Under the pieces are notes generated by a model. The model ran no database searches. It was not told the DNA's origin and saw nothing but the letters and a program-made list of their open reading frames with translations. Shown one piece after another: positions 1-64,000 of a DNA stretch of 64,000 nt. The position numbers and the translations under genes were made by a program. The stretch comes from Deltaproteobacteria bacterium (GTDB lineage Bacteria; Desulfobacterota; DSM-4660; Desulfatiglandales; HGW-15). The DNA lies in contig JAFDEE010000001.1 in NCBI GenBank assembly GCA_019310525.1, forward strand, positions 1-64,000, in the 5' to 3' direction. Each line of letters starts with the position of its first letter. Positions within the stretch are counted from its first letter, which is position 1.

Positions 1-603
1 AGTGCCTGTCCGCCGGTGTCTGGCGGGAGCGGAGCCATGGACGGCGGAGCGCCTGCCCGCCGGCTTTCTGGTGGGAACGTTAGCGAGGAGAACATCCGCA
101 GCCTCTGCTTTCTGCCGGCCTGCAAAAGAACCTGAATTTGAAAGAAACCGTTATGTATGACTATCTATCTGATTTTATTATTAATGAATAGCAAAACAAT
201 TCTATTCTAGACAGCAATGGTCTATGGTGTATCAAAACATTCACACGAGTGAAGCCTTTTTTCGCTTCGAGTCTTCGGGACAGGGCATCCCGAAGGTCAC
301 CCGTGAAAGGTATCATTGTTGGCCGGGAGTTGGGAAGGGAATTATCGATAACGAACCGGGGAGACATCCGGGTTCTTTTCCCTTGAAAATTTGTTTCTTT
401 CGAGTTCGGCGTGCTCCTTGGGGTGGTTAGTTGAACGGGCTGTTGAATAAGTGCTTCGCTTGTTGCGTTTTCAACAACCTGTGAAGTCCTGGTGGATCAA
501 CCTGGGAGATGAGATTGTGCCCTGGAGAATGGTGGTCACGGGGGGCTTGTGCTGGATGGGAAGGATGGAGAGGCCGATTGAGACGGCCTCCCCCGGCGGG
601 CTC
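1..603. repeat. Gene-free left edge with a partial family-2 repeat
   Basis: No convincing gene lies here. Bases about 25-106 resemble the interior of the family-2 repeat at 10622-10951, about 10790-10860 there: both carry GCGGAGCCATGGACGGCG, a CTTGCCCGC/CCTGCCCGC block and a GGGAACGT(T)AGCG block. Similarity fades near 110, so this is a fragment that may continue left of the window. Around 441-475 there is a short inverted repeat (GTTGAA...TTCAAC). Confidence 0.5.
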
Positions 604-2058
604 CTAGATGAAATGGGCGGAATGTCGGACGCTTTCCTCGACTTCTTTTCCGATTTTCGCGATGGTTTCAGGGGTGAATCCCAGGAGTTTGGACGCTTCG
701 AGATCCTGAAGCTCTGTTTCCCCGTGGTCGATTCCGTCCCCGTACCCGATCCAAGAGGCCATGTGGCTGGCCAGGTTGATGACCAGGCAGGCTTGATCAA
801 GGGGGGAATCGGTCTGGAGGGTGGCCTGTCGGCGGGCCATGTGGATGAATTCATCGGAGAAATTCCAGCGTTTCAGGGTTTCTTCGCTGACCAGAGGGTA
901 TGCTTCCGCGACGTGGGAGAGGACATCGGACAGGTCGAAGGATTCAGCAGGTGCGGTCTCTGAGAGGGCCTTCAGGAGAGGCACCTTTCCGATGTCATGT
1001 ATAAGACCCATCAGGAAGAATCTATCGCTGTCTTTGAATTTCCGGTCTTCGGCGATGGCCTTGGCGGCAAAGGCGCTGGCAAGGGAGTGAAGCCATAGGT
1101 TTTCCATCACCACCCTGTATTCCACCCCCTTCACCTCATAGAGGTCCCTGTAAGCGATCGCCATGATAATCCCCTGAGTTTCCCGAAATCCCAAGAGGGG
1201 AATGGCCCTTCGCACGGAATATATCTCTTCGAGCCTGCGGTACCAGGAAGAGTTGGCCAGGGAAATCAGTTTCAAGGAAATCACCCCGTCCCTTTCAATG
1301 ACTTTGACCAGATCGTCAACACCAGAGGAGGGATCATGGGCCACTTTCTGGATTTCCTGAACGACCCGGGGCAGGTGGGGGAGTTCGATTTTGCCTTCCC
1401 TGAATTTTTCCACGAGATCCATTACCATGCCGCGAAGATCTTCCTCGTCTTCTGCGGCTCCGCCGCCTTCAGTCATCCCGGAAAGGGTTTTCAGGTGGGA
1501 GATAAATTCCTTGAGAAGATCGGGATCAAAGGCCTTTCCAGCCCCCCTTTTCATCTCTTCGATGGCGTCTGAGGGGCTCATTCTGGGGCGCTGGGGGCGG
1601 GTCGAGATCAAGGCGTCGTAAGTGTCGGCCAGTCTCAGGATTCGGGCACCCAGATGAATCGCTCCACCCTTGAGCCCGTCGGGGTATCCTGTGCCGTCAA
1701 AGGCCTCGTGGTGCTGGCGGATGATGGGAAGTATTTCTTTCAGGTGGCGGTTTTTTGAAAGGATTCGCTCGGCCACGACGGGATGCTGCCTTAGAAGGGA
1801 CTTTTCTTCCATGGTCAAATCAACGGGCTTCCGGAGGAGACCCTGGGGCAAATGAACCATTCCGAGGTCATGAAGGAGACCCGCAAGGTAGAGGTTATCT
1901 ATCTCCATTTCAGGGAGACTGAGCTTTTTTCCAAAGGAGACACAGATTCGCGCCACCCGCTCGGAATGCCCTTTAAGGAAGGGATCCTTTTCTTCTATCA
2001 GGGAAACCAGGATCTGGATCAGATCCCTGATATCATTGTCCTTGCCATGCCTTCTCAT
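604..2058 (-). CDS. HD-GYP / HDOD two-domain signalling protein
   Basis: A 484-aa cytoplasmic protein. Residues about 20-190 form an HD-GYP domain, with HD at 63-64 and the full HHExxDGxGYP signature at 116-126; this family hydrolyses cyclic di-GMP. Residues about 225-430 look like an HDOD domain, which acts as a protein-interaction platform in bacterial signalling. There is no receiver or membrane segment, so the input signal is unknown. A GAGGAG ribosome binding site sits just upstream of the ATG. The key HD-GYP residues are present, so phosphodiesterase activity is plausible. It lies upstream of nothing obviously co-transcribed. Confidence 0.85.
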   Translation of the reverse strand: MRRHGKDNDIRDLIQILVSLIEEKDPFLKGHSERVARICVSFGKKLSLPEMEIDNLYLAGLLHDLGMVHLPQGLLRKPVDLTMEEKSLLRQHPVVAERILSKNRHLKEILPIIRQHHEAFDGTGYPDGLKGGAIHLGARILRLADTYDALISTRPQRPRMSPSDAIEEMKRGAGKAFDPDLLKEFISHLKTLSGMTEGGGAAEDEEDLRGMVMDLVEKFREGKIELPHLPRVVQEIQKVAHDPSSGVDDLVKVIERDGVISLKLISLANSSWYRRLEEIYSVRRAIPLLGFRETQGIIMAIAYRDLYEVKGVEYRVVMENLWLHSLASAFAAKAIAEDRKFKDSDRFFLMGLIHDIGKVPLLKALSETAPAESFDLSDVLSHVAEAYPLVSEETLKRWNFSDEFIHMARRQATLQTDSPLDQACLVINLASHMASWIGYGDGIDHGETELQDLEASKLLGFTPETIAKIGKEVEESVRHSAHFI

Positions 2059-2185
2059 GATTCAGGTCTCCTCTCGAAAAAGTTCTTGGAACGGGTGGTT
2101 AGCCGTGGGCTTCCACCTGTTTGCCCGGTCTGGGTGACGGGGTGATAGGATCCCGTGGCTGAAAACCTGCTCGGGTGGAGAGCCT

Positions 2186-2884
2186 TTACCCGATGATCCT
2201 CATAGTGAGCTTGCCGACCCCCTTTTTTAGAAGGGACAATTTCCGGGCCAGTGCATAAGAGAGATCAACGTCGCGGCCCTTTACATAGGGCCCCCGGTCC
2301 GTAACCACGGCCCTGGCCCGTTCACCTGTAAGAGGATTCACCAGTTCGACCCGGGTTCCCAGGGGCAGTTTCTTGTGGGCGATGGTGTTTCCATACATGT
2401 TGAAAAATTCTCCGTTGGCCATGACCTTTCCGTGATGGCTCTTCCCGTACCAGCTCGCAATCACGACCTGTTCCTTCGGATAGGCCGGCCTGCGGATCCT
2501 GAGGGTCTGTCCGGGCCGGATTTTCCTGGGATCCTGGATTCCGTTGTCGCGAATAAGATCTTGAACATTGACGTGAAATCGTTTCACGGCCAAGGCCCAG
2601 AGGGTGTCCCCCGGCTTTATGGTGTATTCGATCCAATCCTCCGTTTTCTCTCTGACTTTCGGTTCAGGAACGGGAAAGGTGGTGAAATCCTCTTTTTTTC
2701 GGTGCACAATGGCCTGAAAGTCCTTCTCTCCCCTTATGACGGCGCCTTCTTTCAAAAACCAGCGACCAGTCCTGGAAGAACGGCCCACGGCCCCGGGGTT
2801 CAATTTGCGAAGGGTCTGCCAGTTCATGTTCATCAGGCCGGTCACCTTTTTGATGGTATCCCCCCTCTGAACTTTGTAGACCAT
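2186..2884 (-). CDS. LysM-LysM-RlpA-like (double-psi beta-barrel) cell-wall protein
   Basis: A 232-aa protein with a LysM-like segment at residues 1-45, a clear LysM repeat at 87-130 and an RlpA-like double-psi beta-barrel from about 141 to the end. RlpA hallmarks are visible: ASWYG (143-147), TDRGPY (195-200) and DVDLS (205-209). LysM binds peptidoglycan, and RlpA proteins of this type can be lytic transglycosylases acting on glycan strands. The start is supported by AAGGAGGG eight bases before ATG. Oddly, no signal peptide or lipobox precedes the first LysM, so export is unexplained unless the true start lies upstream or export is non-classical. Confidence 0.85.
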   Translation of the reverse strand: MVYKVQRGDTIKKVTGLMNMNWQTLRKLNPGAVGRSSRTGRWFLKEGAVIRGEKDFQAIVHRKKEDFTTFPVPEPKVREKTEDWIEYTIKPGDTLWALAVKRFHVNVQDLIRDNGIQDPRKIRPGQTLRIRRPAYPKEQVVIASWYGKSHHGKVMANGEFFNMYGNTIAHKKLPLGTRVELVNPLTGERARAVVTDRGPYVKGRDVDLSYALARKLSLLKKGVGKLTMRIIG

Positions 2885-3312
2885 GGAAAAACCCTCCTTA
2901 CCTTTGTTTCAACCCTGGATTTTGCATCTGCGCTCTTGGATCCGCTTTCTGTTTTTCATCGGCCGGGAGCAGGCCTGTAAGCCTTTCCTCTATGCCCTTG
3001 AAAGTAGTAAAAAAGCAATTATTGTGCCAGGGTACCATGCTCTCCCAGGCCCTTTGGAGTGTGGCTCGATTTCCCGAGAAGACCCAAAAGATTCCTGGGG
3101 TTTTGTCAAAATTATGACGCTGGATCTTGGCGCCTCACCTGTATTCTGGTCCCTTGGGGCCACTGTCCAACCCAAACATCGCCCCAAGCGGTCCCCTGGA
3201 TCCAGGGTTGACCGAGTCCGGGGGGCGGAATATGCTCCTTGACACCCCCAACCAGCCCCTTATATACTTCTTTTACTTGTCCAAAGTGCTCCTCCAGGCG
3301 GTCAGGTTTCCT
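2885..3312. other. Divergent intergenic region
   Basis: This 428-bp gap separates the divergently transcribed LysM-RlpA and protein kinase genes. No gene or well-formed sigma-70 promoter was recognised. An in-frame ATG at 3232 preceded by a G-rich stretch is an alternative kinase start that would add 27 residues. Confidence 0.5.
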
Positions 3313-4605
3313 ATGAATTCATCGGAATTGCCTTACAGTATAGGCAGGTACCAGGTGACCCAGAAACTGGGAAGGGGGGGTATGGGTATTGTTTACCTGG
3401 CCTATGATCCCTTTATTGACCGGATGGTGGCGGTCAAGGTGGCCTCTACGGTTAGTGTCCAGGACGAAAGCCGACTGGAAGAGTTCCGGAGGGAATTCCT
3501 GAACGAGGCCAGGGCGGCCGGAAAATTGCTTCATCCCCACATCGTATCCGTCTATGATGCGGCGGTGGAGAACAACCGTTGTTACCTAGTCATGGAATAC
3601 GTGGATGGCCCTACCCTCAAGAAATTCTGCCGCAAGGACACCTTGCTTCCCATCGAAGAGGTTGTCAAGATTTCCTACCAGTGTGCAAAGGCCCTGGACT
3701 ATGCCCACGAGAACGGGGTCATACACCGGGATATCAAGCCCGGAAACATCATGCTCTCCAGCCGGGGCGAGGTCAAAATCGCTGACTTCGGAATCGCATT
3801 GATCGGGGATCCCGCCGACCTGAACAGTTCAGGAAGCCTGACCGGATCGGCCTCCTATACCTCCCCGGAGCAACTCCGCGATGAGGTCATCACCCCCCAG
3901 GCGGATCTCTTCTCTCTTGGTGTGGTGATGTTTGAACTTCTGGCGGGAAAGAATCCCTTTGAAGCGGATTCAGACGTGGCGACCGTCTATCGTATTACCC
4001 ATGACGATCCTCAACCCCTCAGATCTCTGCGGCCCGATATCCCCGGGACTCTGGAGGCCATCGTCCACCGTGCCTTGGAGAAGGACTTGAAGGAGAGGTA
4101 CGCCACGGCAGGAGAGATCGCTACGGACCTGGGAAATGCCTTCAAACACATCCGTCTCCCAGAGGAAGGGGTAAATCTCGAGAAAAAATTCAATGCCTTA
4201 AAAAGGATTGATTTTTTCAGGGACTTCAATTCCATGGAATTGAGTGAGATCCTGAAAGATACCCAGTGGCTCGAATACGGCGCATCTTCCACGATCCTCA
4301 CCGAGGGGGAAAAGGAGGACGCCTTCTATATCATCGTGGCTGGAGAAGTGGTGGTAAGAAAGATGGGCAAGGCCATCGCCGTTCTCAAGCAGGGAGACTG
4401 TTTCGGGGAAATGGCTTGCCTGGGAAAGGTCCGGAGGACCGCTTCCATCGAGGCGCTCACAGACACCATCCTGATGAAGATAAACGCCTCCATCATCGAC
4501 AAGACCCCCATGGCCACACAGCTCCGCTTCTACAAGGTCTTCACCGGCACCCTTATCCGCCGATTGGCTCAGACGAGCAGACTCCTCTCCCAGGCCTCTC
4601 CCTAA
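3313..4605 (+). CDS. Ser/Thr protein kinase with C-terminal cyclic-nucleotide-binding-like domain
   Basis: From the ATG at 3313 the protein has 430 aa. It is a Hanks-type kinase: glycine loop GRGGMG (20-25), invariant Lys in VAVK (42), HRDIKPGN catalytic loop (138-145), DFG (158-160) and SPEQ in the activation segment. Residues about 290-410 resemble a Crp/cNMP-binding domain, with the GDCFGEMACLG phosphate-binding-cassette-like stretch. No transmembrane helix follows the kinase, unlike PknB-type receptors, so it is probably cytosolic and may respond to a nucleotide or to an oligomeric partner. The ligand is unknown. The start was chosen because the kinase fold begins about ten residues later; its ribosome binding site is weak. 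Confidence 0.85.
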   Translation: MNSSELPYSIGRYQVTQKLGRGGMGIVYLAYDPFIDRMVAVKVASTVSVQDESRLEEFRREFLNEARAAGKLLHPHIVSVYDAAVENNRCYLVMEYVDGPTLKKFCRKDTLLPIEEVVKISYQCAKALDYAHENGVIHRDIKPGNIMLSSRGEVKIADFGIALIGDPADLNSSGSLTGSASYTSPEQLRDEVITPQADLFSLGVVMFELLAGKNPFEADSDVATVYRITHDDPQPLRSLRPDIPGTLEAIVHRALEKDLKERYATAGEIATDLGNAFKHIRLPEEGVNLEKKFNALKRIDFFRDFNSMELSEILKDTQWLEYGASSTILTEGEKEDAFYIIVAGEVVVRKMGKAIAVLKQGDCFGEMACLGKVRRTASIEALTDTILMKINASIIDKTPMATQLRFYKVFTGTLIRRLAQTSRLLSQASP

Positions 4606-4663
4606 CGGCCCGCACCCGGGCGGCTTGCCTTTACAAGGATCTTGAATCTCCGTGTTCCCAGGA

Positions 4664-5098
4664 TCAATACTCTGTCGTGGTTTTCTGCCCTTCGCAGATT
4701 TCCTCGACCGTTTCACTGATCAGCTTTCCGTTTTTCCAAACCCTCTTTGTGACCTTCCGGCACTTGGTGCTTTGATTCACCGGGCCGGGGATGGCCTCCA
4801 CGGCCCCGCCCTGATTGTCGTAATAAACGACTCTCTTGTTGGTCAGGGCGGCTTCCCGGCTCGCCTGGTATGATTGGTCCACGGCATTACCCACGATGGC
4901 GCCGAGCAAGGTGCCCACGGCCGCTCCGATAAGGGTCGATTCCGTATTCCCCCCGATGATCTGCCCGCCGATAGCGCCGACACCCGCGCCGATGGCCGCG
5001 CCCTTCTGGGTATTGTACCGATCCTGAGGTACGGTGGCGCAGCCTGTAAGGATGAAAACAACAGAGAGCACGATCACGAGGGTCCAAAGTTTTTTCAT
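4664..5098 (-). CDS. Glycine-zipper 2TM lipoprotein
   Basis: A 144-aa protein with an N-terminal signal peptide and an LTGC lipobox, so it should be a lipoprotein. Residues about 33-75 are a glycine-zipper helical hairpin (GAAIGAGVGAIGG, then GAAVGTLLGAIVG), as in Rick_17kDa/SlyB/YMGG-type envelope proteins. The remaining 70 residues are polar with two cysteines (C112 region and near the C-terminus) that could form a disulfide. A GGAGGA ribosome binding site precedes the ATG. The role is likely structural or stress-related in the outer membrane; no partner is visible. Confidence 0.85.
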   Translation of the reverse strand: MKKLWTLVIVLSVVFILTGCATVPQDRYNTQKGAAIGAGVGAIGGQIIGGNTESTLIGAAVGTLLGAIVGNAVDQSYQASREAALTNKRVVYYDNQGGAVEAIPGPVNQSTKCRKVTKRVWKNGKLISETVEEICEGQKTTTEY

Positions 5099-5476
5099 TC
5101 CTGTTCCTCCCGACTTTTCATGGCTTATCTCCTTACACTAAGCATGATCAGGGAATTTTCAAGCCCGCCCGGAGGTCTGTCAGCCCCCCGGATCCAATCG
5201 CGTACGGAAGAAGACGAATCGATTCATGGCGTCCAGGAGCCCCCGGGAATATGGAGACATGCGGAATTGACGGAATTCCCTTTCCCATTAGCGGCAATCA
5301 CTCACCAGCGGACATAGAGAAAGGTCGTAAGATAATGTTATTATGTCCATCCGACGGCCGGGCGGGACAGTCTGTTATATTTTGACGTTTTTCCTCCCCA
5401 TCGGGTTTACAGTCCGAATGAGAAGGGAGGAGGACCTCCCAAGGGGATCACCCCACCCGGTTTGGAGCCGGTCGAG
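5099..5476. other. Intergenic region, no gene recognised
   Basis: A 378-bp gap between the lipoprotein gene and the DUF89 gene. It has an AT-rich stretch around 5325-5385 but no recognisable coding region, terminator or promoter. Confidence 0.5.
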
Positions 5477-6358
5477 TCAGGGGATGTGAAAGAGTACGGG
5501 ATCAAAGAGGCCCGTGCCGAATAGGTTGCAATAGGGCAGGCATTTGGAGAGGAGCATGAACGTGGTTTTTTCGGTGACGGACGCGGTTTCTTCTCCCAGG
5601 GAATCGAAGTTGCCCCCTCCCTTGGACACGATGATATCGGCACGCTCAAGGAGATCCCTCAGCTCGCCGGAACACCGCTTGAGGGAGGTTCCGGGAAAGG
5701 GGCCCATAATTCCGTTTTCCACCACCTGTGCGACAACCGTGATTCCCGCATCTTCCGCCTCGGTTAGGGTCACGTCGTTCATCGTGGGGATGCTTCTCAC
5801 GACGAAGATCACTTCAAGGGGATACTGGGCCCGGAGGATCTCGATGAGAAGCTTGTCGAAAACGATTTCCCCCGAGTTGTCCCCGAGGTAGACCAGGAGT
5901 TCCGATCTTCCGAGGCGTTCCTTGAAGTCGGCATAGGCCTGCCGGGAGACGGGGACCTGGAGTTGGGCCTTGATCCAGTCCAGGAAATCCGTGGGGTTTT
6001 CCGAAACCATGAGGTCGATCCTGTTTCCCAGGATGGCAAGCTTGATGGCCCCGAAGAGGGGATCCGCATCCTCATGAATAAGGGACCTGATATGGGGCTC
6101 TACCTCGAGTACCCGCTTGTTTTGCTTCCACTTGAGCAAGGAAAAGGGATCCGGGCTGTCCGCAGCCTTCATGATGATCTTCATCACCCCTTCGATGAGG
6201 GCGGGACTGACCACGTTCCAGTCTTCACCCCGGAGTCCGGGAAGTTCCGCGATTCTCCGGTAAAGGCTCCGCATCCTGGTTTCATCCAGCTTGAGGGCTC
6301 TCATCGCCGTTACGGACATCCGCAACACACAGGGGATGCAATCCGGCTTGATAAGCAT
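5477..6358 (-). CDS. DUF89 / ARMT1-like metal-dependent phosphatase family protein
   Basis: A 293-aa protein from the ATG at 6358, which is preceded by GGGAG at good spacing; an upstream in-frame ATG at 6394 is less likely. It starts with a conserved CxxC (residues 7 and 10), and carries the family blocks YLGDNSGEIVFD and SKGGGNFDSL. DUF89 proteins are metal-dependent phosphatases thought to remove damaged or unwanted sugar and cofactor phosphates; the prokaryotic CxxC branch is uncharacterised. It is the last gene of the large minus-strand cluster, about 200 bp after the duplicated-domain gene. A phosphatase next to a kinase-like dikinase could clear a dead-end phosphoester, but that link is inference. 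Confidence 0.85.
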   Translation of the reverse strand: MLIKPDCIPCVLRMSVTAMRALKLDETRMRSLYRRIAELPGLRGEDWNVVSPALIEGVMKIIMKAADSPDPFSLLKWKQNKRVLEVEPHIRSLIHEDADPLFGAIKLAILGNRIDLMVSENPTDFLDWIKAQLQVPVSRQAYADFKERLGRSELLVYLGDNSGEIVFDKLLIEILRAQYPLEVIFVVRSIPTMNDVTLTEAEDAGITVVAQVVENGIMGPFPGTSLKRCSGELRDLLERADIIVSKGGGNFDSLGEETASVTEKTTFMLLSKCLPYCNLFGTGLFDPVLFHIP

Positions 6359-6561
6359 GGAAAATCTCCCGATCCTTGGGTTCTTCCGATGCACTGCACC
6401 GGGTTGGGGTTACGCCCGGAGGCGTTTCGTAATCTTCCGCCCAGGCTTAAGGCAAACGCCCTTTTCATCGTCGAGCATCCGGGAAAGACACCCTTTTTCC
6501 TAAGGATCCTGCCGGTGGGTGATAGAGACGATCGTCGGGGTTGGACCGGGGCGGGTGGCCC

Positions 6562-7221
6562 TTAGAAAGTTTTGAGCATCTCCCTCATCAGATAGGGCAC
6601 CTCGATCCTCCCGGTCGGGGCCAGGATCCGGCTGCTGTAATCCGTTGCGTATCTTGTTTTCAGCTTGCGGACCAGGCGCCTGAACTCCGAGGTGTCGATC
6701 GCCTTGGCTATGTCCACAATATTGCTCGCCGTGCCCTCCGCCAGCACCCTGGGGCCTGAACCGATGATGAGCCTCCAGCCCCCGGTGATGGGAACCCCCA
6801 GTTCCTTCATGGCCGGGAGACACTCTTCCTTGACAAAATGATAGTGCTCCTCTTCCATGCCGGGCAGGACGTTGTAATACTGGTTGAACTTCCACACGCC
6901 GGTCTGGATTCGGTAGGGGCCTTCCTGGATCCGTCCGGATGGGGCCCAGACCCTGCTGTCGTACTTCCACACATACTGGAGAAGATTGTTGAAGATCGTT
7001 CGATATTCCTTCCCCGATAGGGTTTTCTTCAGATTGTCCACATTTTCCACCTCGGCCACCGCTACGATGCGGGGGCCCATACCGACCGCCACGTAATACC
7101 CCCCGACCAACCGGAGCCCCAGACCTTCCAGGGTGGGGTTGTATTTCTCGAGAATGAAGGTGGAATAATCGTCGAACTTATTGGGCATCACATCCCAGTA
7201 TTGGGAAAAAAGAATGGGCAT
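6562..7221 (-). CDS. Duplicated alpha/beta-domain protein, paralogue 1 (unknown function)
   Basis: A 219-aa protein, not recognised as a named family. It is an internal duplication: residues 1-101 and about 108-212 share a pattern of QYW/QYY-(D/N)V, then LG..(I/L).GG, GxGPR(I/V), and Y.SR(I/V)xAP(S/T)GRI. The roughly 100-residue repeat, with strands around the QYxDV and GxGP motifs, resembles a ferredoxin-like dimeric alpha-beta barrel unit (NIPSNAP, EthD or ABM type), but that is a fold guess. Paralogues lie at 12956 and 13678 in the same cluster. The start at 7221 is set by GGAGG seven bases upstream. It is cytosolic by sequence (no signal) and follows the dikinase ATP-grasp gene by 49 bp. 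Confidence 0.8.
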   Translation of the reverse strand: MPILFSQYWDVMPNKFDDYSTFILEKYNPTLEGLGLRLVGGYYVAVGMGPRIVAVAEVENVDNLKKTLSGKEYRTIFNNLLQYVWKYDSRVWAPSGRIQEGPYRIQTGVWKFNQYYNVLPGMEEEHYHFVKEECLPAMKELGVPITGGWRLIIGSGPRVLAEGTASNIVDIAKAIDTSEFRRLVRKLKTRYATDYSSRILAPTGRIEVPYLMREMLKTF

Positions 7222-7270
7222 GTTTTCCTCCAAGGTCCCGTTCGGGTGAAAAATGGGTGGTTTCCCGGCG

Positions 7271-8299
7271 TCATCCCATCTTGAATACACGCGTCATGAG
7301 TTCCGCCAGGTATTCGGAGTTCTTTTCTTTTTTCTTCGAATACTTCGCGGGCCGCGTCTGGACCCAGAAGAGATTATCCGGGAAGGGAAGATCGAGGTCA
7401 ATGACCCATTCCATGTCCTGGGGAACGCCGAAATGGGCCTCGACCCTTTTCGCGATACGTGCGATCTCTTCCAGTTCTTCTTTTTCCAGGCAGGGCTTCT
7501 CGACCATTTCCGCCGGCACCCTTGCCGTGCCGGTTCCGTCCTGGGTATAGACCACCATCTTGGTCTTCCGGTTAATGGTACTGTGGACCCGGCCCGTCTC
7601 CTTGTCGATGATAAAGGTGTCAGGGGTGATCTCCCCGCTTACCACGCTCTCCCCGAGGCCCCAGTTCCCCTCCACCACGATCTTGGAAAGATCCCCTGTG
7701 GTGGGCTGGACCGTGAGCGCGACCCCGGCGGACTTGGCGTTGACCATTTTGAGGACGGCCACCCCGATGGGCGCCTTCTCCATCTCCATGCCCTTTTCGA
7801 TCCGGAAGGCGATGGCCCGGGTGGTGAAAGCACTTCCCCAGACCTGGATCACCTTCCGCGCGAGTTGGCCCTTGCCCCTCACGTTCAGGTAGGTTTCCAT
7901 CTGCCCCGGCATGCTCACCGCGCCGCTCGAACGGGTAGCGACGGCTGTATTTTCCTGGCCGACCTGTTCGCAGAGTTCGTCATAGTAGTCCCAGAGTTCC
8001 CGTTTCATATCTTCGGGCATCTTCTTGGATTCAATAACCCCCCTGATGAATCGGCTGGCCTCGATTTGCTTTTCCACCTTGTTCAATTTTCCCTGGTTTT
8101 CGGTGACGTACCGCCTGATCTCGTCCCCGGCCCCGGTTTCCTCCATAAAACGCTCATATCCGTCTACGGAGACGGCGAATCCCGGGGGTACCTTCATCCC
8201 CAAGTGGGTCATCTCTCCCAGGTTGGCGCATTTTTTGCCGACAAGATCGTTGTGTTCGCTTCGGAGTTCACTTAGCCGATAGAGCCATTTCTGTCCCAT
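7271..8299 (-). CDS. Phenylphosphate synthase beta-like subunit (PEP-synthase N-terminal ATP-grasp domain)
   Basis: A 342-aa protein corresponding to only the nucleotide-binding domain of PEP synthase / pyruvate phosphate dikinase: ANLGEM and VPPGFAV near the N-terminus, RSSGA, EGNWGLGE and, near the end, a W-V-Q-T-R-P block. In phenylphosphate synthase of Thauera this piece is a separate 40-kDa subunit that uses ATP to pyrophosphorylate the histidine subunit. The ATG at 8299 has GGGAG at ideal spacing; the ATG at 8305 is too close to it. The gene lies 65 bp after the phosphohistidine subunit, giving the same two-gene split. The substrate phosphorylated here need not be phenol. Confidence 0.85.
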   Translation of the reverse strand: MGQKWLYRLSELRSEHNDLVGKKCANLGEMTHLGMKVPPGFAVSVDGYERFMEETGAGDEIRRYVTENQGKLNKVEKQIEASRFIRGVIESKKMPEDMKRELWDYYDELCEQVGQENTAVATRSSGAVSMPGQMETYLNVRGKGQLARKVIQVWGSAFTTRAIAFRIEKGMEMEKAPIGVAVLKMVNAKSAGVALTVQPTTGDLSKIVVEGNWGLGESVVSGEITPDTFIIDKETGRVHSTINRKTKMVVYTQDGTGTARVPAEMVEKPCLEKEELEEIARIAKRVEAHFGVPQDMEWVIDLDLPFPDNLFWVQTRPAKYSKKKEKNSEYLAELMTRVFKMG

Positions 8300-8364
8300 A
8301 TCCATGCTCCCAAAAGGACCGGCGCCCGAGGCCCGGTGGTCCGGGCGCCCGGCCAGGATACGAG

Positions 8365-10053
8365 TTACTTTTCCTTGTCAAGAATATAGACGGTTCCCAG
8401 GTTGGCATCCACCTTGATTCTCTGCCCCGATTTGATCTTCACCGTTCCCTCGAAAACGTTCATGACCACGGGGATACCATATTCCCTGCCCACGATGGCC
8501 GCGTGGGAAAGGCTGGCCCCACGGTCCACCACCACGCCCTTGATCATCGAAAAGATGGGAGTCCAACTGGGAGAGGTGCTGGCGGCCACCAGAATGTCGC
8601 CTTCCTTGACGAGGTGAAGTTCGTCCTCGTTCATGATGACCCGGGCCGGTCCCTCCGCCACTCCCGGGGATCCGCAGGTTCCGTAAAGGTCGGCCTTGAG
8701 TTCCGGGCGAACCTGGGGCATGGAGCCCACCACGACCTTCAGGGCGATGGGATCGTTGGATTGGACGAGTACCCCCATGGCCTGGTCCAGATCGAATCCT
8801 TCCTTGAGAAAGGCCGGGGGATTGGGGTTCTTTTTCCATTCCTCCCATTCGGCCTTGCGGCGGTCCACGATATAGCGCAGGTTGAACTGGTCGGGATTGA
8901 TGGCGGCCCTTCGAACCTCGTCGGGAATGAGGAAAAAGATATCCTCGTGATGATCGATGGTACCCGCCGAAACGAACCGCCGCCCGATACCCAGGGCGCT
9001 TCTTCTCATCATGGCATGGGTGTAAAGGTCCAGGTAATGATCGTGTTCCTCGCTGAACACCCCGCTCTTCTGGGCCAAACGCATCAATTGTTCGAACCAC
9101 CCGCGTTGTTCAGGCGATACCTTTTCGAGGACTTCCCTTTCGGCCGCTTCCCGCTCCTCGGTAAGCTTTTTGCGTTCTTCATCCAGGTTGAAGTCTCCGC
9201 CCTTCAGCAAAAACTGCTTCACATTCGCAAGGGCCGGGGCGGGGTCTTCCACCCACGTGGGCAGGTTGATCTCCGACATGCGTTGCATCCTCCAGCCGTC
9301 CTCGTTCATGAAGGCCATGAAGTCTTCCATGAAGGCCCGGCCCTTCTCCGTACTCTCGAGTCGTTCTTGGATCTGTTCCGGTTCGCTTTGCAGGAACTCT
9401 TCCGTCAGGCCTTCTTCTCTCGCACGCTTCGAGAACTCCCACAAGCGCCGATCCACCTGGAAGACCTTGTTGTCGAAGCCAGAGACAAGCTTGTGAAACA
9501 CCGGGGAAGTGTCATCGATTCCCGCAAGGTCGCGGCACATGTTTTCGAAGAGGATATAGGCCGTGTAGGTCCCGTACATCATGTACATGTGAATTTCCCA
9601 CATTCGGCGGCAGGTATTGATGGTCTCCTCGAAGTTTTCCAGCAATTCGATGTTGCTCGCCTTCTCAAGATCCAATTTTTTTAGGTTCTCGTATCTTTCG
9701 AGGATTTCCTTCAGGAAACCCTGCCACAGCCCATCATAGTCTTCGATGAAGGGAAGAATGGCTTCGCGGAACTTGGCTTCTCTCCTCTGCCGCTCCTCTT
9801 CGCTTTTGACCAGCAGGAGCGTCAGGTATCCCCCTCCATTGTGAAAGCGCCAATCCCATCCCTTCACGGTGGGGAGGCTCAACTTCTCGGCGCCGTATTG
9901 CATGCCATGACGGCAGAAATTGATCCAGAACCATCCGAACATGGGCGTCCAGGGCGGCACGGAATGAGTGCCGTCCAGGAACCAGGCCGGAGATTGCTCG
10001 AAATCGTTTTCGGGATCAAATTCCAAGCCCGGGACCACATCGTAAACCTTCAT
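8365..10053 (-). CDS. Phenylphosphate synthase alpha-like subunit (phosphohistidine swivelling domain)
   Basis: A 562-aa protein. Its last 100 residues are the PEP-utilising mobile domain, with the phosphocarrier histidine at about 517 in ASLSHAAIVGREYGIPVV-like context. The first 400 residues are mostly helical and Trp/Glu-rich and match the substrate part of phenylphosphate synthase alpha rather than the PEP/pyruvate TIM barrel of true PEP synthase, which is absent. Expected chemistry: ATP + R-OH giving R-O-phosphate + AMP + phosphate through a phosphohistidine. A perfect AAGGAGGG ribosome binding site precedes the ATG. No UbiD-type phenylphosphate carboxylase is in the window, so carboxylation of a phenol is not supported by context. 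Confidence 0.85.
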   Translation of the reverse strand: MKVYDVVPGLEFDPENDFEQSPAWFLDGTHSVPPWTPMFGWFWINFCRHGMQYGAEKLSLPTVKGWDWRFHNGGGYLTLLLVKSEEERQRREAKFREAILPFIEDYDGLWQGFLKEILERYENLKKLDLEKASNIELLENFEETINTCRRMWEIHMYMMYGTYTAYILFENMCRDLAGIDDTSPVFHKLVSGFDNKVFQVDRRLWEFSKRAREEGLTEEFLQSEPEQIQERLESTEKGRAFMEDFMAFMNEDGWRMQRMSEINLPTWVEDPAPALANVKQFLLKGGDFNLDEERKKLTEEREAAEREVLEKVSPEQRGWFEQLMRLAQKSGVFSEEHDHYLDLYTHAMMRRSALGIGRRFVSAGTIDHHEDIFFLIPDEVRRAAINPDQFNLRYIVDRRKAEWEEWKKNPNPPAFLKEGFDLDQAMGVLVQSNDPIALKVVVGSMPQVRPELKADLYGTCGSPGVAEGPARVIMNEDELHLVKEGDILVAASTSPSWTPIFSMIKGVVVDRGASLSHAAIVGREYGIPVVMNVFEGTVKIKSGQRIKVDANLGTVYILDKEK

Positions 10054-10186
10054 GTTTCCCTCCTTACTTGCATGGGGTTAAAAGAAAAAGGACGCGGCCA
10101 GACTGCTTTCTCGATCATCCGGCGTTGGTTTAAAACTGGGAGACCAGGCGCTCCGGGAAGAGGCGAGGGTTGAAATCGGAGGAGAT

Positions 10187-10426
10187 TCAGGCGGGCGGCA
10201 GGCGACGGGCAAAAACCACCCGGCCGCCGGATATAGGGTGCGTGATCGCGGGTTCGAGGGTCGATGGAACCTCTTTCAGCCGCAGCCTGGATGCAGTCTT
10301 AGGATCCTTTTCTTCCTCAACGTGGAGGAACAGCGCCAGAACCTGGTCCCCAACCGGGGACCTCGAAACGGATTGGATTGTCACCTCCTTTCCTGGAAAC
10401 CGCAAGAATACGCCCACCCGGCCCAT
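10187..10426 (-). CDS. Possible beta-grasp (MoaD-like) small protein without C-terminal diglycine
   Basis: A candidate 79-aa gene. The ATG at 10426 follows GGAGGG by 11 bases. About two thirds of codons end in G or C, as in the neighbours. The pattern (strand, turn, strand, helix, and a final GGRVVFARRLPPA) can be laid over the end of MoaD/ThiS proteins, where a strand is followed by PPVAGG. Here the reading frame stops right after PPA with no Gly-Gly. The second AOR in this window also has a MoaD-like gene directly downstream, which is the main reason to call this. It may instead be a decayed copy or chance ORF. Confidence 0.4.
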   Translation of the reverse strand: MGRVGVFLRFPGKEVTIQSVSRSPVGDQVLALFLHVEEEKDPKTASRLRLKEVPSTLEPAITHPISGGRVVFARRLPPA

Positions 10427-11029
10427 TGTCTTTCCATCCCTCCGGGGAGTGCGTGGATGGGGAGGATCTATTTCCCATGGGAGTGGCCTTGAACGGTATC
10501 GGAATGGGCATTTACCGGCAGCCTCCAAAAGATTCGTTTCTCCGATGGGGGCTCCCTCGGAAACCCCTTCGGTTTTTCACCCAGCGGGGTGCGGCGCCAT
10601 GGAAACAAAAGGGTTTTATTGAACCCAAATTATGCGTGAATGCTTGCCCGCTGGCTGTTTGGCGGTCTTGCCTGTCTCGGGCGCGGCCTGTCCAAGGAAG
10701 GGTAAAGGGATTTTTCCGAAGCGGCCTATTTTGGCTCTGGAGCAGCCTGCCTGCCGCAGGCAGGGAGAGCGGAAGAGCCAAAATAGGCAGTGAGCGGAGC
10801 CATGGACGGCGTAGCGCTTGCCCGCTGCTGTCTGGCGGGAACGTAGCGGAGGAAATATCCTTTTACCCTTCATCTATCGGGTGCTGCCAGGATGCTTTAA
10901 CATATTGTAATAAAGATAAATTTCATTATTAATTAATGTATAATTTGGGTTTACTGAAAACACTCGCCGTGGATCTCCCCCCTTTAAGAGGATCCACAGG
11001 ATCTTGTCTTTCCGGCATGTCGCCCCTCG
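10427..11029. other. Intergenic region holding a family-2 repeat
   Basis: About 600 bp between the first AOR and the small MoaD-like candidate. Most of it is the repeat element at 10622-10951. The rest shows no gene. If AOR and the dikinase genes are co-transcribed, the message runs through this element. Confidence 0.6.
10622..10951. repeat. Family-2 MITE-like repeat, long copy
   Basis: A 330-bp element bounded by inverted AACCCAAATTAT ends (10622-10633 and its complement at 10940-10951). Inside are a near-perfect inverted pair, GCCTATTTTGGCTCT and its complement (10722-10790), flanking a CTGCCTGCCGCAGGCAG core, and a GCGGAGCCATGGACGGCG block also found at the window's left edge. Its right third matches, in reverse complement, the 152-bp copy at 49516-49667. 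It encodes no transposase, so it would need one in trans. Confidence 0.75.
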
Positions 11030-12868
11030 TCAAAGGGCCTTTTCCATGTCTGCCAGGACTTCGGGAATTCCCAGGGCTTCAAGCCGTTCTTTGGAAGGTA
11101 TCCCTTCTCGAGTGTAACCGAGGTCTCGGTAATATTCATCGAGCAGGCCCTCAAGATTTTCCACCCTCTGGCCCGTCGCCGGTCCGGCGTTCTTTAAGGG
11201 CTCGGCCGTCATCCGTTCAGGAAGGGTGTCGTCCCTCCTCCTGAACCCTTCCCGCACGTTGAAGCACCTCTCGATACATAGAATCCGCTCCCCCGCCCGA
11301 AGGAGATTTTCCGGATCCCCAAGGGATTCAAGGCCTGTAGCGGCCTCGAGGTATTCGGCGTACATCTCGAGGTTCAACCCCGTGTTTCCAAAGGTGCAGG
11401 CGATAAGGGAGTCCTCGACGGCCTGTTCCATCTGGACCCTTGCGATATCCGCTCCCTTTCCTTTTTCCGTGTAAGGGTCGACCTTTCCGGAGAGTTCATC
11501 CCTGGGCCGGCCGTACATGTGACTGCCTCCGATATTGGATGTGGCCATGCTGAGGGCGTATCCCTTGACACCCCTTGGATCGTACCCCGGAAGCTCCAGG
11601 CCCTTGATGTGCATGGCAAAGGGTTCGGCTCCCTCTCCGAGCTCAACGGCGGCCCTCAGGACCCCTTGTCCCAGGATTTGTCCGATTCCCTCCCCCTTGC
11701 CGATCCGTTCAATCAAGGTGAAGGCCGCCCTCCGGTCCCCCCAGGTGAGGGTCAGGCCGCCGGTCTGCAGGGGAGTGAGGATGCCTCTTTCAAAGAGTTC
11801 GAAGGCGAAGGCCAGGCAGACACCGGTGCTGATAGTATCAATGCCGTAGTAATCACAAAGGGCATTGGCGTCTATGATGAAGGACTTGTCCGTGATGCCC
11901 AACAGAGGCCCGAAGGCGTAAATGGATTCGTATTCCGGTCCGTCGATCCGGGTTCCCTCCAAGGGGCCGGTGGCGACATCCCTCATTCCGCCGCAACGGG
12001 TCATGCAGAGGTAACAGCCCGCCTTGGCCTTTTTCAACCGGAAGAACTTCTGCCCCGAGATTTCTTCGATGTTCTCAATGCTTCCCTCCTGGAAGTTTCT
12101 AACCGGCAGAATTCCCAGATTATCCACGACGGTCGTGATGTAAGGGGTCCCTAGGGTATTCATGTTTTCTCTTCTGGGGTGCCTTTTCAGAATTTCTATC
12201 TGCTTCTCCAGAAGGATTCGGAAGCGGTCCGCATCATGGGGAACGTATCTTTTTGCAGGCACTTTGATGGCCACGGCCTTCAGGTTTTTGGCTCCCATGA
12301 CGGTTCCAAGGCCTCCACGGGAGGCGGTGCGCTCCCCCGATGCGATCACGGCGTAGCGGATCCCTTTCTCCCCTGCTGGTCCGATACAGGCGGACTCGGT
12401 GCCCGGCCCGTGCCTTTTCTTAAGCAGGAGCTGGGTGCGCCTGGTGTCCAGTCCCGCCAGGTCCCGGGCGTCCATGAACCGAGGGCCGCTCTCGTCGATG
12501 AAGAGGTAAGTGGCCTTCTCCGCCGCTCCCTCGATGATCATCAGGTCGTAGCCTGCATGCTTCATCCAGGGCCCGAAATTTCCGCCCGCGATGGACCGGA
12601 AGATGGTCCCCGTGAGGGGGCTCTTCGAACTCACGGCCCATTTTGAGAAACCCTGGATCCCCGTGCAGCCCAGGACGCCTATGGACATGATGAGCTTGTT
12701 CCTCGGGCCGAGTGGATCGATTCCGGGGGCGATTTCGTCGTAAAGGTATTTAGAGCCTAGCCCCCTTGCCGACAGGTATTTCTCGAGATGTCGCGATGGA
12801 ATTTCTTCTTCCTTGAAGGTGGATGCCGACAGGTTGATCCTCAGCAGTTTTCCTGCGAATGTGCTCAT
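11030..12868 (-). CDS. Aldehyde:ferredoxin oxidoreductase family tungstoenzyme (AOR-1)
   Basis: A 612-aa protein, standard AOR length. It has the CxxCxxxC [4Fe-4S] motif at C285, C288 and C292 and a fourth cysteine at C491, almost the same positions as in Pyrococcus AOR (288, 291, 295, 494). It also has the tungstopterin-binding regions around RGLGSKYLYDE and SRGGLGTVMGAKNLKA. AORs oxidise aldehydes to acids with ferredoxin, or reduce acids in reverse, in the cytoplasm. The start follows a GGTGAG-type site. It sits 87 bp after the paralogue-2 gene in the minus-strand cluster. The substrate is unknown. Family-level function is secure. Confidence 0.93.
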   Translation of the reverse strand: MSTFAGKLLRINLSASTFKEEEIPSRHLEKYLSARGLGSKYLYDEIAPGIDPLGPRNKLIMSIGVLGCTGIQGFSKWAVSSKSPLTGTIFRSIAGGNFGPWMKHAGYDLMIIEGAAEKATYLFIDESGPRFMDARDLAGLDTRRTQLLLKKRHGPGTESACIGPAGEKGIRYAVIASGERTASRGGLGTVMGAKNLKAVAIKVPAKRYVPHDADRFRILLEKQIEILKRHPRRENMNTLGTPYITTVVDNLGILPVRNFQEGSIENIEEISGQKFFRLKKAKAGCYLCMTRCGGMRDVATGPLEGTRIDGPEYESIYAFGPLLGITDKSFIIDANALCDYYGIDTISTGVCLAFAFELFERGILTPLQTGGLTLTWGDRRAAFTLIERIGKGEGIGQILGQGVLRAAVELGEGAEPFAMHIKGLELPGYDPRGVKGYALSMATSNIGGSHMYGRPRDELSGKVDPYTEKGKGADIARVQMEQAVEDSLIACTFGNTGLNLEMYAEYLEAATGLESLGDPENLLRAGERILCIERCFNVREGFRRRDDTLPERMTAEPLKNAGPATGQRVENLEGLLDEYYRDLGYTREGIPSKERLEALGIPEVLADMEKAL

Positions 12869-12955
12869 CTCTTTCTCACCTTGATCGACGTTTTTACCCG
12901 CCGCGATCCGGCCTTCCGGGTTTCGCCGCCTTTGGAATATCGTTTGGTGCGGGTT

Positions 12956-13579
12956 TCATCGGTTGATATGCCCGGATGGAACAAGGATCTTGCACCCGTA
13001 ACAGGAGACCAATCCCAGCAGTTTGAGGGTCATTTCCCGGTACGCCGGATCCTGGAGCATTTTACCGATGGTGGTGATTTCTTCTACGCGGCCTTCGGCG
13101 ATGATATGGGGAGTGGAACCCACGGCCACGTACCATCCTCCCAGCATTTCCAGGCCGAAGGATTCCAGCCCAGGCATCTGCTCTTCTCGCTCGAAGTCCT
13201 TGAAGGCATAGAAGTCCTGTGGATTGACGTTGTAATGCTGATTGAATTTGTATCCGTGTTCGATCTCAACGGGCTTTGCGGGGATGACTCCGGTCGGTAC
13301 GAGCAGTTTTGAATGATAGTTCTCCACAAGGCTCAGGAGTTTTCGGCGGAGTTGAATGAAAGATGGAGCAGTGATGAGTTTCTCCACATCCTTTATGGCC
13401 CTGGAGACCCCTTCGGTGATGAAGGTGGGGCCTTCCCCGGAGGCCACCCGCCAGGATCCGGTGAGCATCATGAGTCCCGTATCGTTGATCCGGGGGACGA
13501 ATTCTGAGGAAAAAAAGTCGTCAAAAGGACCGTCTTTTCCCTTCAGGACATCCCAGTACTGAACCAATTTTACCGGCAT
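12956..13579 (-). CDS. Duplicated alpha/beta-domain protein, paralogue 2 (unknown function)
   Basis: A 207-aa protein built from two about 100-residue repeats (1-105 and 107-207). Repeat 1 has QYWDV, GSWRVASGEGP and KLLVPTG. Repeat 2 has QHYNV, GGWYVAVGSTP and KILVPSG. The same landmarks recur in the paralogues at 6562 and 13678, giving six homologous domains in one cluster. No catalytic residue is obvious, but an invariant aromatic/Asp pair near the start of each repeat and the small-residue GxGP loop are candidates for a ligand pocket. The ATG at 13579 has GGGAGG at good spacing; a longer upstream frame is not supported. Confidence 0.8.
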   Translation of the reverse strand: MPVKLVQYWDVLKGKDGPFDDFFSSEFVPRINDTGLMMLTGSWRVASGEGPTFITEGVSRAIKDVEKLITAPSFIQLRRKLLSLVENYHSKLLVPTGVIPAKPVEIEHGYKFNQHYNVNPQDFYAFKDFEREEQMPGLESFGLEMLGGWYVAVGSTPHIIAEGRVEEITTIGKMLQDPAYREMTLKLLGLVSCYGCKILVPSGHINR

Positions 13580-13677
13580 GGATGCCTCCCTTCCCTGAAT
13601 TTTCCCCTTCAGGGATGAGAATCTCCCGGAAGAAGGAATTTCGGGGAATTCACGGTTTTCGGGGTCATTGTCTCCCA

Positions 13678-14295
13678 TCAGGGGAGCAGCCCCGAAGGCA
13701 TGAGGATCTTGCTCCCGAATCCATTTACCATGGGTAGGAGCTTGGCGGTGAGACGCCTGTAAGTCTCGCTGCCGATGGCCTCCAGGATTCGCTTGGGATC
13801 GGTGCAGGATCCCTCGGTTACGATGTTCGGACCCGGCCCGATAGCGACGTACCAGGACCCGATCATCTTGATGCCCAGACCTTCAAGGGCGGGGATATAT
13901 TCATTTTCCATGAAGGCTTCGTAAGTGTCGTATCTGTCCGTGATGACATCGTAGTGGTGGTTGAACCGGAAATTGGTATGTTCGGGAAGGAGGCTTTCCA
14001 CGCGGCCCGTCGGGACCAGGATCTTGGTGCGGTAATTGGTGGAAACGAAGTGCATAAGCCGGTTGAGCTTGATGAACTCTTCCTGTTCCAGCAAGGCATG
14101 GACCTGGGCCATAGAGTCCGCCACGCCTTCCAGGATGTGGAAAGGGCCTTCCCCGGATACTGCGTACCAGGAGCCGAGGATTTTCAGAAGACCGGTGTCG
14201 TTGATCCCCGGGATATAGTTCTTGGAGAGGAAATCCCCGAATTCCTCCCGGTGTTCTGAGAGGACATCGCAGTACTGGATGAATTTGACGGTCAT
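13678..14295 (-). CDS. Duplicated alpha/beta-domain protein, paralogue 3 (unknown function)
   Basis: A 205-aa protein, closest in layout to paralogue 2, whose start lies 98 bp downstream of its stop. Repeat 1 carries QYCDV, GSWYAVSGEGP and KILVPTGR. Repeat 2 carries HHYDV, GSWYVAIGPGP and KILMPSG. There is no signal peptide, so it is cytosolic. A GAGGTGGAG ribosome binding site precedes the ATG. A tandem pair plus a distant third copy suggests subunits of one hetero-oligomer or substrate variants. The family assignment is by internal pattern only; a dimeric alpha-beta-barrel fold is my inference. Confidence 0.8.
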   Translation of the reverse strand: MTVKFIQYCDVLSEHREEFGDFLSKNYIPGINDTGLLKILGSWYAVSGEGPFHILEGVADSMAQVHALLEQEEFIKLNRLMHFVSTNYRTKILVPTGRVESLLPEHTNFRFNHHYDVITDRYDTYEAFMENEYIPALEGLGIKMIGSWYVAIGPGPNIVTEGSCTDPKRILEAIGSETYRRLTAKLLPMVNGFGSKILMPSGLLP

Positions 14296-14332
14296 GGCTC
14301 CACCTCGTCATAAGGCCAGGGCTCATGCAACC

Positions 14333-14476
14333 GAGACCTTTGAAAAACGTTCAATTTTGTTCAAGGTCAAGGAAGGCGAAAATTTTAACCACAGGAATAC
14401 ACTGAAGTATTTCGAGGATTAAAATTTGAGCCTGACGCCGAGATTGGGCAAAAGGAAGCGTTCTTCAAAGGTCTCG
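14333..14476. repeat. Family-1 MITE-like repeat, copy A
   Basis: A 144-bp element with terminal inverted repeats: GAGACCTTTGAAAAACG at the left and CGTTCTTCAAAGGTCTCG at the right. The whole element is a long imperfect palindrome. Copy B at 36870 differs from it at only about two positions apart from a 48-bp insertion. It lies between the SDR stop and paralogue-3 start, inside the minus-strand cluster. Confidence 0.8.
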
Positions 14477-14486
14477 GCAGCTTTTA

Positions 14487-15239
14487 TCAATGCATGGCCC
14501 GCCCGCCGTCCACCAGAATGGTCTGGCCGGTGATGAAATCGCTCTCGGGGGAGGCCAGGAAAACGGCGGCGCCCGTAAGGTCCTCGGGACGTTCCAGCCT
14601 CCGCAAGGGGGTCTTGGAGGTATCGTACTTGGCCACGTCGGCCAGGCCGCGGCTCGCTTCGGTATCCGTAAATCCGGGGGCTATACAGTTGATACAGATG
14701 TTGTGGGGTCCCAGTTCGACTGCAAGGGCCCGGGTCAACCCGATGATGCCTCCCTTGGAGGCCACGTAGTGGGCGAAACCGTGGGATCCTGTAAAGAAGA
14801 CCTCGGAGGCCAGGTTCACGATCTTCCCGTATCCCTGTTCTTTCATGTAGGGAAAGACCGCCCTGGCGCACAGAAAGGCCCCCTTGACGTTGACCGCCAT
14901 GACCAGGTTCCATTCTTCAAGGTCGATTTCCTGGAAGGGTCTCCTGCGGATGCCGTCGTAGACGGCCGCGTTGTTGATCAGAATATCGATCCGCCCGAAG
15001 GCTTCATAGGCGGCTCTGGCCATGGCCAGGGTATCCTCTTCGCGGGAAACATCGGCCTGGAAGTCCACGGCGTCACCACCCATTTCCCGGATCAGCCTCA
15101 CGGTCTCCCGGAGATTGTCCAGATCCCTTCGGGTGACCACCATCACGCGGGCGCCTTCCCGGGCCATTTCAAGGGCGAAGGCCCTGCCGAGCCCCTTCGC
15201 GCCCCCGGTCACTATGGCCGTTCTGTCCTTGAGCCGCAT
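14487..15239 (-). CDS. Short-chain dehydrogenase/reductase (classical SDR)
   Basis: A 250-aa classical SDR. It has the TGGAKGLG dinucleotide-binding loop (residues 11-18), NNAA, an active-site YVASKG (Tyr and Lys), and a PGFTDT segment after the catalytic strand. Such enzymes interconvert alcohols and ketones with NAD(P)H. It lies 16 bp after the first FAD oxidoreductase, so the two are probably co-transcribed. The exact substrate cannot be read from sequence; FabG-like activity is possible but the context points to a catabolic or hydrophobic-substrate role. Confidence 0.9.
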   Translation of the reverse strand: MRLKDRTAIVTGGAKGLGRAFALEMAREGARVMVVTRRDLDNLRETVRLIREMGGDAVDFQADVSREEDTLAMARAAYEAFGRIDILINNAAVYDGIRRRPFQEIDLEEWNLVMAVNVKGAFLCARAVFPYMKEQGYGKIVNLASEVFFTGSHGFAHYVASKGGIIGLTRALAVELGPHNICINCIAPGFTDTEASRGLADVAKYDTSKTPLRRLERPEDLTGAAVFLASPESDFITGQTILVDGGRAMH

Positions 15240-15255
15240 GCTTTCCTCCTCTCCT

Positions 15256-16929
15256 CTAATACTCTCTCCCCTTTTCCTCCCAGATCCTGGGCAGGTTGAA
15301 ATCCTCCACTATCACCTTAAAACAGTTGTAGGAACTGCCGCGCCCGATGCCCCCGCAAGAGTGGAGATTGGAAGAGCAGATGTACATATTCTCAACTCCG
15401 GGGATACGGTAGTTGGAGATCTCGGCCAAGGGGCGAAACCGGTCCTGCTGGGAAAGCATCATGGCGCCCTCCACCCAGCCGCCCTCCTTCATGTCGGGGT
15501 GGCGATAGGTGACGTCCAGGGGCGTTTGAATGTTGTGGGAGATGACATTGTCCCAGGTCATGTTGGGGGCATAGATCTGCCAGTCCTTGAGGGCCCGGTC
15601 CACGATTTCCCGTTTCAGCTTGAGCCATTCACGCTCGGAAAAGAAACGGTAAGGTGGGGCGAATTCCTCAATGAGAATGGTATGCTTGCCCTCAGGAGCC
15701 CTGTTCTTGTCCCAGATGCTGTCCGGCGCCGTGAGCAGGTACATATGCCCGGGCCTGGGGATTCCCTGCGTGAAGATATCCGACATGTAATTGTAGGCCA
15801 TGTAGTCTTCGTCCTTGGGGCCCATGTAAAGGCGGGGCTGCTCCCCCAGGTCGGGGTTGAAGCTCTTGGCCTTGTAATCGGGAAGCTCATGGAGGGCCAC
15901 GTTACCCCAGAATATCTGGGATCGGTCGTAGTCGATGTTTTTGATGCGATGGGCGAGCTGGTCGGAGAGTTTGGTATCCCTGAGAATCCGGAGCATGGTT
16001 TGAGGTACCCCCAGGTCGCTCACCACCAGTTTTCTGGCCTCGATTTGGGTGCCGTTGACCAGCTCGATCCCCACGGCCCTCCCCCCTTCGAACAGAACCC
16101 TGTCCACCTCGCTTTCCACGAAGAATTGTCCACCCATGGAACTGAAGGACCTCTGAAGGGCGTGGGTGATGGCGTGGGTGCCTCCTGAGACGATGGAAGC
16201 TGATTCAAGGGAGAGCATGAGTCCAAGGGTGTGGATGGCCAGATAGGCCCCCATTACGTCCACCGGGAAACACCCGGAGGAGGTTTCGATCGCCCTCATG
16301 AAAAGGACGCGCATTTCCGGGCTCTCGAAGAGGTCCCGGGCGAACTGGATGCCGTTCATGAAATGCCAGCGGGGATCGAACCCGTATTTTTCGTCCGTGA
16401 ACAGTTCCTCCAGGGCGTTGGGAACCCCCCAGGGAGTGGGCGGGCTGTAGCGGTATTTCCTGAAGGCCTTGCGCCACTTTTTCTCATACCGCTCCGTGAT
16501 CCACTCGTAAGTGTCGGCGTCTCTCTTGGAGAAGCGGGCGATTTGGTCGTACGTCTTCCTGAAATTCTCGTTGGAGAATTCCTCCTTGCCCGTTTCGGGA
16601 TCCACCACCCGAAAGGCGGTATACCCCACGAAGCAGGTTTCGTCCGGATAGACCATGGCCTCGTTTCCTTCGGGAAAGACGTAATGGAGGCCGAATTTCC
16701 GGAGATTGAAGTCATGGTAGGCCGGGTTGCCGAACATCCGGGTAAAGTGGGCACATGGATTCTGCACGAATGCTGGCGCAGGCAGTTCGTCACCGCAGGC
16801 CCCGCCCCCGAGTTCGTGGAGCCTCTCGAAGACGGCTGTTTCCAGGCCGGCGTTTTGCAGGTAGTTGGCGATAATGGTGGCGTGATGCCCCCCTCCGATC
16901 ACGACAGCATCGAAACTCATGTCGGCCAT
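15256..16929 (-). CDS. CrtI-like FAD-dependent oxidoreductase, copy 1
   Basis: A 557-aa flavoprotein of the phytoene desaturase / retinol saturase-like amine-oxidase superfamily. The N-terminal Rossmann motif is present in variant form, GGGHHAT (12-18), followed by a GGGACGDEL segment. The C-terminal FAD region has NMYICSSNLHSCGG. The fold usually acts on C=C bonds of hydrophobic substrates (desaturation, saturation or isomerisation). AAGGAG lies upstream of the ATG. It is a diverged paralogue of the gene at 17410, separated by the 125-aa protein gene; together they may form a complex or act in sequence. Substrate unknown. Confidence 0.85.
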   Translation of the reverse strand: MADMSFDAVVIGGGHHATIIANYLQNAGLETAVFERLHELGGGACGDELPAPAFVQNPCAHFTRMFGNPAYHDFNLRKFGLHYVFPEGNEAMVYPDETCFVGYTAFRVVDPETGKEEFSNENFRKTYDQIARFSKRDADTYEWITERYEKKWRKAFRKYRYSPPTPWGVPNALEELFTDEKYGFDPRWHFMNGIQFARDLFESPEMRVLFMRAIETSSGCFPVDVMGAYLAIHTLGLMLSLESASIVSGGTHAITHALQRSFSSMGGQFFVESEVDRVLFEGGRAVGIELVNGTQIEARKLVVSDLGVPQTMLRILRDTKLSDQLAHRIKNIDYDRSQIFWGNVALHELPDYKAKSFNPDLGEQPRLYMGPKDEDYMAYNYMSDIFTQGIPRPGHMYLLTAPDSIWDKNRAPEGKHTILIEEFAPPYRFFSEREWLKLKREIVDRALKDWQIYAPNMTWDNVISHNIQTPLDVTYRHPDMKEGGWVEGAMMLSQQDRFRPLAEISNYRIPGVENMYICSSNLHSCGGIGRGSSYNCFKVIVEDFNLPRIWEEKGREY

Positions 16930-17019
16930 GGCAGCAACTCCTTGTTCGATAATGGATTCTTGGAATCCTTGAACGATTAATGGACGTAGAACAGAATTGA
17001 AAATCCGAACATTCTCCCG

Positions 17020-17397
17020 TCAACCCTTCAGGCGCGCCAGCGGGTTGACGGCCTCATTGGCGGCGGGAGCGGGTTCGGGTTTCGGTGGTACGGCTGGTTT
17101 CGCCTTTTCCCCCGGTGCCGTTTCAGAGACCGGTTCCCCAGGGGCCTTCGGAAAGAGCGAGTACCTCCCGAATATCAAGGCCATCAATGCCTTCCAGATC
17201 ACCGAAGGCTTGAGCCCGATGAGGATCGCCTTGCGCATGTCCTTTGGTCCCATGTACACTTTGATGGTCCAGTGCAAGGGCTGGGTGGCCTCCATGGTCA
17301 CTTGAAGGACCTGTTCACCGTCAAAGCGGGTCTTGAAAAGTTCCTTCAGGTCGGCCACCATCACCGTCTTGCCCAGACCCGTGGATTGGACCTTCAT
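17020..17397 (-). CDS. Small protein of unknown function between two FAD oxidoreductase genes
   Basis: A 125-aa protein that I do not recognise. Residues 1-80 are a compact mixed alpha/beta segment with a moderately hydrophobic stretch (about 56-75, AILIGLKPSVIWKALMALIF). Residues 85-115 are Pro/Ala/Lys-rich and likely disordered. It starts after a clear GGGAGGAT ribosome binding site and lies 12 bp after the FAD oxidoreductase copy 2 gene, so it is certainly in that operon. The amphipathic middle could attach the flavoproteins to the membrane or serve as a lipid-carrier module (sterol-carrier-like), which is only a guess. Confidence 0.75.
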   Translation of the reverse strand: MKVQSTGLGKTVMVADLKELFKTRFDGEQVLQVTMEATQPLHWTIKVYMGPKDMRKAILIGLKPSVIWKALMALIFGRYSLFPKAPGEPVSETAPGEKAKPAVPPKPEPAPAANEAVNPLARLKG

Positions 17398-17409
17398 GAA
17401 TGATCCTCC

Positions 17410-19032
17410 CTAAAGCAGGCCGAGTTCCTCGGCCCGGATGATGGATTCCGGCTTTTTCCACCACTTCTCGATGCCGTAGTCCTCGGCGATTCGGTTGGCG
17501 GCGTTGTAACCGTTGGCCAGCAGCACTGTCCCTCCCGGGTAGGTGCAGGATCCGCAAATGTAGAGGTCCTTGATCGGCGTGGCATATTCCGCGCAGTGCT
17601 CATTGGGCCTGAGGTATCCCATCTGGAGGGGAAGGTAGGCCCCCTGCTTGTAGGAACCTTCCCGCATATCCACGAACTTGTTGTGGATATCCTTCGGGGT
17701 GGTAATGTAACGCCACATGATAGTCTCTTCGTTCACGTTCGGGACGTACTGCCGGAGCTTGGCGAGGCAACGCTCTGCGATTTCGTCCCGGATGTCGTAC
17801 CACCGGTCCGCTCCGCCGTCGGCCAAATGGTAGGGGGCATGGCAGGAAATGAGACCCGTGTGTTTCCCCGGAGGGGCCTGGGAGGGATCATGGAGTGTCG
17901 GGAAGCAGCTGTTGAACCCGGAATCCCTCAATTCGCCTCGCTTGATGGCATCCTGATGGGCGATGAGTTCTTCATAGGATTCGTAGCCGAACAGGTGGAT
18001 GAACGAACCCGCCACCTCAGGGTTCTTATCGGCGGCCTTGAACCGGGGGGCCTCGAACAGGGCCGTGTGCACATGGAAAAAGCTGGATTTTTCCCACTTC
18101 CAGTCCTTGATCCGGGTCACCAGGGCCGCTTCAAGGTTTTCCTCTCCCACGAGATCCAGGAAGGTCTGGTGGGGATTCAGGGTGCTGACGATGAATTTTT
18201 CGGCCTCGTAATAGTAGCCGTCCTCAGTCTCCACGCCCTTGGCCCGGCCGTTCTCCAGGACGATCCGGGTCACCGGCTTGGGCCCGATGATCATGCCTCC
18301 GTTCCTGTAAATGACCTTGCTCATGAGATGGGCCAAGTGGTGGCTGCCGCCCACCACCAGGCGGTAGTTGGCCGCTCGATTGATATAGAGCGGAACGAGA
18401 AAGCCCAGGCCCTCCAGGTCGTAGTCGAGGCCCCACATGGTAGAGGCGTACAGAAAGAGGGTCCGGACATGTTCGTTTTCGAAGAGTTCCTCCACGATGC
18501 TCTTGGGAGACATGGCCTGTAACGCCTGGAGATCTCGTCCGATCTCGTGGTTTTGCATCTTGGTCATGGCCTCCATGGCCGGATGTGGCGGAGAGTAAGT
18601 CGCAGGGGCGATGAAGAGGTCCATGTATTCCTTGAACCGTGCCGCGGCCTTCACGTAGGTCCGGGCGTCTTTCTCGGAGAACTGGGCTATGGATTTGGCA
18701 GTTCGTTCGGGATCCTGATGAATGCAAAGCGAACGGCCGTCCAGGAGGGACAGTGACATCACCGGGTCCGGGAAGATGAATTTCAGGTCGTAGAGGGTTT
18801 CCATCTCGTACTTGAAGTCCTGGAAAAAGGGGGCATAGTCCACCATGGGGATATAAATGGCGTGGGTGTTGTGGATGAAGGTCGGAATCGTTATGTGTTC
18901 CGAGCACAACCCCCCTCCCATCTCGAACCGCCGTTCCAGCAAGAGGATTCTCTGGCCTGCTTTTGCGAGGTAGGCAGCGACCAGGAGACCGTTGGGTCCG
19001 GCACCTATGACAATTCCATCGTATTCAGCCAT
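17410..19032 (-). CDS. CrtI-like FAD-dependent oxidoreductase, copy 2
   Basis: A 540-aa protein with a canonical GAGPNGL FAD-binding motif (residues 10-16), an ERR...GGGLCSE segment and a C-terminal DLYICGSCTYPGG block typical of the phytoene-desaturase-like superfamily. It is the promoter-proximal gene of the minus-strand cluster, starts after GGAGGATGCC, and is transcribed divergently from the LysR gene 121 bp away. It pairs with the paralogue at 15256. These enzymes act on hydrophobic alkenes or cyclic enones; the actual substrate is unknown. Confidence 0.87.
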   Translation of the reverse strand: MAEYDGIVIGAGPNGLLVAAYLAKAGQRILLLERRFEMGGGLCSEHITIPTFIHNTHAIYIPMVDYAPFFQDFKYEMETLYDLKFIFPDPVMSLSLLDGRSLCIHQDPERTAKSIAQFSEKDARTYVKAAARFKEYMDLFIAPATYSPPHPAMEAMTKMQNHEIGRDLQALQAMSPKSIVEELFENEHVRTLFLYASTMWGLDYDLEGLGFLVPLYINRAANYRLVVGGSHHLAHLMSKVIYRNGGMIIGPKPVTRIVLENGRAKGVETEDGYYYEAEKFIVSTLNPHQTFLDLVGEENLEAALVTRIKDWKWEKSSFFHVHTALFEAPRFKAADKNPEVAGSFIHLFGYESYEELIAHQDAIKRGELRDSGFNSCFPTLHDPSQAPPGKHTGLISCHAPYHLADGGADRWYDIRDEIAERCLAKLRQYVPNVNEETIMWRYITTPKDIHNKFVDMREGSYKQGAYLPLQMGYLRPNEHCAEYATPIKDLYICGSCTYPGGTVLLANGYNAANRIAEDYGIEKWWKKPESIIRAEELGLL

Positions 19033-19093
19033 GGCATCCTCCTTTTCGACGAAAGCAGACGTGGTACGTGCCTTTCAGTGTTCGGCTTTTCAG

Positions 19094-19123
19094 TTGACTT
19101 GTCAAAACAATTGTTTTTATAGT
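19094..19123 (+). promoter_or_regulatory. Putative lysR promoter with an internal palindrome
   Basis: TTGACT (19094-19099) and TATAGT (19118-19123) are spaced by 18 bp and face the LysR gene. The spacer contains a perfect 14-bp palindrome, AAAACAATTGTTTT (19104-19117), and an overlapping TTGACTTGTCAA. A LysR-type regulator commonly binds such a dyad between divergent genes, so this may control both lysR and the flavoprotein operon. Confidence 0.6.
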
Positions 19124-19153
19124 GCCATAAGCGTTCCTTATGGGCCTTCCGAG

Positions 19154-20089
19154 ATGCAAATCAATCTCAATCAACTCAGGGCATTCTACCTTGCGGCAAG
19201 GGAAAGGAGCATCACCCGGGCCGCGGATATCCTCTGTATCACCCAGCCTGCAGTCACCATGCAGGTCAAATCCCTTGAGCAGGCCCTCGATATCAAGCTT
19301 TTCAGGAAATACGGGAAGGATCTCCGGCTGACCGAGGTCGGGCACGTCCTTTTCGATTATGTCGAGAAGATCTTCGAGATCGTGGATGAGATGGAATTCG
19401 TCCTGAAGCGTTACTCCGACCTGTCCAGGGGATCCCTCGTCCTGGGAACGACCCGAAGCTTTGCCCGACACCTTATGCCCCGTCTTCTCTCGAGGTTCCA
19501 GGAACGCTATCCCGGCGTCAAGATTTCGCTCAAGGTGGGAAGCAGTCAAGAAATAGCCGACGGCCTCATGGCCTTTGAATATGATCTGGGCATCATCGGC
19601 CGCCTCCCTCACAGCGACAAGCTCAAGGTCATCCCCTATACCCGGGAGGAGTTCTGTCTGATCACGCCACCGCAACATCGGTTCGCCGGGATGAAGTCCG
19701 TCTCCCTCAAAGACCTGAAGGACGAGCCGATCATCATCCGGGAAAATGGCTCCGGTTCACGGTACGCCATGCTTTCACTTCTTGAAACCCACGGTATCAC
19801 GCCATCAGTGCTTGTTGAGGCGGGTAGTGTGGAATTCATCAAGGAATACGTCATCAAGGGGAAGGGCGTCTCTTTTCTATACAAACCGGAAGTTGAGAAG
19901 GAGGCAATGCAAGGACTGCTCCATTGCGTGTGCCTTAAGGAGGGTCCCATTTACATCCAGACCGATATCGTCTATCCCAAGGATGTAAACCTCTCCCCCC
20001 CGCCCAGGCCTTCCTGGAACTGGCCAGGGAAAAAGATGCTTGAAGATCTTCCCGTCATGGCCCTTGCCAACAAAGGAAGTAGTTTTTAA
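19154..20089 (+). CDS. LysR-family transcriptional regulator
   Basis: A 311-aa LysR regulator. The winged helix-turn-helix occupies residues 1-60 (LNQLRAFYLAARERSITRAA, QPAVTMQVKSLE), followed by a periplasmic-binding-protein-like effector domain to about 290. The ATG at 19154 was chosen because the family fold begins at once; a longer frame from 18992 overlaps the divergent promoter. It probably activates the divergent minus-strand cluster in response to a pathway substrate or intermediate. It resembles CbbR/CysB-like members only at family level. Confidence 0.9.
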   Translation: MQINLNQLRAFYLAARERSITRAADILCITQPAVTMQVKSLEQALDIKLFRKYGKDLRLTEVGHVLFDYVEKIFEIVDEMEFVLKRYSDLSRGSLVLGTTRSFARHLMPRLLSRFQERYPGVKISLKVGSSQEIADGLMAFEYDLGIIGRLPHSDKLKVIPYTREEFCLITPPQHRFAGMKSVSLKDLKDEPIIIRENGSGSRYAMLSLLETHGITPSVLVEAGSVEFIKEYVIKGKGVSFLYKPEVEKEAMQGLLHCVCLKEGPIYIQTDIVYPKDVNLSPPPRPSWNWPGKKMLEDLPVMALANKGSSF

Positions 20090-20106
20090 AAATCGGAGAA
20101 GAAAAC

Positions 20107-20739
20107 ATGAAGGAAAGAAATTCATATGAGGATTGGTCCGGCTTCCTTTCGGTACTCCTCGAAGAAGCGGAGCCTTATTTGAAGGTCAGGGGGGATCTTC
20201 TTCATGTCCGTGTTTCCCACCGTTATGCTCTCATGCTGATGGAAAAGGAGGGCGGGGACAAGCGTATCATCGAGCCCGCCGTTCTGCTGCATGATGTGGG
20301 ATGGTCATGCTTGAGTCCCGAAGAACTATCCCATGCTTACGGGGCGCGGGCTGTCGGGGCGGAGGCCAAGAGGTTGAACCGGATACACGAGAGGGAAGGG
20401 GCCGAGATCGCGGCTCGTATTCTCACAAAGCATGGATACGACCCCAAGTTGATCGAGACGATACGGCGTATCATCGAACGGCACGATTCGTCTCTTTCGG
20501 TATCATCCGTTGAAGATGCGATCGTAAAGGACGCGGATAAGCTTTGGCGCTTTTCAGGGGAAGGTTTTTGGGTGGAAATCGAGCGGCAGGGCCTGGAGCC
20601 GGAAGAATTATACCTATACCTCGGAAAGCGTATCGATTCCTGGTTTTTTACTCCAACCGGCCGGATCCTTTCCAAAGAAGAATGGGAGAGGAGAGGAGAA
20701 GAAGTGCGGTCCGGTCGGGAAAAAAGGGGTGGGCTCTGA
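20107..20739 (+). CDS. HD-domain phosphohydrolase family protein
   Basis: A 210-aa protein with an HD metal-binding set: His in SHRY (38), HD in LLHDVGW (62-63) and Asp in KDADKLW (142/144). It lies 17 bp after lysR with a GGAGAAG site, so it is probably co-transcribed with it. HD proteins hydrolyse nucleotides or other phosphoesters; the substrate is not predictable. It may be linked to the cluster through lysR or simply adjacent. Confidence 0.8.
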   Translation: MKERNSYEDWSGFLSVLLEEAEPYLKVRGDLLHVRVSHRYALMLMEKEGGDKRIIEPAVLLHDVGWSCLSPEELSHAYGARAVGAEAKRLNRIHEREGAEIAARILTKHGYDPKLIETIRRIIERHDSSLSVSSVEDAIVKDADKLWRFSGEGFWVEIERQGLEPEELYLYLGKRIDSWFFTPTGRILSKEEWERRGEEVRSGREKRGGL

Positions 20740-20789
20740 TGAGCCCGGTCCTCAAAATCGCCTGTCATCGTGAGGGTGATTCGATGGTT

Positions 20790-21371
20790 TCATCTTTCCA
20801 TCTCTTCGATCAGTTCTCCTAAGGTTTTCATCTTCTCGCCTGATTCGAAGTAATAGGGCAATTCACGAAGGAATTCCACCCATCCGTCACCCAGCTTGAC
20901 CTTCAGCACCCATCCCATGACCCCGATGCAGGGAGCGGAGAGGCTCACGTGATAGATCACGTCCGAAATGTCGGTGTATGCCTGGAATCCCTCCACGCTC
21001 AATATCGCTTCGGCCCCTGCTTCCTTCGCCCGGGTTAGGACTTCTTCGGTGAGAGGTGGAATACCGAGGACGGGTGGATCCGCGATGACGATAAAGAGCG
21101 GAGCTGCGGTTCCCTGTTTTTTAATGGTTTCTTTGACGGCTTCAAAGAAATTGGACGCATACCCGGACAGGATTTGACGCCTCCTGGAAGGGTGCTTCCG
21201 GATGGCGTCCAGGACCGTCATAATTTGTTTTTCCAATTGATCAACGGGCATTGCCTTGTTCAGAGCTCCCAAGAAACACAGGGATCGAACCGCCCGGCGG
21301 CTGGTAAGCAAAAACTCGCTCCGGACAGCCTCGAAACGGCGGTTCAGGGTTTCCCACCAAAGGGCCCCCAC
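20790..21371 (-). CDS. Hypothetical protein
   Basis: A 193-aa frame starting at GTG (21371), with an alternative ATG at 21251 giving 153 aa; neither has a strong ribosome binding site. The last 150 residues look protein-like, with alternating strands and helices (APLFIVIADPPVLGI, GAEAILSVEGF, SDVIYHVSLSAPCIGVMG). No family is recognised. It converges with the HD-domain gene, 50 bp apart. Confidence 0.6.
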   Translation of the reverse strand: MGALWWETLNRRFEAVRSEFLLTSRRAVRSLCFLGALNKAMPVDQLEKQIMTVLDAIRKHPSRRRQILSGYASNFFEAVKETIKKQGTAAPLFIVIADPPVLGIPPLTEEVLTRAKEAGAEAILSVEGFQAYTDISDVIYHVSLSAPCIGVMGWVLKVKLGDGWVEFLRELPYYFESGEKMKTLGELIEEMER

Positions 21372-21634
21372 TTCTTTGATAAGCCAGGGAGGACAGATCG
21401 CCTCGGCTTCCCTTTCCCAGGGAACGTCCCCCTGCGCGCCTACCTCGGAACATGCCAGCGGGGACCTTCGGTGTCAAGCCGGAAAGGGGGTGGGGTCCAG
21501 GTGGGAAAAATGGGCCCGCACGTGGCATATCCTTTGCAGTCCTTTGATCCCTGAAAAGGCTGGCAAAACCCTCAGCGGGGTGTCTTTCTGAATCTTGGCA
21601 AATCTCCGCCGGGGAATGCAAGGAGGCCTATGCC

Positions 21635-21835
21635 ATGTTGCGATACCACTATTGTGATCAATGCGGGATGTTCACGGCCAAGGAAAAGGAAAGGTGCCTT
21701 TATTGCGGGGCCGACTTGAGACCGCGTCCTTCCGTATCCCGCAATGAAAGGCATTTCTCCTTTTTCACTTCCATTTTTTCTTTCCCGTATCGATCAAAGT
21801 GCAAGAAAAAGCTCAGGATGGAATCCCTGGGGTGA
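21635..21835 (+). CDS. Small zinc-ribbon-like protein
   Basis: A 66-aa protein with two CxxC knuckles (YCDQCG and CLYCGA) about 11 residues apart, giving a probable zinc-binding ribbon, and a basic C-terminal tail. AAGGAGG lies nine bases before the ATG, which supports it being real despite its size. Its function is unknown. Confidence 0.6.
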   Translation: MLRYHYCDQCGMFTAKEKERCLYCGADLRPRPSVSRNERHFSFFTSIFSFPYRSKCKKKLRMESLG

Positions 21836-22242
21836 ATAAAGAAACGGGACCTTTGAGCCTGAAATCTTCCGAGTGTCGAGTTTGCCGAAGATGCAAAGCC
21901 TCGATCGCCCGATTGTAATCTCCTGTTGCAAGTGGTCGATAACATAAGGTCTTTCAAATGTCTCGAAACATCTCCCGGGTCGGATGTCTCCCTGAAGGTG
22001 GAGGAATTTCATGCCGAATCGTCATGATCTTGGCGTATTCTTCTCCCCTGACCGTCAAAAGGGACATCATGGATCCTTGCCGGAGGTCCGGCAGTGAGAG
22101 GTATGCCCGGAGCAATGTTACGGGGAAATCCCGGCTTGAGCGGATATGGAGGGGTTCTATCCCCAGGGTAGAGCGGTGGAGAGAACCAGGGGGGCTGATT
22201 GACTCCGTCCGCCGTGGTGGGGAAGATCCCGGGCACCCGGAT
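21836..22242. other. Gene-free region with a degenerate inverted repeat
   Basis: Bases about 21848-21962 begin with GACCTTTGA and end with a rough complement (TCTTTCAAATGTC), recalling the family-1 repeat ends. The similarity is weak. No gene is supported in the rest. Confidence 0.3.
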
Positions 22243-22404
22243 TTATTCAAACCAATCCAGCCATAAGGGCATCGAAATAATGATGCCGAACAGAAAGATC
22301 AAAGGTATGACATAGATCCAGTTCGCCCCGTTTATGGAGGGGTACATGACGGTGACGAAAAAGGCTGTGGCCAGAAGGGAATATGTCGCCAAGTACTTGT
22401 CCAT
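22243..22404 (-). CDS. Small membrane protein
   Basis: A 53-aa protein from the ATG at 22404 (or 56 aa from 22413). It has two hydrophobic stretches: residues 7-21 and about 27-48, the latter ending PLWLDWFE. It probably spans the membrane twice. The ribosome binding site is weak. No family is recognised; confidence is limited by size. Confidence 0.5.
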   Translation of the reverse strand: MDKYLATYSLLATAFFVTVMYPSINGANWIYVIPLIFLFGIIISMPLWLDWFE

Positions 22405-22480
22405 GGCAGGCATGATAGTTCGCCTGAAAAGGAATGTCAAAGAAAAGCAAGCCGGAGCCCGAGGGATAGAGAGGCGTATG

Positions 22481-22579
22481 CCGATTTTGCCGAATCTGCT
22501 GCGTTGTAAGGCGCTCGAAGTACGTACTAAAAGTACGTCTTCACACCTTAAGCCTTGCATCTTCGGCAAACTTGGCAAT
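22481..22579. repeat. Long imperfect palindrome
   Basis: A roughly 40-bp arm with TTTTGCCGAATCTGCTGCG, TGTAAGG and GAAGTACGTACT pairs with a downstream AGTACGTCTTCACACCTTA and GCATCTTCGGCAAAC. The centre is AGTACGTACTAAAAGTACGT. It would fold into a long hairpin in either strand. It may be a dispersed palindromic repeat or a processed terminator; it lies between the small membrane protein gene and the DksA-like gene. Confidence 0.65.
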
Positions 22580-22713
22580 TGCATAATCCGGGTTTATGTC
22601 TCGTTGACAACTGGATGTCGAAGGATGGGGTCGGGACGATGAATCTTCGGTTGGAAAGGCTTCCAAAAGAATCCGCACTTTCAATTGGAAAGGGAGGTGC
22701 ATCGGGGAAGAGG

Positions 22714-23079
22714 TCAGATTCCCCGGAGTCTTTCTTCAGTCTCCTGTCTTTTCTTGCACTCGATGCAGAGGGTCGTCACGGGTCGGGCCTCAAGCCTTTT
22801 CTCCGAAATCTCCTCCTCGCATTCCTCGCAAATGCCGTAAGTGCCGTTATCGATCCTTTCGAGGGCCTCTTTGATCTTAGCGATCAGTTTCCTTTCCCTG
22901 TCCTTTATCCTGAGGGAAAAAGCTCGGTCGGATTCCATCGTGGCCCGATCCGACGGGTCCGGGAACTTCTCGTTCATACCGACCATGCCGTTTACCGTCT
23001 TGGTGGCCTCTCCCAGGAGTTGATCAAGCCTCTGGCGAAGGATATGTTTGAAATATTCCATTCGTTCCTCTGTGAGCAT
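22714..23079 (-). CDS. DksA/TraR-family zinc-finger regulator
   Basis: A 121-aa protein: an N-terminal coiled coil (residues about 5-75) and a four-cysteine zinc finger (CEEC and CIEC) near the C-terminus, the layout of DksA. DksA binds the secondary channel of RNA polymerase and, with ppGpp, resets transcription of growth and stress genes. The acidic residues expected at the coiled-coil tip (a DxxDxA motif in DksA) appear as DPSDRAT, close to canonical. It starts after GGGGAG. Whether it is the main DksA or an accessory paralogue cannot be told. Confidence 0.9.
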   Translation of the reverse strand: MLTEERMEYFKHILRQRLDQLLGEATKTVNGMVGMNEKFPDPSDRATMESDRAFSLRIKDRERKLIAKIKEALERIDNGTYGICEECEEEISEKRLEARPVTTLCIECKKRQETEERLRGI

Positions 23080-23496
23080 GATCCATTCTCCCCGAATTAT
23101 TTTGCGCCCATCTATAAATAGCCAATTTTCGCCTTCCTTGACCTATACAAGTTTTCTTATTTATGGACGGGCACCATTTAGTAATCTTATTAAACAGGGG
23201 GAAGGGGTTTCAGATACCCGCACATTATGTCCTATCGGCACATCCGGCCCGGGGCATTAACACGGGTGGAATTTCTAAAGGGGGCGAAGCCGCCTCTTCT
23301 CCTTCCAAGCCCCTGTTGGTGCCCTTGAGACCTTCAGGGGGGGATTTCGGCCCCAAAAATGCCGGGCCTCAGGCGGGATCTTCGTCCCCCGGATCTTTCC
23401 CTTGCCTCGATCATCCTGTTCGAATATGATTCCTTTCACCCGTTCGTAACCCGATCGGGTCTTTCTTTTCTCCCTGCTGCTTGTGTTTCACCGGAC
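23080..23496. other. Divergent intergenic region
   Basis: A 417-bp gap between the DksA-like gene and hrpA. There is an AT-rich patch at 23090-23200 but no confident promoter match. An in-frame ATG at 23359 would extend HrpA by 46 poorly conserved residues. Confidence 0.4.
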
Positions 23497-26400
23497 ATGC
23501 CCATTTCAGAAAACATAGCGAAGCTCCGAGATCTCCTCCCCCGGACCATGCTCCGGGACAGGGCTGTGCTTTCACGCCGCCTTGAGCGGCTTCTGACCGC
23601 CCGGAAGGGAAGGACTCCCGGGAAGAAGGACTTCGAGGCCCAGCTTGAGGCCATGGAGAAACGGGCCGAGGCGTCTGCCCTGGAGATGGAGAAAAGGGCG
23701 GAAAACATTCCCCGGATCGAGTACCCGGAGGAACTTCCCATTACCTCCATGAGGGATGACATCATTCGGGCCGTCCGGGAGCATCAGGTGGTCGTGGTTT
23801 CGGGAGACACGGGTTCGGGAAAGAGTACCCAACTCCCCAAGATGTGTCTGGAGGCGGGACGGGGAATCGCGGGAAAGATCGGGTGCACCCAGCCCCGGCG
23901 GATCGCCGCGGCGACGATCTCCCGCCGAATCGCCGAAGAACTGGGGGAGAAGTTGGGGAAATCCGTTGGCTACAAGATCCGCTTCAGGGACCGCACTCCT
24001 CGAAGTGCCTATATCAAGGTCATGACCGACGGGATCCTCCTGGCGGAGACCCGGGGGGATCCCGGACTCCATGAGTACGATACCTTGATCGTTGATGAGG
24101 CCCACGAGCGGAGCCTCAACATCGACTTCATCCTGGGAATCCTGAGGACCCTTATCCCTCGGCGACCCGAACTCAGGGTGATCATCACATCAGCCACCCT
24201 GGACACCCGCAAATTCTCCGAGGCCTTTGGAAATGCCCCGGTCATCGAGATAAAGGGTCGTCTTTATCCCGTGGAGACCGTGTACCGGCCCCAGGAGTCG
24301 GTTCCCGGGGGGGAAAGCGAGGTCACCTGGGTGGACACGGCCGTGGAGGCTGTGGAGGAGATTTACCGGAAGAAGCGACCGGGAGACATCCTCGTCTTCA
24401 TGCCCACGGAGCGGGATGTCCTGGAAACCTGCGAGCGCCTTTCGGGCAGGAATTTCCCGGGAACCTCGGTCCTGCCCCTCTATGCGAGGCTCCCGGCCTC
24501 TCAGCAGGGGCGGGTTTATTCGGTGAAGGGGAGGAAGATCGTCGTTGCCACGAACGTGGCCGAAACCTCCCTCACGATCCCGGGGATCACTTACGTGATC
24601 GATACCGGTTTGGCCCGTATCGCCCGGTATCTCCCCCGCACCCGCACAAACAGCCTTCCCGTGAGCCCCATTTCCCGCAGCAGCGCGGACCAGCGAAAAG
24701 GACGCTGCGGTCGGGTCCGAGACGGGATCTGTATCAGGCTTTATTCCGAGGAGGATTACGAGTCCCGGCCCGAGTTTACACCTCCCGAGATCTTGCGTTC
24801 CAACCTGGCCGAGGTTCTTCTCCGCATGGTGGACCTGAAGCTGGGGGATCCCCATACCTTTCCCTTCATCGATCCTCCCAACCCCAGGAGCATCAAGGAC
24901 GGATTCGACATCCTGGAGGAACTGGGAGCTGTTGAGAGGCGGGGTGGACGGGTTCTCCTCACGGAGAGGGGCCGCGTCATGGCCCGGATGCCCCTTGATC
25001 CCAGGATTTCCCGGATGATGCTGGAGGCCGCAAGGGAGGGGTGCGTGAAGGAGGTGGCTGTCATAGCCGCTGCCCTGAGCATCCAGGATCCGCGGGAGCG
25101 GCCGGCCGACAAGACCTTCCAGGCCGACCAGATCCATGGAACCTTCAGGGATCCTGAATCGGATTTTTTGACCTTGCTCAATATCTGGGACCGCTTTCAC
25201 AAAGAGTGGAAGGCCCTAAAGACCCAGAACAGGATCCGAAAGTTCTGCAAGGCCCATTTCCTGTCCTTCTCCAGGATGCGCGAATGGATCGATACCCATG
25301 ATCAGATCATGGATATTTTCAGGGAACACGCCGTCATGAAGAATTCGCCTCCTCCCCCAGCCGATCCCGCATCCCGGTACGCGGGCATCCACCGCTCCGT
25401 ACTTGCGGGGTTTTTATCCAATATCGCCCTTTTGAAAGACAAGAATATTTACCGGGCGGCCCGGGGAAGGGAGGTGATGGTTTTTCCCGGCTCCACCCTC
25501 TTCAACAAGAAGGCCCCGTGGATCGTTGCGGCGGAGATGGTCAAGACCTCGCGCCTGTTCGCCAGGACCGCAGCCAAGATCGATCCGGGCTGGCTGGAAT
25601 CCCTCGGGGAAGGGCTGTGTCGCTCCAGTTACTCCGAGCCCCACTGGGAAAAGAACCGCGGGGAGGTCAGGGCCTATGAACAGGTGACCCTTTACGGGCT
25701 CCCCATCGTATCCCGGCGGCCGGTCTCATACGGCCCCATCGATCCGGAGGAGTCCCATCGGATCTTCGTGCGCCACGCCCTGGTGGAGGGAGATCTCAAG
25801 CCGCCCCTTCCCCCTTTTCTAAGACACAACCGCAACCTGATCCGATCCCTTGAAACAATGGAAGACAAACTCCGCCGCCGGGACATCCTGATCGGGGAAG
25901 AGGCCTTGGCCGACTTTTATTCCCGGAGACTGGCGGGCGTCTATGATGTGCGTACCCTCCGGAGGCGTATCCGGGAAAGGGGAGGAGACGGTTTCCTGCG
26001 GATGAAAAAGGATGACCTGCTCCGGTACCTGCCCGAGGAATCCGAACTGGCCCTTTTCCCGGACGAGGTAAAGGTGGGGGAAACCAGGCTCAAGACCTCT
26101 TACAAGTTCGCTCCCGGAAGGGAGGAAGACGGGCTGACCGTCCAGGTCCCCTCTTCGATCGCTTCCCGTATCTCGTCGGCGCCCCTGGATTGGGGCGTGC
26201 CGGGTCTTCTCAGGGAGAAGATCACGGCCTTCATCAAGGGCCTTCCCAAGCGGTACCGGAAGCAGTTGGTGCCGGTTTCAGGCACGGTGGAAACGGTCAT
26301 GAAGGAGATGGAACGGACCGATGAACCCCTTTTGACGGCCTTGGCCCGCTTCGTTTACCGCCGGTTCGGCGTGGACATCCCCGCATCCGTGTGGACTTCT

Positions 26401-27435
26401 GTGGAGATTCCCATGCATCTCCAGACAAGGGTATCCATTACCGATTCGGAAGGGAAGGAGATAGAGTCGGGAAGGGACATCCACAAGCTGATGAGGGGCC
26501 CCAAGGGCGCACCCCTCGCTTCCGACGACTCCACCCTGAAACGGGTGAGGGACCAGTGGGAACGGGAAAACCTCAAGGACTGGGATTTCGATTTCCTGCC
26601 CGCGAGGGTGCCATTGCCCCCCCGCGGGGAGGCTTATCCCGCACTTGAGAGCACCGCGGAGGGGGTAAATATCAAGATCTTCCGGGACCCCGACGAGGCC
26701 CTTGCTTCCCACATGGAGGGTGTTTCAAGGCTTTTGGAACTCCGCCTGGCCAAGGACCTCAAGTTCCTGAAGCGGAACTGGACCCTGCCCGGAGAGGCCG
26801 CTCGGGCCGCGGCCTATTTCGGAGGCGGAAAGGAGATCGAGAAATCTCTCTACCGGAGTCTCCTGGGCCGGTTCTTTCGGAAAGATATCCGCACCCGCGG
26901 GGAATTCGAATCCTATGCCCGTCATCTGGAGCAGACGATGTTCGAGGAGGCCCGGCAACTGAGGAATCGGGTGATCGAGGTTCTCCTGGCCTACCAGGAG
27001 ACCCGCTCGATTTTGCATACCCTGGAGGGTGCGGCCCCGTCGAATCGCGCCGTTCAGGAACTCTGCGGCCGGGTCCGGAGGGAATTGGATGCACTTGTCC
27101 CCCGCGATTTCATCGAATGTTACCCCCCTGAGCGCCTGGCCCATCTCCCCCGCTATTTAAAGGCCCTGGAGATCAGGGCGGAAAGGGGTGCCAATCATCC
27201 GGAAAAAGACCGGACCAAGGAAGCCCGGGTGGCGGGGTTTGTCAAGGCCATGGAATCCATGGTCGCGGAACTTCCCCCCCATGCCTCCAGGGAAAAGAGG
27301 GAAGGGGTTGAGGCCTTCCGTTGGATGATCGAGGAGTATAAGGTCTCTGTTTTCGCTCAGGAACTCAAGACCCCCTATCCCGTTTCGGAAAAGCGGTTGG
27401 AAATGAAGAGGAAGGAACTGGAGAGGATGTTGTAG
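23497..27435 (+). CDS. hrpA: ATP-dependent RNA helicase HrpA (DEAH box)
   Basis: A 1312-aa protein from the ATG at 23497, close to the 1300 aa of E. coli HrpA. Motif I GDTGSGKST is at about 103, DEAH at about 200, SATLD shortly after, then the helicase C-terminal, HA2 and OB-fold domains, and a long C-terminal DUF3418-type region ending in a helical tail. HrpA is a DEAH helicase that rescues stalled or collided ribosomes and processes some mRNAs. The upstream start at 23359 is less likely. The gene ends with a duplicated GATGTTGTAGG around the stop. Confidence 0.93.
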   Translation: MPISENIAKLRDLLPRTMLRDRAVLSRRLERLLTARKGRTPGKKDFEAQLEAMEKRAEASALEMEKRAENIPRIEYPEELPITSMRDDIIRAVREHQVVVVSGDTGSGKSTQLPKMCLEAGRGIAGKIGCTQPRRIAAATISRRIAEELGEKLGKSVGYKIRFRDRTPRSAYIKVMTDGILLAETRGDPGLHEYDTLIVDEAHERSLNIDFILGILRTLIPRRPELRVIITSATLDTRKFSEAFGNAPVIEIKGRLYPVETVYRPQESVPGGESEVTWVDTAVEAVEEIYRKKRPGDILVFMPTERDVLETCERLSGRNFPGTSVLPLYARLPASQQGRVYSVKGRKIVVATNVAETSLTIPGITYVIDTGLARIARYLPRTRTNSLPVSPISRSSADQRKGRCGRVRDGICIRLYSEEDYESRPEFTPPEILRSNLAEVLLRMVDLKLGDPHTFPFIDPPNPRSIKDGFDILEELGAVERRGGRVLLTERGRVMARMPLDPRISRMMLEAAREGCVKEVAVIAAALSIQDPRERPADKTFQADQIHGTFRDPESDFLTLLNIWDRFHKEWKALKTQNRIRKFCKAHFLSFSRMREWIDTHDQIMDIFREHAVMKNSPPPPADPASRYAGIHRSVLAGFLSNIALLKDKNIYRAARGREVMVFPGSTLFNKKAPWIVAAEMVKTSRLFARTAAKIDPGWLESLGEGLCRSSYSEPHWEKNRGEVRAYEQVTLYGLPIVSRRPVSYGPIDPEESHRIFVRHALVEGDLKPPLPPFLRHNRNLIRSLETMEDKLRRRDILIGEEALADFYSRRLAGVYDVRTLRRRIRERGGDGFLRMKKDDLLRYLPEESELALFPDEVKVGETRLKTSYKFAPGREEDGLTVQVPSSIASRISSAPLDWGVPGLLREKITAFIKGLPKRYRKQLVPVSGTVETVMKEMERTDEPLLTALARFVYRRFGVDIPASVWTSVEIPMHLQTRVSITDSEGKEIESGRDIHKLMRGPKGAPLASDDSTLKRVRDQWERENLKDWDFDFLPARVPLPPRGEAYPALESTAEGVNIKIFRDPDEALASHMEGVSRLLELRLAKDLKFLKRNWTLPGEAARAAAYFGGGKEIEKSLYRSLLGRFFRKDIRTRGEFESYARHLEQTMFEEARQLRNRVIEVLLAYQETRSILHTLEGAAPSNRAVQELCGRVRRELDALVPRDFIECYPPERLAHLPRYLKALEIRAERGANHPEKDRTKEARVAGFVKAMESMVAELPPHASREKREGVEAFRWMIEEYKVSVFAQELKTPYPVSEKRLEMKRKELERML

Positions 27436-27450
27436 GGATGTTGTAGGGAC

Positions 27451-27495
27451 GGGGTCTTGATCTTAAACAAAATCGAACGTTTTTAAAGGGGCTCT
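27451..27495. repeat. Half-copy of the family-1 repeat
   Basis: Its reverse complement begins GAGCCCCTTTAAAAACG and continues TTCGATTTTGT, aligning with the left end of the family-1 elements at 14333, 36870 and 54813. Only one end is present, just after hrpA. Confidence 0.45.
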
Positions 27496-27585
27496 AGCCT
27501 GACGGATCTCCCCGGTTGACATCGCGCCTTGGAGTAAATATAGCTTGGGGGCACCGGCCTTTGAAACTACGGGGCCAAAAGAAAT

Positions 27586-28656
27586 ATGGGAAAGCAAACG
27601 TACCTCAAACCGATCGATGCATCCGGGATTCGCCGCATCCTTGTGCGGATTACCAACTGGATCGGTGACACCGTCATGGTCCTCCCGGCCCTCGAGGCCG
27701 TGAAGTTGAACTTTCCAGACAGCGAAATCACCGCGCTCGTCAAGCCCTGGGTGGCCCCCCTATTCGAACATCACCCTGCGGTGGACAGGGTCTTGCTGTT
27801 TGAAAAGGCGGAGCGCTTTCCAGCCGACCTTCTCAGCCTCCTCAAGACCGCCGGGAAGATCCGGAGCATGGGTTTTGATCTCGCCGTCCTCTTTCAAAAC
27901 GCCTTCGAGGCGGCCCTTCTCTCCCGGCTTGGCGGCGTTCCCCTCAGGGTCGGCTATGACACGGACGGTCGGGGTCTTCTCCTGACCCATCCTGTCTCAA
28001 GGAAAAGGACGGCCCCGCAAGGCCACCAGGTGGAATACTACCTGGCCATGCTCAGGGCCATCGGGTGGGAGGCCCCCCTGAAAGACCCCAGGCTTCACGT
28101 TGCTCCGGGAAGCGAGACATCCGCCCTCCGGCTCTTTTCCCTGGAAGAAATCGAGCAGGAGGGTTTCTTCTTGGGCATCGCGCCCGGAGCGGCCTTTGGC
28201 CCTGCCAAAAGGTGGCCTCCAGAGCGCTTTGCAGCCCTCGCCGACCAGGCCGTCGAGCAGTGGGGAGCGAGGGTGTTGATCTTCGGGAGCGCGACTGACC
28301 GGGATCTCGGCCGGGAAGTCAAGGCTTCCATGAAAAACCGGGCATGGAACCTGTGCGGAGAAACGAGCCTGGGGGAAGCGGTGGCCCTGATCAAACGCTG
28401 CAGGCTTTTCCTCACCAATGATTCCGGTCTCATGCACGTGGCCGCCGCCCTGGAGGTACCCACTGTTGCGATTTTCGGCTCCACGGATCCCGCGGCCACG
28501 GGGCCGAGGGGCCCCCACACCCGGGTGGTCAAGAAGCCGACGGACTGCGCACCCTGCCTTAAGGCCGTGTGCCCCAAGGATTTTAGATGTATGCTCGCCA
28601 TCCACCCCGGGGACGTCTGGAAAGTGATGGAGGAGCTGAGAGGGGAATTCCAATGA
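27586..28656 (+). CDS. waaF: ADP-heptose:LPS heptosyltransferase (WaaF-type)
   Basis: A 356-aa glycosyltransferase family 9 protein. Motifs: ITNWIGDTVMVLPAL near the N-terminus, GIAPGAAFGPAKRWP in the middle and NDSGLMHVAAAL with the nucleotide-sugar contacts. It transfers L-glycero-D-manno-heptose from ADP-heptose to the LPS inner core on the cytoplasmic face of the inner membrane. It overlaps gmhB by 4 bp (ATGA), so both are translated from one message, which fits the heptose pathway. WaaF (heptosyltransferase II) is favoured over WaaC, but not proven. Confidence 0.88.
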   Translation: MGKQTYLKPIDASGIRRILVRITNWIGDTVMVLPALEAVKLNFPDSEITALVKPWVAPLFEHHPAVDRVLLFEKAERFPADLLSLLKTAGKIRSMGFDLAVLFQNAFEAALLSRLGGVPLRVGYDTDGRGLLLTHPVSRKRTAPQGHQVEYYLAMLRAIGWEAPLKDPRLHVAPGSETSALRLFSLEEIEQEGFFLGIAPGAAFGPAKRWPPERFAALADQAVEQWGARVLIFGSATDRDLGREVKASMKNRAWNLCGETSLGEAVALIKRCRLFLTNDSGLMHVAAALEVPTVAIFGSTDPAATGPRGPHTRVVKKPTDCAPCLKAVCPKDFRCMLAIHPGDVWKVMEELRGEFQ

Positions 28657-29228
28657 AAAGACCCGCTGTTTTCATAGACAGGGACGGCACGGTGAATGAA
28701 CAGATGGGATATATCAACCATCCCAACCGGTTCAAGCTTTTACCGGGGGCAGCCGAAGCCATCCGGTTGCTGAACCGGAATCGGATCCTCGCCATCATCG
28801 TCTCCAACCAGTCAGGAGTCGCCCGGGGCTACTTTCCCATCGAGCTTGTCCACGAGGTGCACCGTCTGATGGAATCGGCACTCGAAAAGCAAGGGGCCCG
28901 GATCGACGGGATCTTTTTTTGTCCCCACCACCCCCAGGGAGTGGTACCCGAGTTCAAGAAGAAATGCGATTGCCGAAAGCCCGGCACCGGTATGGTGGAC
29001 CTGGCCTGTCGCAGCTTCGAAATCGACAAGACCCGCTCTTATTTGATCGGGGACCGTTACCTTGATATCGAAACGGCGGAAAGGGCCGGACTCAAGGGAA
29101 TCCTGGTCAAGACTGGTTACGGGTTGGGGGATCTCACGTACATCTTCCCCCAAAGACCCCTTCGACCCTGTTACATTGCGGATGACCTGCTCCAGGCCGT
29201 TCAATGGGTATTGAAAAGGGAGGGGTAA
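28653..29228 (+). CDS. gmhB: D-glycero-beta-D-manno-heptose-1,7-bisphosphate 7-phosphatase
   Basis: A 191-aa HAD phosphatase: FIDRDGTVN (nucleophile Asp and acid Asp, residues 8-16), SNQSG, the KPGTGM lysine motif and GDRYLDIETA with the metal-binding acid. A CxH...CxC zinc loop is visible (CPHHPQG, then CDC), typical of GmhB. It removes the 7-phosphate in ADP-heptose synthesis. The start overlaps the waaF stop (ATGA). Confidence 0.92.
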   Translation: MKRPAVFIDRDGTVNEQMGYINHPNRFKLLPGAAEAIRLLNRNRILAIIVSNQSGVARGYFPIELVHEVHRLMESALEKQGARIDGIFFCPHHPQGVVPEFKKKCDCRKPGTGMVDLACRSFEIDKTRSYLIGDRYLDIETAERAGLKGILVKTGYGLGDLTYIFPQRPLRPCYIADDLLQAVQWVLKREG

Positions 29229-29236
29229 GCCGAAAC

Positions 29237-30253
29237 TCACGGGGAGTCCGGAAAGGGCCCCTGGGATAAAGAGGGATCCCGGGGAGTACAGCCTTCCCGC
29301 AGCTTTTTCACGGAGAGGTAATAATCGAGGTCGTCCCTGTACTTTTTTTCGCCCGGGTCGAGTTTGAGGGCCCTCCTCTCCCAGGCGATGGCCTTGTCCA
29401 GGTTTCCAAGGCAGTACTGGACCCGGGCGTAAGTATGGGCGAAGAGCCCGTTTTCCGGTTCCATTTCCACCGCCCGGGCGGCAAGTTTCAAGGCTGCGCC
29501 TACATACCGGAAAGGAAGCTCCTTCTCCGTTATCAGGTCCCGGGCGAGGCGGTTGGCCTTGGCCCCCTTCAGGATCTTTGGATCCAGGCGGTCATACATG
29601 GCACGAAGGGCCGCCGGATCCTTCTGTTTCTTAGCCACCACCGTACGCACACGCAGGCCCCTCTCGTTCGCCGGATCCAGGGCAAGGAGTGCGTCGGCCG
29701 CCTGAGCGACAATCTCCATGTCATTCGTTTTGAGGGTCTCCCGAAGGGCCTTTTCCAGGGAAGAAATCCGTTTGACCCGCTCGATGTCCAGCCTGCCCGC
29801 CAAGGCCTTATCCAGGACTTCATCAAGGTCCGATGGGTGCCCTTCCCATATCACCGTTCTGGTCTTGTCCACAAGGAAGGCGTATGGGACTCCTGGTGTT
29901 CCGTCCATGTACCGTCGCCGCACCTCATGGGTGACCTTCCCCACCCCGTAAGAAATCTCCTTTCCTTCCCCTTTCAGGAACCGGGCGAGATCGTTGGAAG
30001 GTTCATCGCTTAAGCCCACCACGCGGACCTGATCCTCATAAAAAGACTGGATCCTGGCCAGGTGGGGGATCTCGGAACGGCAAGCAGGGCACCAGGTCGC
30101 CCAGAACTCCAGGACAGTGTATGGTTTCTCAAAGGTTACCTCTTGGCCCTGAAGCCACAGGGTGCCCTCCAGGGACGGGGCCTTGTCGCCCACGCTCAGG
30201 GCCGAAATCCCGATCAGCCAGATCAGAGACAGCAGGCCTGAAAAGGTGCCCAT
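29237..30253 (-). CDS. TlpA-like thioredoxin protein with C-terminal TPR region
   Basis: A 338-aa exported protein: an N-terminal hydrophobic segment (1-21), then a TlpA/ResA-type thioredoxin domain with redox CPAC at 55-58 (WATWCPAC) and the cis-Pro in TPGVP. The second half (about 160-320) is helical with TPR-like repeats (NGLFAHTYARVQYCLGN). It probably works in the periplasm as a disulfide reductase, for instance in cytochrome c maturation, with the TPR part binding a client. It is convergent with gmhB. Confidence 0.85.
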   Translation of the reverse strand: MGTFSGLLSLIWLIGISALSVGDKAPSLEGTLWLQGQEVTFEKPYTVLEFWATWCPACRSEIPHLARIQSFYEDQVRVVGLSDEPSNDLARFLKGEGKEISYGVGKVTHEVRRRYMDGTPGVPYAFLVDKTRTVIWEGHPSDLDEVLDKALAGRLDIERVKRISSLEKALRETLKTNDMEIVAQAADALLALDPANERGLRVRTVVAKKQKDPAALRAMYDRLDPKILKGAKANRLARDLITEKELPFRYVGAALKLAARAVEMEPENGLFAHTYARVQYCLGNLDKAIAWERRALKLDPGEKKYRDDLDYYLSVKKLREGCTPRDPSLSQGPFPDSP

Positions 30254-30726
30254 CCTCTCTTCTCCCTTTCCTAAAAACAGACTAAAAGTCGCCGCCCAGG
30301 GGGCTCTTATGAGTCGCTTCCTTCCTCCTCCTTATCCGGAGGGTGTTCCCTGGAGGTCTCGTTTTCCCAGGGCTTGGAAGGTCTTCTTCGCTTCACGGGA
30401 CTATAGAAAAGCCCCTTCTCTTTGTCAACGGGCCGACACCGGGCGGAGACCTTCCCACCAAAGGAGTCCCCGGGGAATCGAACCGCGGTCCGGCTTTTTC
30501 CTCCTCCAAGGGTGACAAAGGGTGGCGGTGCAGGAACCCCTTGAAACTCTCACCCGTTTCCATTACTCTATTTTTCAGTAATACGGCCCCGATCACGATG
30601 CCTCTCTTTATGTTTGTTCCGGAATCTGAGATGTTCTTCCGGGGGGAAGAGGAACCAGGGAACCAGGTGCCGGGGACCCACCCATTCTTTTATCCGAGGC
30701 CCATTCCACGGGGCAAGGAGGACATG
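30254..30726. other. Intergenic region, no gene recognised
   Basis: A 473-bp gap between the TlpA-like gene and the Trm112-like gene. Open frames run through it but show no family features. No terminator or promoter stands out. Confidence 0.5.
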
Positions 30727-30900
30727 ATGACCATCAGCAAGGATTTGCTCGAAATACTGGCCTGTCCGAAATGCAAAGGAGAGATCCGGCTCAACGATAC
30801 CGGAGACGGCCTCATTTGCGAAAGATGCAGGCTGCTTTACGAGATCAAGGACGATATCCCTGTTATGCTCGTGGATGAAGCGCGGCCCCTGGACACCTGA
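30727..30900 (+). CDS. Trm112-family zinc-ribbon protein
   Basis: A 57-aa protein with CPKC (13-16) and CERC (31-34), then YEIKDDIPVML, which is the standard Trm112/YcaR pattern. Family members act as small partners that activate methyltransferases or other enzymes. AAGGAGG at 30715-30721 is five bases before this ATG and only two before the ATG at 30724, so 30727 is preferred. It is followed by malonyl-CoA decarboxylase 31 bp later. Confidence 0.85.
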   Translation: MTISKDLLEILACPKCKGEIRLNDTGDGLICERCRLLYEIKDDIPVMLVDEARPLDT

Positions 30901-30931
30901 AAAAAGAAGGTTTTAAAAGGCACCCAGAGCA

Positions 30932-32320
30932 ATGAAAAAGGTCCCTCGCATCGGAACCCGGCCGGGAAAGAATAGAGGCAAGGGCGAAAAATCCTTGATC
31001 GGACTTTTTCAGACCCTTCTCGATGAAGGGGCCAGGGAAGAAGAAATCTTCGCGCAAATCAGGGAACGCTATGGCTCCCTGGAGGATCCGGAGAAGGAGG
31101 CCCTGTTCCTCGAGCTCATTGAAAAGGTGGAAATCCTGCCCGAGAAGATTTCGCCCCTTTTGAATGAATTGAACACGATGGACCCGGATGACCCCGATTG
31201 GCCTCGCAGACTTGCCGGGCTCCGTTCCCGCCTTTACTCACCCCGTCTTCTCATTTTCCGGAAAATTTCCCACGCCCCCGGCGGACTCCGCTTTCTGCTG
31301 GATTTCAGGCGGGACCTGCTCTCTGCGCAACGCTTTTCGGGAATCGATCTCAAGGCCCTGGATTTTGATATTGTTCTTCTCTTCGAATTGTGGTTCCAGG
31401 AAGGATTCCTTTATCTCGAAGAGATCACCCATGATTCCTCATACCGGCAAATCGAGTTGATCAAGAACAGCGACCTCGTGCATCCCATGATGACCATCGA
31501 GGAGATGGGTCTTCGCTTAGGCAGGGACCGGCGGTGTTTTGCTCTCTACCACCGACTCATCCCTTACGAACCCATAGTCTTCATCGAGGTGGCTTTGAGC
31601 AACGGCCTCGTGAGGCGCATCGCCGATATAATCGAGAACGAGGGAAACCAGGCCGAAGAAGGAGAGAAGGACACGGCGGTCTTCTACTCCATCAACAGCA
31701 CCCAGCAAGGACTCTCCGGGCTGGGGCTCGGAAAGATGCTCATCGGCCAAGTGGTCGACTACCTCAAAAAAGACCGGCCCGAGATCCAGACCTTTGCGAC
31801 CCTGAGCCCCATCACCGGTTTCTGGAAATATTACCTGAGGCCCCTCCTCGAAGGAAAGGATGAAAACTTCTCCCTAAAGCAGTCAGAGTTCCTTTCCTTC
31901 TTTTCCAAAAAGCAGGCCCAACAAATTCTTGCAAAGGCCCGCTCCAGCGGCCAACGGGCGGAAGACCTTCCAGGGGCGCTGCTGACGGTCCTCTCCGGGG
32001 AGGACTGGATACGGGACGAAGAATTGAAGAAAAGCCTCCGGACCGCCCTCGTCAAGACGGCCTATCACTACATCGCCCGTGAAAAGAACCCCCAGGGTAA
32101 ACCCCTGAATCCCGTTGCCGGATTTCACCTGGGAAACGGGGCCACCGTCTCCCAGAAAAACGTCAATTTTCTGGCCAACCCTACTCCCAGGGGTCTGAGG
32201 GATTCCTGCGGCCTGATGGTCAACTACATTTATACTTCCACATGGTTGGGACATCTCCGGAGATCTCTCCGGTGGTTCGAGAAAACCGAATTCAGGAACC
32301 TCTTCTCCCGCGGCCGTTAG
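30932..32320 (+). CDS. Malonyl-CoA decarboxylase
   Basis: A 462-aa protein of the MCD family: helical N-terminal oligomerisation part, then the acetyltransferase-like catalytic domain with FYSINSTQQGLSGLGLG, FATLSPITGF and, near the C-terminus, HLGNGA and GLMVNYIY. It converts malonyl-CoA to acetyl-CoA and CO2. No malonyl-CoA synthetase or transporter is adjacent; its role may be to recycle malonyl-CoA or to complete oxidation of dicarboxylic acids. A plausible alternative is regulation of fatty-acid synthesis. It converges with the flavoprotein gene at 32373. Confidence 0.92.
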   Translation: MKKVPRIGTRPGKNRGKGEKSLIGLFQTLLDEGAREEEIFAQIRERYGSLEDPEKEALFLELIEKVEILPEKISPLLNELNTMDPDDPDWPRRLAGLRSRLYSPRLLIFRKISHAPGGLRFLLDFRRDLLSAQRFSGIDLKALDFDIVLLFELWFQEGFLYLEEITHDSSYRQIELIKNSDLVHPMMTIEEMGLRLGRDRRCFALYHRLIPYEPIVFIEVALSNGLVRRIADIIENEGNQAEEGEKDTAVFYSINSTQQGLSGLGLGKMLIGQVVDYLKKDRPEIQTFATLSPITGFWKYYLRPLLEGKDENFSLKQSEFLSFFSKKQAQQILAKARSSGQRAEDLPGALLTVLSGEDWIRDEELKKSLRTALVKTAYHYIAREKNPQGKPLNPVAGFHLGNGATVSQKNVNFLANPTPRGLRDSCGLMVNYIYTSTWLGHLRRSLRWFEKTEFRNLFSRGR

Positions 32321-32372
32321 GCCGGCGCTGTCCTCCACGGGACACAACAATCCTTCCTTCTTCCTCAGCCGA

Positions 32373-33734
32373 TCACGAAGGGGACTTCCCCTCCAGCCGT
32401 CTCGAAATGGCCTTAGCCGCCAGAATCCCGCTTACGGAGGCCTGGAGCAGACCCCGTGTGATGCCCGCGCCGTCCCCTACCGCGAAAAGATTGCGCACCT
32501 GGGTCTCCATCTCCGGGGTGACGCGGATCCTGTTGCTGTAAAATTTGACCTCCACCCCATAGAGCAGGGTATGGCGGGAATAGACCCCAGGGGCTATTTT
32601 CTCCAGGGCCTGAAGCATCTCCAGGATATCCACCAGGTGGCGGTAAGGAAACACGAAGCTCAAGTCTCCTGCAACGGCCTCCCTTAATGTTGGCCGCGTT
32701 AGGCAGCGGTCGATGCGGGACTGGGTGCTGCGCCGACCTGCAAGAAGGTCACCGAGCCTCTGGATGATGGCGCCTCCGCTCAGAAGGTTGGCCAACCTCG
32801 CAATATAGAGGCCGTAGGCGATGGGATCGTCAAAAGGGTCGGTGAAAGCGCTGCTTACCAGGATGGCGAAATTGGTGTTCTCCGTTCTCTTGCTGGTATA
32901 ACTGTGCCCGTTCACCGTGATTACATTTTCACCCCTCTCAAGAACCACTTCACCATGGGGATTCATACAAAAGGTGCGTACCTTGTCGTCAAAGGTCTTG
33001 GAATAGTAAATCAACTTGGATTCATAGACCCGGTCCGTGATTTCCTTGAGAACAGCGGCCGGCAGCTCCACCCTGACCCCGATATCCACGGGGCTGGCCA
33101 CGGTGTGAAGTCCCAGGGCATCGGCCTGCTCCTTCATCCACCCGGCTCCGGAGCGGCCCGGAGCCGCCACCACGAAACGTCCCTCGACGGTTTTTCCGTC
33201 TTCCAGTTCCACTCCCTCTATCCCGCCTTCCCGGGTGAGGAGTCTTTGCACCTTGCAACCGCACCACACCTCTACCCTTCCCTCCAGGGAACGGCGGAAT
33301 TCTCCCAGCACCTTCGGGCAATTCTCCGTTCCGATATGCCTGATCCTGGACGGAATGAGTTCGAGATCGGCCAGTCGGGCCCTGTCGGCCAAGTCCTGAA
33401 GATCCAGGGGGTCTTCTCCGTATAGTCGATCAGGGGCGCCTGATGATACGTAGAGGGCATCCGCCTTACTCAAAAGCTCTGACAGGGTTCCGCGATCCAT
33501 CAGATCCCCCAGGAATCCTCCCACCTCGGCCGACAGCGTCAACTTACCGTCGCTGAAAGCACCGGCACCACCCCAACCGCAAAGGATATCCCCCGGATCT
33601 CTTCGGCTTCGAAGCGACAAATCCTTCCCTTGCTCCAGCAGGAGTACCGGTTCCACCCCGAGATCTCCCAGGGTCAGGGCCGTAAAGATTCCCGCTGGTC
33701 CCGCACCTATGATGATCACCTCGTAGCGCCTCAT
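32373..33734 (-). CDS. FAD-dependent dehydrogenase (COG2509-type)
   Basis: A 453-aa flavoprotein. It has the N-terminal FAD motif GAGPAGI (residues 10-16), GGAGAFSDGKLT, which is characteristic of this uncharacterised family, and a C-terminal FAVGDGAGITRG FAD-binding block. It starts after GGAGGAC. No partner is apparent; the reaction catalysed by this family is not known to me. Confidence 0.85.
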   Translation of the reverse strand: MRRYEVIIIGAGPAGIFTALTLGDLGVEPVLLLEQGKDLSLRSRRDPGDILCGWGGAGAFSDGKLTLSAEVGGFLGDLMDRGTLSELLSKADALYVSSGAPDRLYGEDPLDLQDLADRARLADLELIPSRIRHIGTENCPKVLGEFRRSLEGRVEVWCGCKVQRLLTREGGIEGVELEDGKTVEGRFVVAAPGRSGAGWMKEQADALGLHTVASPVDIGVRVELPAAVLKEITDRVYESKLIYYSKTFDDKVRTFCMNPHGEVVLERGENVITVNGHSYTSKRTENTNFAILVSSAFTDPFDDPIAYGLYIARLANLLSGGAIIQRLGDLLAGRRSTQSRIDRCLTRPTLREAVAGDLSFVFPYRHLVDILEMLQALEKIAPGVYSRHTLLYGVEVKFYSNRIRVTPEMETQVRNLFAVGDGAGITRGLLQASVSGILAAKAISRRLEGKSPS

Positions 33735-34168
33735 AAAGTCCTCCTGCGATGGGTCGGTCCCCGGGAGACCCGGTGATGGAAGTCTTCCCGGAATTAATGT
33801 TTTTTTATCTTACCATGAAAACGGCCTCGCCCATAGAAACTGGATCATCTCCGGGAAAAGTCGGCCTGAAAGTAAGGATTCACGGGTTCGATGGGTTACG
33901 GGAAAAGCCGGAGGAAAACCCGTGCGTGGCCCCTCGGCGAGGAATCTGTCATCCCATGCTCCCCCGGGCTTCGTCGGAGGTGCCGAATATCGCCAACTCT
34001 TTGACATCTCTTGATTTATAATTCATCCCGGACCGGATCCCCCTCATATTTATGCTTGACATTTCAAGACTTTTTCCTTTAGATACCAAGCCAGCTACAA
34101 CATAGCCGCACCACCGTACCCCTGAACCGTAAGCGGCGTTGTCTGAACACCTAGATGGAGGTCATTTT
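33735..34168. other. Divergent intergenic region
   Basis: A 434-bp gap between divergently transcribed flavoprotein and dehydrogenase genes. It holds the candidate promoter at 34058-34087. No gene is supported. Confidence 0.5.
34058..34087 (+). promoter_or_regulatory. Candidate sigma-70 promoter for the GlcD-GlcF gene
   Basis: A consensus -35 TTGACA (34058-34063) is followed 17-18 bp later by TTAGATA, a weak -10. It ends about 80 bp upstream of the ATG at 34169. Confidence 0.45.
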
Positions 34169-36763
34169 ATGGATATTTACGATGAAATCAGACAAATTGT
34201 CGGGTCTGAAAACGTATTTACGGGCCCGGTGGAATGTATTCCCTACTCGAGGGACCTTTCCGTTCATGAGGGGATCCCTGATGCCGTCGTGTTCGCATAC
34301 ACCACGGAACAAATCTCCGCTATCCTGAAACTGGCCAACAAGGAAAAGGTCCCGGTAACGGTCCAGGGGTCCGGCACGGCGACCACAGGTGCCTCCCTTC
34401 CCGTTTACGGGGGCATCCTCTTGGATGTGCACAAGATGAACAAGATCCTGGAAGTGGACACCCAGAACTTCTTCGCCAGGGTGGAGCCCGGTGTCATCTG
34501 CATGGACCTGAACAGGCGCCTGGCCCAGGATAACCTCATGTTCCCCCCCAACCCCGGTAGTGAAATGATCGCCACCATCGGCGGGATGATGTCCACCAAC
34601 GCCAGCGGCCACAAGGCCGTCAAGTACGGAACGGCCCGGGACTACGTGAAGGCCCTGAAGGTGGTCCTGGCCGACGGGACCGTCATTAATACCGGGTTCA
34701 AGACGCCGAAGGCATCCTTTGGCTACGACCTGAACCACGTTTTTTGCAGTGCCGAGGGGACCCTGGGGGTCATCACAGAGATCACCGTCAAGATTCAACC
34801 CAAGCCCGAATACAATGCCCTGGCACTGGCCGTCTTCGAGGATCTTTTCTCGGCAGGGAGCGCGGTGAGCGAAATCATCGGCTCGGGTATCCAGCTCGCG
34901 GCCTGCGAAATCATGGATAAATACAGCCTCAAGGTCGTCGAGAATGTGATCGAGCGGGATATCAGCGGGATCGAGGCCATGCTGATCATCGAGGCGGACG
35001 GGGCCAAGGAAGTGGTCGTCCGGGACATGAACAAGATGGAGGAAATCTGCAAAAAACACAAGGTGAAGGATTTCACCTGGAGCGACGACCCGGCCAAAGC
35101 GGGCGAAATCATGGAAGCCCGGGGGAAGCTGGTGCCCACCCTTTCCAGGATCAAGCCGGGGAACAGGCTCGTGGCCATCTCCGAGGACCTCGGCATCCCG
35201 CCCTCCAGGATCCCTGAGGTGATTAAGAAGGCCCAGGAGATCTCCGACAAATACGACCTGCTCATCACCACTTTCGGCCATATCGGAGATGGTAATGTCC
35301 ATACCACCTTTGTAACGGATATGAGGAGCAAGGAGCAGTGGGACAGACTGAAACCGGCCGCCGACGAACTGGCCGACATCGCCATCGAGATGGGAGGCGT
35401 GGTGACGGCCGAGCATGGTACCGGGTTGGCCCGGGCTCCTTACATCGAAAAACAACTGGGTCCGGCCCTCGAGGTCATGCGGTCCATCAAGCAGGCCCTG
35501 GATCCCAACAACATTCTCAACCCGGGAAAATTCGGCCTGGAGAGGAAAAAATATGATATCTATGACTATTTCGCTTTCAAGACTTTCCTCGAACACCCCG
35601 AAGGCCTCAATTCCCTTGGAGAGAATATAGACAACGAGATCCTGGCCTGTATCGCCTGCGGGTTCTGCCGCCTCGGATGCCCCACCTTCAGCGTGACCCA
35701 GAGGGAATCCAGGAACGCCCGCGGAAGGAACGTCCTGGCCTTCAACTTCCTCAACGGAACCATCGAACCTTCCAAGGAGCTTGCCGAAGCCCTTTACAGC
35801 TGCACCACCTGCCAGGCCTGCACCTATTTCTGTCCGGCCCAGGTAAAGGTGGACGAAATCGTGGAAGCCATGCGGAAAAGGCTTTACAAGGCAGGGTTCA
35901 CTCCTGCGGAAACCCTGGCTGTAAGGGAAAATATCCTGGTAAACGGCAATGTATATGCCAGCCCCCAGGAGGAACGAATCGAAATATATCCCAAAGAACT
36001 CAAGGAAAAAGCGGAACGGGGCGAACTCAAACCCCAAGCAGAAACCCTTCTCTTCATGGGTTGTGTGCCCAGTTACCTCGACATGAAAATGGTCCCGAGC
36101 TTCATCAAGATCCTTGACGCCGCGGGGGTTGATTACACTACGCTGGCCAAGGACGAGGTCTGTTGCGGATTTCCGCTGTTCCTGATGGGAAGTGACGAAT
36201 TTGAAGAGCACGCCAAGAAAATGATCGAGAAGATCCGGGCCACGGGGGCCGGGGAACTGATCACCCCCTGTGCCGGGTGTTACAAGACCTTCAAGAAGCT
36301 CTACCCGGAATACGGCGACCTTGGACTCGAGGTATACCACTCAGTGACTTACTTTGAGAAACTGGTCGCAGAAGGCAAAATCAAATTCAAGGGGGATCTG
36401 GGCAAGAAAGTCACTTACCATGATCCCTGCGACCTGGGCCGGAGTTTCAAGATCTTCGAAGAGCCGAGAAACATTCTTAAAGCTATTCCCGGACTCGAGT
36501 ACGTTGAGATGGCCAGAAACCGGCTCCAGGCCCGTTGTTGCGGAGGGGGCGGGGGTGTTTCCGCCATTTCTCCGGAACTCTCCGTCCAGATGGCTGAAGA
36601 ACGGGTCCGGGACGCCCTGGCTGTAGGCGCTGAAATCATCGTCTCGGGCTGCGCCGCTTGCAAGGACAACCTGAGAAAGGGCGCCAAGGCCATCCCCAAA
36701 CAGGAGAGGGGCAAGATCAAGGTCATGGATATTACGGAAATCCTGGCATCAAACATGGAATAG
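34169..36763 (+). CDS. GlcD-GlcF fusion: FAD-linked 2-hydroxyacid dehydrogenase with iron-sulfur domain
   Basis: An 864-aa protein from the ATG at 34169 (GGAGGT upstream). Residues about 35-210 are the FAD-binding PCMH domain, 210-460 the FAD-oxidase C-terminal domain, followed by two 4Fe-4S motifs starting at C494 (CIACGFCRLGCP) and C545 (CTTCQACTYFCP). Two CCG domains follow, with CCGFP near 665 and CCGGGGG near 790. It oxidises D-lactate, glycolate or another 2-hydroxyacid and passes electrons to quinone or a heterodisulfide-reductase-like chain. It lies upstream of acyl-CoA synthetase and thiolase genes, so a longer hydroxyacid may be the substrate. Confidence 0.9.
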   Translation: MDIYDEIRQIVGSENVFTGPVECIPYSRDLSVHEGIPDAVVFAYTTEQISAILKLANKEKVPVTVQGSGTATTGASLPVYGGILLDVHKMNKILEVDTQNFFARVEPGVICMDLNRRLAQDNLMFPPNPGSEMIATIGGMMSTNASGHKAVKYGTARDYVKALKVVLADGTVINTGFKTPKASFGYDLNHVFCSAEGTLGVITEITVKIQPKPEYNALALAVFEDLFSAGSAVSEIIGSGIQLAACEIMDKYSLKVVENVIERDISGIEAMLIIEADGAKEVVVRDMNKMEEICKKHKVKDFTWSDDPAKAGEIMEARGKLVPTLSRIKPGNRLVAISEDLGIPPSRIPEVIKKAQEISDKYDLLITTFGHIGDGNVHTTFVTDMRSKEQWDRLKPAADELADIAIEMGGVVTAEHGTGLARAPYIEKQLGPALEVMRSIKQALDPNNILNPGKFGLERKKYDIYDYFAFKTFLEHPEGLNSLGENIDNEILACIACGFCRLGCPTFSVTQRESRNARGRNVLAFNFLNGTIEPSKELAEALYSCTTCQACTYFCPAQVKVDEIVEAMRKRLYKAGFTPAETLAVRENILVNGNVYASPQEERIEIYPKELKEKAERGELKPQAETLLFMGCVPSYLDMKMVPSFIKILDAAGVDYTTLAKDEVCCGFPLFLMGSDEFEEHAKKMIEKIRATGAGELITPCAGCYKTFKKLYPEYGDLGLEVYHSVTYFEKLVAEGKIKFKGDLGKKVTYHDPCDLGRSFKIFEEPRNILKAIPGLEYVEMARNRLQARCCGGGGGVSAISPELSVQMAEERVRDALAVGAEIIVSGCAACKDNLRKGAKAIPKQERGKIKVMDITEILASNME

Positions 36764-37132
36764 ACCATGGGCCTGGATCCATTCAGGGATCGGGCCTGAA
36801 CATTTCTGCTCCCGCTGCTCGTTCCTGCGCCGGAGGAATGCGGGAGAGGAAAATGCGGGCGAATGAGATGAGACCTTTGAAAAACGTTCAATTTTGTTCA
36901 AGGTCAAGGAAGGCGAAAATTTTAACCACAGGAATACATTGAAGTATTTCGAGGATTAAAATTTGTCCGCGTTACGCTTGGACTCCCCACCCTTCGGGCG
37001 GGTCCCCGGTTTGAGCCTGACGCCGAGATTGGGCAAAAGGAAGCGTTTTTCAAAGGTCTCGAGATAAGAAAAGCCTTGTGTGCCGATCCCTTTGCTAACC
37101 TTTAGAATCAAAAAACAGCGGGAGGTTCAAAA
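36764..37132. other. Intergenic region occupied by a family-1 repeat
   Basis: Most of this 369-bp gap is repeat copy B (36870-37061). No gene is supported. No separate promoter for the acyl-CoA synthetase was recognised. Confidence 0.55.
36870..37061. repeat. Family-1 MITE-like repeat, copy B with nested insertion
   Basis: Terminal inverted repeats GAGACCTTTGAAAAACG and CGTTTTTCAAAGGTCTC are perfect over about 17 bp. Outside a 48-bp extra segment (36966-37013) it matches copy A at 14333 at about 142 of 144 positions. The extra segment is flanked by TTTG on both sides and carries its own GGAC...GTCC hairpin. Confidence 0.8.
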
Positions 37133-38719
37133 ATGACACAGAGAAGCAGATGGATGCACGCCGGAACGGTCCTGAAGATGAACGCCTATAATTATCCTGA
37201 CAAACTTGGGTGGCAGGACAAGAGCAAGGAGTTCACCTTCAAGGAATGGAATGACAGGGCCTGCCGCCTCGCCAATGGGCTCAGCAGGCTGGGCTGCGGG
37301 TATAAAGACACCTTCGCCTGCATTGCTTACAACCGGGGCGAATGGATGGACGTTTACGCCGGGTGCGCCAAAGGGGGCCAGATCGTCGTTCCCATCCTGT
37401 TCAGGTTGACTCCCGAAAACATCCAATACATCGTGAACCACGCGGAGTGCAAGGTTTTCATCGTGGAAGAACCCTTCGTGGAGATGATCAACGGTATCAA
37501 GGACAAGCTTCCCGTCCCGAAGGACGCTTATGTTTACATGGGCGACGGACCGGTTCCCGAGGGGTATATCGGTTACGAAGACTGGCTGGCCGCCTCTTCC
37601 AACGAGGAGCCGGACTACATGGTATACGGAGACGACTTCTGGACCATCATGTATACCTCGGGGACCACGGGAAGACCGAAAGGGGTCATGAAAACCCATG
37701 AAAGCTACCATGCCCAGTATCTTCTCAACAACATCAACATGGGCGTGCGTCCCACGGATAAGGTGATGCTGGTCATGCCCATGAGCCACGTGAATTCAAT
37801 CTTCTATTCCTTCCCTTACACCCTCGTCACCGCTCCCGTTTTCATATATAACATGGTCAGCTTCGACCCCGAGGACCTCCTGAAGACCATCGCCGAATAC
37901 AAAATCACCTTTACTTCCCTGGTGCCCACCCATTACGTGATGATGCTGGCACTTCCCGATGAGGTGAAAAACAAGTACGATGTCTCATCCATCCGCCAGC
38001 TCCTGATATCTTCCGCTCCCGCCCGTAAAGACCTCAAGCTGGCCATTATGGATTATTTCAAAAACGCTGAACTGTGGGAGGCATACGGCAGTACGGAAGG
38101 CGGGCTGGTGACCCTGCTCAGGCCGGAAGACCAGTTCAAGAAGCTGGGATCCATAGGAAAGGAGATCTTCGGTACAGACCGGATCAAGGTCCTTGATGAA
38201 AACAAGAAGGAAGTTCCCGACGGAGAAGTGGGAGAACTCTTCTACCGCACCCCCATGCTCTTCACCGAATATCTCAAGGAACCCGAAAAGACCAAGGAGG
38301 CCTTTTTCGGTGAATGGTCCTCGGCCGGTGACATGGTGAAAAGGGATGAAGACGGATACTATACCCTGGTGGACCGTAAAGCCAATATGATTATCACCGG
38401 TGGAGAGAACGTCTATCCCTCCGAGGTGGAGGAATGCGTGGCTTCCCATGAAGCCGTCAAGGATGTGGCCATCATAGGGGTGCCGGATCCGAAATGGGGC
38501 GAAGCCATCAAGGCCGTCGTGGTCCTCCACGATGGATATGAAGCCAGCGATGAACTGGCAAAGGACATCATGAACTACACCAAGGGGAAACTGGCGGGTT
38601 TCAAGCGTCCGAAATCCGTCGACTTCATCAAGGACGAAGAAATGCCTAGGACTGCCACAGGAAAGATCCTCCACCGGATCCTGAGGGAACGATACGGCAC
38701 CTGGGCCGAGGAAGCCTAA
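37133..38719 (+). CDS. Acyl-CoA synthetase (AMP-forming)
   Basis: A 528-aa member of the adenylate-forming superfamily: phosphate-binding loop YTSGTTGRPKGVMKTH (from about residue 172), the YGSTEGG motif, TGGENVYPSEVEE and a C-terminal lysine in PRTATGKILHRI. It converts a carboxylic acid, ATP and CoA into the acyl-CoA, AMP and PPi. Chain length or ring preference is unreadable. It follows the GlcD-GlcF gene and precedes a thiolase, which suggests a shared catabolic role. Confidence 0.92.
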   Translation: MTQRSRWMHAGTVLKMNAYNYPDKLGWQDKSKEFTFKEWNDRACRLANGLSRLGCGYKDTFACIAYNRGEWMDVYAGCAKGGQIVVPILFRLTPENIQYIVNHAECKVFIVEEPFVEMINGIKDKLPVPKDAYVYMGDGPVPEGYIGYEDWLAASSNEEPDYMVYGDDFWTIMYTSGTTGRPKGVMKTHESYHAQYLLNNINMGVRPTDKVMLVMPMSHVNSIFYSFPYTLVTAPVFIYNMVSFDPEDLLKTIAEYKITFTSLVPTHYVMMLALPDEVKNKYDVSSIRQLLISSAPARKDLKLAIMDYFKNAELWEAYGSTEGGLVTLLRPEDQFKKLGSIGKEIFGTDRIKVLDENKKEVPDGEVGELFYRTPMLFTEYLKEPEKTKEAFFGEWSSAGDMVKRDEDGYYTLVDRKANMIITGGENVYPSEVEECVASHEAVKDVAIIGVPDPKWGEAIKAVVVLHDGYEASDELAKDIMNYTKGKLAGFKRPKSVDFIKDEEMPRTATGKILHRILRERYGTWAEEA

Positions 38720-39075
38720 ATTGCACCAGACCCGCCGCCTTTTTGGAGGCAGGCGGCGGGAACTTATAAGGGTCATTCCGTCACAGAATTCAGCCCATGC
38801 GCCTTGTAATGAAAGGGGGGGTTGCAGGAGAGATATTAGTTGAAAGGAGGTCCCGTTACTGTTACCCTAGAAAACCCTAGCCGCCTGTTGGGTTTCGCCT
38901 TGGCGGCGGGATTCCCTTCCTGAATTTTAGTGAGAGGTTTTTTTGAGCCTCCCTGAGTAGATGGAAAATGGTCCTTTTAAACCGGAGGCCAGTTTATCAC
39001 CAACAATCGCGTTTACGGACGGGCTAGCAGCCAAGATACATTCCTGATTCCGCTCAATAAAAGGAGGAGCAAGAC
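38720..39075. other. Intergenic region with two hairpins
   Basis: Besides the hairpin at 38731-38760 there is a GCCGCC...GGCGGC stem with a 16-base loop at 38880-38907. The rest has no gene. The region could hold a regulatory leader for the thiolase but no known riboswitch class was recognised. Confidence 0.4.
38731..38760 (+). terminator. Strong hairpin after the acyl-CoA synthetase
   Basis: CCCGCCGCCT and AGGCGGCGGG form a perfect 10-bp GC stem with a 10-base loop, 11 bp after the stop codon. No T-run follows, so it may be a stabilising or Rho-assisted structure rather than a classical intrinsic terminator. Confidence 0.5.
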
Positions 39076-40281
39076 ATGTTCACCAAGGCTTTCATCCCAT
39101 TCAGGGGTTACTATTCGAGTCCTTTTTGCCGCTGGCAAGGCACCCTGCAAAATGAAAACTCCATCGTTCTGGGCGCCAAGACTGCAAATCGGTGGCTTAA
39201 ATCCAAGGGAATCCCTTTCAATATCTTAAACACCATGTATTACGGCACTACAATCGCCCAACCATGCATGTTTTACAGCCACAACTGGGCCGCGGCCATG
39301 ATGGTGGACAATGAACTCCCATTGCCGGGCACGATGGTCAACCAGGCCTGCACTACCTCTACCGTCTGCCTGAATCTGGTGGCCTCCAATATTGAATGCG
39401 GCCTTTACAAGACCGGTTTCGCCTTGATGTCAGACCGTGCCTCCAACGGCCCCCATACGATATGGCCGAACCCCATGGGCCCGGGAGGAGAGGTAATCAG
39501 CGAAAACTGGATGATGGACAACTTCAACAGGGATCCCAACGTCGGCCTCAAAATGGTTCAGACCGCGGAAAACGTGGCGAAACTTATCGGTGCCACCAAG
39601 GAGCAGGCGGACGAAGTCACATTGAGGAGATACGAGCAGTACCAGGATGCCCTGGCGGATGACCGGGCCTTTCAGAAGCGTTACATGTTCCCTGTAGAGG
39701 CGAGAATCTCTAAAAAGAAGACCGTGCTCGTCGAGGCCGACGAGGGTGTCACTCCGACCACAAAGGAAGGTCTTGCGAAATTGAAACCCGTGGAGCCAGA
39801 AGGAATCCATAGTTTTGGAAGCCAGACCCACCCCGCCGACGGTAACTGCGGTTTCATCGTGACTCAGAGGGAAATAGCCAAGGAACTCAGCGCCGATCCA
39901 AACGTGGAGATTCAGATCATTTCATACGGTTTTTCCCGCGTTGGGAAGGGCCTCATGGCCTCAGCCCCGGTGCCTGCCGCCGAGATGGCCTTGAAGGACG
40001 CCGGGCTCAAGGTATCGGATCTCAAGGCCATCAAGACCCACAATCCTTTCGCCGTAAACGATATTTACATGTCCACGAAGATGGGATTCGACGTGATGTG
40101 GATGAACAATTACGGGAGTTCCCTCATCTATGGGCACCCCCAGGGTCCTACGGCGGGAAGAAACATCTGTGAACTCCTTGAAGAGCTGACGATCCTTGGC
40201 GGAGGGTATGGCCTTTGGGCGGGTTGCGCCGCCGGCGATACCGGAGGGGCCATGGTTTTCAAAGTCGACGTGAAGGCATAA
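39076..40281 (+). CDS. Thiolase-family acyltransferase, variant motifs
   Basis: A 401-aa thiolase. The acyl-carrying cysteine is likely C92 in NQACTTST, where typical thiolases have a C(G/A)SG motif. The His motif is GHPQGPT (His354, usually GHPxGATG), and the second cysteine lies in GCAAGDTGG (C385 region). It starts after AGGAGG. Thiolases cleave 3-ketoacyl-CoA or condense acyl-CoAs. The substitutions at the active site suggest a non-standard substrate. It lies before the ABC transporter operon. Confidence 0.88.
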   Translation: MFTKAFIPFRGYYSSPFCRWQGTLQNENSIVLGAKTANRWLKSKGIPFNILNTMYYGTTIAQPCMFYSHNWAAAMMVDNELPLPGTMVNQACTTSTVCLNLVASNIECGLYKTGFALMSDRASNGPHTIWPNPMGPGGEVISENWMMDNFNRDPNVGLKMVQTAENVAKLIGATKEQADEVTLRRYEQYQDALADDRAFQKRYMFPVEARISKKKTVLVEADEGVTPTTKEGLAKLKPVEPEGIHSFGSQTHPADGNCGFIVTQREIAKELSADPNVEIQIISYGFSRVGKGLMASAPVPAAEMALKDAGLKVSDLKAIKTHNPFAVNDIYMSTKMGFDVMWMNNYGSSLIYGHPQGPTAGRNICELLEELTILGGGYGLWAGCAAGDTGGAMVFKVDVKA

Positions 40282-40604
40282 TTCGAGGGATCAGTCGTTT
40301 CCCATATACTCCCTCTTGACAACCGAGGATCAAATCCTTTAAGACTAAAGGCCAGACGATGATTTGTAAATTTAATCTGAAGAAAGGCGGGTGATAACGT
40401 TTTCGGCGGACGATACTGAAAGATTCTAATGAAAAACCATGAAAGGGACGGCCCAGTAAAGAGGTGCAGGGCATAAGCTGGTAGAGGAATCTTCCGTTAA
40501 TACCGGGAGGAAAACTCGAAGGCAAGAAGCACCGTGGCACCTTCTGCGGCCCCGTCAAAGGAGAGGCGAGAGAACATAACCGTTTGACCAAGGAGGAAAC
40601 GATT
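40282..40604. other. Intergenic region before the ABC transporter operon
   Basis: A 323-bp gap. TTGACA at 40316-40321 could be a -35 element but no good -10 follows at 17 bp. The leader is AT-rich around 40330-40380. No gene is supported. Confidence 0.4.
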
Positions 40605-41810
40605 ATGCGCAAGGCATTGCTTACGGTAGTAGTCTCCGCGGCAGTGGCGGGATTGATTGGTTTGGGCACCCCGGCGGTCCAGGCAAAGGACATCAAGGTC
40701 GGTGCCATTATCAACTTGACGGGACCTGCTTCCACCTGGGGCCAATTTCATGCGAAAGGGCATCAGGACTACTTCCGCTACGTCAATGAAGTCAAGGGGG
40801 GAGTCGCTGGACACAAAATCAAACTCACCATTGTTGACCACGCCTACAAAGTCCCTGAAGCCATCAAATACGTCAAGAAGTTCTGCACGCAAGACAAGAT
40901 GGACATGATCGCCACCTGGGACGCCGGGTCCGGGATCATGGCCAAACCCATCATTCAAAAATACAAGACCCCGAATATCAACTATTCCACCTACCAGGGG
41001 ATCCTGAAACCCCCTGTCGATTATGCCTACCTGCCCTTCGGGAGTTACGTGATGGATTCTTACGCGGTCTTGGAATACATCATGGCGATCCACAAGGGCA
41101 GCAGCCCGCCGAAAGTGGGGCTTCTCACTTACAATAACGCTTACGGGAAATCGATCCACAAACCCAGCCGGGAGTACGCCGAGAAGCACAACGTGAATAT
41201 CGTGGCGATCGAGGAATTCCCACCGAAGGCCCTGGACCTGAATACGGAAGTACTTCGCTTGAAGAAGGCGGGAGCGGAGTATGTCTTTGTTCAGTGTCTC
41301 CCTTCGGCGATCATTATGGCGCTTCAGGCCGCGGATCGGGTTGGATTCAAGGCCCCCTTCTTCGGGACCTGGACTTCCACCGACCCGGACTTCTTCAAGA
41401 GAGGCAAGGGGCTGATCCGGGATCGAATGTTTATGCAGTTCCCCGCAGGACTCCCCTCCGACGGGACCCCGGGCATGAAGATCTTCGACGTGCTGATGAA
41501 ACGCTACCACAACATCACCCAGTTCGACGGCTCTTACTGGGAAGGGGTCACCATCGCCATGATTATGGAGCGGGCCTTCCAGAAAGCTTATGAAAAATTT
41601 AAAAAGATCAACAGTGAAACCGTCAACAAGGCCCTGGAAACATTTCGCAATGAGAATTTCGGCGGGGTCGTTCCGAACATAACTTACACCTCCACGGACC
41701 ACAGTGCCTCTTTCATCGCTCGTATTGTCAAGGTGAACGAGAACGGCACTTACACACCCCTTACCAATTTTTGGGAACCATCCAAAGAAAAAGTCAGGCT
41801 TCTTAAATGA
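40605..41810 (+). CDS. Branched-chain-type ABC transporter substrate-binding protein
   Basis: A 401-aa periplasmic binding protein (Leu/Ile/Val type, type-1 fold). It begins with a cleavable signal peptide, MRKALLTVV...AVQA-KD. The ATG at 40605 has AAGGAGG at good spacing; a longer frame starting at 40584 contains only leader. Such proteins in anaerobes often bind aromatic or aliphatic carboxylates rather than amino acids. Its operon includes two ATPases, two permeases and an acyl-CoA synthetase, so it likely captures an organic acid that is activated on entry. Confidence 0.9.
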   Translation: MRKALLTVVVSAAVAGLIGLGTPAVQAKDIKVGAIINLTGPASTWGQFHAKGHQDYFRYVNEVKGGVAGHKIKLTIVDHAYKVPEAIKYVKKFCTQDKMDMIATWDAGSGIMAKPIIQKYKTPNINYSTYQGILKPPVDYAYLPFGSYVMDSYAVLEYIMAIHKGSSPPKVGLLTYNNAYGKSIHKPSREYAEKHNVNIVAIEEFPPKALDLNTEVLRLKKAGAEYVFVQCLPSAIIMALQAADRVGFKAPFFGTWTSTDPDFFKRGKGLIRDRMFMQFPAGLPSDGTPGMKIFDVLMKRYHNITQFDGSYWEGVTIAMIMERAFQKAYEKFKKINSETVNKALETFRNENFGGVVPNITYTSTDHSASFIARIVKVNENGTYTPLTNFWEPSKEKVRLLK

Positions 41811-42637
41811 AGGCCTTCCGCGGAGAACCCAGCATCTTCGCTTCCAGCCAGCCCGAGGATCGGCGGGCTGAGCTGGAAGTGAAGCACCTGACCCTGAAGT
41901 TCGGTGGGATCACAGCCCTGAACCGGGTGGATTTGTCCGTGCATACGGGGGAACTGGTGGCAATCATCGGTCCTAACGGCGCCGGCAAGACCAGCTTCCT
42001 CAATTCCATCACAGGGTATTACAAACCTCAGGAAGGACAGATCCTTTTCAATGGCAAAGACATCACGCACCTGCCACCCCACCACCTAACCGGACTCGGG
42101 ATCGGCAGGACCTACCAGAATATCGAGCTTTTCCCCGGGATGACGGTGCTGGCCAACATGTTGCTTGCCAGGCATATTCACTGCCGGTACAGCGTGGGAG
42201 CAGCGGCCCTCTTTTCCAAAGGAGTCAAGGCAGAAGAGGTCCGTCACCGGAAGGTTCTTGAAGAGTTGATCGATTTTCTCGAGATGCAGCCCATCCGAAA
42301 ACAACTGGTCGGCTCTCTGCCATACGGTATGAGAAAACGGGTGGAACTGGGTCGGGCCCTCGCCCTGGAACCCAAGCTCCTGATTCTCGACGAACCCTTT
42401 GCCGGGATGACCCTTGAGGAAAAGGAGGACATGGTTCGTTTCCTCCTGGAGTTAAACGAGGCCTGGAACCAGACAATAATCCTGGTGGAACATGACATGT
42501 CCATCGTGATGAGCATCTCCAAGAGGGTCGCCGTTTTCGATTTCGGGGTGAAAATCGCCGAAGGATCTCCCGAATTTGTGCAGAACCATCCGCAGGTCAT
42601 CAAAGCCTATCTTGGGGACACTTCTACCATTGATTAA
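41807..42637 (+). CDS. ABC transporter ATP-binding protein (LivG-type)
   Basis: A 276-aa ATPase: Walker A GPNGAGKTS (about residues 61-69), the LivG-type GRTYQN motif and Walker B LLILDEPFAGMT; the signature is degenerate (GSLPYGMRKRVELGRAL) but usual for LivG. It is translationally coupled to the binding protein by an ATGA overlap. With LivF it should power the two permeases. Confidence 0.92.
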   Translation: MKAFRGEPSIFASSQPEDRRAELEVKHLTLKFGGITALNRVDLSVHTGELVAIIGPNGAGKTSFLNSITGYYKPQEGQILFNGKDITHLPPHHLTGLGIGRTYQNIELFPGMTVLANMLLARHIHCRYSVGAAALFSKGVKAEEVRHRKVLEELIDFLEMQPIRKQLVGSLPYGMRKRVELGRALALEPKLLILDEPFAGMTLEEKEDMVRFLLELNEAWNQTIILVEHDMSIVMSISKRVAVFDFGVKIAEGSPEFVQNHPQVIKAYLGDTSTID

Positions 42638-42656
42638 TCTAACGGTCGGATAAAAT

Positions 42657-44606
42657 ATGGCAGAAAAGCGTCTGAAAGTAGACCGTATCGATCCAGAGAC
42701 CCTCTCGTCCCTGGACCAGTACACCCTGCCCCAGATCCTTTCCAGGCAGGCCGAGAGGTTCGGGAACGAGAAGACCGCTATCCGCCAGAAGGCTTACGGC
42801 ATCTGGCAGACCTTTGGATGGGAAGACTATTTCCTTTACACCCGCCGCGTGGCCCTTGGATTGCTCTCTCTGGGTATAAAGCGGGGGGAGATGGTGGGTT
42901 TGGTCCTGGAAAATGAACCGGAGTGGCTCTTTGCAGAGCTGGGTTCCCAAGCCTTGGGAGCGGTCACCATTCCCCTTTTCACATCTGCCGTGGCCGATGA
43001 ACTGGCCCGGGGGCTCCAGCGTGTGGAAGCGGCCTATGTCTTTGTTCAAGACCAGGAACAGGTGGACAAGCTCCTGGCTTGCAAAAAAGACCTGGAGCAC
43101 GTCCGTTGTCTCATCTACCTTGACCGGACGGGGATGCGAAATTACAGGGACAATCCCTGGCTCCTCAGCTTCGAACAACTTCTGGAGCTGGGGGAAGAGA
43201 TGGAAAAGGCGGAACCGGATCGCTTCAACAGGGAACTCTGGGAAGGGAAGCCGCAAGAAGTGGCCCTGATGCTGATGACCTCCGGCACCACCGGATTCCC
43301 CAAGCTCGTCATGCTCAGCCACCGGAATTTTACCGAGATGGCCAGGAAATGGCTGGAGACCGCGCCAATCGGCATCGGTGATAACTGGATTTCCATTACC
43401 CCCACGGCCTGGATCGTCGACCAAATGTGGGGGGTGGGAGTCACCCTTTGCGGCGGTCTTTGTATGAATTTCCCTGAAGATATAGAGACGGCGGTGGAAG
43501 ATTTCCGGGAAATCGGACCTACCGTAATGATCTCCTCTTCCCGGTTCTGGGAAGACCTCGCATCCAAAATCCGGGTCAAGATCAATGATGCCGGGTTCAT
43601 AAAGAAGGCCCTTTACCAGTGGACTCAGAAGATCGGCATGGCCGTCGTAGACCTCGAATCCACGGGCCAAAAAGTTCCTCTCTCCCTGCGAATTCGCCGG
43701 CGGATCACCAATCGGCTTGTCTCCCAACCTCTCCTCGACCGGATAGGATGCCTCCAGTTCCGGGCGGCTTATACCGGCGGCCACCCCATCAGTCCGGATG
43801 TCATCCGTTTTTTCAGGGCCAACGGCCTCAACCTCAAGCAGTGTTACGGTCTCACGGAAGCGACCGGTATCTTTCAGGTCCAACCGGACAACGAGGTTAA
43901 ACCGGAGACGGTCGGGAAGCCCCTGCCACGAACCGAGGTGATCATCACCGAGGATCAAGAGGTCCTGGTGAAGAGCGCTTCCATCTTTGTAGGTTATTAT
44001 CAGGACCCTGAGGCCACGGCCGAGGCCTTGCGGGACGGATGGTTCTACACCGGTGATGCCGGGTACTTCGACGAAGACGGGCATCTCCTGATAATCGGAC
44101 GAAAGGCGGACATCATGCGGACCCGGGAAGGAGAGGCCTTTTCTCCGGATTTCATAGAGACCCGTCTCAAGTTCAGCCCATACATCAAGGAAGCCGTCAT
44201 TTGGGGCGAGGGTCAGCCATATATCTCAGCCTTTATCAACATCGATTTCGGCAACGTAGGCAACTGGGCCGAAGAGCGGCAAATCCCTTACACGACCTAT
44301 ACCGACCTCTCCCAGCAACCGGCGGTGGAGGATCTCATCAGGGGAGAGGTCGCCGAAGTCAACAAGCAACTCCCGAAGCCCATGCAACTAATAAAGATCA
44401 TCTTGCTGTACAAACTGCTGGATGCCGACGACGAAGAATTGACCCGGACCGGGAAGGTCCGGAGACGGTTTGTCTTTGAACAGTACAAGGAATTGATCGA
44501 CGCTATATATGCTGACAAAACCGAATTGCCGGTTAAGGGAAAGGTCCTATACCGGGACGGCCACGTGGGAACCATTGAAACCACGGTCCGGATCCTCACG
44601 GTTTAA
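42657..44606 (+). CDS. Long-chain-type acyl-CoA synthetase inside the ABC transporter operon
   Basis: A 649-aa AMP-forming synthetase, longer than the one at 37133 and closest in layout to the FadD15/ACSBG long-chain group. MTSGTTGFPKLVMLSHRN is the phosphate loop (from about residue 205), YGLTEATG the adenine contact, and DGWFYTGDAGYFDEDGH precedes the hinge; the C-terminus has TRTGKVRRRF. It sits between livG and livH with 20-31 bp gaps, as if trapping the imported acid as its CoA ester. Aromatic versus fatty acid cannot be decided. Confidence 0.9.
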   Translation: MAEKRLKVDRIDPETLSSLDQYTLPQILSRQAERFGNEKTAIRQKAYGIWQTFGWEDYFLYTRRVALGLLSLGIKRGEMVGLVLENEPEWLFAELGSQALGAVTIPLFTSAVADELARGLQRVEAAYVFVQDQEQVDKLLACKKDLEHVRCLIYLDRTGMRNYRDNPWLLSFEQLLELGEEMEKAEPDRFNRELWEGKPQEVALMLMTSGTTGFPKLVMLSHRNFTEMARKWLETAPIGIGDNWISITPTAWIVDQMWGVGVTLCGGLCMNFPEDIETAVEDFREIGPTVMISSSRFWEDLASKIRVKINDAGFIKKALYQWTQKIGMAVVDLESTGQKVPLSLRIRRRITNRLVSQPLLDRIGCLQFRAAYTGGHPISPDVIRFFRANGLNLKQCYGLTEATGIFQVQPDNEVKPETVGKPLPRTEVIITEDQEVLVKSASIFVGYYQDPEATAEALRDGWFYTGDAGYFDEDGHLLIIGRKADIMRTREGEAFSPDFIETRLKFSPYIKEAVIWGEGQPYISAFINIDFGNVGNWAEERQIPYTTYTDLSQQPAVEDLIRGEVAEVNKQLPKPMQLIKIILLYKLLDADDEELTRTGKVRRRFVFEQYKELIDAIYADKTELPVKGKVLYRDGHVGTIETTVRILTV

Positions 44607-44637
44607 CACTCATTGGTCCGAGGAGGCGTAAACTGCC

Positions 44638-45516
44638 ATGGATTTTTTCTTTCAACTCCTGGTCAACGGTCTCTCCCTTGGGTTCTTGTATGCCCTCTCC
44701 GCCCTTGGGTTCGTGATGATATTCAAATCAAGCAGTGTCTTGAACCTGGCCCATGGAGAACTGCTGGCTATTGGGGCCTTTCTTTTCCTGGTCCTTGCCG
44801 CCTGGCTGAAGCTCCCTCTGATTTTGGCCTTTTTCTTGACCCTTGTGGGTGTCTTCTTCCTCGGTTTTGTGGTGGAACGGTTGTTCCTGCGACCCCTGAT
44901 CGGTGAAAATCTGATCGAAGTAATCATGATGACCCTCGGGATAGGTATCATGTTTCGGGGACTCCTCCTCTTCATCTTCGGGGGGGATATCCACGATTAT
45001 CCAGATTTTCTGCCCGAGGGGCTTTCCATCGAATGGGGCGTCATTAAAATTCCATCCGTATATGTGGCCACTTTCATTATCGGAATCCTTTTCCTGATCA
45101 TCTTCGGCCTTTTCTTCAAGTATTCCTCTCAGGGCATTTACATGAGGTCCGTCGCGGACAATCAGCCGGCGGCCCTGTCCCTGGGTGTACACGTGCGCCG
45201 GGTCTTCGCCCTTTCCTGGGCCATCGCCTTCATCGTAGCGGCCATGAGCGGGATCGTGCTCGGAATCCTGAACGGCATCAACGTGCACGAACTCAGCGCG
45301 ATCGGACTAAAGGTCTTTCCGGTGGTCATTCTCGGCGGACTGGACAGCATAGGCGGTGCTATCCTGGGCGGCGTTATCATAGGCCTGATCGAAACTTTTA
45401 CCGGAGGGTACATTTCAACCTCTCTCCGCGAAGTGGTTCCTTATATCGTTCTGGTCATCATTCTCATGGTCAAGCCTTACGGCCTATTCGGCCTTGTGGA
45501 AATCGAGCGGGTATAA
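44638..45516 (+). CDS. ABC transporter permease (LivH-type)
   Basis: A 292-aa integral membrane protein with about eight hydrophobic segments, and the family's GLDSIGGAILGG and GLIETFTGGY regions near the C-terminus. It pairs with the LivM-type permease that begins 21 bp later. Confidence 0.9.
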   Translation: MDFFFQLLVNGLSLGFLYALSALGFVMIFKSSSVLNLAHGELLAIGAFLFLVLAAWLKLPLILAFFLTLVGVFFLGFVVERLFLRPLIGENLIEVIMMTLGIGIMFRGLLLFIFGGDIHDYPDFLPEGLSIEWGVIKIPSVYVATFIIGILFLIIFGLFFKYSSQGIYMRSVADNQPAALSLGVHVRRVFALSWAIAFIVAAMSGIVLGILNGINVHELSAIGLKVFPVVILGGLDSIGGAILGGVIIGLIETFTGGYISTSLREVVPYIVLVIILMVKPYGLFGLVEIERV

Positions 45517-45537
45517 TTCTTTCATAGGAAGGTCGGC

Positions 45538-46608
45538 ATGCGGAAACTCCGATTTCATCCCTGTGGAAACTTCAAGGAATCCTATCTCCAGGAACTCACC
45601 ATCTTTGAGACCGACTTCGGGAGATTATGGATGTTGGTGGGGCTCGTGCTCCTCTTTTGTGTCATCCCGTTCGTGTGCAGTCCCTATTTGATTTACGTGT
45701 TGAATACGATCGGGATCTATTCCATAGCCGCCATCGGTCTCAATCTGCTGATCGGTTATACCGGCCAGATCTCCCTGGGACACGGGGCCTTTTTCGGCGT
45801 CGGAGCTTACTCGGCGGCCATACTGGCCAACAAGGCAGGGTTCCCTTTTATCCTGGCTCTTCCCGCTGCAAGCCTTATCACGGCAGGGGTGGGATTGGTA
45901 TTCGGACTGCCGTCTTCCAGGCTGAAGCACCTTTACCTCCTGATTGCCACCTTGGCAGGACAGTTCATCCTGGAATATGTTTTCGTTCACTGGGAGAGCA
46001 TGACCGGAGGCGCAATGGGTATCGTGGTTTTCAATGTGGGACTTTTCGGGTTCGACCTGGGAACGGACAGACGCTTCTATTTCGTCGTTTTCGCCCTTTT
46101 TACATTCATGACCTGGGTGGCCGTCAACCTGATCCGCACCCGTTACGGCCGGGCCTTTATCGCCATCCGGGACAACGATCGTGCCGCCGAGGGTATGGGT
46201 ATTCCTGTATTTGGTTACAAGTTGCTCTCCTTTGCAATCAGTTCCTTTTACGCCGGTCTGGCCGGTGCCCTTTTCGCCTATTACATGATGAGTATCACGC
46301 CGGAACCTTTTAACCTTTGGTTGTCCATCGAATTCATCGCAATGATCATTATCGGGGGCCTTGGAAGCATACCCGGATCCGTCTTCGGAGCGGTATTCAT
46401 AGTCACCCTCAACGAGGTGCTGAGTCATTTGACGGAATATTTGATGAACGTGGGGGTCTCAGCCGGCGCTGCCATCACCATCGCGCCCTTGCGGGAATTT
46501 GTATTCGGCCTGGTGATCATTCTTTTCATCATTTTCGAGCCAAAGGGTATCGCCGAAGTATGGCGGATCGTTCGATCCAGTTTCAGACTATGGCCTTTCT
46601 CATATTGA
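45538..46608 (+). CDS. ABC transporter permease (LivM-type)
   Basis: A 356-aa permease with about nine transmembrane segments. GYTGQISLGHGAFFGVGAY is the typical LivM N-terminal block, and the EAA-like loop GRAFIAIRDNDRAAEGMGI and GGLGSIPGSVFG follow. It has a 40-residue hydrophilic N-terminal extension before the first helix. After the stop, 46643-46662 forms a weak 6-bp hairpin that may partly separate the livF gene. Confidence 0.9.
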   Translation: MRKLRFHPCGNFKESYLQELTIFETDFGRLWMLVGLVLLFCVIPFVCSPYLIYVLNTIGIYSIAAIGLNLLIGYTGQISLGHGAFFGVGAYSAAILANKAGFPFILALPAASLITAGVGLVFGLPSSRLKHLYLLIATLAGQFILEYVFVHWESMTGGAMGIVVFNVGLFGFDLGTDRRFYFVVFALFTFMTWVAVNLIRTRYGRAFIAIRDNDRAAEGMGIPVFGYKLLSFAISSFYAGLAGALFAYYMMSITPEPFNLWLSIEFIAMIIIGGLGSIPGSVFGAVFIVTLNEVLSHLTEYLMNVGVSAGAAITIAPLREFVFGLVIILFIIFEPKGIAEVWRIVRSSFRLWPFSY

Positions 46609-46788
46609 GAATCCTCTTGGGAAACGGAGGCAATTCGACTCCTTGCCTGTTTTTTAAGGCAAAATTTTGTGGGTTTTGAGGCCTGGATACCGGAGCACCT
46701 TAATATTTTTTATGAGACATAACAGCATCGCTGCAACGCAGTAAGGCTTTCCGGTCAAAACGATGCAGCCGGCGGGAGCGATCAATAC

Positions 46789-47592
46789 ATGGAAAAAGAT
46801 GTAAGACTACTGCTGAACAATATCAGCGTGGTGTATTCGGATGTCATCCAAGTACTGAAGGGGGTTTCCCTGACTGTACGCAAGGGGCAGATCGTCTCCT
46901 TACTCGGGAGCAATGGGGCGGGGAAGACGACCACCCTGAAGGCCGTTTCCGGACTTCTCAAGCCGGAAAACGGGAAGGTGACGGAAGGAGTTATTTACTA
47001 CGACGGAAAGCCGATCCAGAATTCTTCTCCGGAGAAAATCACCAGGAAAGGGATCATCCAGGTGCTGGAAGGCCGTCAGGAGTTCAAGTACCTGACGATC
47101 GAAGAGAACCTGAGGGTAGGAACGGCGACCCGCTGGGGAAAACCTTACCAGAAGGATCTTGAACTCGTTTACCATTACTTTCCCGCGCTGGTGGCCCGCA
47201 AGAAAGGTCTTGCAGGATATTGCAGCGGCGGAGAACTGCAGATGCTCGTGATCGGGAGGGCCCTCATGGCCCATCCGAAACTCCTGCTCCTGGATGAACC
47301 GTCCCTGGGGCTTGCTCCGTTGCTGGTTAAAGAGATTTTCCAGATCATCAAGCGAATCAACAAGGAGCAGGGCACGACCTTGCTGGTCGTGGAACAGAAC
47401 GCCAACATGGCGCTTCAGATCGCCCACTACGGCTACGTCATGGAAAACGGCAAGATCGTTTTGGAGAGCACGGCCTCCGAACTCAGGGAAAACCCGGACG
47501 TCAAAGAGTTTTACCTCGGAACGGCCTCTACCGGGACTTTGAAGTCATACCGGGACGTAAAGGCTTACAAGCGCAGGAAGCGGTGGTTGTAA
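46789..47592 (+). CDS. ABC transporter ATP-binding protein (LivF-type)
   Basis: A 267-aa ATPase with Walker A GSNGAGKTT (about residues 43-51), signature CSGGELQML and Walker B LLLLDEPSLGLAP, the LivF pattern. It is separated from the permeases by 180 bp, unlike the tight upstream genes, but is followed directly by the terminator at 47631. It has a basic C-terminal extension (SYRDVKAYKRRKRWL), longer than usual. Confidence 0.92.
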   Translation: MEKDVRLLLNNISVVYSDVIQVLKGVSLTVRKGQIVSLLGSNGAGKTTTLKAVSGLLKPENGKVTEGVIYYDGKPIQNSSPEKITRKGIIQVLEGRQEFKYLTIEENLRVGTATRWGKPYQKDLELVYHYFPALVARKKGLAGYCSGGELQMLVIGRALMAHPKLLLLDEPSLGLAPLLVKEIFQIIKRINKEQGTTLLVVEQNANMALQIAHYGYVMENGKIVLESTASELRENPDVKEFYLGTASTGTLKSYRDVKAYKRRKRWL

Positions 47593-47630
47593 GTCAAGGG
47601 TTTTCGGCCCTGGATTTGCGAATCTCGATT

Positions 47631-47666
47631 AAAACGCCCGGGCAGGTGAACCTGTCCGGGCGTTTT
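47631..47666. terminator. Bidirectional intrinsic terminator
   Basis: AAAACGCCCGGGCAGGT, a GAA loop, then CCTGTCCGGGCGTTTT: a 13-bp GC-rich stem bounded by an A-run and a T-run. It separates livF (plus strand) from the convergent DUF35 gene and can serve both. Confidence 0.9.
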
Positions 47667-47708
47667 GATGTTCGTGAGGGCTACCGGATCTGCCCCCGGT
47701 TCTGAAAA

Positions 47709-48203
47709 TTATTTTTTCTTTACGGGTTCAAATCCAAAGTAAACCCGCTCCTTCATGATGGACTCCTTGCCCTTGTCGATGGGATGGGGAGCCACATCGA
47801 AGACATAGAGCTGAACCTCGTCCCCTTCCTTCACCTCGCCTACGCCGCAATTGTAAAGGAGGCTGAAATAGTGCCGCACAGGGCTGTCCTCCGGGAATTC
47901 GATCCAGGCCCCTATCATGGGAGGGGTGTACTGAATGGGCACTCCTCCCCACTTTTCCACGAGGGTGACGACCTTGCCCCTTGTCGGCAGGTCGATATAC
48001 TCCAGATCCTCCGAGTAACACTCGGGGCAAATCACTCGAGGCGGGAAAGAGACCTTTCCACATCCTTTACATTTCGTCGTGGTAAATCTCCCTTCTCTCA
48101 GGTTGTCGTAAAATGGGTAGATCCTGTTGAACTCCTTGCACTCAATGGGATACAGGTCCAGAGTAGGAGAATATTTTCCTTCCAAGAACGGTATTCCCTT
48201 CAT
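47709..48203 (-). CDS. DUF35 OB-fold/zinc-ribbon protein (thiolase partner)
   Basis: A 164-aa protein: a four-cysteine zinc ribbon (CKGCGK and CPECYS, from about residue 45) and an OB-fold that would bind acyl-CoA. Such proteins pair with thiolases or hydratases and activate them. The ATG at 48203 has AAGGAGAAGG upstream, against a longer frame. It starts 16 bp after the thiolase stop, so the two form one transcription unit and probably one complex, as in BbsA-BbsB type thiolases. Confidence 0.9.
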   Translation of the reverse strand: MKGIPFLEGKYSPTLDLYPIECKEFNRIYPFYDNLREGRFTTTKCKGCGKVSFPPRVICPECYSEDLEYIDLPTRGKVVTLVEKWGGVPIQYTPPMIGAWIEFPEDSPVRHYFSLLYNCGVGEVKEGDEVQLYVFDVAPHPIDKGKESIMKERVYFGFEPVKKK

Positions 48204-48219
48204 TTGCCTTCTCCTTCCG

Positions 48220-49404
48220 CTACCTCGGCTCAAGGCCGTAGGTCACGATGGTATGTTCCACGTTGCCGCCGCTCAGGTTGTGGGTCAATCCGAATGTAGC
48301 TCCTTGCACCTGGTTGATGGCTCTGCCCTGGAGTTGTTTCATGATTTCGATCCCCATCCGGACGCCGGTGGCCCCGAAGGGATGTCCGCTGGAAATCAAC
48401 CCGCCATCCGTGTTGATCGGGATTTTTCCTCCGATTGTGATCTCTCCCGATTCACAAAAGGGTCCCCCTTCTCCCTTTTCACAGAAGCCCAACTCCTCGA
48501 CCTCGATAATCTCCGAGATACTGAAACAATCATGGGTCTGGGCCACATCGATATCCTTCGGTTTGAGGCCGGACCTCTCATAGGCCTTCCGGGCGGCCAG
48601 TCTCAGGTGAGGCCAATCCCCGAGGTGCTCCCCCGGCCAGTTCCCGCCGACGCTGTGAAGGGAAACCTGCGCCCCGCCCCGGAGGTAGACCAGGGGCCGA
48701 TCCGTAAGATCCTTGGCCCTTTCTTCCCTGGCGACCACTATGGCCGCGGCCCCGTCTGAGAAGGGACAGCAATCGAAGAGCCCGAGAGGATCGGCGATTA
48801 CGGGGGCTTCCTGGATATCCTGGAGGGTGAGTTCCTTCTGGAAATGGCCCTTGGGATTGTTCAGTCCATGCTTGTAATTCGTGATCGATACGGACGCGAG
48901 CTGTTCCTTGGTCGTACCATAGGCCTTCATGTGCTCCTTGGCCTGGACGGCGAACCAAACCGGTGGAGGACCGATCCCGTTGGGTCCGTCCCAGTCGTGG
49001 TCCACGGCGGCCATTTCATCGTACTGGATCTGCCATCGCTCGGGTGTATAGAGTTTCTCGCTCCCAAGCACCATGACGACCTCGGCCATACCGCTCTCAA
49101 CGAGTCCCTGAGCGAGAAGGATTCCCGTGCTTCCACCGGCGCAAAGAACGTCCACCCGGGTGCAGATGGATGTGGGTTTCAAACCGATTCTTTCCGCTAC
49201 AACAGGGGCGGTGTTGACCTGGGTGGAGCGCCTTCCCACGAAAGTGGAGGCGAAAATCAGGCCGTCGATATGGGACGGCTTGAGGCCGGGGAGATCGTCC
49301 AGGCAGGCCTTGGCCGCTTCCTGTACCAGATCCACGTAACTGGCCTCCCTGACGCCCCACTTGCATTGACCTCCTGCAATGACGCAGGCATTATAATTTC
49401 CCAT
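48220..49404 (-). CDS. Thiolase (SCP-x/lipid-transfer type)
   Basis: A 394-aa thiolase from the ATG at 49404 (GAGGAGG upstream). The active cysteine is C88 in LCAGGSTG; a HDCF motif in the middle and GHPFGATGVRMG near the end complete the thiolase set. Archaeal and anaerobic members need a DUF35 partner, which is encoded just downstream. It may carry out the last thiolytic step of side-chain or ring degradation of the acid imported by the neighbouring transporter. The longer frame starting at 49470 is not favoured. Confidence 0.9.
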   Translation of the reverse strand: MGNYNACVIAGGQCKWGVREASYVDLVQEAAKACLDDLPGLKPSHIDGLIFASTFVGRRSTQVNTAPVVAERIGLKPTSICTRVDVLCAGGSTGILLAQGLVESGMAEVVMVLGSEKLYTPERWQIQYDEMAAVDHDWDGPNGIGPPPVWFAVQAKEHMKAYGTTKEQLASVSITNYKHGLNNPKGHFQKELTLQDIQEAPVIADPLGLFDCCPFSDGAAAIVVAREERAKDLTDRPLVYLRGGAQVSLHSVGGNWPGEHLGDWPHLRLAARKAYERSGLKPKDIDVAQTHDCFSISEIIEVEELGFCEKGEGGPFCESGEITIGGKIPINTDGGLISSGHPFGATGVRMGIEIMKQLQGRAINQVQGATFGLTHNLSGGNVEHTIVTYGLEPR

Positions 49405-49515
49405 TTCCTTGACCTCCTCTATCGATGCTGGATCCAATCCGTGCGGATCCAGTCTGAAAAACAGCTTCATTCATACCGGATCACCTTCGACTCATGGTGT
49501 CGGGGTCGTTTTTTG

Positions 49516-49667
49516 AACCCAAACTATGCGTTAAAAATGAAATTGATCTTTATTGCAATATGTTAAAGCATTCTGACAGCACCCGATGGGTGAAGGGTAA
49601 AAGGATGTTCCCTCCGGTACTTCCCGCCAAACAGCCAGCGGGCAAGCGTTCACGCATAACTTGGGTT
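49516..49667. repeat. Family-2 MITE-like repeat, short copy
   Basis: 152 bp with inverted ends AACCCAAACTATGCGT and ACGCATAACTTGGGTT. It is the reverse complement of the right third of the copy at 10622-10951 (shared: ATCTTTATTGCAATATG, TTAAAGCAT, GCACCCGAT, AAGGGTAAAAGGAT, CGGGCAAGCG) fused to the other end, so it is an internally deleted version. Confidence 0.75.
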
Positions 49668-49677
49668 GAAACCCCGC

Positions 49678-49713
49678 CCAAATATGCCGGGGCAAAAACC
49701 CCGGCATATTTGG
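49678..49713. terminator. Perfect 15-bp hairpin
   Basis: CCAAATATGCCGGGG, loop CAAAAA, CCCCGGCATATTTGG. No T-run follows. It lies just beyond the short family-2 repeat and could be a structural or terminator element. Confidence 0.5.
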
Positions 49714-50062
49714 ATAGACCCGGTCTATGTTCCTCGATTGAGGGCGTTTTTTTACCAGTCTTCCCTGAAGGTGTCAACGCTTTTTTGCTGCGAAAGATCC
49801 GGTAAAGTCATGAAAGACCTGCCGGCAGCTCTTCCCGCCTATCATTTCTCCTCGTATCTAAGACGGCATTCTGATGTACATGACGTATTGACGAACGTTC
49901 CAGGATTTACTATCTTCCATTGGGCCGAATGACCAATTTCGACCCAAGAGTTTAAAACGCATCCATGCGAAAAAGTTTGAAAAAATTGCTTGGAGATAAC
50001 TTTCCCCTCAGGCAAGGGGCTTTCGACGGAACCTTTACTCTCAATCCATAGGCAAAGACATA

Positions 50063-51736
50063 ATGGAAATACTTTTCAAGGCCTTGGGAGGTCTCGGCCT
50101 CTTCCTTTTCGGGATGAAAATCATGTCCGAGGGGCTTCAGAAGGTGGCCGGGACGAGGATGAGAAAGATCCTCAACATGGTCTCCAACAACCGTTTGGTC
50201 GGGTGTGCCGTTGGGACCCTGGTAACCAGCGTTATTCAGAGTTCCAGCGCCACGACGGTCATGTTGGTAGGTTTTGTAGATGCGGGATTGATGTCTTTGA
50301 CCCAGGCCATCGGGGTCATCCTCGGAGCCAATATCGGTACCACCGTGACGGCTCAGCTCATTGCTTTCAAGATTCAGGACTACGCCCTTCCCGCCATCGC
50401 CCTGGGTGTTTTCCTGAAATTCTTCATCGGCCGTCGCAAGTGGGTATATGTCGGTGATGTGTTCCTGGGATTCGGTTTGGTCTTTTACGGGTTGGCCACC
50501 ATGAAGGCCGGTTTTTCGCCCCTCAAACACGACCCCTCCTTCGTGGCCTTTTTCACGCGCTTCAGCGCCGATAACCTTCCGAGCCTTCTCCTTTGTATCC
50601 TGGCAGGGACCGGGCTGACCATGTTCCTGCAAAGTTCAAGTGCCACCGTGGGAATCACAATGGCGCTGGCATCCCAGGGACTTCTCACCTATGAGGCGAG
50701 TGTCGCCCTGATCCTGGGAGACAATATCGGAACCACGATCACCGCAGAATTGGCGAGCATAGGCGGGAACCTGAACGCCCATCGGACAGCCAGGGCCCAT
50801 ACCCTGTTCAACGTCATAGGAGTGATCAACATCATTATAGTCTTCCCTTTGTTCATCAAGCTGGTGACCTGGAGCACTTCCACCTTTCTACACCTGGGGC
50901 CGCCGGACCTTCTGGTGGGAGGGGAAAAACCCAATATCGCCCGATACATCGCCAATGCCCATACGGCTTTTAACGTGATCAACGCCTCGTTTTTCCTCCT
51001 TTTTCTCCCTTATCTCATCAAGGTGGCGACCTGGTTGACACCAGCGGGGGACAAAGAAAAAGACCTTGAGGAAATCCATCACGTCCGACACCTGGACTCC
51101 AGGTTCATCGATACTCCTTCCGTCGCCTTAGGCCAGGCCAAGGCGGAAATCCTCCGCATGGGCGAAGCCGTCCAGGTAATGTATTCCGAGGTGGTCTACT
51201 CCTTGGAAGAACGGAGGGTCAAGGAGTTAATCAAGTGGCGCAAAAGGGAGGACGCCCTGGACATCCTCCAGAAGGAGATCACCCATTTCCTCGTCCAGGT
51301 GGCCCAGAAGCCCATCAGCCCCGAGGAGTCAAAGGAGGTCGCATCCCTTTTGCGGATGACGAACAACCTCGAGAGGATCGGGGATGCCATCGAGAACATC
51401 GCGGAATTGATCGAAGAATTGATCGAACAAAATCTTCACCTATCCGAGGGGGGCCTCCAGGACTACAAGACCATTTCCCTCGAGGTCGGCAAATTCATCG
51501 ATCGCGTTATTAAGGCGATTGAGATGGAGGACAAGGGGATCATGGAGGACGCCCAGAGAATGGAAGAGACAATCAACCGCATGCGGGAGGAGATGCGGGG
51601 GAACTATTTGGTCCGAATGCAGAGCGGTGTTTGTACCGTGGACCCGGGGTTGATCCTGGTCGACATGCTCACTGCCTTTGAAAAAATGGGTGATTACTGT
51701 TACAACATCGCCCAGGCCATTGCAGGAGTCAGATAG
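50063..51736 (+). CDS. Na+/phosphate cotransporter with fused PhoU-like domain
   Basis: A 557-aa protein. The first 330 residues are a duplicated NptA/SLC34 membrane domain, with the twin QSSSATT (about residue 69) and QSSSATV (about 192) substrate motifs. Residues about 350-557 are a cytosolic helical PhoU-like domain. It imports phosphate or another anion with sodium. Its stop is followed by the cysteine-cluster gene 4 bp later. A weak ribosome binding site precedes the ATG. Confidence 0.9.
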   Translation: MEILFKALGGLGLFLFGMKIMSEGLQKVAGTRMRKILNMVSNNRLVGCAVGTLVTSVIQSSSATTVMLVGFVDAGLMSLTQAIGVILGANIGTTVTAQLIAFKIQDYALPAIALGVFLKFFIGRRKWVYVGDVFLGFGLVFYGLATMKAGFSPLKHDPSFVAFFTRFSADNLPSLLLCILAGTGLTMFLQSSSATVGITMALASQGLLTYEASVALILGDNIGTTITAELASIGGNLNAHRTARAHTLFNVIGVINIIIVFPLFIKLVTWSTSTFLHLGPPDLLVGGEKPNIARYIANAHTAFNVINASFFLLFLPYLIKVATWLTPAGDKEKDLEEIHHVRHLDSRFIDTPSVALGQAKAEILRMGEAVQVMYSEVVYSLEERRVKELIKWRKREDALDILQKEITHFLVQVAQKPISPEESKEVASLLRMTNNLERIGDAIENIAELIEELIEQNLHLSEGGLQDYKTISLEVGKFIDRVIKAIEMEDKGIMEDAQRMEETINRMREEMRGNYLVRMQSGVCTVDPGLILVDMLTAFEKMGDYCYNIAQAIAGVR

Positions 51737-51739
51737 GAT

Positions 51740-52432
51740 ATGCTCCCCCGGGATCCCCAACCGAGGGATCACTGTATCCGGTGCGGGAAATGCTGTCTTG
51801 CCTCCAGCCCTTCGCTTCACCGGAAGGATCTTGGACTCCTCAGGGACGGCCTCCTTGGAATGCGGGATCTCTTCACCATCAGAAAGGGCGAGGCGGTATT
51901 CGACAATATCCACGAAAAGGTCACCATCACCTCCCATGAAATGGTCAAGATCCGGGAGAAGGAAGGGATCAAGGGGGGATGCTGTTTTTACCAGGAGGAA
52001 ACCCGGAGCTGCCGCATCTATGATCACAGGCCTCTTCAATGTTCCGTCCTCAAATGCTGGGATACGCGGGAACTGGAGACCCTTTTACGGGAACGGAAAA
52101 TTACGCGCGAAATGATCGTAAAGGACGGCACTCTCCTGGCCCTGATAAGAGAGCACGAAAGGCGTTGCGACTACTCCCTGCTTGAAGACCGTGTACGATG
52201 TATCGAATCCGAAGGGGAAAAGGCGGTCAGGGATGTCCTGGAACTGCTTCGTTTTGACTACCATTTTCGGCTTCTCATCCCGGAAAAACTCCCGGTTCAT
52301 CCCCTTGAGATGGACTTTCTCTTCGGCAGGCCGCTTACGGAAACCATCCGGATGTACGGGCTCCAGGTCCAGCGAGAAGAAGATGGGAGTTTTCTTTTAA
52401 CCACAGTTTCTCCCGCCCCCTGGGCTATTTGA
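51740..52432 (+). CDS. YkgJ-like cysteine-cluster protein
   Basis: A 230-aa protein with C12-x2-C15-x2-CC at the N-terminus, CCFY, and a YDHRPLQCSV motif in the middle, the layout of the Fe-S/zinc-chelating YkgJ group. The C-terminal 100 residues are unrelated to the motif region. It probably forms an operon with the phosphate transporter. Function unknown. Confidence 0.8.
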   Translation: MLPRDPQPRDHCIRCGKCCLASSPSLHRKDLGLLRDGLLGMRDLFTIRKGEAVFDNIHEKVTITSHEMVKIREKEGIKGGCCFYQEETRSCRIYDHRPLQCSVLKCWDTRELETLLRERKITREMIVKDGTLLALIREHERRCDYSLLEDRVRCIESEGEKAVRDVLELLRFDYHFRLLIPEKLPVHPLEMDFLFGRPLTETIRMYGLQVQREEDGSFLLTTVSPAPWAI

Positions 52433-52448
52433 CGGCTCCATGCCCCGC

Positions 52449-52486
52449 CAAAAAAAACCGGCACCCGGCTTCGGGCCGGGTGCCGG
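52449..52486 (-). terminator. Intrinsic terminator of fhs
   Basis: CCGGCACCCGGC-TTCG-GGCCGGGTGCCGG forms a 12-bp GC stem with a TTCG-type loop. On the minus strand it is followed by a run of eight T residues, the textbook form, about 30 bp after the fhs stop. Confidence 0.9.
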
Positions 52487-52513
52487 AAACAGTGAAACCA
52501 TTCAGCGTTATTC

Positions 52514-54277
52514 TTAGAACAATCCCTTGACCTTCCCGGTCTTCACATCAACGTCTACCCGCCTGAAGGCCGGATTGGAACTGGTCCCCGGCATCAGGCT
52601 GATGGTCCCGGCGCAGGGGCAGAGGAACTTGGCGCCGGAATAAATAAGCACGTCGCGGATAGGCAAGACCCAACCCTTGGGGACACCCTTTAGGGCGGGG
52701 TCGTGGGAAAGGCTCAAGTGGGTCTTGACCATCATGGTGGCGTAATCATCGTACTTCGGATCACTCTCGAGCATCTTTGCCTTGGCCTCCGCTTCGGGAG
52801 TCCATGTAACGCCCTTTGCCCCGTATACGACCTTAGCGATCTTTTCCACCCTGTCCCGCAGCTTCATCTCCATGGGGTAGAGGAACTTGAACCGGGTCTT
52901 CTCTTCACAGGCCTCCTTCACCGCCTCTGCGAATTCGATGGCCCCGTCCCCGCCATCCGCCCAGTGGGTGGATACCGCGCAACGGGCCCCGGCCGCCTCC
53001 GCAGCCCTTCTCACGGCGGCTATCTCGGCCTTGGTATCGGTATGGAAGGCATTGATACAGACCACCGGATTGATGCCTGACTTCCGGATGGTGTTGATAT
53101 GGTGAACCATGTTGGGAATACCGGCCTCCACCAGCTTCAAATTTTCCTTTGTATAGGCGGGATCCAGAGGAATTCCGGCCACGACCTTGGGTCCGCCACC
53201 GTGCATCTTGAGGGCGCGGATGGTGGTGGTAAGTACCGAGACATGGGGTTTCAATCCGCTGTAGCGGCACTTGACGTTCCAGAACTTTTCGAAACCGATA
53301 TCAGCGCCGAAACCGCTCTCGGTTACGTGGTAATCGAAAAGCTTAAGGCCGATCCGGTCGGCGATGATGGAGGATTGACCCACTGCGATGTTAGCGAAGG
53401 GGCCCGCATGGACCATGCAGGGCTGATACTCGGCCGTGCACATCAGAGTCGGATTGATGGTGTTTCTCATCCATGCGGTCATGGCGCCGCCAACCTGCAG
53501 GTCTTTGGTCGTAACAGGCTTTCCCGATTTGTCGAAGGCCAGAGTGATTTCATCAAGCCGTTTCCTGAGGTCGGCCAGGTCCGTCACGATGGAAAGGATG
53601 GCCATCAACTCGGAGGATACAGCGATCCCGAACCTGGACTGCATGGTGAAGCCGTCGTACCTGCCGCCGATCCCGATGATGATGTTCCGGAGTGCCTGAG
53701 CGCAGAAATCGATAATCCATCCGAATTCCACCCGGGTGGGATCGATATTGAGCCTTTTCATCTTGGTGAGTCTTCTTAACTGTTCATCGTTGTAATTCCG
53801 CTCGTGCTGCATCCTGGCTGTGAGGGCGACCATGGCCAGGTTGTGGGCGTTCATGATATCGTTGATATCGCCCGTAAGGCCCATGGAAAACTCCGTCATG
53901 GGGATGAGCAGTGAGTTTCCACCGCCTGCAGCAGTTCCCTTGATGTTCATGGTAGGTCCACCGGAGGGCTGGCGAAGCGCGCCGCCCACGTTGAGCCCGA
54001 GTTTCCCCAGTCCCTCCATGAGTCCGCAAGAGGTGGTACTCTTTCCCTCCCCCAAGGGGGTCGGAGTGATAGCAGTCACCTCGATATACTTTCCGTCTTT
54101 CTTTTTTTCGAGCCGCTTCATGATCTTCATGAAGTCCAGCTTGAGGAGCCTGCCGTAAGGAATGACTTCATCCTTCTCCAGCCCCAGTTTTTCCCGCCAC
54201 TCATCCGGCGTCGGCATATTTTTCTCTGCCGCTTCCGAGATCTGCCAGTCCTTCATCTTTACCGCATTGTAAGCCAT
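52514..54277 (-). CDS. fhs: Formate-tetrahydrofolate ligase
   Basis: A 587-aa protein; the standard family size is about 550-590. P-loop-like TPLGEGKST (residues 92-100), the RQPSGGPT and GDINDI regions and a C-terminal [13 protein letters not shown] block identify it. It makes 10-formyl-THF from formate, ATP and THF, the second step of the methyl branch of the Wood-Ljungdahl pathway, used oxidatively or reductively in the cytoplasm. GGAGGA precedes the ATG. It stands alone with its own terminator. Confidence 0.97.
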
Positions 54278-55259
54278 ATTCGTTCCTCCTTAATATGAGT
54301 TAATAATAGAGATTAAGTCCGCCATGAGAATGGATAGCCCCCTTAGACTTAATTTCACCCCTGGAAAATCTCTTTTCCCGCAATCGGAAAACCTCTTCCG
54401 ACCTGGGAAAAAGAATATATGGAAAAAAGAAAGGTGACTCTTTTTGGACACCTTTCTTTCATTGCATAGGTCCGATGAAAATGTGCCGCCCAATGATCAA
54501 GGACGTCCAAGGGGATTCCCCTCCAGGGGAGCTGCTGGAACAGGACACCCGGGGTATAAAGAAACAAGCCGGGCCATTTCCACCCCATTCGCAAAAGGCT
54601 TTGATTTCAAGGGGCCGGCAGGTTTCCATGGTAAGAATCCATCTTCCTCGGCAAGGCTAAAACCCCCCTGCCCACCCATGGAACCCCGTTCCGCGTATGA
54701 GGCGAAAACCCGGGTTGGTCTTCCGTGGAATGGATTGGGGCAGGTCGCACAAGGGATCTCGAAAGCCGATTCCATGACTGACAAATGGGCCGTTTCTGGA
54801 TGGAAACCGACTGAGACCTTTATAAAACGCCTAATTTTGCCCGATCTCAGGCCCTGTCTGTGCATTGCACGCAGACAGGCAAGACTCAAATTTCAATCAA
54901 CGAAATACTCGATGTATTCTTCTGGTTGAAATTTTTGTCTTCCCCTCCGGGGCGCAGGCCCTAGGGGCCGGAGGCTTGATCTTGGACAAAATTGAACGTA
55001 AAAGATCTCCGGCTATGAAAGCCTCTGAATCCCTTGCCATTTCAAGGGTTCCGCGCGGCCCTCGGAAACGGCTTCTCCCTTGAGGCGGGGCTATATCTCG
55101 GGGATGCTCTTCTATCAAAAAAACAGAGGTGCGTCAAGTCTATTACGCACCTCCCATTGGTTTCTTGTTCTCTTTTCTTCCGCCTGCGGCCAAGTAGATG
55201 CAGGCAGCGATCGGGCGAGAAGGCCCGGGTGATCAATGGACCGGGAAAAAGGCCTAAGA
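54278..55259. other. Long gene-free region
   Basis: Almost 1 kb between fhs and the second AOR cluster. It contains the family-1 repeat at 54813-55009. Remaining sequence shows no coding pattern or RNA gene that I recognise. Confidence 0.5.
54813..55009. repeat. Family-1 MITE-like repeat, diverged copy C
   Basis: Begins GAGACCTTTATAAAACG and ends with the complement of GAGATCTTTTACGTTC. The arms share ATTTTG(C/T)CC(G/A)A(T)CT(C) blocks with the other copies, but the centre is different (a CTGTCTGTGCATTGCACGCAGACAG palindrome-like segment and GGGG(C)GC...GGCCC stretch). Confidence 0.6.
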
Positions 55260-55457
55260 TCAACCGCCCGCCACCATGGGAATCAGACGAACCTCGGAGT
55301 CGTCGGGCACGGGCGTGTTTTCAAAGTTGGGCCTGGTCACCGTCCTTCCGTCGATAATGACCACGGCATAGGGATAGGGGTCATCGAGTTCCCTTAGGAG
55401 ATCCGCGACCGTCATACCTTTTCGCCACGGGATCATCCTGTCCCTGATCCTGATCAC
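55260..55457 (-). CDS. MoaD/ThiS-like ubiquitin-fold protein
   Basis: A 65-aa beta-grasp protein ending in the functional Gly-Gly (PMVAGG). MoaD-type proteins carry sulfur as a C-terminal thiocarboxylate for pterin cofactor synthesis. It overlaps the AOR-2 gene by 4 bp, so it probably helps make or insert the tungsten cofactor of that enzyme. Confidence 0.85.
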   Translation of the reverse strand: MIRIRDRMIPWRKGMTVADLLRELDDPYPYAVVIIDGRTVTRPNFENTPVPDDSEVRLIPMVAGG

Positions 55458-57595
55458 TCTTCAACTCCCGACGCCTTCAGCAGTTCCAAGACTTCAGGGA
55501 AATCAATTCCCAGGCGCTTGACGGTTTGGACCGTGGGGATACCGTCCTTGGTCCAGCCCCTGCGCTTATATACGGCATCCTTGAGTTTCTCGTACCTCTC
55601 CTCCCGGAACCTGCGCAACAAAGCGACCTTTTCAGCCGTGCTTTTTCCCGCTATATCCACTCCGTGATTTTCTTTGAGCTGCTCATCGTAACGCTGGGCC
55701 CTGGATTCATATTCCTCCACGGTCACGGGTCCCATCGCCCGGTAAGGGATATCATCATGCTCCCTGCGGCCGAACCCCATTTTAAGGTTGAAGATACGCT
55801 GGAAATTGTAAACCGCCTCACTCATGGAGATAAGGTCCCCCGGGGTCACCCGGCGGCCCGTGACCGCAGAGAAATACTCTGCGTACCATTCCACGTGTTT
55901 CATGACCTTCGCAGGCTCCGGTGTTTCCTTGTTGTCTTCCGGCACTATATCGTTCCAGGGAAGTTTGCACAGTCCGCACAGTCCGAACCATGTTCGGAAA
56001 CACGGGAACCAGTGAAGGGCTTCGGCCTTTTGCTCGAAGGTGGGCATAAAATTGTGCACCATGTCCAGGAAGATCAACCATGCCTCGTCATGCTGGGGAC
56101 CTTTCAGTGCCAGGCCATACCCCCCCTGTTGGGCGAGGGATTCCTTGGTCATGTACTCGGAGAATTCGAGTCCCTTGGCCTCCATCCCGATATCCTGGAG
56201 AAATGCCGCATCAGCACCGAATTCTTCGGCGAACACGCTTTTCATTTTTCGGATTCCCTGTCCCACCAGCTTTCCGAAACCCTCACCACGAGCCATTTGA
56301 TGAATCACCATGAGGGCGCTCTCCCGGTTCCCAAAGGAAAGGTCCATGCCCCCTGTGTGCTTTTTATTGATCAACCCCCGCTCGAAGCATTCCATGGCGA
56401 ATGCCAGGGAAGTCCCAACCGAGATGGTATCCAGCCCATAGGCATCGCAGTAAAAATTGATCTCGAGAATCGTATAGGGATCGAAGATCCCGATATTCGA
56501 CCCGCAACCGGCGATGGTTTCGTATTCCGGTCCGTCCACGAATACCCTGGTTCCCTTGAACGCCCCTGTCAAAGGGACAAAATCCTTCACCCCGTGGGCA
56601 CAGGCCACTGTGCATCCCATCCAACAACCGTCGAAGCCCGGGTCAAAGATGTTCCGATACACATCCTTGCCTATATTGTTGGCCCCGGGATGCCGACCGT
56701 ACTGGAAATTATGTGTTGGGAGGAGATCGAAGTCGTTCATGATGGGAACGAGATGGGTCGTACCGATACTTGCCATCTCATTCTGCTTCGGGTCGAGTTC
56801 CCTGATCTCGCGGGAATACCTTTTTCCGCCCCGGACAAGGGTCTCTTTGTCGGCCGGCCCGTTCACGTCCACCGAGACCTCCTCCCATCGAGCCACGATG
56901 GCCTTGAGGCCCTTGTCCGCGAAGACGGTGCCGAGCCCTCCACGCCCCGCTTGTTTGTACCTGACCCTCTTCCGCTTCGGGTCATACCAGGAAAAATTGA
57001 GGCATCCGATCAGGGTGTGTTTCGCCCCGGGTCCCGTTGAAACCACGGAGACACTTCTCGGTTTTCCTTGAGCAAAGTATTCTGTCAGGGTGGAGGAAAT
57101 CTCGTATGCATTGTCTGCCAACCCTGAGACTTCAAGGATCCGGATTTTCTGTTCCACCCCATCGATATAGACCACCACTTCCCGGGATGATTTTCCCTGC
57201 ACTTCCATCGCATCAAACCCCGAGAACTTCAAGTAGGGCCCAAAGTATCCTCCCACGTTGGAATCCATCACCGACCCCGTCGTTGGAGACAGAGCAGTCA
57301 CAATGCTTTTGCCCGAACCGGGATAGACAGGGGTGCCACCCAGGGGACCGCTGGCGATACACAGGGCATTCTCGGGATCGTTCCATTTCGTTGTGCCCTT
57401 GACGGCATTCCACAACAACCACAAATCAAAACCCTTTCCGCCGATGAAAACTCTTTTCATGGTGTCGGACACCGGTTTTATCGAAATTTCGGCATCTGTC
57501 AGGTTCACGTGAAGGGTCTGATTGGCATAACCCCGTTCAATGGTAGGTCTCTTGTACCCAAAGGACTTGATCTCTTTTACCTGGAATCCCGACAT
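55454..57595 (-). CDS. Aldehyde:ferredoxin oxidoreductase family tungstoenzyme (AOR-2), variant cysteine motif
   Basis: A 713-aa AOR-family protein from the ATG at 57595 (GGGGGGTG upstream), about 100 residues longer than AOR-1. The N-terminal pterin-binding domain is recognisable (FIGGKGFDLWLL, GRGGLGTVFADKGLKA, which is the family's pterin loop). The cluster cysteines read C324-x3-C328-x3-C332 rather than C-x2-C-x3-C, with C540/C543 as possible fourth ligands. It lies between a flavoprotein gene and the MoaD-like gene. Aldehyde or carboxylate chemistry is expected but the altered spacing and length suggest a different subfamily from AOR-1. Confidence 0.85.
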   Translation of the reverse strand: MSGFQVKEIKSFGYKRPTIERGYANQTLHVNLTDAEISIKPVSDTMKRVFIGGKGFDLWLLWNAVKGTTKWNDPENALCIASGPLGGTPVYPGSGKSIVTALSPTTGSVMDSNVGGYFGPYLKFSGFDAMEVQGKSSREVVVYIDGVEQKIRILEVSGLADNAYEISSTLTEYFAQGKPRSVSVVSTGPGAKHTLIGCLNFSWYDPKRKRVRYKQAGRGGLGTVFADKGLKAIVARWEEVSVDVNGPADKETLVRGGKRYSREIRELDPKQNEMASIGTTHLVPIMNDFDLLPTHNFQYGRHPGANNIGKDVYRNIFDPGFDGCWMGCTVACAHGVKDFVPLTGAFKGTRVFVDGPEYETIAGCGSNIGIFDPYTILEINFYCDAYGLDTISVGTSLAFAMECFERGLINKKHTGGMDLSFGNRESALMVIHQMARGEGFGKLVGQGIRKMKSVFAEEFGADAAFLQDIGMEAKGLEFSEYMTKESLAQQGGYGLALKGPQHDEAWLIFLDMVHNFMPTFEQKAEALHWFPCFRTWFGLCGLCKLPWNDIVPEDNKETPEPAKVMKHVEWYAEYFSAVTGRRVTPGDLISMSEAVYNFQRIFNLKMGFGRREHDDIPYRAMGPVTVEEYESRAQRYDEQLKENHGVDIAGKSTAEKVALLRRFREERYEKLKDAVYKRRGWTKDGIPTVQTVKRLGIDFPEVLELLKASGVEE

Positions 57596-57685
57596 GTTCA
57601 CCCCCCTGTTAACCTTGATCATCTTTATTTTTCTCTATTGCCGGACCGAGAACCCCTTACTGGGGTTCTCCCCGACTTCCTTCCC

Positions 57686-58837
57686 CTACTTTAGGGCCTC
57701 AGCGCCTTTGAATTCCCTGTAGGGGTCGAACCCCTCCAGAATGATGCGATCCTTATCGTTCGTACTCCCTGTGATCATTCTGGCAAGGACCTCCCCCAGC
57801 CCCGGCCCCAACATAAAGCCCTGGCCGCACATCCCCGTGGCATGAAGCAGCCCTTCAACCTCCCGGTTCCATCCCACCAGGGGAGATCCGTCCGGAGACA
57901 TGGGGTAGAGTCCTCTCCAGACCCGCCGCACCCTCAGGTTCTTGAGCCTCGGGAGGAGTTTCACCATCCGGGCGCTCACCTGGGGGAGGAAGGTGGAGGT
58001 CTCCCGTTTGTCGGTCCCCACGATGGGAGGATCCGGGGTGATGCAGAAGATCACCTGGCCCCGGCTGTTTTGGTAGAAGTAGTAGTTCTTGGTGCCGGGG
58101 GCGGGCCTGAGGTCCACGACCATGCACCTGAAGAAAGGCTCAACAGGCTCAGTAATAGCCCCCTCATGGGAATCGGGAACCACAGGCATGTCCACGCCCA
58201 CCGTGCGGCAGAGATCCCTGGAATAGGGTCCCGCGGCATCCAGCACGACCGGCGCCCTGTAGGTCGCCTTTTCCGTGGCCACGCCTACAACTTTCCCCTT
58301 CTCGGCCAAGATCTCCCGAACCTTTTCTTTAAAGACGAAGCGGACGCCCAGGGCAAGGGCCCTGCGGTAAAAAGCGTTCAATGCAAGGAGGGGTGAAACC
58401 GATCCGTCCTCAGGAGAATAGGTCCCGCCCCTGAGCCCCTCCGTGACGATTCCGGGTACGATTTCACGGATCCGGTCCGGTCCCACCCAGTCGATATGGA
58501 GCCCGTACTGCTTTTGGATGGGGAGAATCCCTTTCAGGAGGTCTTCCTCCTTTTGCCGGTAAACCGGAAAGGTGTATCCGCCTTGGAGCCACTCGATGAA
58601 ATCCCCGTACCGATCTTCCCAGGTAGAGAAGATCTCCAGAGACCTCAGACAGGTCAGAATCTTGGCTGGATCCGAATGGGTCGCCCGGGCTCCCCCGATG
58701 GCATGTTTGTTTTCTCCTTGCCCCGGTGAAGGGTGCTTGTCCAGGACCAGGGTCTTCACACCCATCTCCCCCAGGGCCATGGAAGCGGGTACGCCGATAG
58801 ACCCGGCTCCCACGATAATCACGTCCCAGTTACTCAT
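57686..58837 (-). CDS. FAD-dependent D-amino-acid/sarcosine oxidase-like (DAO family) subunit
   Basis: A 383-aa DAO-fold flavoprotein: GAGSIGVPAS FAD motif (residues 10-19), then a GARATHSD segment, and CGQGFMLGPGLGEVLA near the C-terminus. DAO-family subunits oxidise secondary or primary amines to imines. It overlaps the next gene upstream (stop codon of the 695-aa flavoprotein) by 8 bp, as in octopine oxidase OoxA/OoxB or hydrogen-cyanide synthase HcnB/HcnC pairs. It is probably the catalytic subunit. Confidence 0.88.
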   Translation of the reverse strand: MSNWDVIIVGAGSIGVPASMALGEMGVKTLVLDKHPSPGQGENKHAIGGARATHSDPAKILTCLRSLEIFSTWEDRYGDFIEWLQGGYTFPVYRQKEEDLLKGILPIQKQYGLHIDWVGPDRIREIVPGIVTEGLRGGTYSPEDGSVSPLLALNAFYRRALALGVRFVFKEKVREILAEKGKVVGVATEKATYRAPVVLDAAGPYSRDLCRTVGVDMPVVPDSHEGAITEPVEPFFRCMVVDLRPAPGTKNYYFYQNSRGQVIFCITPDPPIVGTDKRETSTFLPQVSARMVKLLPRLKNLRVRRVWRGLYPMSPDGSPLVGWNREVEGLLHATGMCGQGFMLGPGLGEVLARMITGSTNDKDRIILEGFDPYREFKGAEALK

Positions 58838-60917
58838 GGTCGTCCACCTCCCTTACACCAGCCAGCAGCCCCATGGGGACCTCCGTGAAAAGGGGCCGAT
58901 CGATCCTGTCCGTCACCTCGGTAAGATCGATTCCTTCTTCCTGGAATATGCGCCAGATCATGGGCCTGCACGTCTTGGATCCACAGGCGCCCATCCCCGC
59001 CCGGGTCAGGGCCTTCAACTGGTTCATGTCCCTGACGCCCTCCCGGATGGCGGCCCGGATCTCTCCCGCGGTGACCCGCTCGCAGCGGCACACCACCGCT
59101 TCGTCAGGCGGAGATTCCTTCTCGTAGATATCAGAAGGTTCAATCTGTTTCTCCAGGACCTGGATCCCCGCCGCCTGCTTGGCGGTCTTCCGGTCCATGC
59201 TGACCTGTACCAGGAGGGTCCCGGGATACTTCTTCATGGATCGGACCTTCACCACCGAGTAATGCCCCAGGAGCGCCCCATCTTCATCCATAACAGGAAC
59301 CTGACTCCCTTCCTCCACCCGTTCCCTCCAAACCTCGTAAGGAAGGGTCACGATGGGGTTTTCCGGATCCTCCCGGTAGTCTACCAAGGTCACGGCAAGC
59401 CCGGGACAGACGGCCACGCAGTTCAGGCAGCCCTTGCAAAGGGACAGGTCCTCCATATAGGGGAGTCCTGTGAGCCTGTCCCCTTCGGTCCGGATGGCTC
59501 CCTGGGGGCAGACCGAGGTGCAGGGATTGCAAGGAACTTCTTCGTAGCAGTGAAAAACGGGGAATACTCCTTCTTCTCTGTCGGTCTGTTCCCGATGGTG
59601 GACGGGGCCTGGCTTGGATTTCAGGATTGCGGCCTTCTCGTCCCATTCCTCTGGGATCTCACCTTTGTAAAGGCCAAGGGACCTGGCGATCCTGAGCCCC
59701 TCGATCTTTCCCGCGAACATGGCCGCCGAGGCCTCAGCGATTTCCCGGGCGTCTCCCGCGCTGTAAACATCCATTCCCCATTCCTTGGCCTTCAAGTAGA
59801 ATTCGTCCACCTCGGCCAATCCCACCGCGATAAGAACCGTGTCAACCTCGAAGGTCTTGTAAGTGCCCGGTATAACGTTCCAGCTTCCGTCCAGTTCCCC
59901 GATTGTCACAGAGCTTACCCGCTCCCTCCCCCGGGCCGACACCACTGTATGGCTCGTATAGATGGGCACACCGAGTCTTCGGAGCTTATCGGCATGCACC
60001 TTGTACCCACCGACCTTTGGGAGGGCCTCGATGAGGGCCGCCACATGGATCCCTGCCTGGATGGCATGGTAGCCGGCGATCAGGCCCACGTTCCCTCCCC
60101 CTACGATCAGGACCCTGTCTGAGGATCTCACCAGGTCCCGGTTCACCAAGGTCTGGAAAGCCCCTGCCCCGTATACTCCCGGCAGGGTGTTGCCCGGAAA
60201 GGAGAGCATTTTTTCGCGGGCTCCGGTTGCCACGAGCAGTTTTTCCGGGCGGATTCTCCGGTACAGGTTCCTCCTTACGACCCCCACGATCCCATCGGAG
60301 AAAACGCCTACGGCCGTAGTGTTCAACCAGCACTCCACGCTCTCCAACTCCCGGATCTTCGCCTCCATTATCCGTCCGATCTCGAATCCCCGTGTCCCAG
60401 CGTGGGAGTCTTCTACGGAACCGAAAAACTTGTGGGTCTGGAGGACCAGCTTGCCTCCGAGGGTCGACTTATCGTCTACGATGAGGGTATCCACCCCGAG
60501 TTTCCCCAGTTCGATGGCCGCTGACATCCCGGCGGGACCCCCGCCGATAATCAGCACCTCCACCTCTCTTACGGGTGCCTCCTTGATCGGGGGAACGGCA
60601 TCTTCCTCCGGCAGCCTGGGGAGCCCTTCCACGCTCTCCACCCTCATCCCCTCCCGAAGAGGAGTCATGCAGGATTTGACCGGCCGCCCATCAGCCACCA
60701 CAAGGCACTGGGAACACTGGCCGTTGGCGCAAAAAATCCCCTGGGGACTCTGGTCCTTGTAATGGTGGCCGAAGACATGTATCCCGTTGGCCATGAGGGC
60801 CGAGGAAAGCATCTCGCCCTCGTATCCATGGAGCTCTTCCCCGTTCCAGGAAAAAACCACTTCCCGCTTCCGGGGGACATCAAGGATTGGGTGTTTCGTA
60901 ATCCTCCTCGTTTCCAT
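58830..60917 (-). CDS. Multi-cofactor flavoprotein: [2Fe-2S]-FAD/NAD-2x[4Fe-4S]-BFD domains
   Basis: A 695-aa protein. N-terminal [2Fe-2S] Fer2_4-type domain with C-x4-C-x2-C (CANGQCSQC) plus a later Cys; pyridine-nucleotide disulfide oxidoreductase fold with GGGPAGMS and GGGNVGL motifs; two 4Fe-4S ferredoxin motifs (CNPCTSVCP and CKGCLNCVAVCP); C-terminal BFD-like [2Fe-2S] with CRC...ACGSKTC. This architecture extends the OoxA/HcnB/sarcosine-oxidase-alpha type and would pass electrons from the DAO partner to ferredoxin-like carriers. Start after AAGGATG. Translationally coupled to the DAO gene. Confidence 0.88.
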   Translation of the reverse strand: METRRITKHPILDVPRKREVVFSWNGEELHGYEGEMLSSALMANGIHVFGHHYKDQSPQGIFCANGQCSQCLVVADGRPVKSCMTPLREGMRVESVEGLPRLPEEDAVPPIKEAPVREVEVLIIGGGPAGMSAAIELGKLGVDTLIVDDKSTLGGKLVLQTHKFFGSVEDSHAGTRGFEIGRIMEAKIRELESVECWLNTTAVGVFSDGIVGVVRRNLYRRIRPEKLLVATGAREKMLSFPGNTLPGVYGAGAFQTLVNRDLVRSSDRVLIVGGGNVGLIAGYHAIQAGIHVAALIEALPKVGGYKVHADKLRRLGVPIYTSHTVVSARGRERVSSVTIGELDGSWNVIPGTYKTFEVDTVLIAVGLAEVDEFYLKAKEWGMDVYSAGDAREIAEASAAMFAGKIEGLRIARSLGLYKGEIPEEWDEKAAILKSKPGPVHHREQTDREEGVFPVFHCYEEVPCNPCTSVCPQGAIRTEGDRLTGLPYMEDLSLCKGCLNCVAVCPGLAVTLVDYREDPENPIVTLPYEVWRERVEEGSQVPVMDEDGALLGHYSVVKVRSMKKYPGTLLVQVSMDRKTAKQAAGIQVLEKQIEPSDIYEKESPPDEAVVCRCERVTAGEIRAAIREGVRDMNQLKALTRAGMGACGSKTCRPMIWRIFQEEGIDLTEVTDRIDRPLFTEVPMGLLAGVREVDDHE

Positions 60918-61168
60918 ACTTGATCATCCTTCTTCATCCATTGGGGTGAGATGGGCACTGCTTCCAAGCATCCCTGTTTCTCCTCTCATCCATCGCACTT
61001 TCCTCAAGGGAGTCTGTCCCCTTCGAGATGGTCTAACCGTTATAAAACTCGGGGAAAAATGTAAAGCACTTTCTGGGGCCTTTGTTAAACGGATCTCAAG
61101 TTTGGTGAAGACATGCCTGCTGGGGCGGGTGCAAGGGACGCAGGACTTTCAGGAATGAGCCGAACAGC

Positions 61169-62563
61169 TTACGACCTCGAGGTCATGAGTTCCTCAACCT
61201 CGGCCGCCGCCTTGGGAATAGTCAGGCTCAACACCCGACATCCCTCTCCGGTGATCAATATATCGTCCTCCAGGCGGATTCCCCCGAAATCCAAGTAGCC
61301 CGACACCTGATCGTAATCGATGAACTCGACGAATCTCTTCTCGCTCTGCCATCGGTAGATCAAGGGTGGGATGAAATAACAACCCGGCTCAACAGTCAGC
61401 ACCATCCCCGGTGCCAGACTGCGACCGAAACGAAGATAAGACAAACCGAACTGGTCGCTCCGGGAAACCAGGTCGTCGTAACCGACGTTGTCCTCACCTA
61501 AGCCCTCCATATCATGCACGTCCAGGCCAAGGAGATGCCCCAGCCCGTGGGGAAAGAAAAGGGCGTGGGCGCCGGCTTTCACCGCTTCCTCGGGATCGCC
61601 CTTCATCAGCCCCAAATCCGTGAGCCCCGAGGCGATGACCTTTGCCGCCCCAAGATGAACCTCCCGGTAAGTGAGGCCCGGTCTGGCCGTTTCCACGGCA
61701 TAGGTGTTGGCCTGATAAACAATGTCGTAGATTTCCCTTTGACGGGTGGTGAATCGACCGCCGATTGGATAAGTCCGGGTAATGTCGCTGGCATAGTGAA
61801 GTTCGCTCTCCGCCCCGGCGTCGATGAGCAACAGCCGGCCCTGGCCCAACACAACATCCCTGGGAAAAAGATGGAGTATCTGACCGTCGGTGGTCACTAT
61901 GGCGTTAAATGGGTTTCCCCCACCTCGAATGGCGGCGATTTCCCGAATAAGAGAGGCAAGCTCCCGCTCGGTCACGCCGGGTTCTGCCCGTCCCACGGCC
62001 GCCTGGAACATCTCGCCCGCGATGGCCACCGCTTTTTCAATTTCTGCGATCTCCTCCTCCCCCTTGATGGAACGGAGCGAGACCACCGCCCGAATCAATT
62101 CCTTTGATACGAAACCATCCACAGCCGCTGGCGGAACCGACAACATGCCTGCCAAGGTCAGGCGGTGGTCGGCCCGGTAAGGCGGTAGAAGTCGCAGGCG
62201 GCGGCCTTTTTCGACGGCATCTTTCAAAAAATCAGCCAGATCTGAAAACGGTCTCACCCCGTTCACACCGGCCCTATGGGCCTCCACGGCGAGAGGGGTT
62301 TTGGGTCCACTCCAGACGATCTCTTCCAGATCACAGTCGTCGCCGAAGACAAAATCCCTGCCCTCATCCAGATCCAACAATCCTACCAGCCCCGGACGAT
62401 CCAAACCGAAAAAATAAAGGAAGGAACTGTCCTGGCGGAAGGGATAAACATTGGCCGGGTAATTGATGGGCGATTCCAGATTCCCCAAAAAAAGGACCAG
62501 GCCTCCGGATAATGCTTTTCTTAATCCGCTACGTCTTTTCTGATAGGTTTCTACTGGAAACAT
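61169..62563 (-). CDS. Xaa-Pro aminopeptidase-like M24 metallopeptidase
   Basis: A 464-aa M24 protein. The metal-binding set is visible: LLIDAGAES (Asp), SDITRT (Asp), HGLGHLLGLDVHD (His), and TVEPGCYF (Glu). Members cleave Xaa-Pro bonds in the cytoplasm or act as creatinase-like amidinohydrolases. It is followed by the flavoprotein gene about 250 bp later, on the same strand. A creatine-like or proline-derived substrate would fit amine oxidase partners, which is inference. Confidence 0.88.
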   Translation of the reverse strand: MFPVETYQKRRSGLRKALSGGLVLFLGNLESPINYPANVYPFRQDSSFLYFFGLDRPGLVGLLDLDEGRDFVFGDDCDLEEIVWSGPKTPLAVEAHRAGVNGVRPFSDLADFLKDAVEKGRRLRLLPPYRADHRLTLAGMLSVPPAAVDGFVSKELIRAVVSLRSIKGEEEIAEIEKAVAIAGEMFQAAVGRAEPGVTERELASLIREIAAIRGGGNPFNAIVTTDGQILHLFPRDVVLGQGRLLLIDAGAESELHYASDITRTYPIGGRFTTRQREIYDIVYQANTYAVETARPGLTYREVHLGAAKVIASGLTDLGLMKGDPEEAVKAGAHALFFPHGLGHLLGLDVHDMEGLGEDNVGYDDLVSRSDQFGLSYLRFGRSLAPGMVLTVEPGCYFIPPLIYRWQSEKRFVEFIDYDQVSGYLDFGGIRLEDDILITGEGCRVLSLTIPKAAAEVEELMTSRS

Positions 62564-62696
62564 GGGGCTTTTCTTTCCTGTGTCTCAAGCGGAGCCGAAA
62601 ATCCGTAGATTCGCCCCGCCTGCTCTAAAGGATTAAAATCCATTCTTCAAATCCGCCCATCCCCTTGGGCAGACTCAGGGGTCGTTGGTGTTTATG

Positions 62697-64000
62697 TCAA
62701 TCGCCGGAGCGTTGACTCAGGGCGTAATATTTTTCGGCCTGCTCCCGGCTGATGTAGCCGTTCTTCAGGTCTTCCAGGACAAGCTCCACATCGCGTTCAT
62801 TCGGATCTCCCCATCCGGCCCCTGTGGCGGTCTTGATCCGAATCACCTCACCTTTGGCCAGGCTCAGGCCGGAGACGACCGAGTAGCGCTCGATGGTGCC
62901 GTCGTTGCGGACCACCTCGATGTAATTCGGTGAGCCTTTGCGGCCGCCCTTCAAGGGCCAGGGTGGAAACTTGGATCGGGTGTATGCCACCGTCAACCAG
63001 GCGTTGTCCGAACGGATGCGGTATTCTATGCAGACGCCCTTTCCGCCTCGGTATTTGCCTTCTCCCCCTTCCTCGTCGTGGAAACTGAACCGGTCGACGG
63101 TCACCCCATAACGGGCTTCGGCCACCTCGGCCGGGCAGTTATAGGTCTCGCCATGGAAACCGGAGAACATTGCCGGATTGCCGTCACCGGATACTGATTC
63201 GCCCCAGCCGCCCAGCTCCGGCTCGATCACGCTGTAGTGCCGGCCGGTATCGGGATGGATGCCGCCGAAAAGGGTTCCGCAGATCGAGGCAAAATGGCCG
63301 GCGGGCAACTTCTCGGGCATGGCTTCAGCCAGGGTCCGCCAGATAAGATCATACAAGCGGACGTCGTTCTCATAATAGATGCCCATGGCGGCCGGCCTCT
63401 CCGGATCGAAAATGCTGCCCTTTCTGGTCAGTACCTTCAGCGGCCGGAAGGTGCCGCCGTTACAGATCCGGTCGGCCGAGGTGATCGATTTCATCACCAT
63501 TTGGGCGGCGACGACCGCTCCGTCCCGGCTGATGTTAAACGGTCCCGGGTCTTGATCCGGATTGTCCCTCAGGTCGACGATGAACTGATCGTCAGTGATC
63601 TCAACGGTTACTTTGTAAATTTTGCCGTCATCCTGCTCCTCGACGCAGGTGAACCGGCCATGGGGCAATTTTTTCAGGGCCTCCAGGGTGACCCGCTCAC
63701 CATAGTCCATGTAAGCTTCAACGGCATGGAGGAAGGAGTGCTTGCCATACTTGTCGGCCACCTCCCGGATACGTCTTTCGCCAACCCTGATCGATGCCAC
63801 ACCGGCCCAGAGGTCGCCGGTCAGGAAATCGGGCATTCGACTGTTGGCCTTTAAAATTTCAAACACAGGCTGGATGGGTTTCCCCCTGGAAAAGAGCTTG
63901 ATTGCCGGCAACTGGATGCCTTCCTGGAAAATCTCAGTCGCATCGGTTGACATGCTGCCCGGGGCCATGCCGCCAACGTCGTTCCAGTGGGCCATGTTGG
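62697..64000 (-). CDS. Hydantoinase B / acetophenone carboxylase beta-like protein, 5' truncated by window edge
   Basis: At least 432 aa of a HyuB/OplaH-C-terminal family protein; the gene continues past the right edge. WNDVGGMAPGS near the visible N-terminus is a conserved HyuB block, preceded normally by about 130 further residues. CPAEVAEARYG and DEEGGEGKYRGGKG follow. HyuB proteins form complexes with HyuA to hydrolyse N-methylhydantoins with ATP or to carboxylate ketones. HyuA would be expected just beyond the edge. Confidence 0.85.
   Translation of the reverse strand, partial: NMAHWNDVGGMAPGSMSTDATEIFQEGIQLPAIKLFSRGKPIQPVFEILKANSRMPDFLTGDLWAGVASIRVGERRIREVADKYGKHSFLHAVEAYMDYGERVTLEALKKLPHGRFTCVEEQDDGKIYKVTVEITDDQFIVDLRDNPDQDPGPFNISRDGAVVAAQMVMKSITSADRICNGGTFRPLKVLTRKGSIFDPERPAAMGIYYENDVRLYDLIWRTLAEAMPEKLPAGHFASICGTLFGGIHPDTGRHYSVIEPELGGWGESVSGDGNPAMFSGFHGETYNCPAEVAEARYGVTVDRFSFHDEEGGEGKYRGGKGVCIEYRIRSDNAWLTVAYTRSKFPPWPLKGGRKGSPNYIEVVRNDGTIERYSVVSGLSLAKGEVIRIKTATGAGWGDPNERDVELVLEDLKNGYISREQAEKYYALSQRSGD

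Follow-up and report, generated by a model that had tools for sequence, protein, structure and literature searches.

Double alpha/beta-barrel proteins beside a two-component dikinase: a candidate dikinase accessory in a conserved gene cluster

Two-component dikinases homologous to the one described here act on phenols (PMC12167813, PMC6114531). The phenolic and aniline dikinases PpsAB, CreHI, HpeHI and PasAB are split into ATP-grasp and swivel subunits and carry a conserved His motif, and a double-barrel partner has been reported for none of them. In phenylphosphate synthase, an extra component, the 24 kDa gamma subunit, stimulates the dikinase (PMC6114531); purified HpeHI works without a third protein (PMC12167813). 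The cre pathway of Corynebacterium glutamicum, which degrades 4-cresol, comprises the enzymes CreHI, CreJEF, CreG, CreC and CreD (PMC9618137, PMC8796525).

The window, a stretch of 64,000 nucleotides from a Deltaproteobacteria bacterium, contains a dikinase of the same two-component architecture. PpsB (7271..8305, minus strand) is the ATP-grasp subunit (PF01326, 1.6e-89), and its PDB matches are the ATP-grasp domains of PEP synthases. PpsA (8365..10053, minus strand) is the separate swivel (phospho-His) and acceptor-binding subunit (PF00391, 3.5e-22) and bears the motif GASLSHAAI; in a PDB search its residues 230-559 match the rifampin-phosphotransferase-type chains 5fbs and 5hv1. Judged by sequence, PpsA/PpsB is a split dikinase of the phenylphosphate-synthase type.

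Three further open reading frames on the minus strand, dA (6562..7221), dC (12956..13579) and dB (13678..14295), each contain two copies of one domain of about 98 aa, six copies in total, as an earlier sequence-only reading had described. When the six half-proteins were compared by Smith-Waterman alignment against 300 shuffles, all 15 pairs gave z = 19 to 43, with 25-45 identities over 92-100 columns and real scores that no shuffle approached. The homology of the six domains, which that reading had proposed, is thus far beyond chance. The motif pattern it had drawn up applies in general, with exceptions at three places: dB has H for the leading Q in its second half (HHYDV), dC reads GSTP instead of the G-x-G-P loop in its own second half, and two halves carry T or C in place of S in the closing motif.

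The listed frames of dA (from 7290) and dC (from 13678) are probably over-extended. GGAGG lies just before the ATG at 7221 and GGGAGG just before the ATG at 13579, and homologues start at these same codons, which gives a dA of 219 aa and a dC of 207 aa; dB has 205 aa. In dA, the N half spans approximately 6928-7221 and the C half 6601-6894, followed by a C-terminal helix. The corresponding halves lie at about 13283-13579 and 12959-13255 in dC, and at about 13999-14295 and 13681-13974 in dB.

AlphaFold models of dB and dA (pLDDT 92.4 and 91.6) each show two beta-alpha-beta-beta-alpha-alpha-beta domains, and the top PDB neighbours of the dB model in Foldseek are two-domain fusions of the dimeric alpha/beta-barrel type. 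Over the whole length of dB the best structural neighbours are 3f44 (E 2e-10) and 2pgc (E 4e-9), with TM 0.65. Both are solved double-domain barrels of about 205-210 residues that resemble dB in overall structure; identity is 12%, and neither has a known function that could be transferred to dB. With high confidence, therefore, dA, dB and dC are predicted to be single-chain double barrels, formed by two fused ferredoxin-like domains of the dimeric alpha/beta-barrel superfamily; the models and their neighbours bear out what had been a guess from the letters. Coproheme decarboxylases and chlorite dismutases are also numerous among the PDB matches of the dB model, which raises the idea of heme enzymes of that fold. 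With about 10% identity and TM-scores near 0.6-0.67, however, these matches denote a likeness at the level of fold only, and no His is conserved in 50 aligned relatives, so that the proximal heme ligand is missing. We reject this reading as scarcely credible.

In profile searches, dA, dB and dC had no match to NIPSNAP (PF07978) at E up to 1 and none to EthD (TIGR02118), and they rose above the cut-off of no curated family. Weak NIPSNAP matches were found in 12 of 33 relatives (best 3e-7). One relative from a phenol cluster passes the cut-off of 22.3 with a score of 23.1. Four of the 33 match EthD below the cut-off (best E 3e-4). The dimeric alpha/beta-barrel (ferredoxin-like) fold of NIPSNAP is also present in the double-barrel models and their Foldseek neighbours. 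On these profile matches, the double-barrel family is a distant relative of NIPSNAP and EthD, with NIPSNAP the nearest. NIPSNAP, EthD and ABM (PF03992) share the predicted fold of the single domain, whereas the double barrels carry two domains in one chain and are linked to dikinase genes. PDB sequence searches with dB and with the family profile returned no plausible relative, and a plasmid search with dB gave no match. An apparent relative fused to other domains (G296) was rejected as an open frame in GC-rich DNA.

Seven positions, including E162, W149 and Y87, are invariant across the 33 relatives. Most of the invariant residues are Gly, Pro or aromatic, and the family has no conserved His, Cys, Lys or Asp. 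The dimeric alpha/beta-barrel fold is often catalytic, and dA, dB and dC could themselves be isomerases, cyclases or hydratases acting on pathway intermediates, as muconolactone isomerase and polyketide cyclases of the same fold are. The invariant positions would agree with this, and three substrates would suit three divergent copies in one cluster. Only E162 looks catalytic among them, however, and a similar protein occurs in phenol clusters, whose known route needs neither an isomerase nor a cyclase; we consider direct catalysis improbable, though worth keeping in mind.

Genomic context ties the family to the dikinase. Across the phylum, 21 of 25 close PpsA orthologues have a double-barrel gene within 5 kb, nearly always at a distance of 1.1-1.7 kb with PpsB in between; in the remaining four (G031, G035, G172 and G367) the usual place is without one. 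Counted from the other side, 40 of 57 family members have PpsA within 5 kb and 17 have none nearby, some of the latter adjoining acetyl-CoA-synthetase-like genes. A sister clade of dA sits 140-350 bp directly upstream of a second PpsA/PpsB type, with PpsA about 30% identical to that of the window, in loci that often carry UbiD, CoA-ligase and hydroxybenzoyl-CoA-reductase-like genes (phenol-type clusters). The 38 rows of the dA clade and this sister clade share an invariant C-terminal T-x-R motif, which is missing from dB and dC.

As a dA-type gene nearly always adjoins the dikinase, it probably helps the dikinase. The best reading of this conserved neighbourhood is that dA serves as an accessory of a two-component small-molecule dikinase, with a most likely phenolic acceptor. 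Given the four PpsA orthologues that lack a double barrel and the self-sufficiency of HpeHI, dA would not be strictly required. As an extra dikinase component of similar size, dA resembles the gamma subunit of phenylphosphate synthase. That subunit, a CBS-domain protein, is not known to be related to the double barrels, and a profile search for CBS domains found no match in dA, dB or dC. A CBS protein adjoins the cluster in two loci (L071 and L072). For D. anilini, the text of the papers on its aniline and phenol clusters shows no double-barrel gene.

The sequence-only reading had envisaged three duplicates retained around an aldehyde oxidoreductase and a dikinase, with a specific role. This was half right. 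In the tree, dB and dC form one pair (support 100/99), each with its own orthologue in a second locus (L020), and the pair is found in one other genome only; dA groups apart from them, with dikinase-linked proteins of other genomes. Neither dB nor dC has the C-terminal element of dA. By this phylogeny, dB and dC are an old, divergent sister pair and not equivalent duplicates of dA. The conserved neighbourhood of dA supports the idea that this protein has a specific role alongside the dikinase; dB and dC are left without an explanation of their own. Of the two proposed partners, the dikinase is constant and the oxidoreductase is not.

The latter, AOR (11030..12868, minus strand; PF01314/PF02730), is a tungsten-type aldehyde:ferredoxin oxidoreductase; its PDB matches are headed by the aldehyde oxidoreductases 9g7j (2e-113) and 1aor (8e-110). 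We rejected its identification as BamB, the class II benzoyl-CoA reductase subunit of dearomatisation, because BamB matches only partially and far less strongly (2e-56). Across loci, AOR is mutually exclusive with a D. gigas-type Mo aldehyde oxidoreductase (8 with AOR only, 7 with Mo only, 0 with both, 5 with neither; p 0.010).

The recurring cassette runs FAD540-s125-FAD557-SDR-PpsA-PpsB-dA. SDR (14487..15239, minus strand; PF13561, 4e-63), a candidate alcohol dehydrogenase, is present in most cassette loci. The flavoprotein subunits FAD557 (15256..16929) and FAD540 (17410..19032), both on the minus strand, flank s125 (17020..17397, minus strand), a small conserved protein with no family match. 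FAD557 has Amino_oxidase/CrtO-type matches, and Cys replaces its flavin-binding His (homologue motif PGF-x-x-N-x-C-A-H). FAD540 carries the covalent-FMN motif F-x-x-N-T-H-A, as PTFIHNTHA in the window. Its homologues have PGFLHNTHA, which agrees with GF[LR]x[NS][TL]HA, the covalent-flavin motif expected in both subunits of a CtmAB-type enzyme; FAD557, with its Cys, departs from that motif. Further genes are a DUF89/ARMT1-like metal-dependent phosphatase (5477..6394, minus strand; PF01937, 1.3e-45), found in several loci; a divergent LysR-type regulator (18992..20089, plus strand), identified by eye, recurring in 12 loci and probably starting downstream of 18992; and an HD-domain phosphohydrolase (20107..20739, plus strand; PF01966, 2.6e-8), recurring in 11 loci.

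With flavoprotein genes in the same cassette as dA, and EthD weakly matched by four relatives, the double barrels might instead serve a flavoprotein hydroxylase, much as EthD is needed with a P450 system. Yet the place of dA in the cassette is always on the dikinase side, and the sister clade stands beside PpsA/PpsB in five loci (L077, L080, L113, L114, L121) where no flavoprotein pair was found nearby, which makes this very unlikely.

Among characterised relatives, this flavoprotein type is closest to limonene dehydrogenase and delta-24 sterol desaturase (PMC11061730). Judged by motif, FAD540 shares its covalent-FMN motif with both, and FAD540/FAD557 are, like CtmAB, an adjacent pair of divergent CrtI/CrtO-type flavoproteins; the second subunit of the window differs in having Cys for His, and the cluster is without the CtmEF ferredoxin pair. 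That these relatives act on terpenes and sterols, not on phenols, speaks against a phenolic substrate. They suggest a terpenoid or sterol-like isoprenoid pathway, in which the flavoprotein pair would oxidise or desaturate an allylic position and the dikinase phosphorylate an alcohol for phosphate elimination. Anaerobic cholesterol degradation offers a parallel, and ATP-dependent dehydration via a phosphate ester has a precedent in Sterolibacterium (PMC7411048). The Sterolibacterium activity, however, gave mainly ADP where a dikinase would give AMP, the two-component dikinases with a characterised activity use phenols or aniline, and limonene dehydrogenase requires a positive-potential acceptor (PMC12583861). 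An isoprenoid pathway is therefore a possibility to which we assign about the same low weight as direct catalysis.

Returning to dA as a dikinase accessory, the cluster invites comparison with cre, where methyl hydroxylation uses an oxygen-dependent P450 (CreJEF). The dikinases are of a homologous type, and every cre-type step, namely methyl hydroxylation, alcohol and aldehyde oxidation and phosphate removal, has a candidate here by putative function; beyond the dikinase, the enzymes belong to other, non-homologous families, and all candidates are oxygen-independent. By analogy with PpsAB, CreHI and HpeHI, PpsB would load the swivel His of PpsA with the beta-phosphate from ATP, and PpsA would pass this phosphate to a hydroxyl group on an organic acceptor, for which a phenol is the likeliest candidate. 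The dA barrel would most likely hold the hydrophobic acceptor or the phospho-product, or close the acceptor site of PpsA, with the invariant C-terminal T-x-R and the added helix as a candidate docking element. Once the phenol is phosphorylated, its methyl group would be hydroxylated with water by the limonene-dehydrogenase-like flavoprotein pair, the alcohol oxidised to the aldehyde by SDR and the aldehyde to the acid by AOR, or by the Mo aldehyde oxidoreductase in other genomes; the DUF89 or HD phosphatase would finally remove the phosphate. Adjoining AOR and without the docking element, dB and dC probably bind a later intermediate, the weakest part of the scheme. Taken whole, with dA as dikinase accessory, the cluster as an oxygen-free cre analogue and dB/dC on a later intermediate, we hold this reading tentatively, at somewhat less than even chances. 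It is difficult chemistry for a flavin to take a hydride from the methyl group of an aryl phosphate, and for that reason the steps may be arranged wrongly here. Gene clusters for anaerobic benzene degradation (2026 papers) were rejected as a match, their proteins being glycolate-oxidase-like complexes; neither text mentions limonene dehydrogenase, NIPSNAP or AOR.

Several aromatic-degradation routes start with two-component dikinases, and the double barrel, conserved next to two separate lineages of them, offers a concrete candidate for a helper. The bolder proposal is that Desulfobacterota-type anaerobes have a new cre-like pathway that works without oxygen: a limonene-dehydrogenase-type flavoprotein would oxidise the methyl group on a phosphorylated phenol, and a dedicated double barrel would be a third functional component of the phenolic dikinase. 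This is speculative and on balance rather unlikely. If true, it would show how anaerobes attack alkylphenols that are unsuited to the p-cresol methylhydroxylase route. The conserved anaerobic cluster may serve the oxygen-free oxidation of a methylated phenol-like compound.

Three paralogous open reading frames, each made of two copies of a domain of about 100 residues, had been proposed from the sequence at 6562, 12956 and 13678, and all three are present there. Given that family homologues start M-[PTS]-[IV], and that GGAGG and GGGAGG precede the ATG codons at 7221 and 13579, the starts of two were corrected, placing dA at 6562-7221 and dC at 12956-13579; dB starts at 14295, and all lie on the minus strand. 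All-against-all Smith-Waterman comparison of the six half-proteins gave z scores of 19-43 for every pair (against 300 shuffles), with 25-45 identities across 92-100 columns. The six domains are homologous, as had been claimed.

AlphaFold2 models of dB and dA, built from alignments of 15 and 33 relatives, reached pLDDT scores of 92.4 and 91.6 and pTM scores of 0.85 and 0.84, respectively. Each is predicted to comprise two beta-alpha-beta-beta-alpha-alpha-beta units, with an extra C-terminal helix (residues 207-218) in the dA model. The ferredoxin-like dimeric alpha-beta barrel guessed in the sequence-only reading agrees with these models and with the Foldseek neighbours of dB (3f44, E 2e-10; 2pgc; coproheme decarboxylases; chlorite dismutases; identity 7-13%). 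A heme enzyme is unlikely, since no conserved histidine was found among the aligned relatives. Pfam and NCBIfam scans of dA, dB and dC gave no family above cut-off; the suggested NIPSNAP and EthD profiles weakly matched 12 (best 3e-7) and 4 of 33 relatives, respectively. Within the dimeric alpha/beta-barrel superfamily, these proteins form a remote branch.

The genome holds no other family members. In a 52-row tree, dB and dC pair (support 100/99), each with its own orthologue on L020, where the gene order is SDR-dB-dC-AOR-PpsA; this contig is 5.7 kb long and comes from a deltaproteobacterial MAG. The dA clade includes proteins from several other families of the phylum and lies near a third clade, NIP2. 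Judged from these placements, dB/dC separated from dA long ago and recent triplication is ruled out; of the three retained duplicates proposed earlier, the homology stands, but dB and dC are an old pair apart from dA.

Across a 49-bp gap, dA adjoins PpsB (7271-8305, minus strand), the ATP-grasp subunit (PF01326) of a split phenylphosphate-synthase-type dikinase; next beyond is the swivel subunit PpsA (8365-10053, minus strand; PF00391, motif GASLSHAAI). A survey of 395 genomes of the phylum, mostly drafts, yielded 57 full-length members of the double-barrel family, along with 25 close orthologues of PpsA (identity of 64% or more). Uncorrected for relatedness, 21 of the 25 have a double barrel within 5 kb, and 40 of the 57 have PpsA within 5 kb; three of the four close orthologues without a double barrel at the usual place are on contigs below 10 kb. 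Most NIP2 members are encoded 140-350 bp upstream of a PpsA that shares only about 30% identity with that of the window, so two distant dikinase types retain a double barrel as partner. Near the C-terminus, all 38 rows counted from the two dikinase-linked clades have a T-x-R motif, which dB and dC lack. Members outside these clades sit elsewhere; five of the more distant ones (L027, L028, L030, L031, L082) have as immediate neighbour a gene that, by eye, resembles acetyl-CoA synthetase. Acetyl-CoA synthetase, like the dikinase, splits ATP to AMP. Several NIP2 loci (L077, L080, L113, L114, L121) carry UbiD, CoA ligase and hydroxybenzoyl-CoA-reductase-like genes, incompletely in some, a known anaerobic phenol degradation set (PMC6114531). 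Literature searches combining NIPSNAP with phenylphosphate or phenol degradation found no report of such a link.

Loci of both dikinase types repeatedly have a UPF0261 Tm-1-like protein (PF06792) nearby (L065, L066, L067, L077, L080, L111, L113, L121). In eight loci outside the window (L065, L068, L070-L074, L119), dA has beside it an ABM protein with a single domain and about 106 residues, also a dimeric alpha/beta-barrel. The genome's second dikinase locus (L108, G000:C19:29467-33224) has two tandem PpsA-like genes, a PpsB-like gene and another AOR.

The recurring cassette runs FAD540-s125-FAD557-SDR-PpsA-PpsB-dA, where SDR is a candidate alcohol dehydrogenase; subsets of loci add a LysR gene, HD phosphohydrolase, DUF89, ABM protein or ETF genes. 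Between the flavoprotein genes, s125 (17020-17397) is small, conserved (identity 26-42% across roughly twelve loci) and without a family. The covalent-FMN motif known from limonene dehydrogenase and sterol delta-24 desaturase (PMC11061730) is present in FAD540 homologues. In FAD557 (15256-16929) homologues, a conserved Cys (N-x-C-A-H) occupies the very position of the flavin-binding His in the limonene dehydrogenase motif; this subunit possibly holds a cysteinyl flavin, or else one without a covalent bond. Terpenoid or sterol-like compounds are the substrates of the closest flavoproteins that have been characterised, which makes such a substrate for the cluster a serious rival to a phenolic one. 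The two-component dikinases characterised so far, PpsAB, PasAB, CreHI and HpeHI, act on phenols or aniline (PMC6114531, PMC7500099, PMC12167813).

The window AOR, a tungsten-type aldehyde:ferredoxin oxidoreductase, is closest to true aldehyde oxidoreductases, and other cassette loci encode a full-length match to the Desulfovibrio Mo aldehyde oxidoreductase (2e-164). Among 20 loci above 11 kb, eight have only AOR, seven only the Mo enzyme, none both and five neither (Fisher p 0.010, uncorrected for relatedness). The two are swapped within one genus (L071 in G160, L072 in G378) in an otherwise identical cassette. As both oxidise aldehydes, these genes imply an aldehyde-to-acid step in the putative pathway.

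In the Corynebacterium glutamicum cre pathway, CreJEF is a P450 methyl hydroxylase, CreG and CreC are alcohol and aldehyde dehydrogenases, and CreD is a phosphatase. There, 4-cresol degradation begins with phosphorylation by CreHI, and CreJEF, CreG, CreC and CreD finish it (PMC9618137, PMC8796525). We infer a phenolic acceptor, an order of steps, a role for dA and, most tentatively, one for dB and dC. Since the window's cluster offers an oxygen-independent candidate for every cre function, it would be a cre-like pathway working without oxygen, in which dA may serve as a dikinase accessory.
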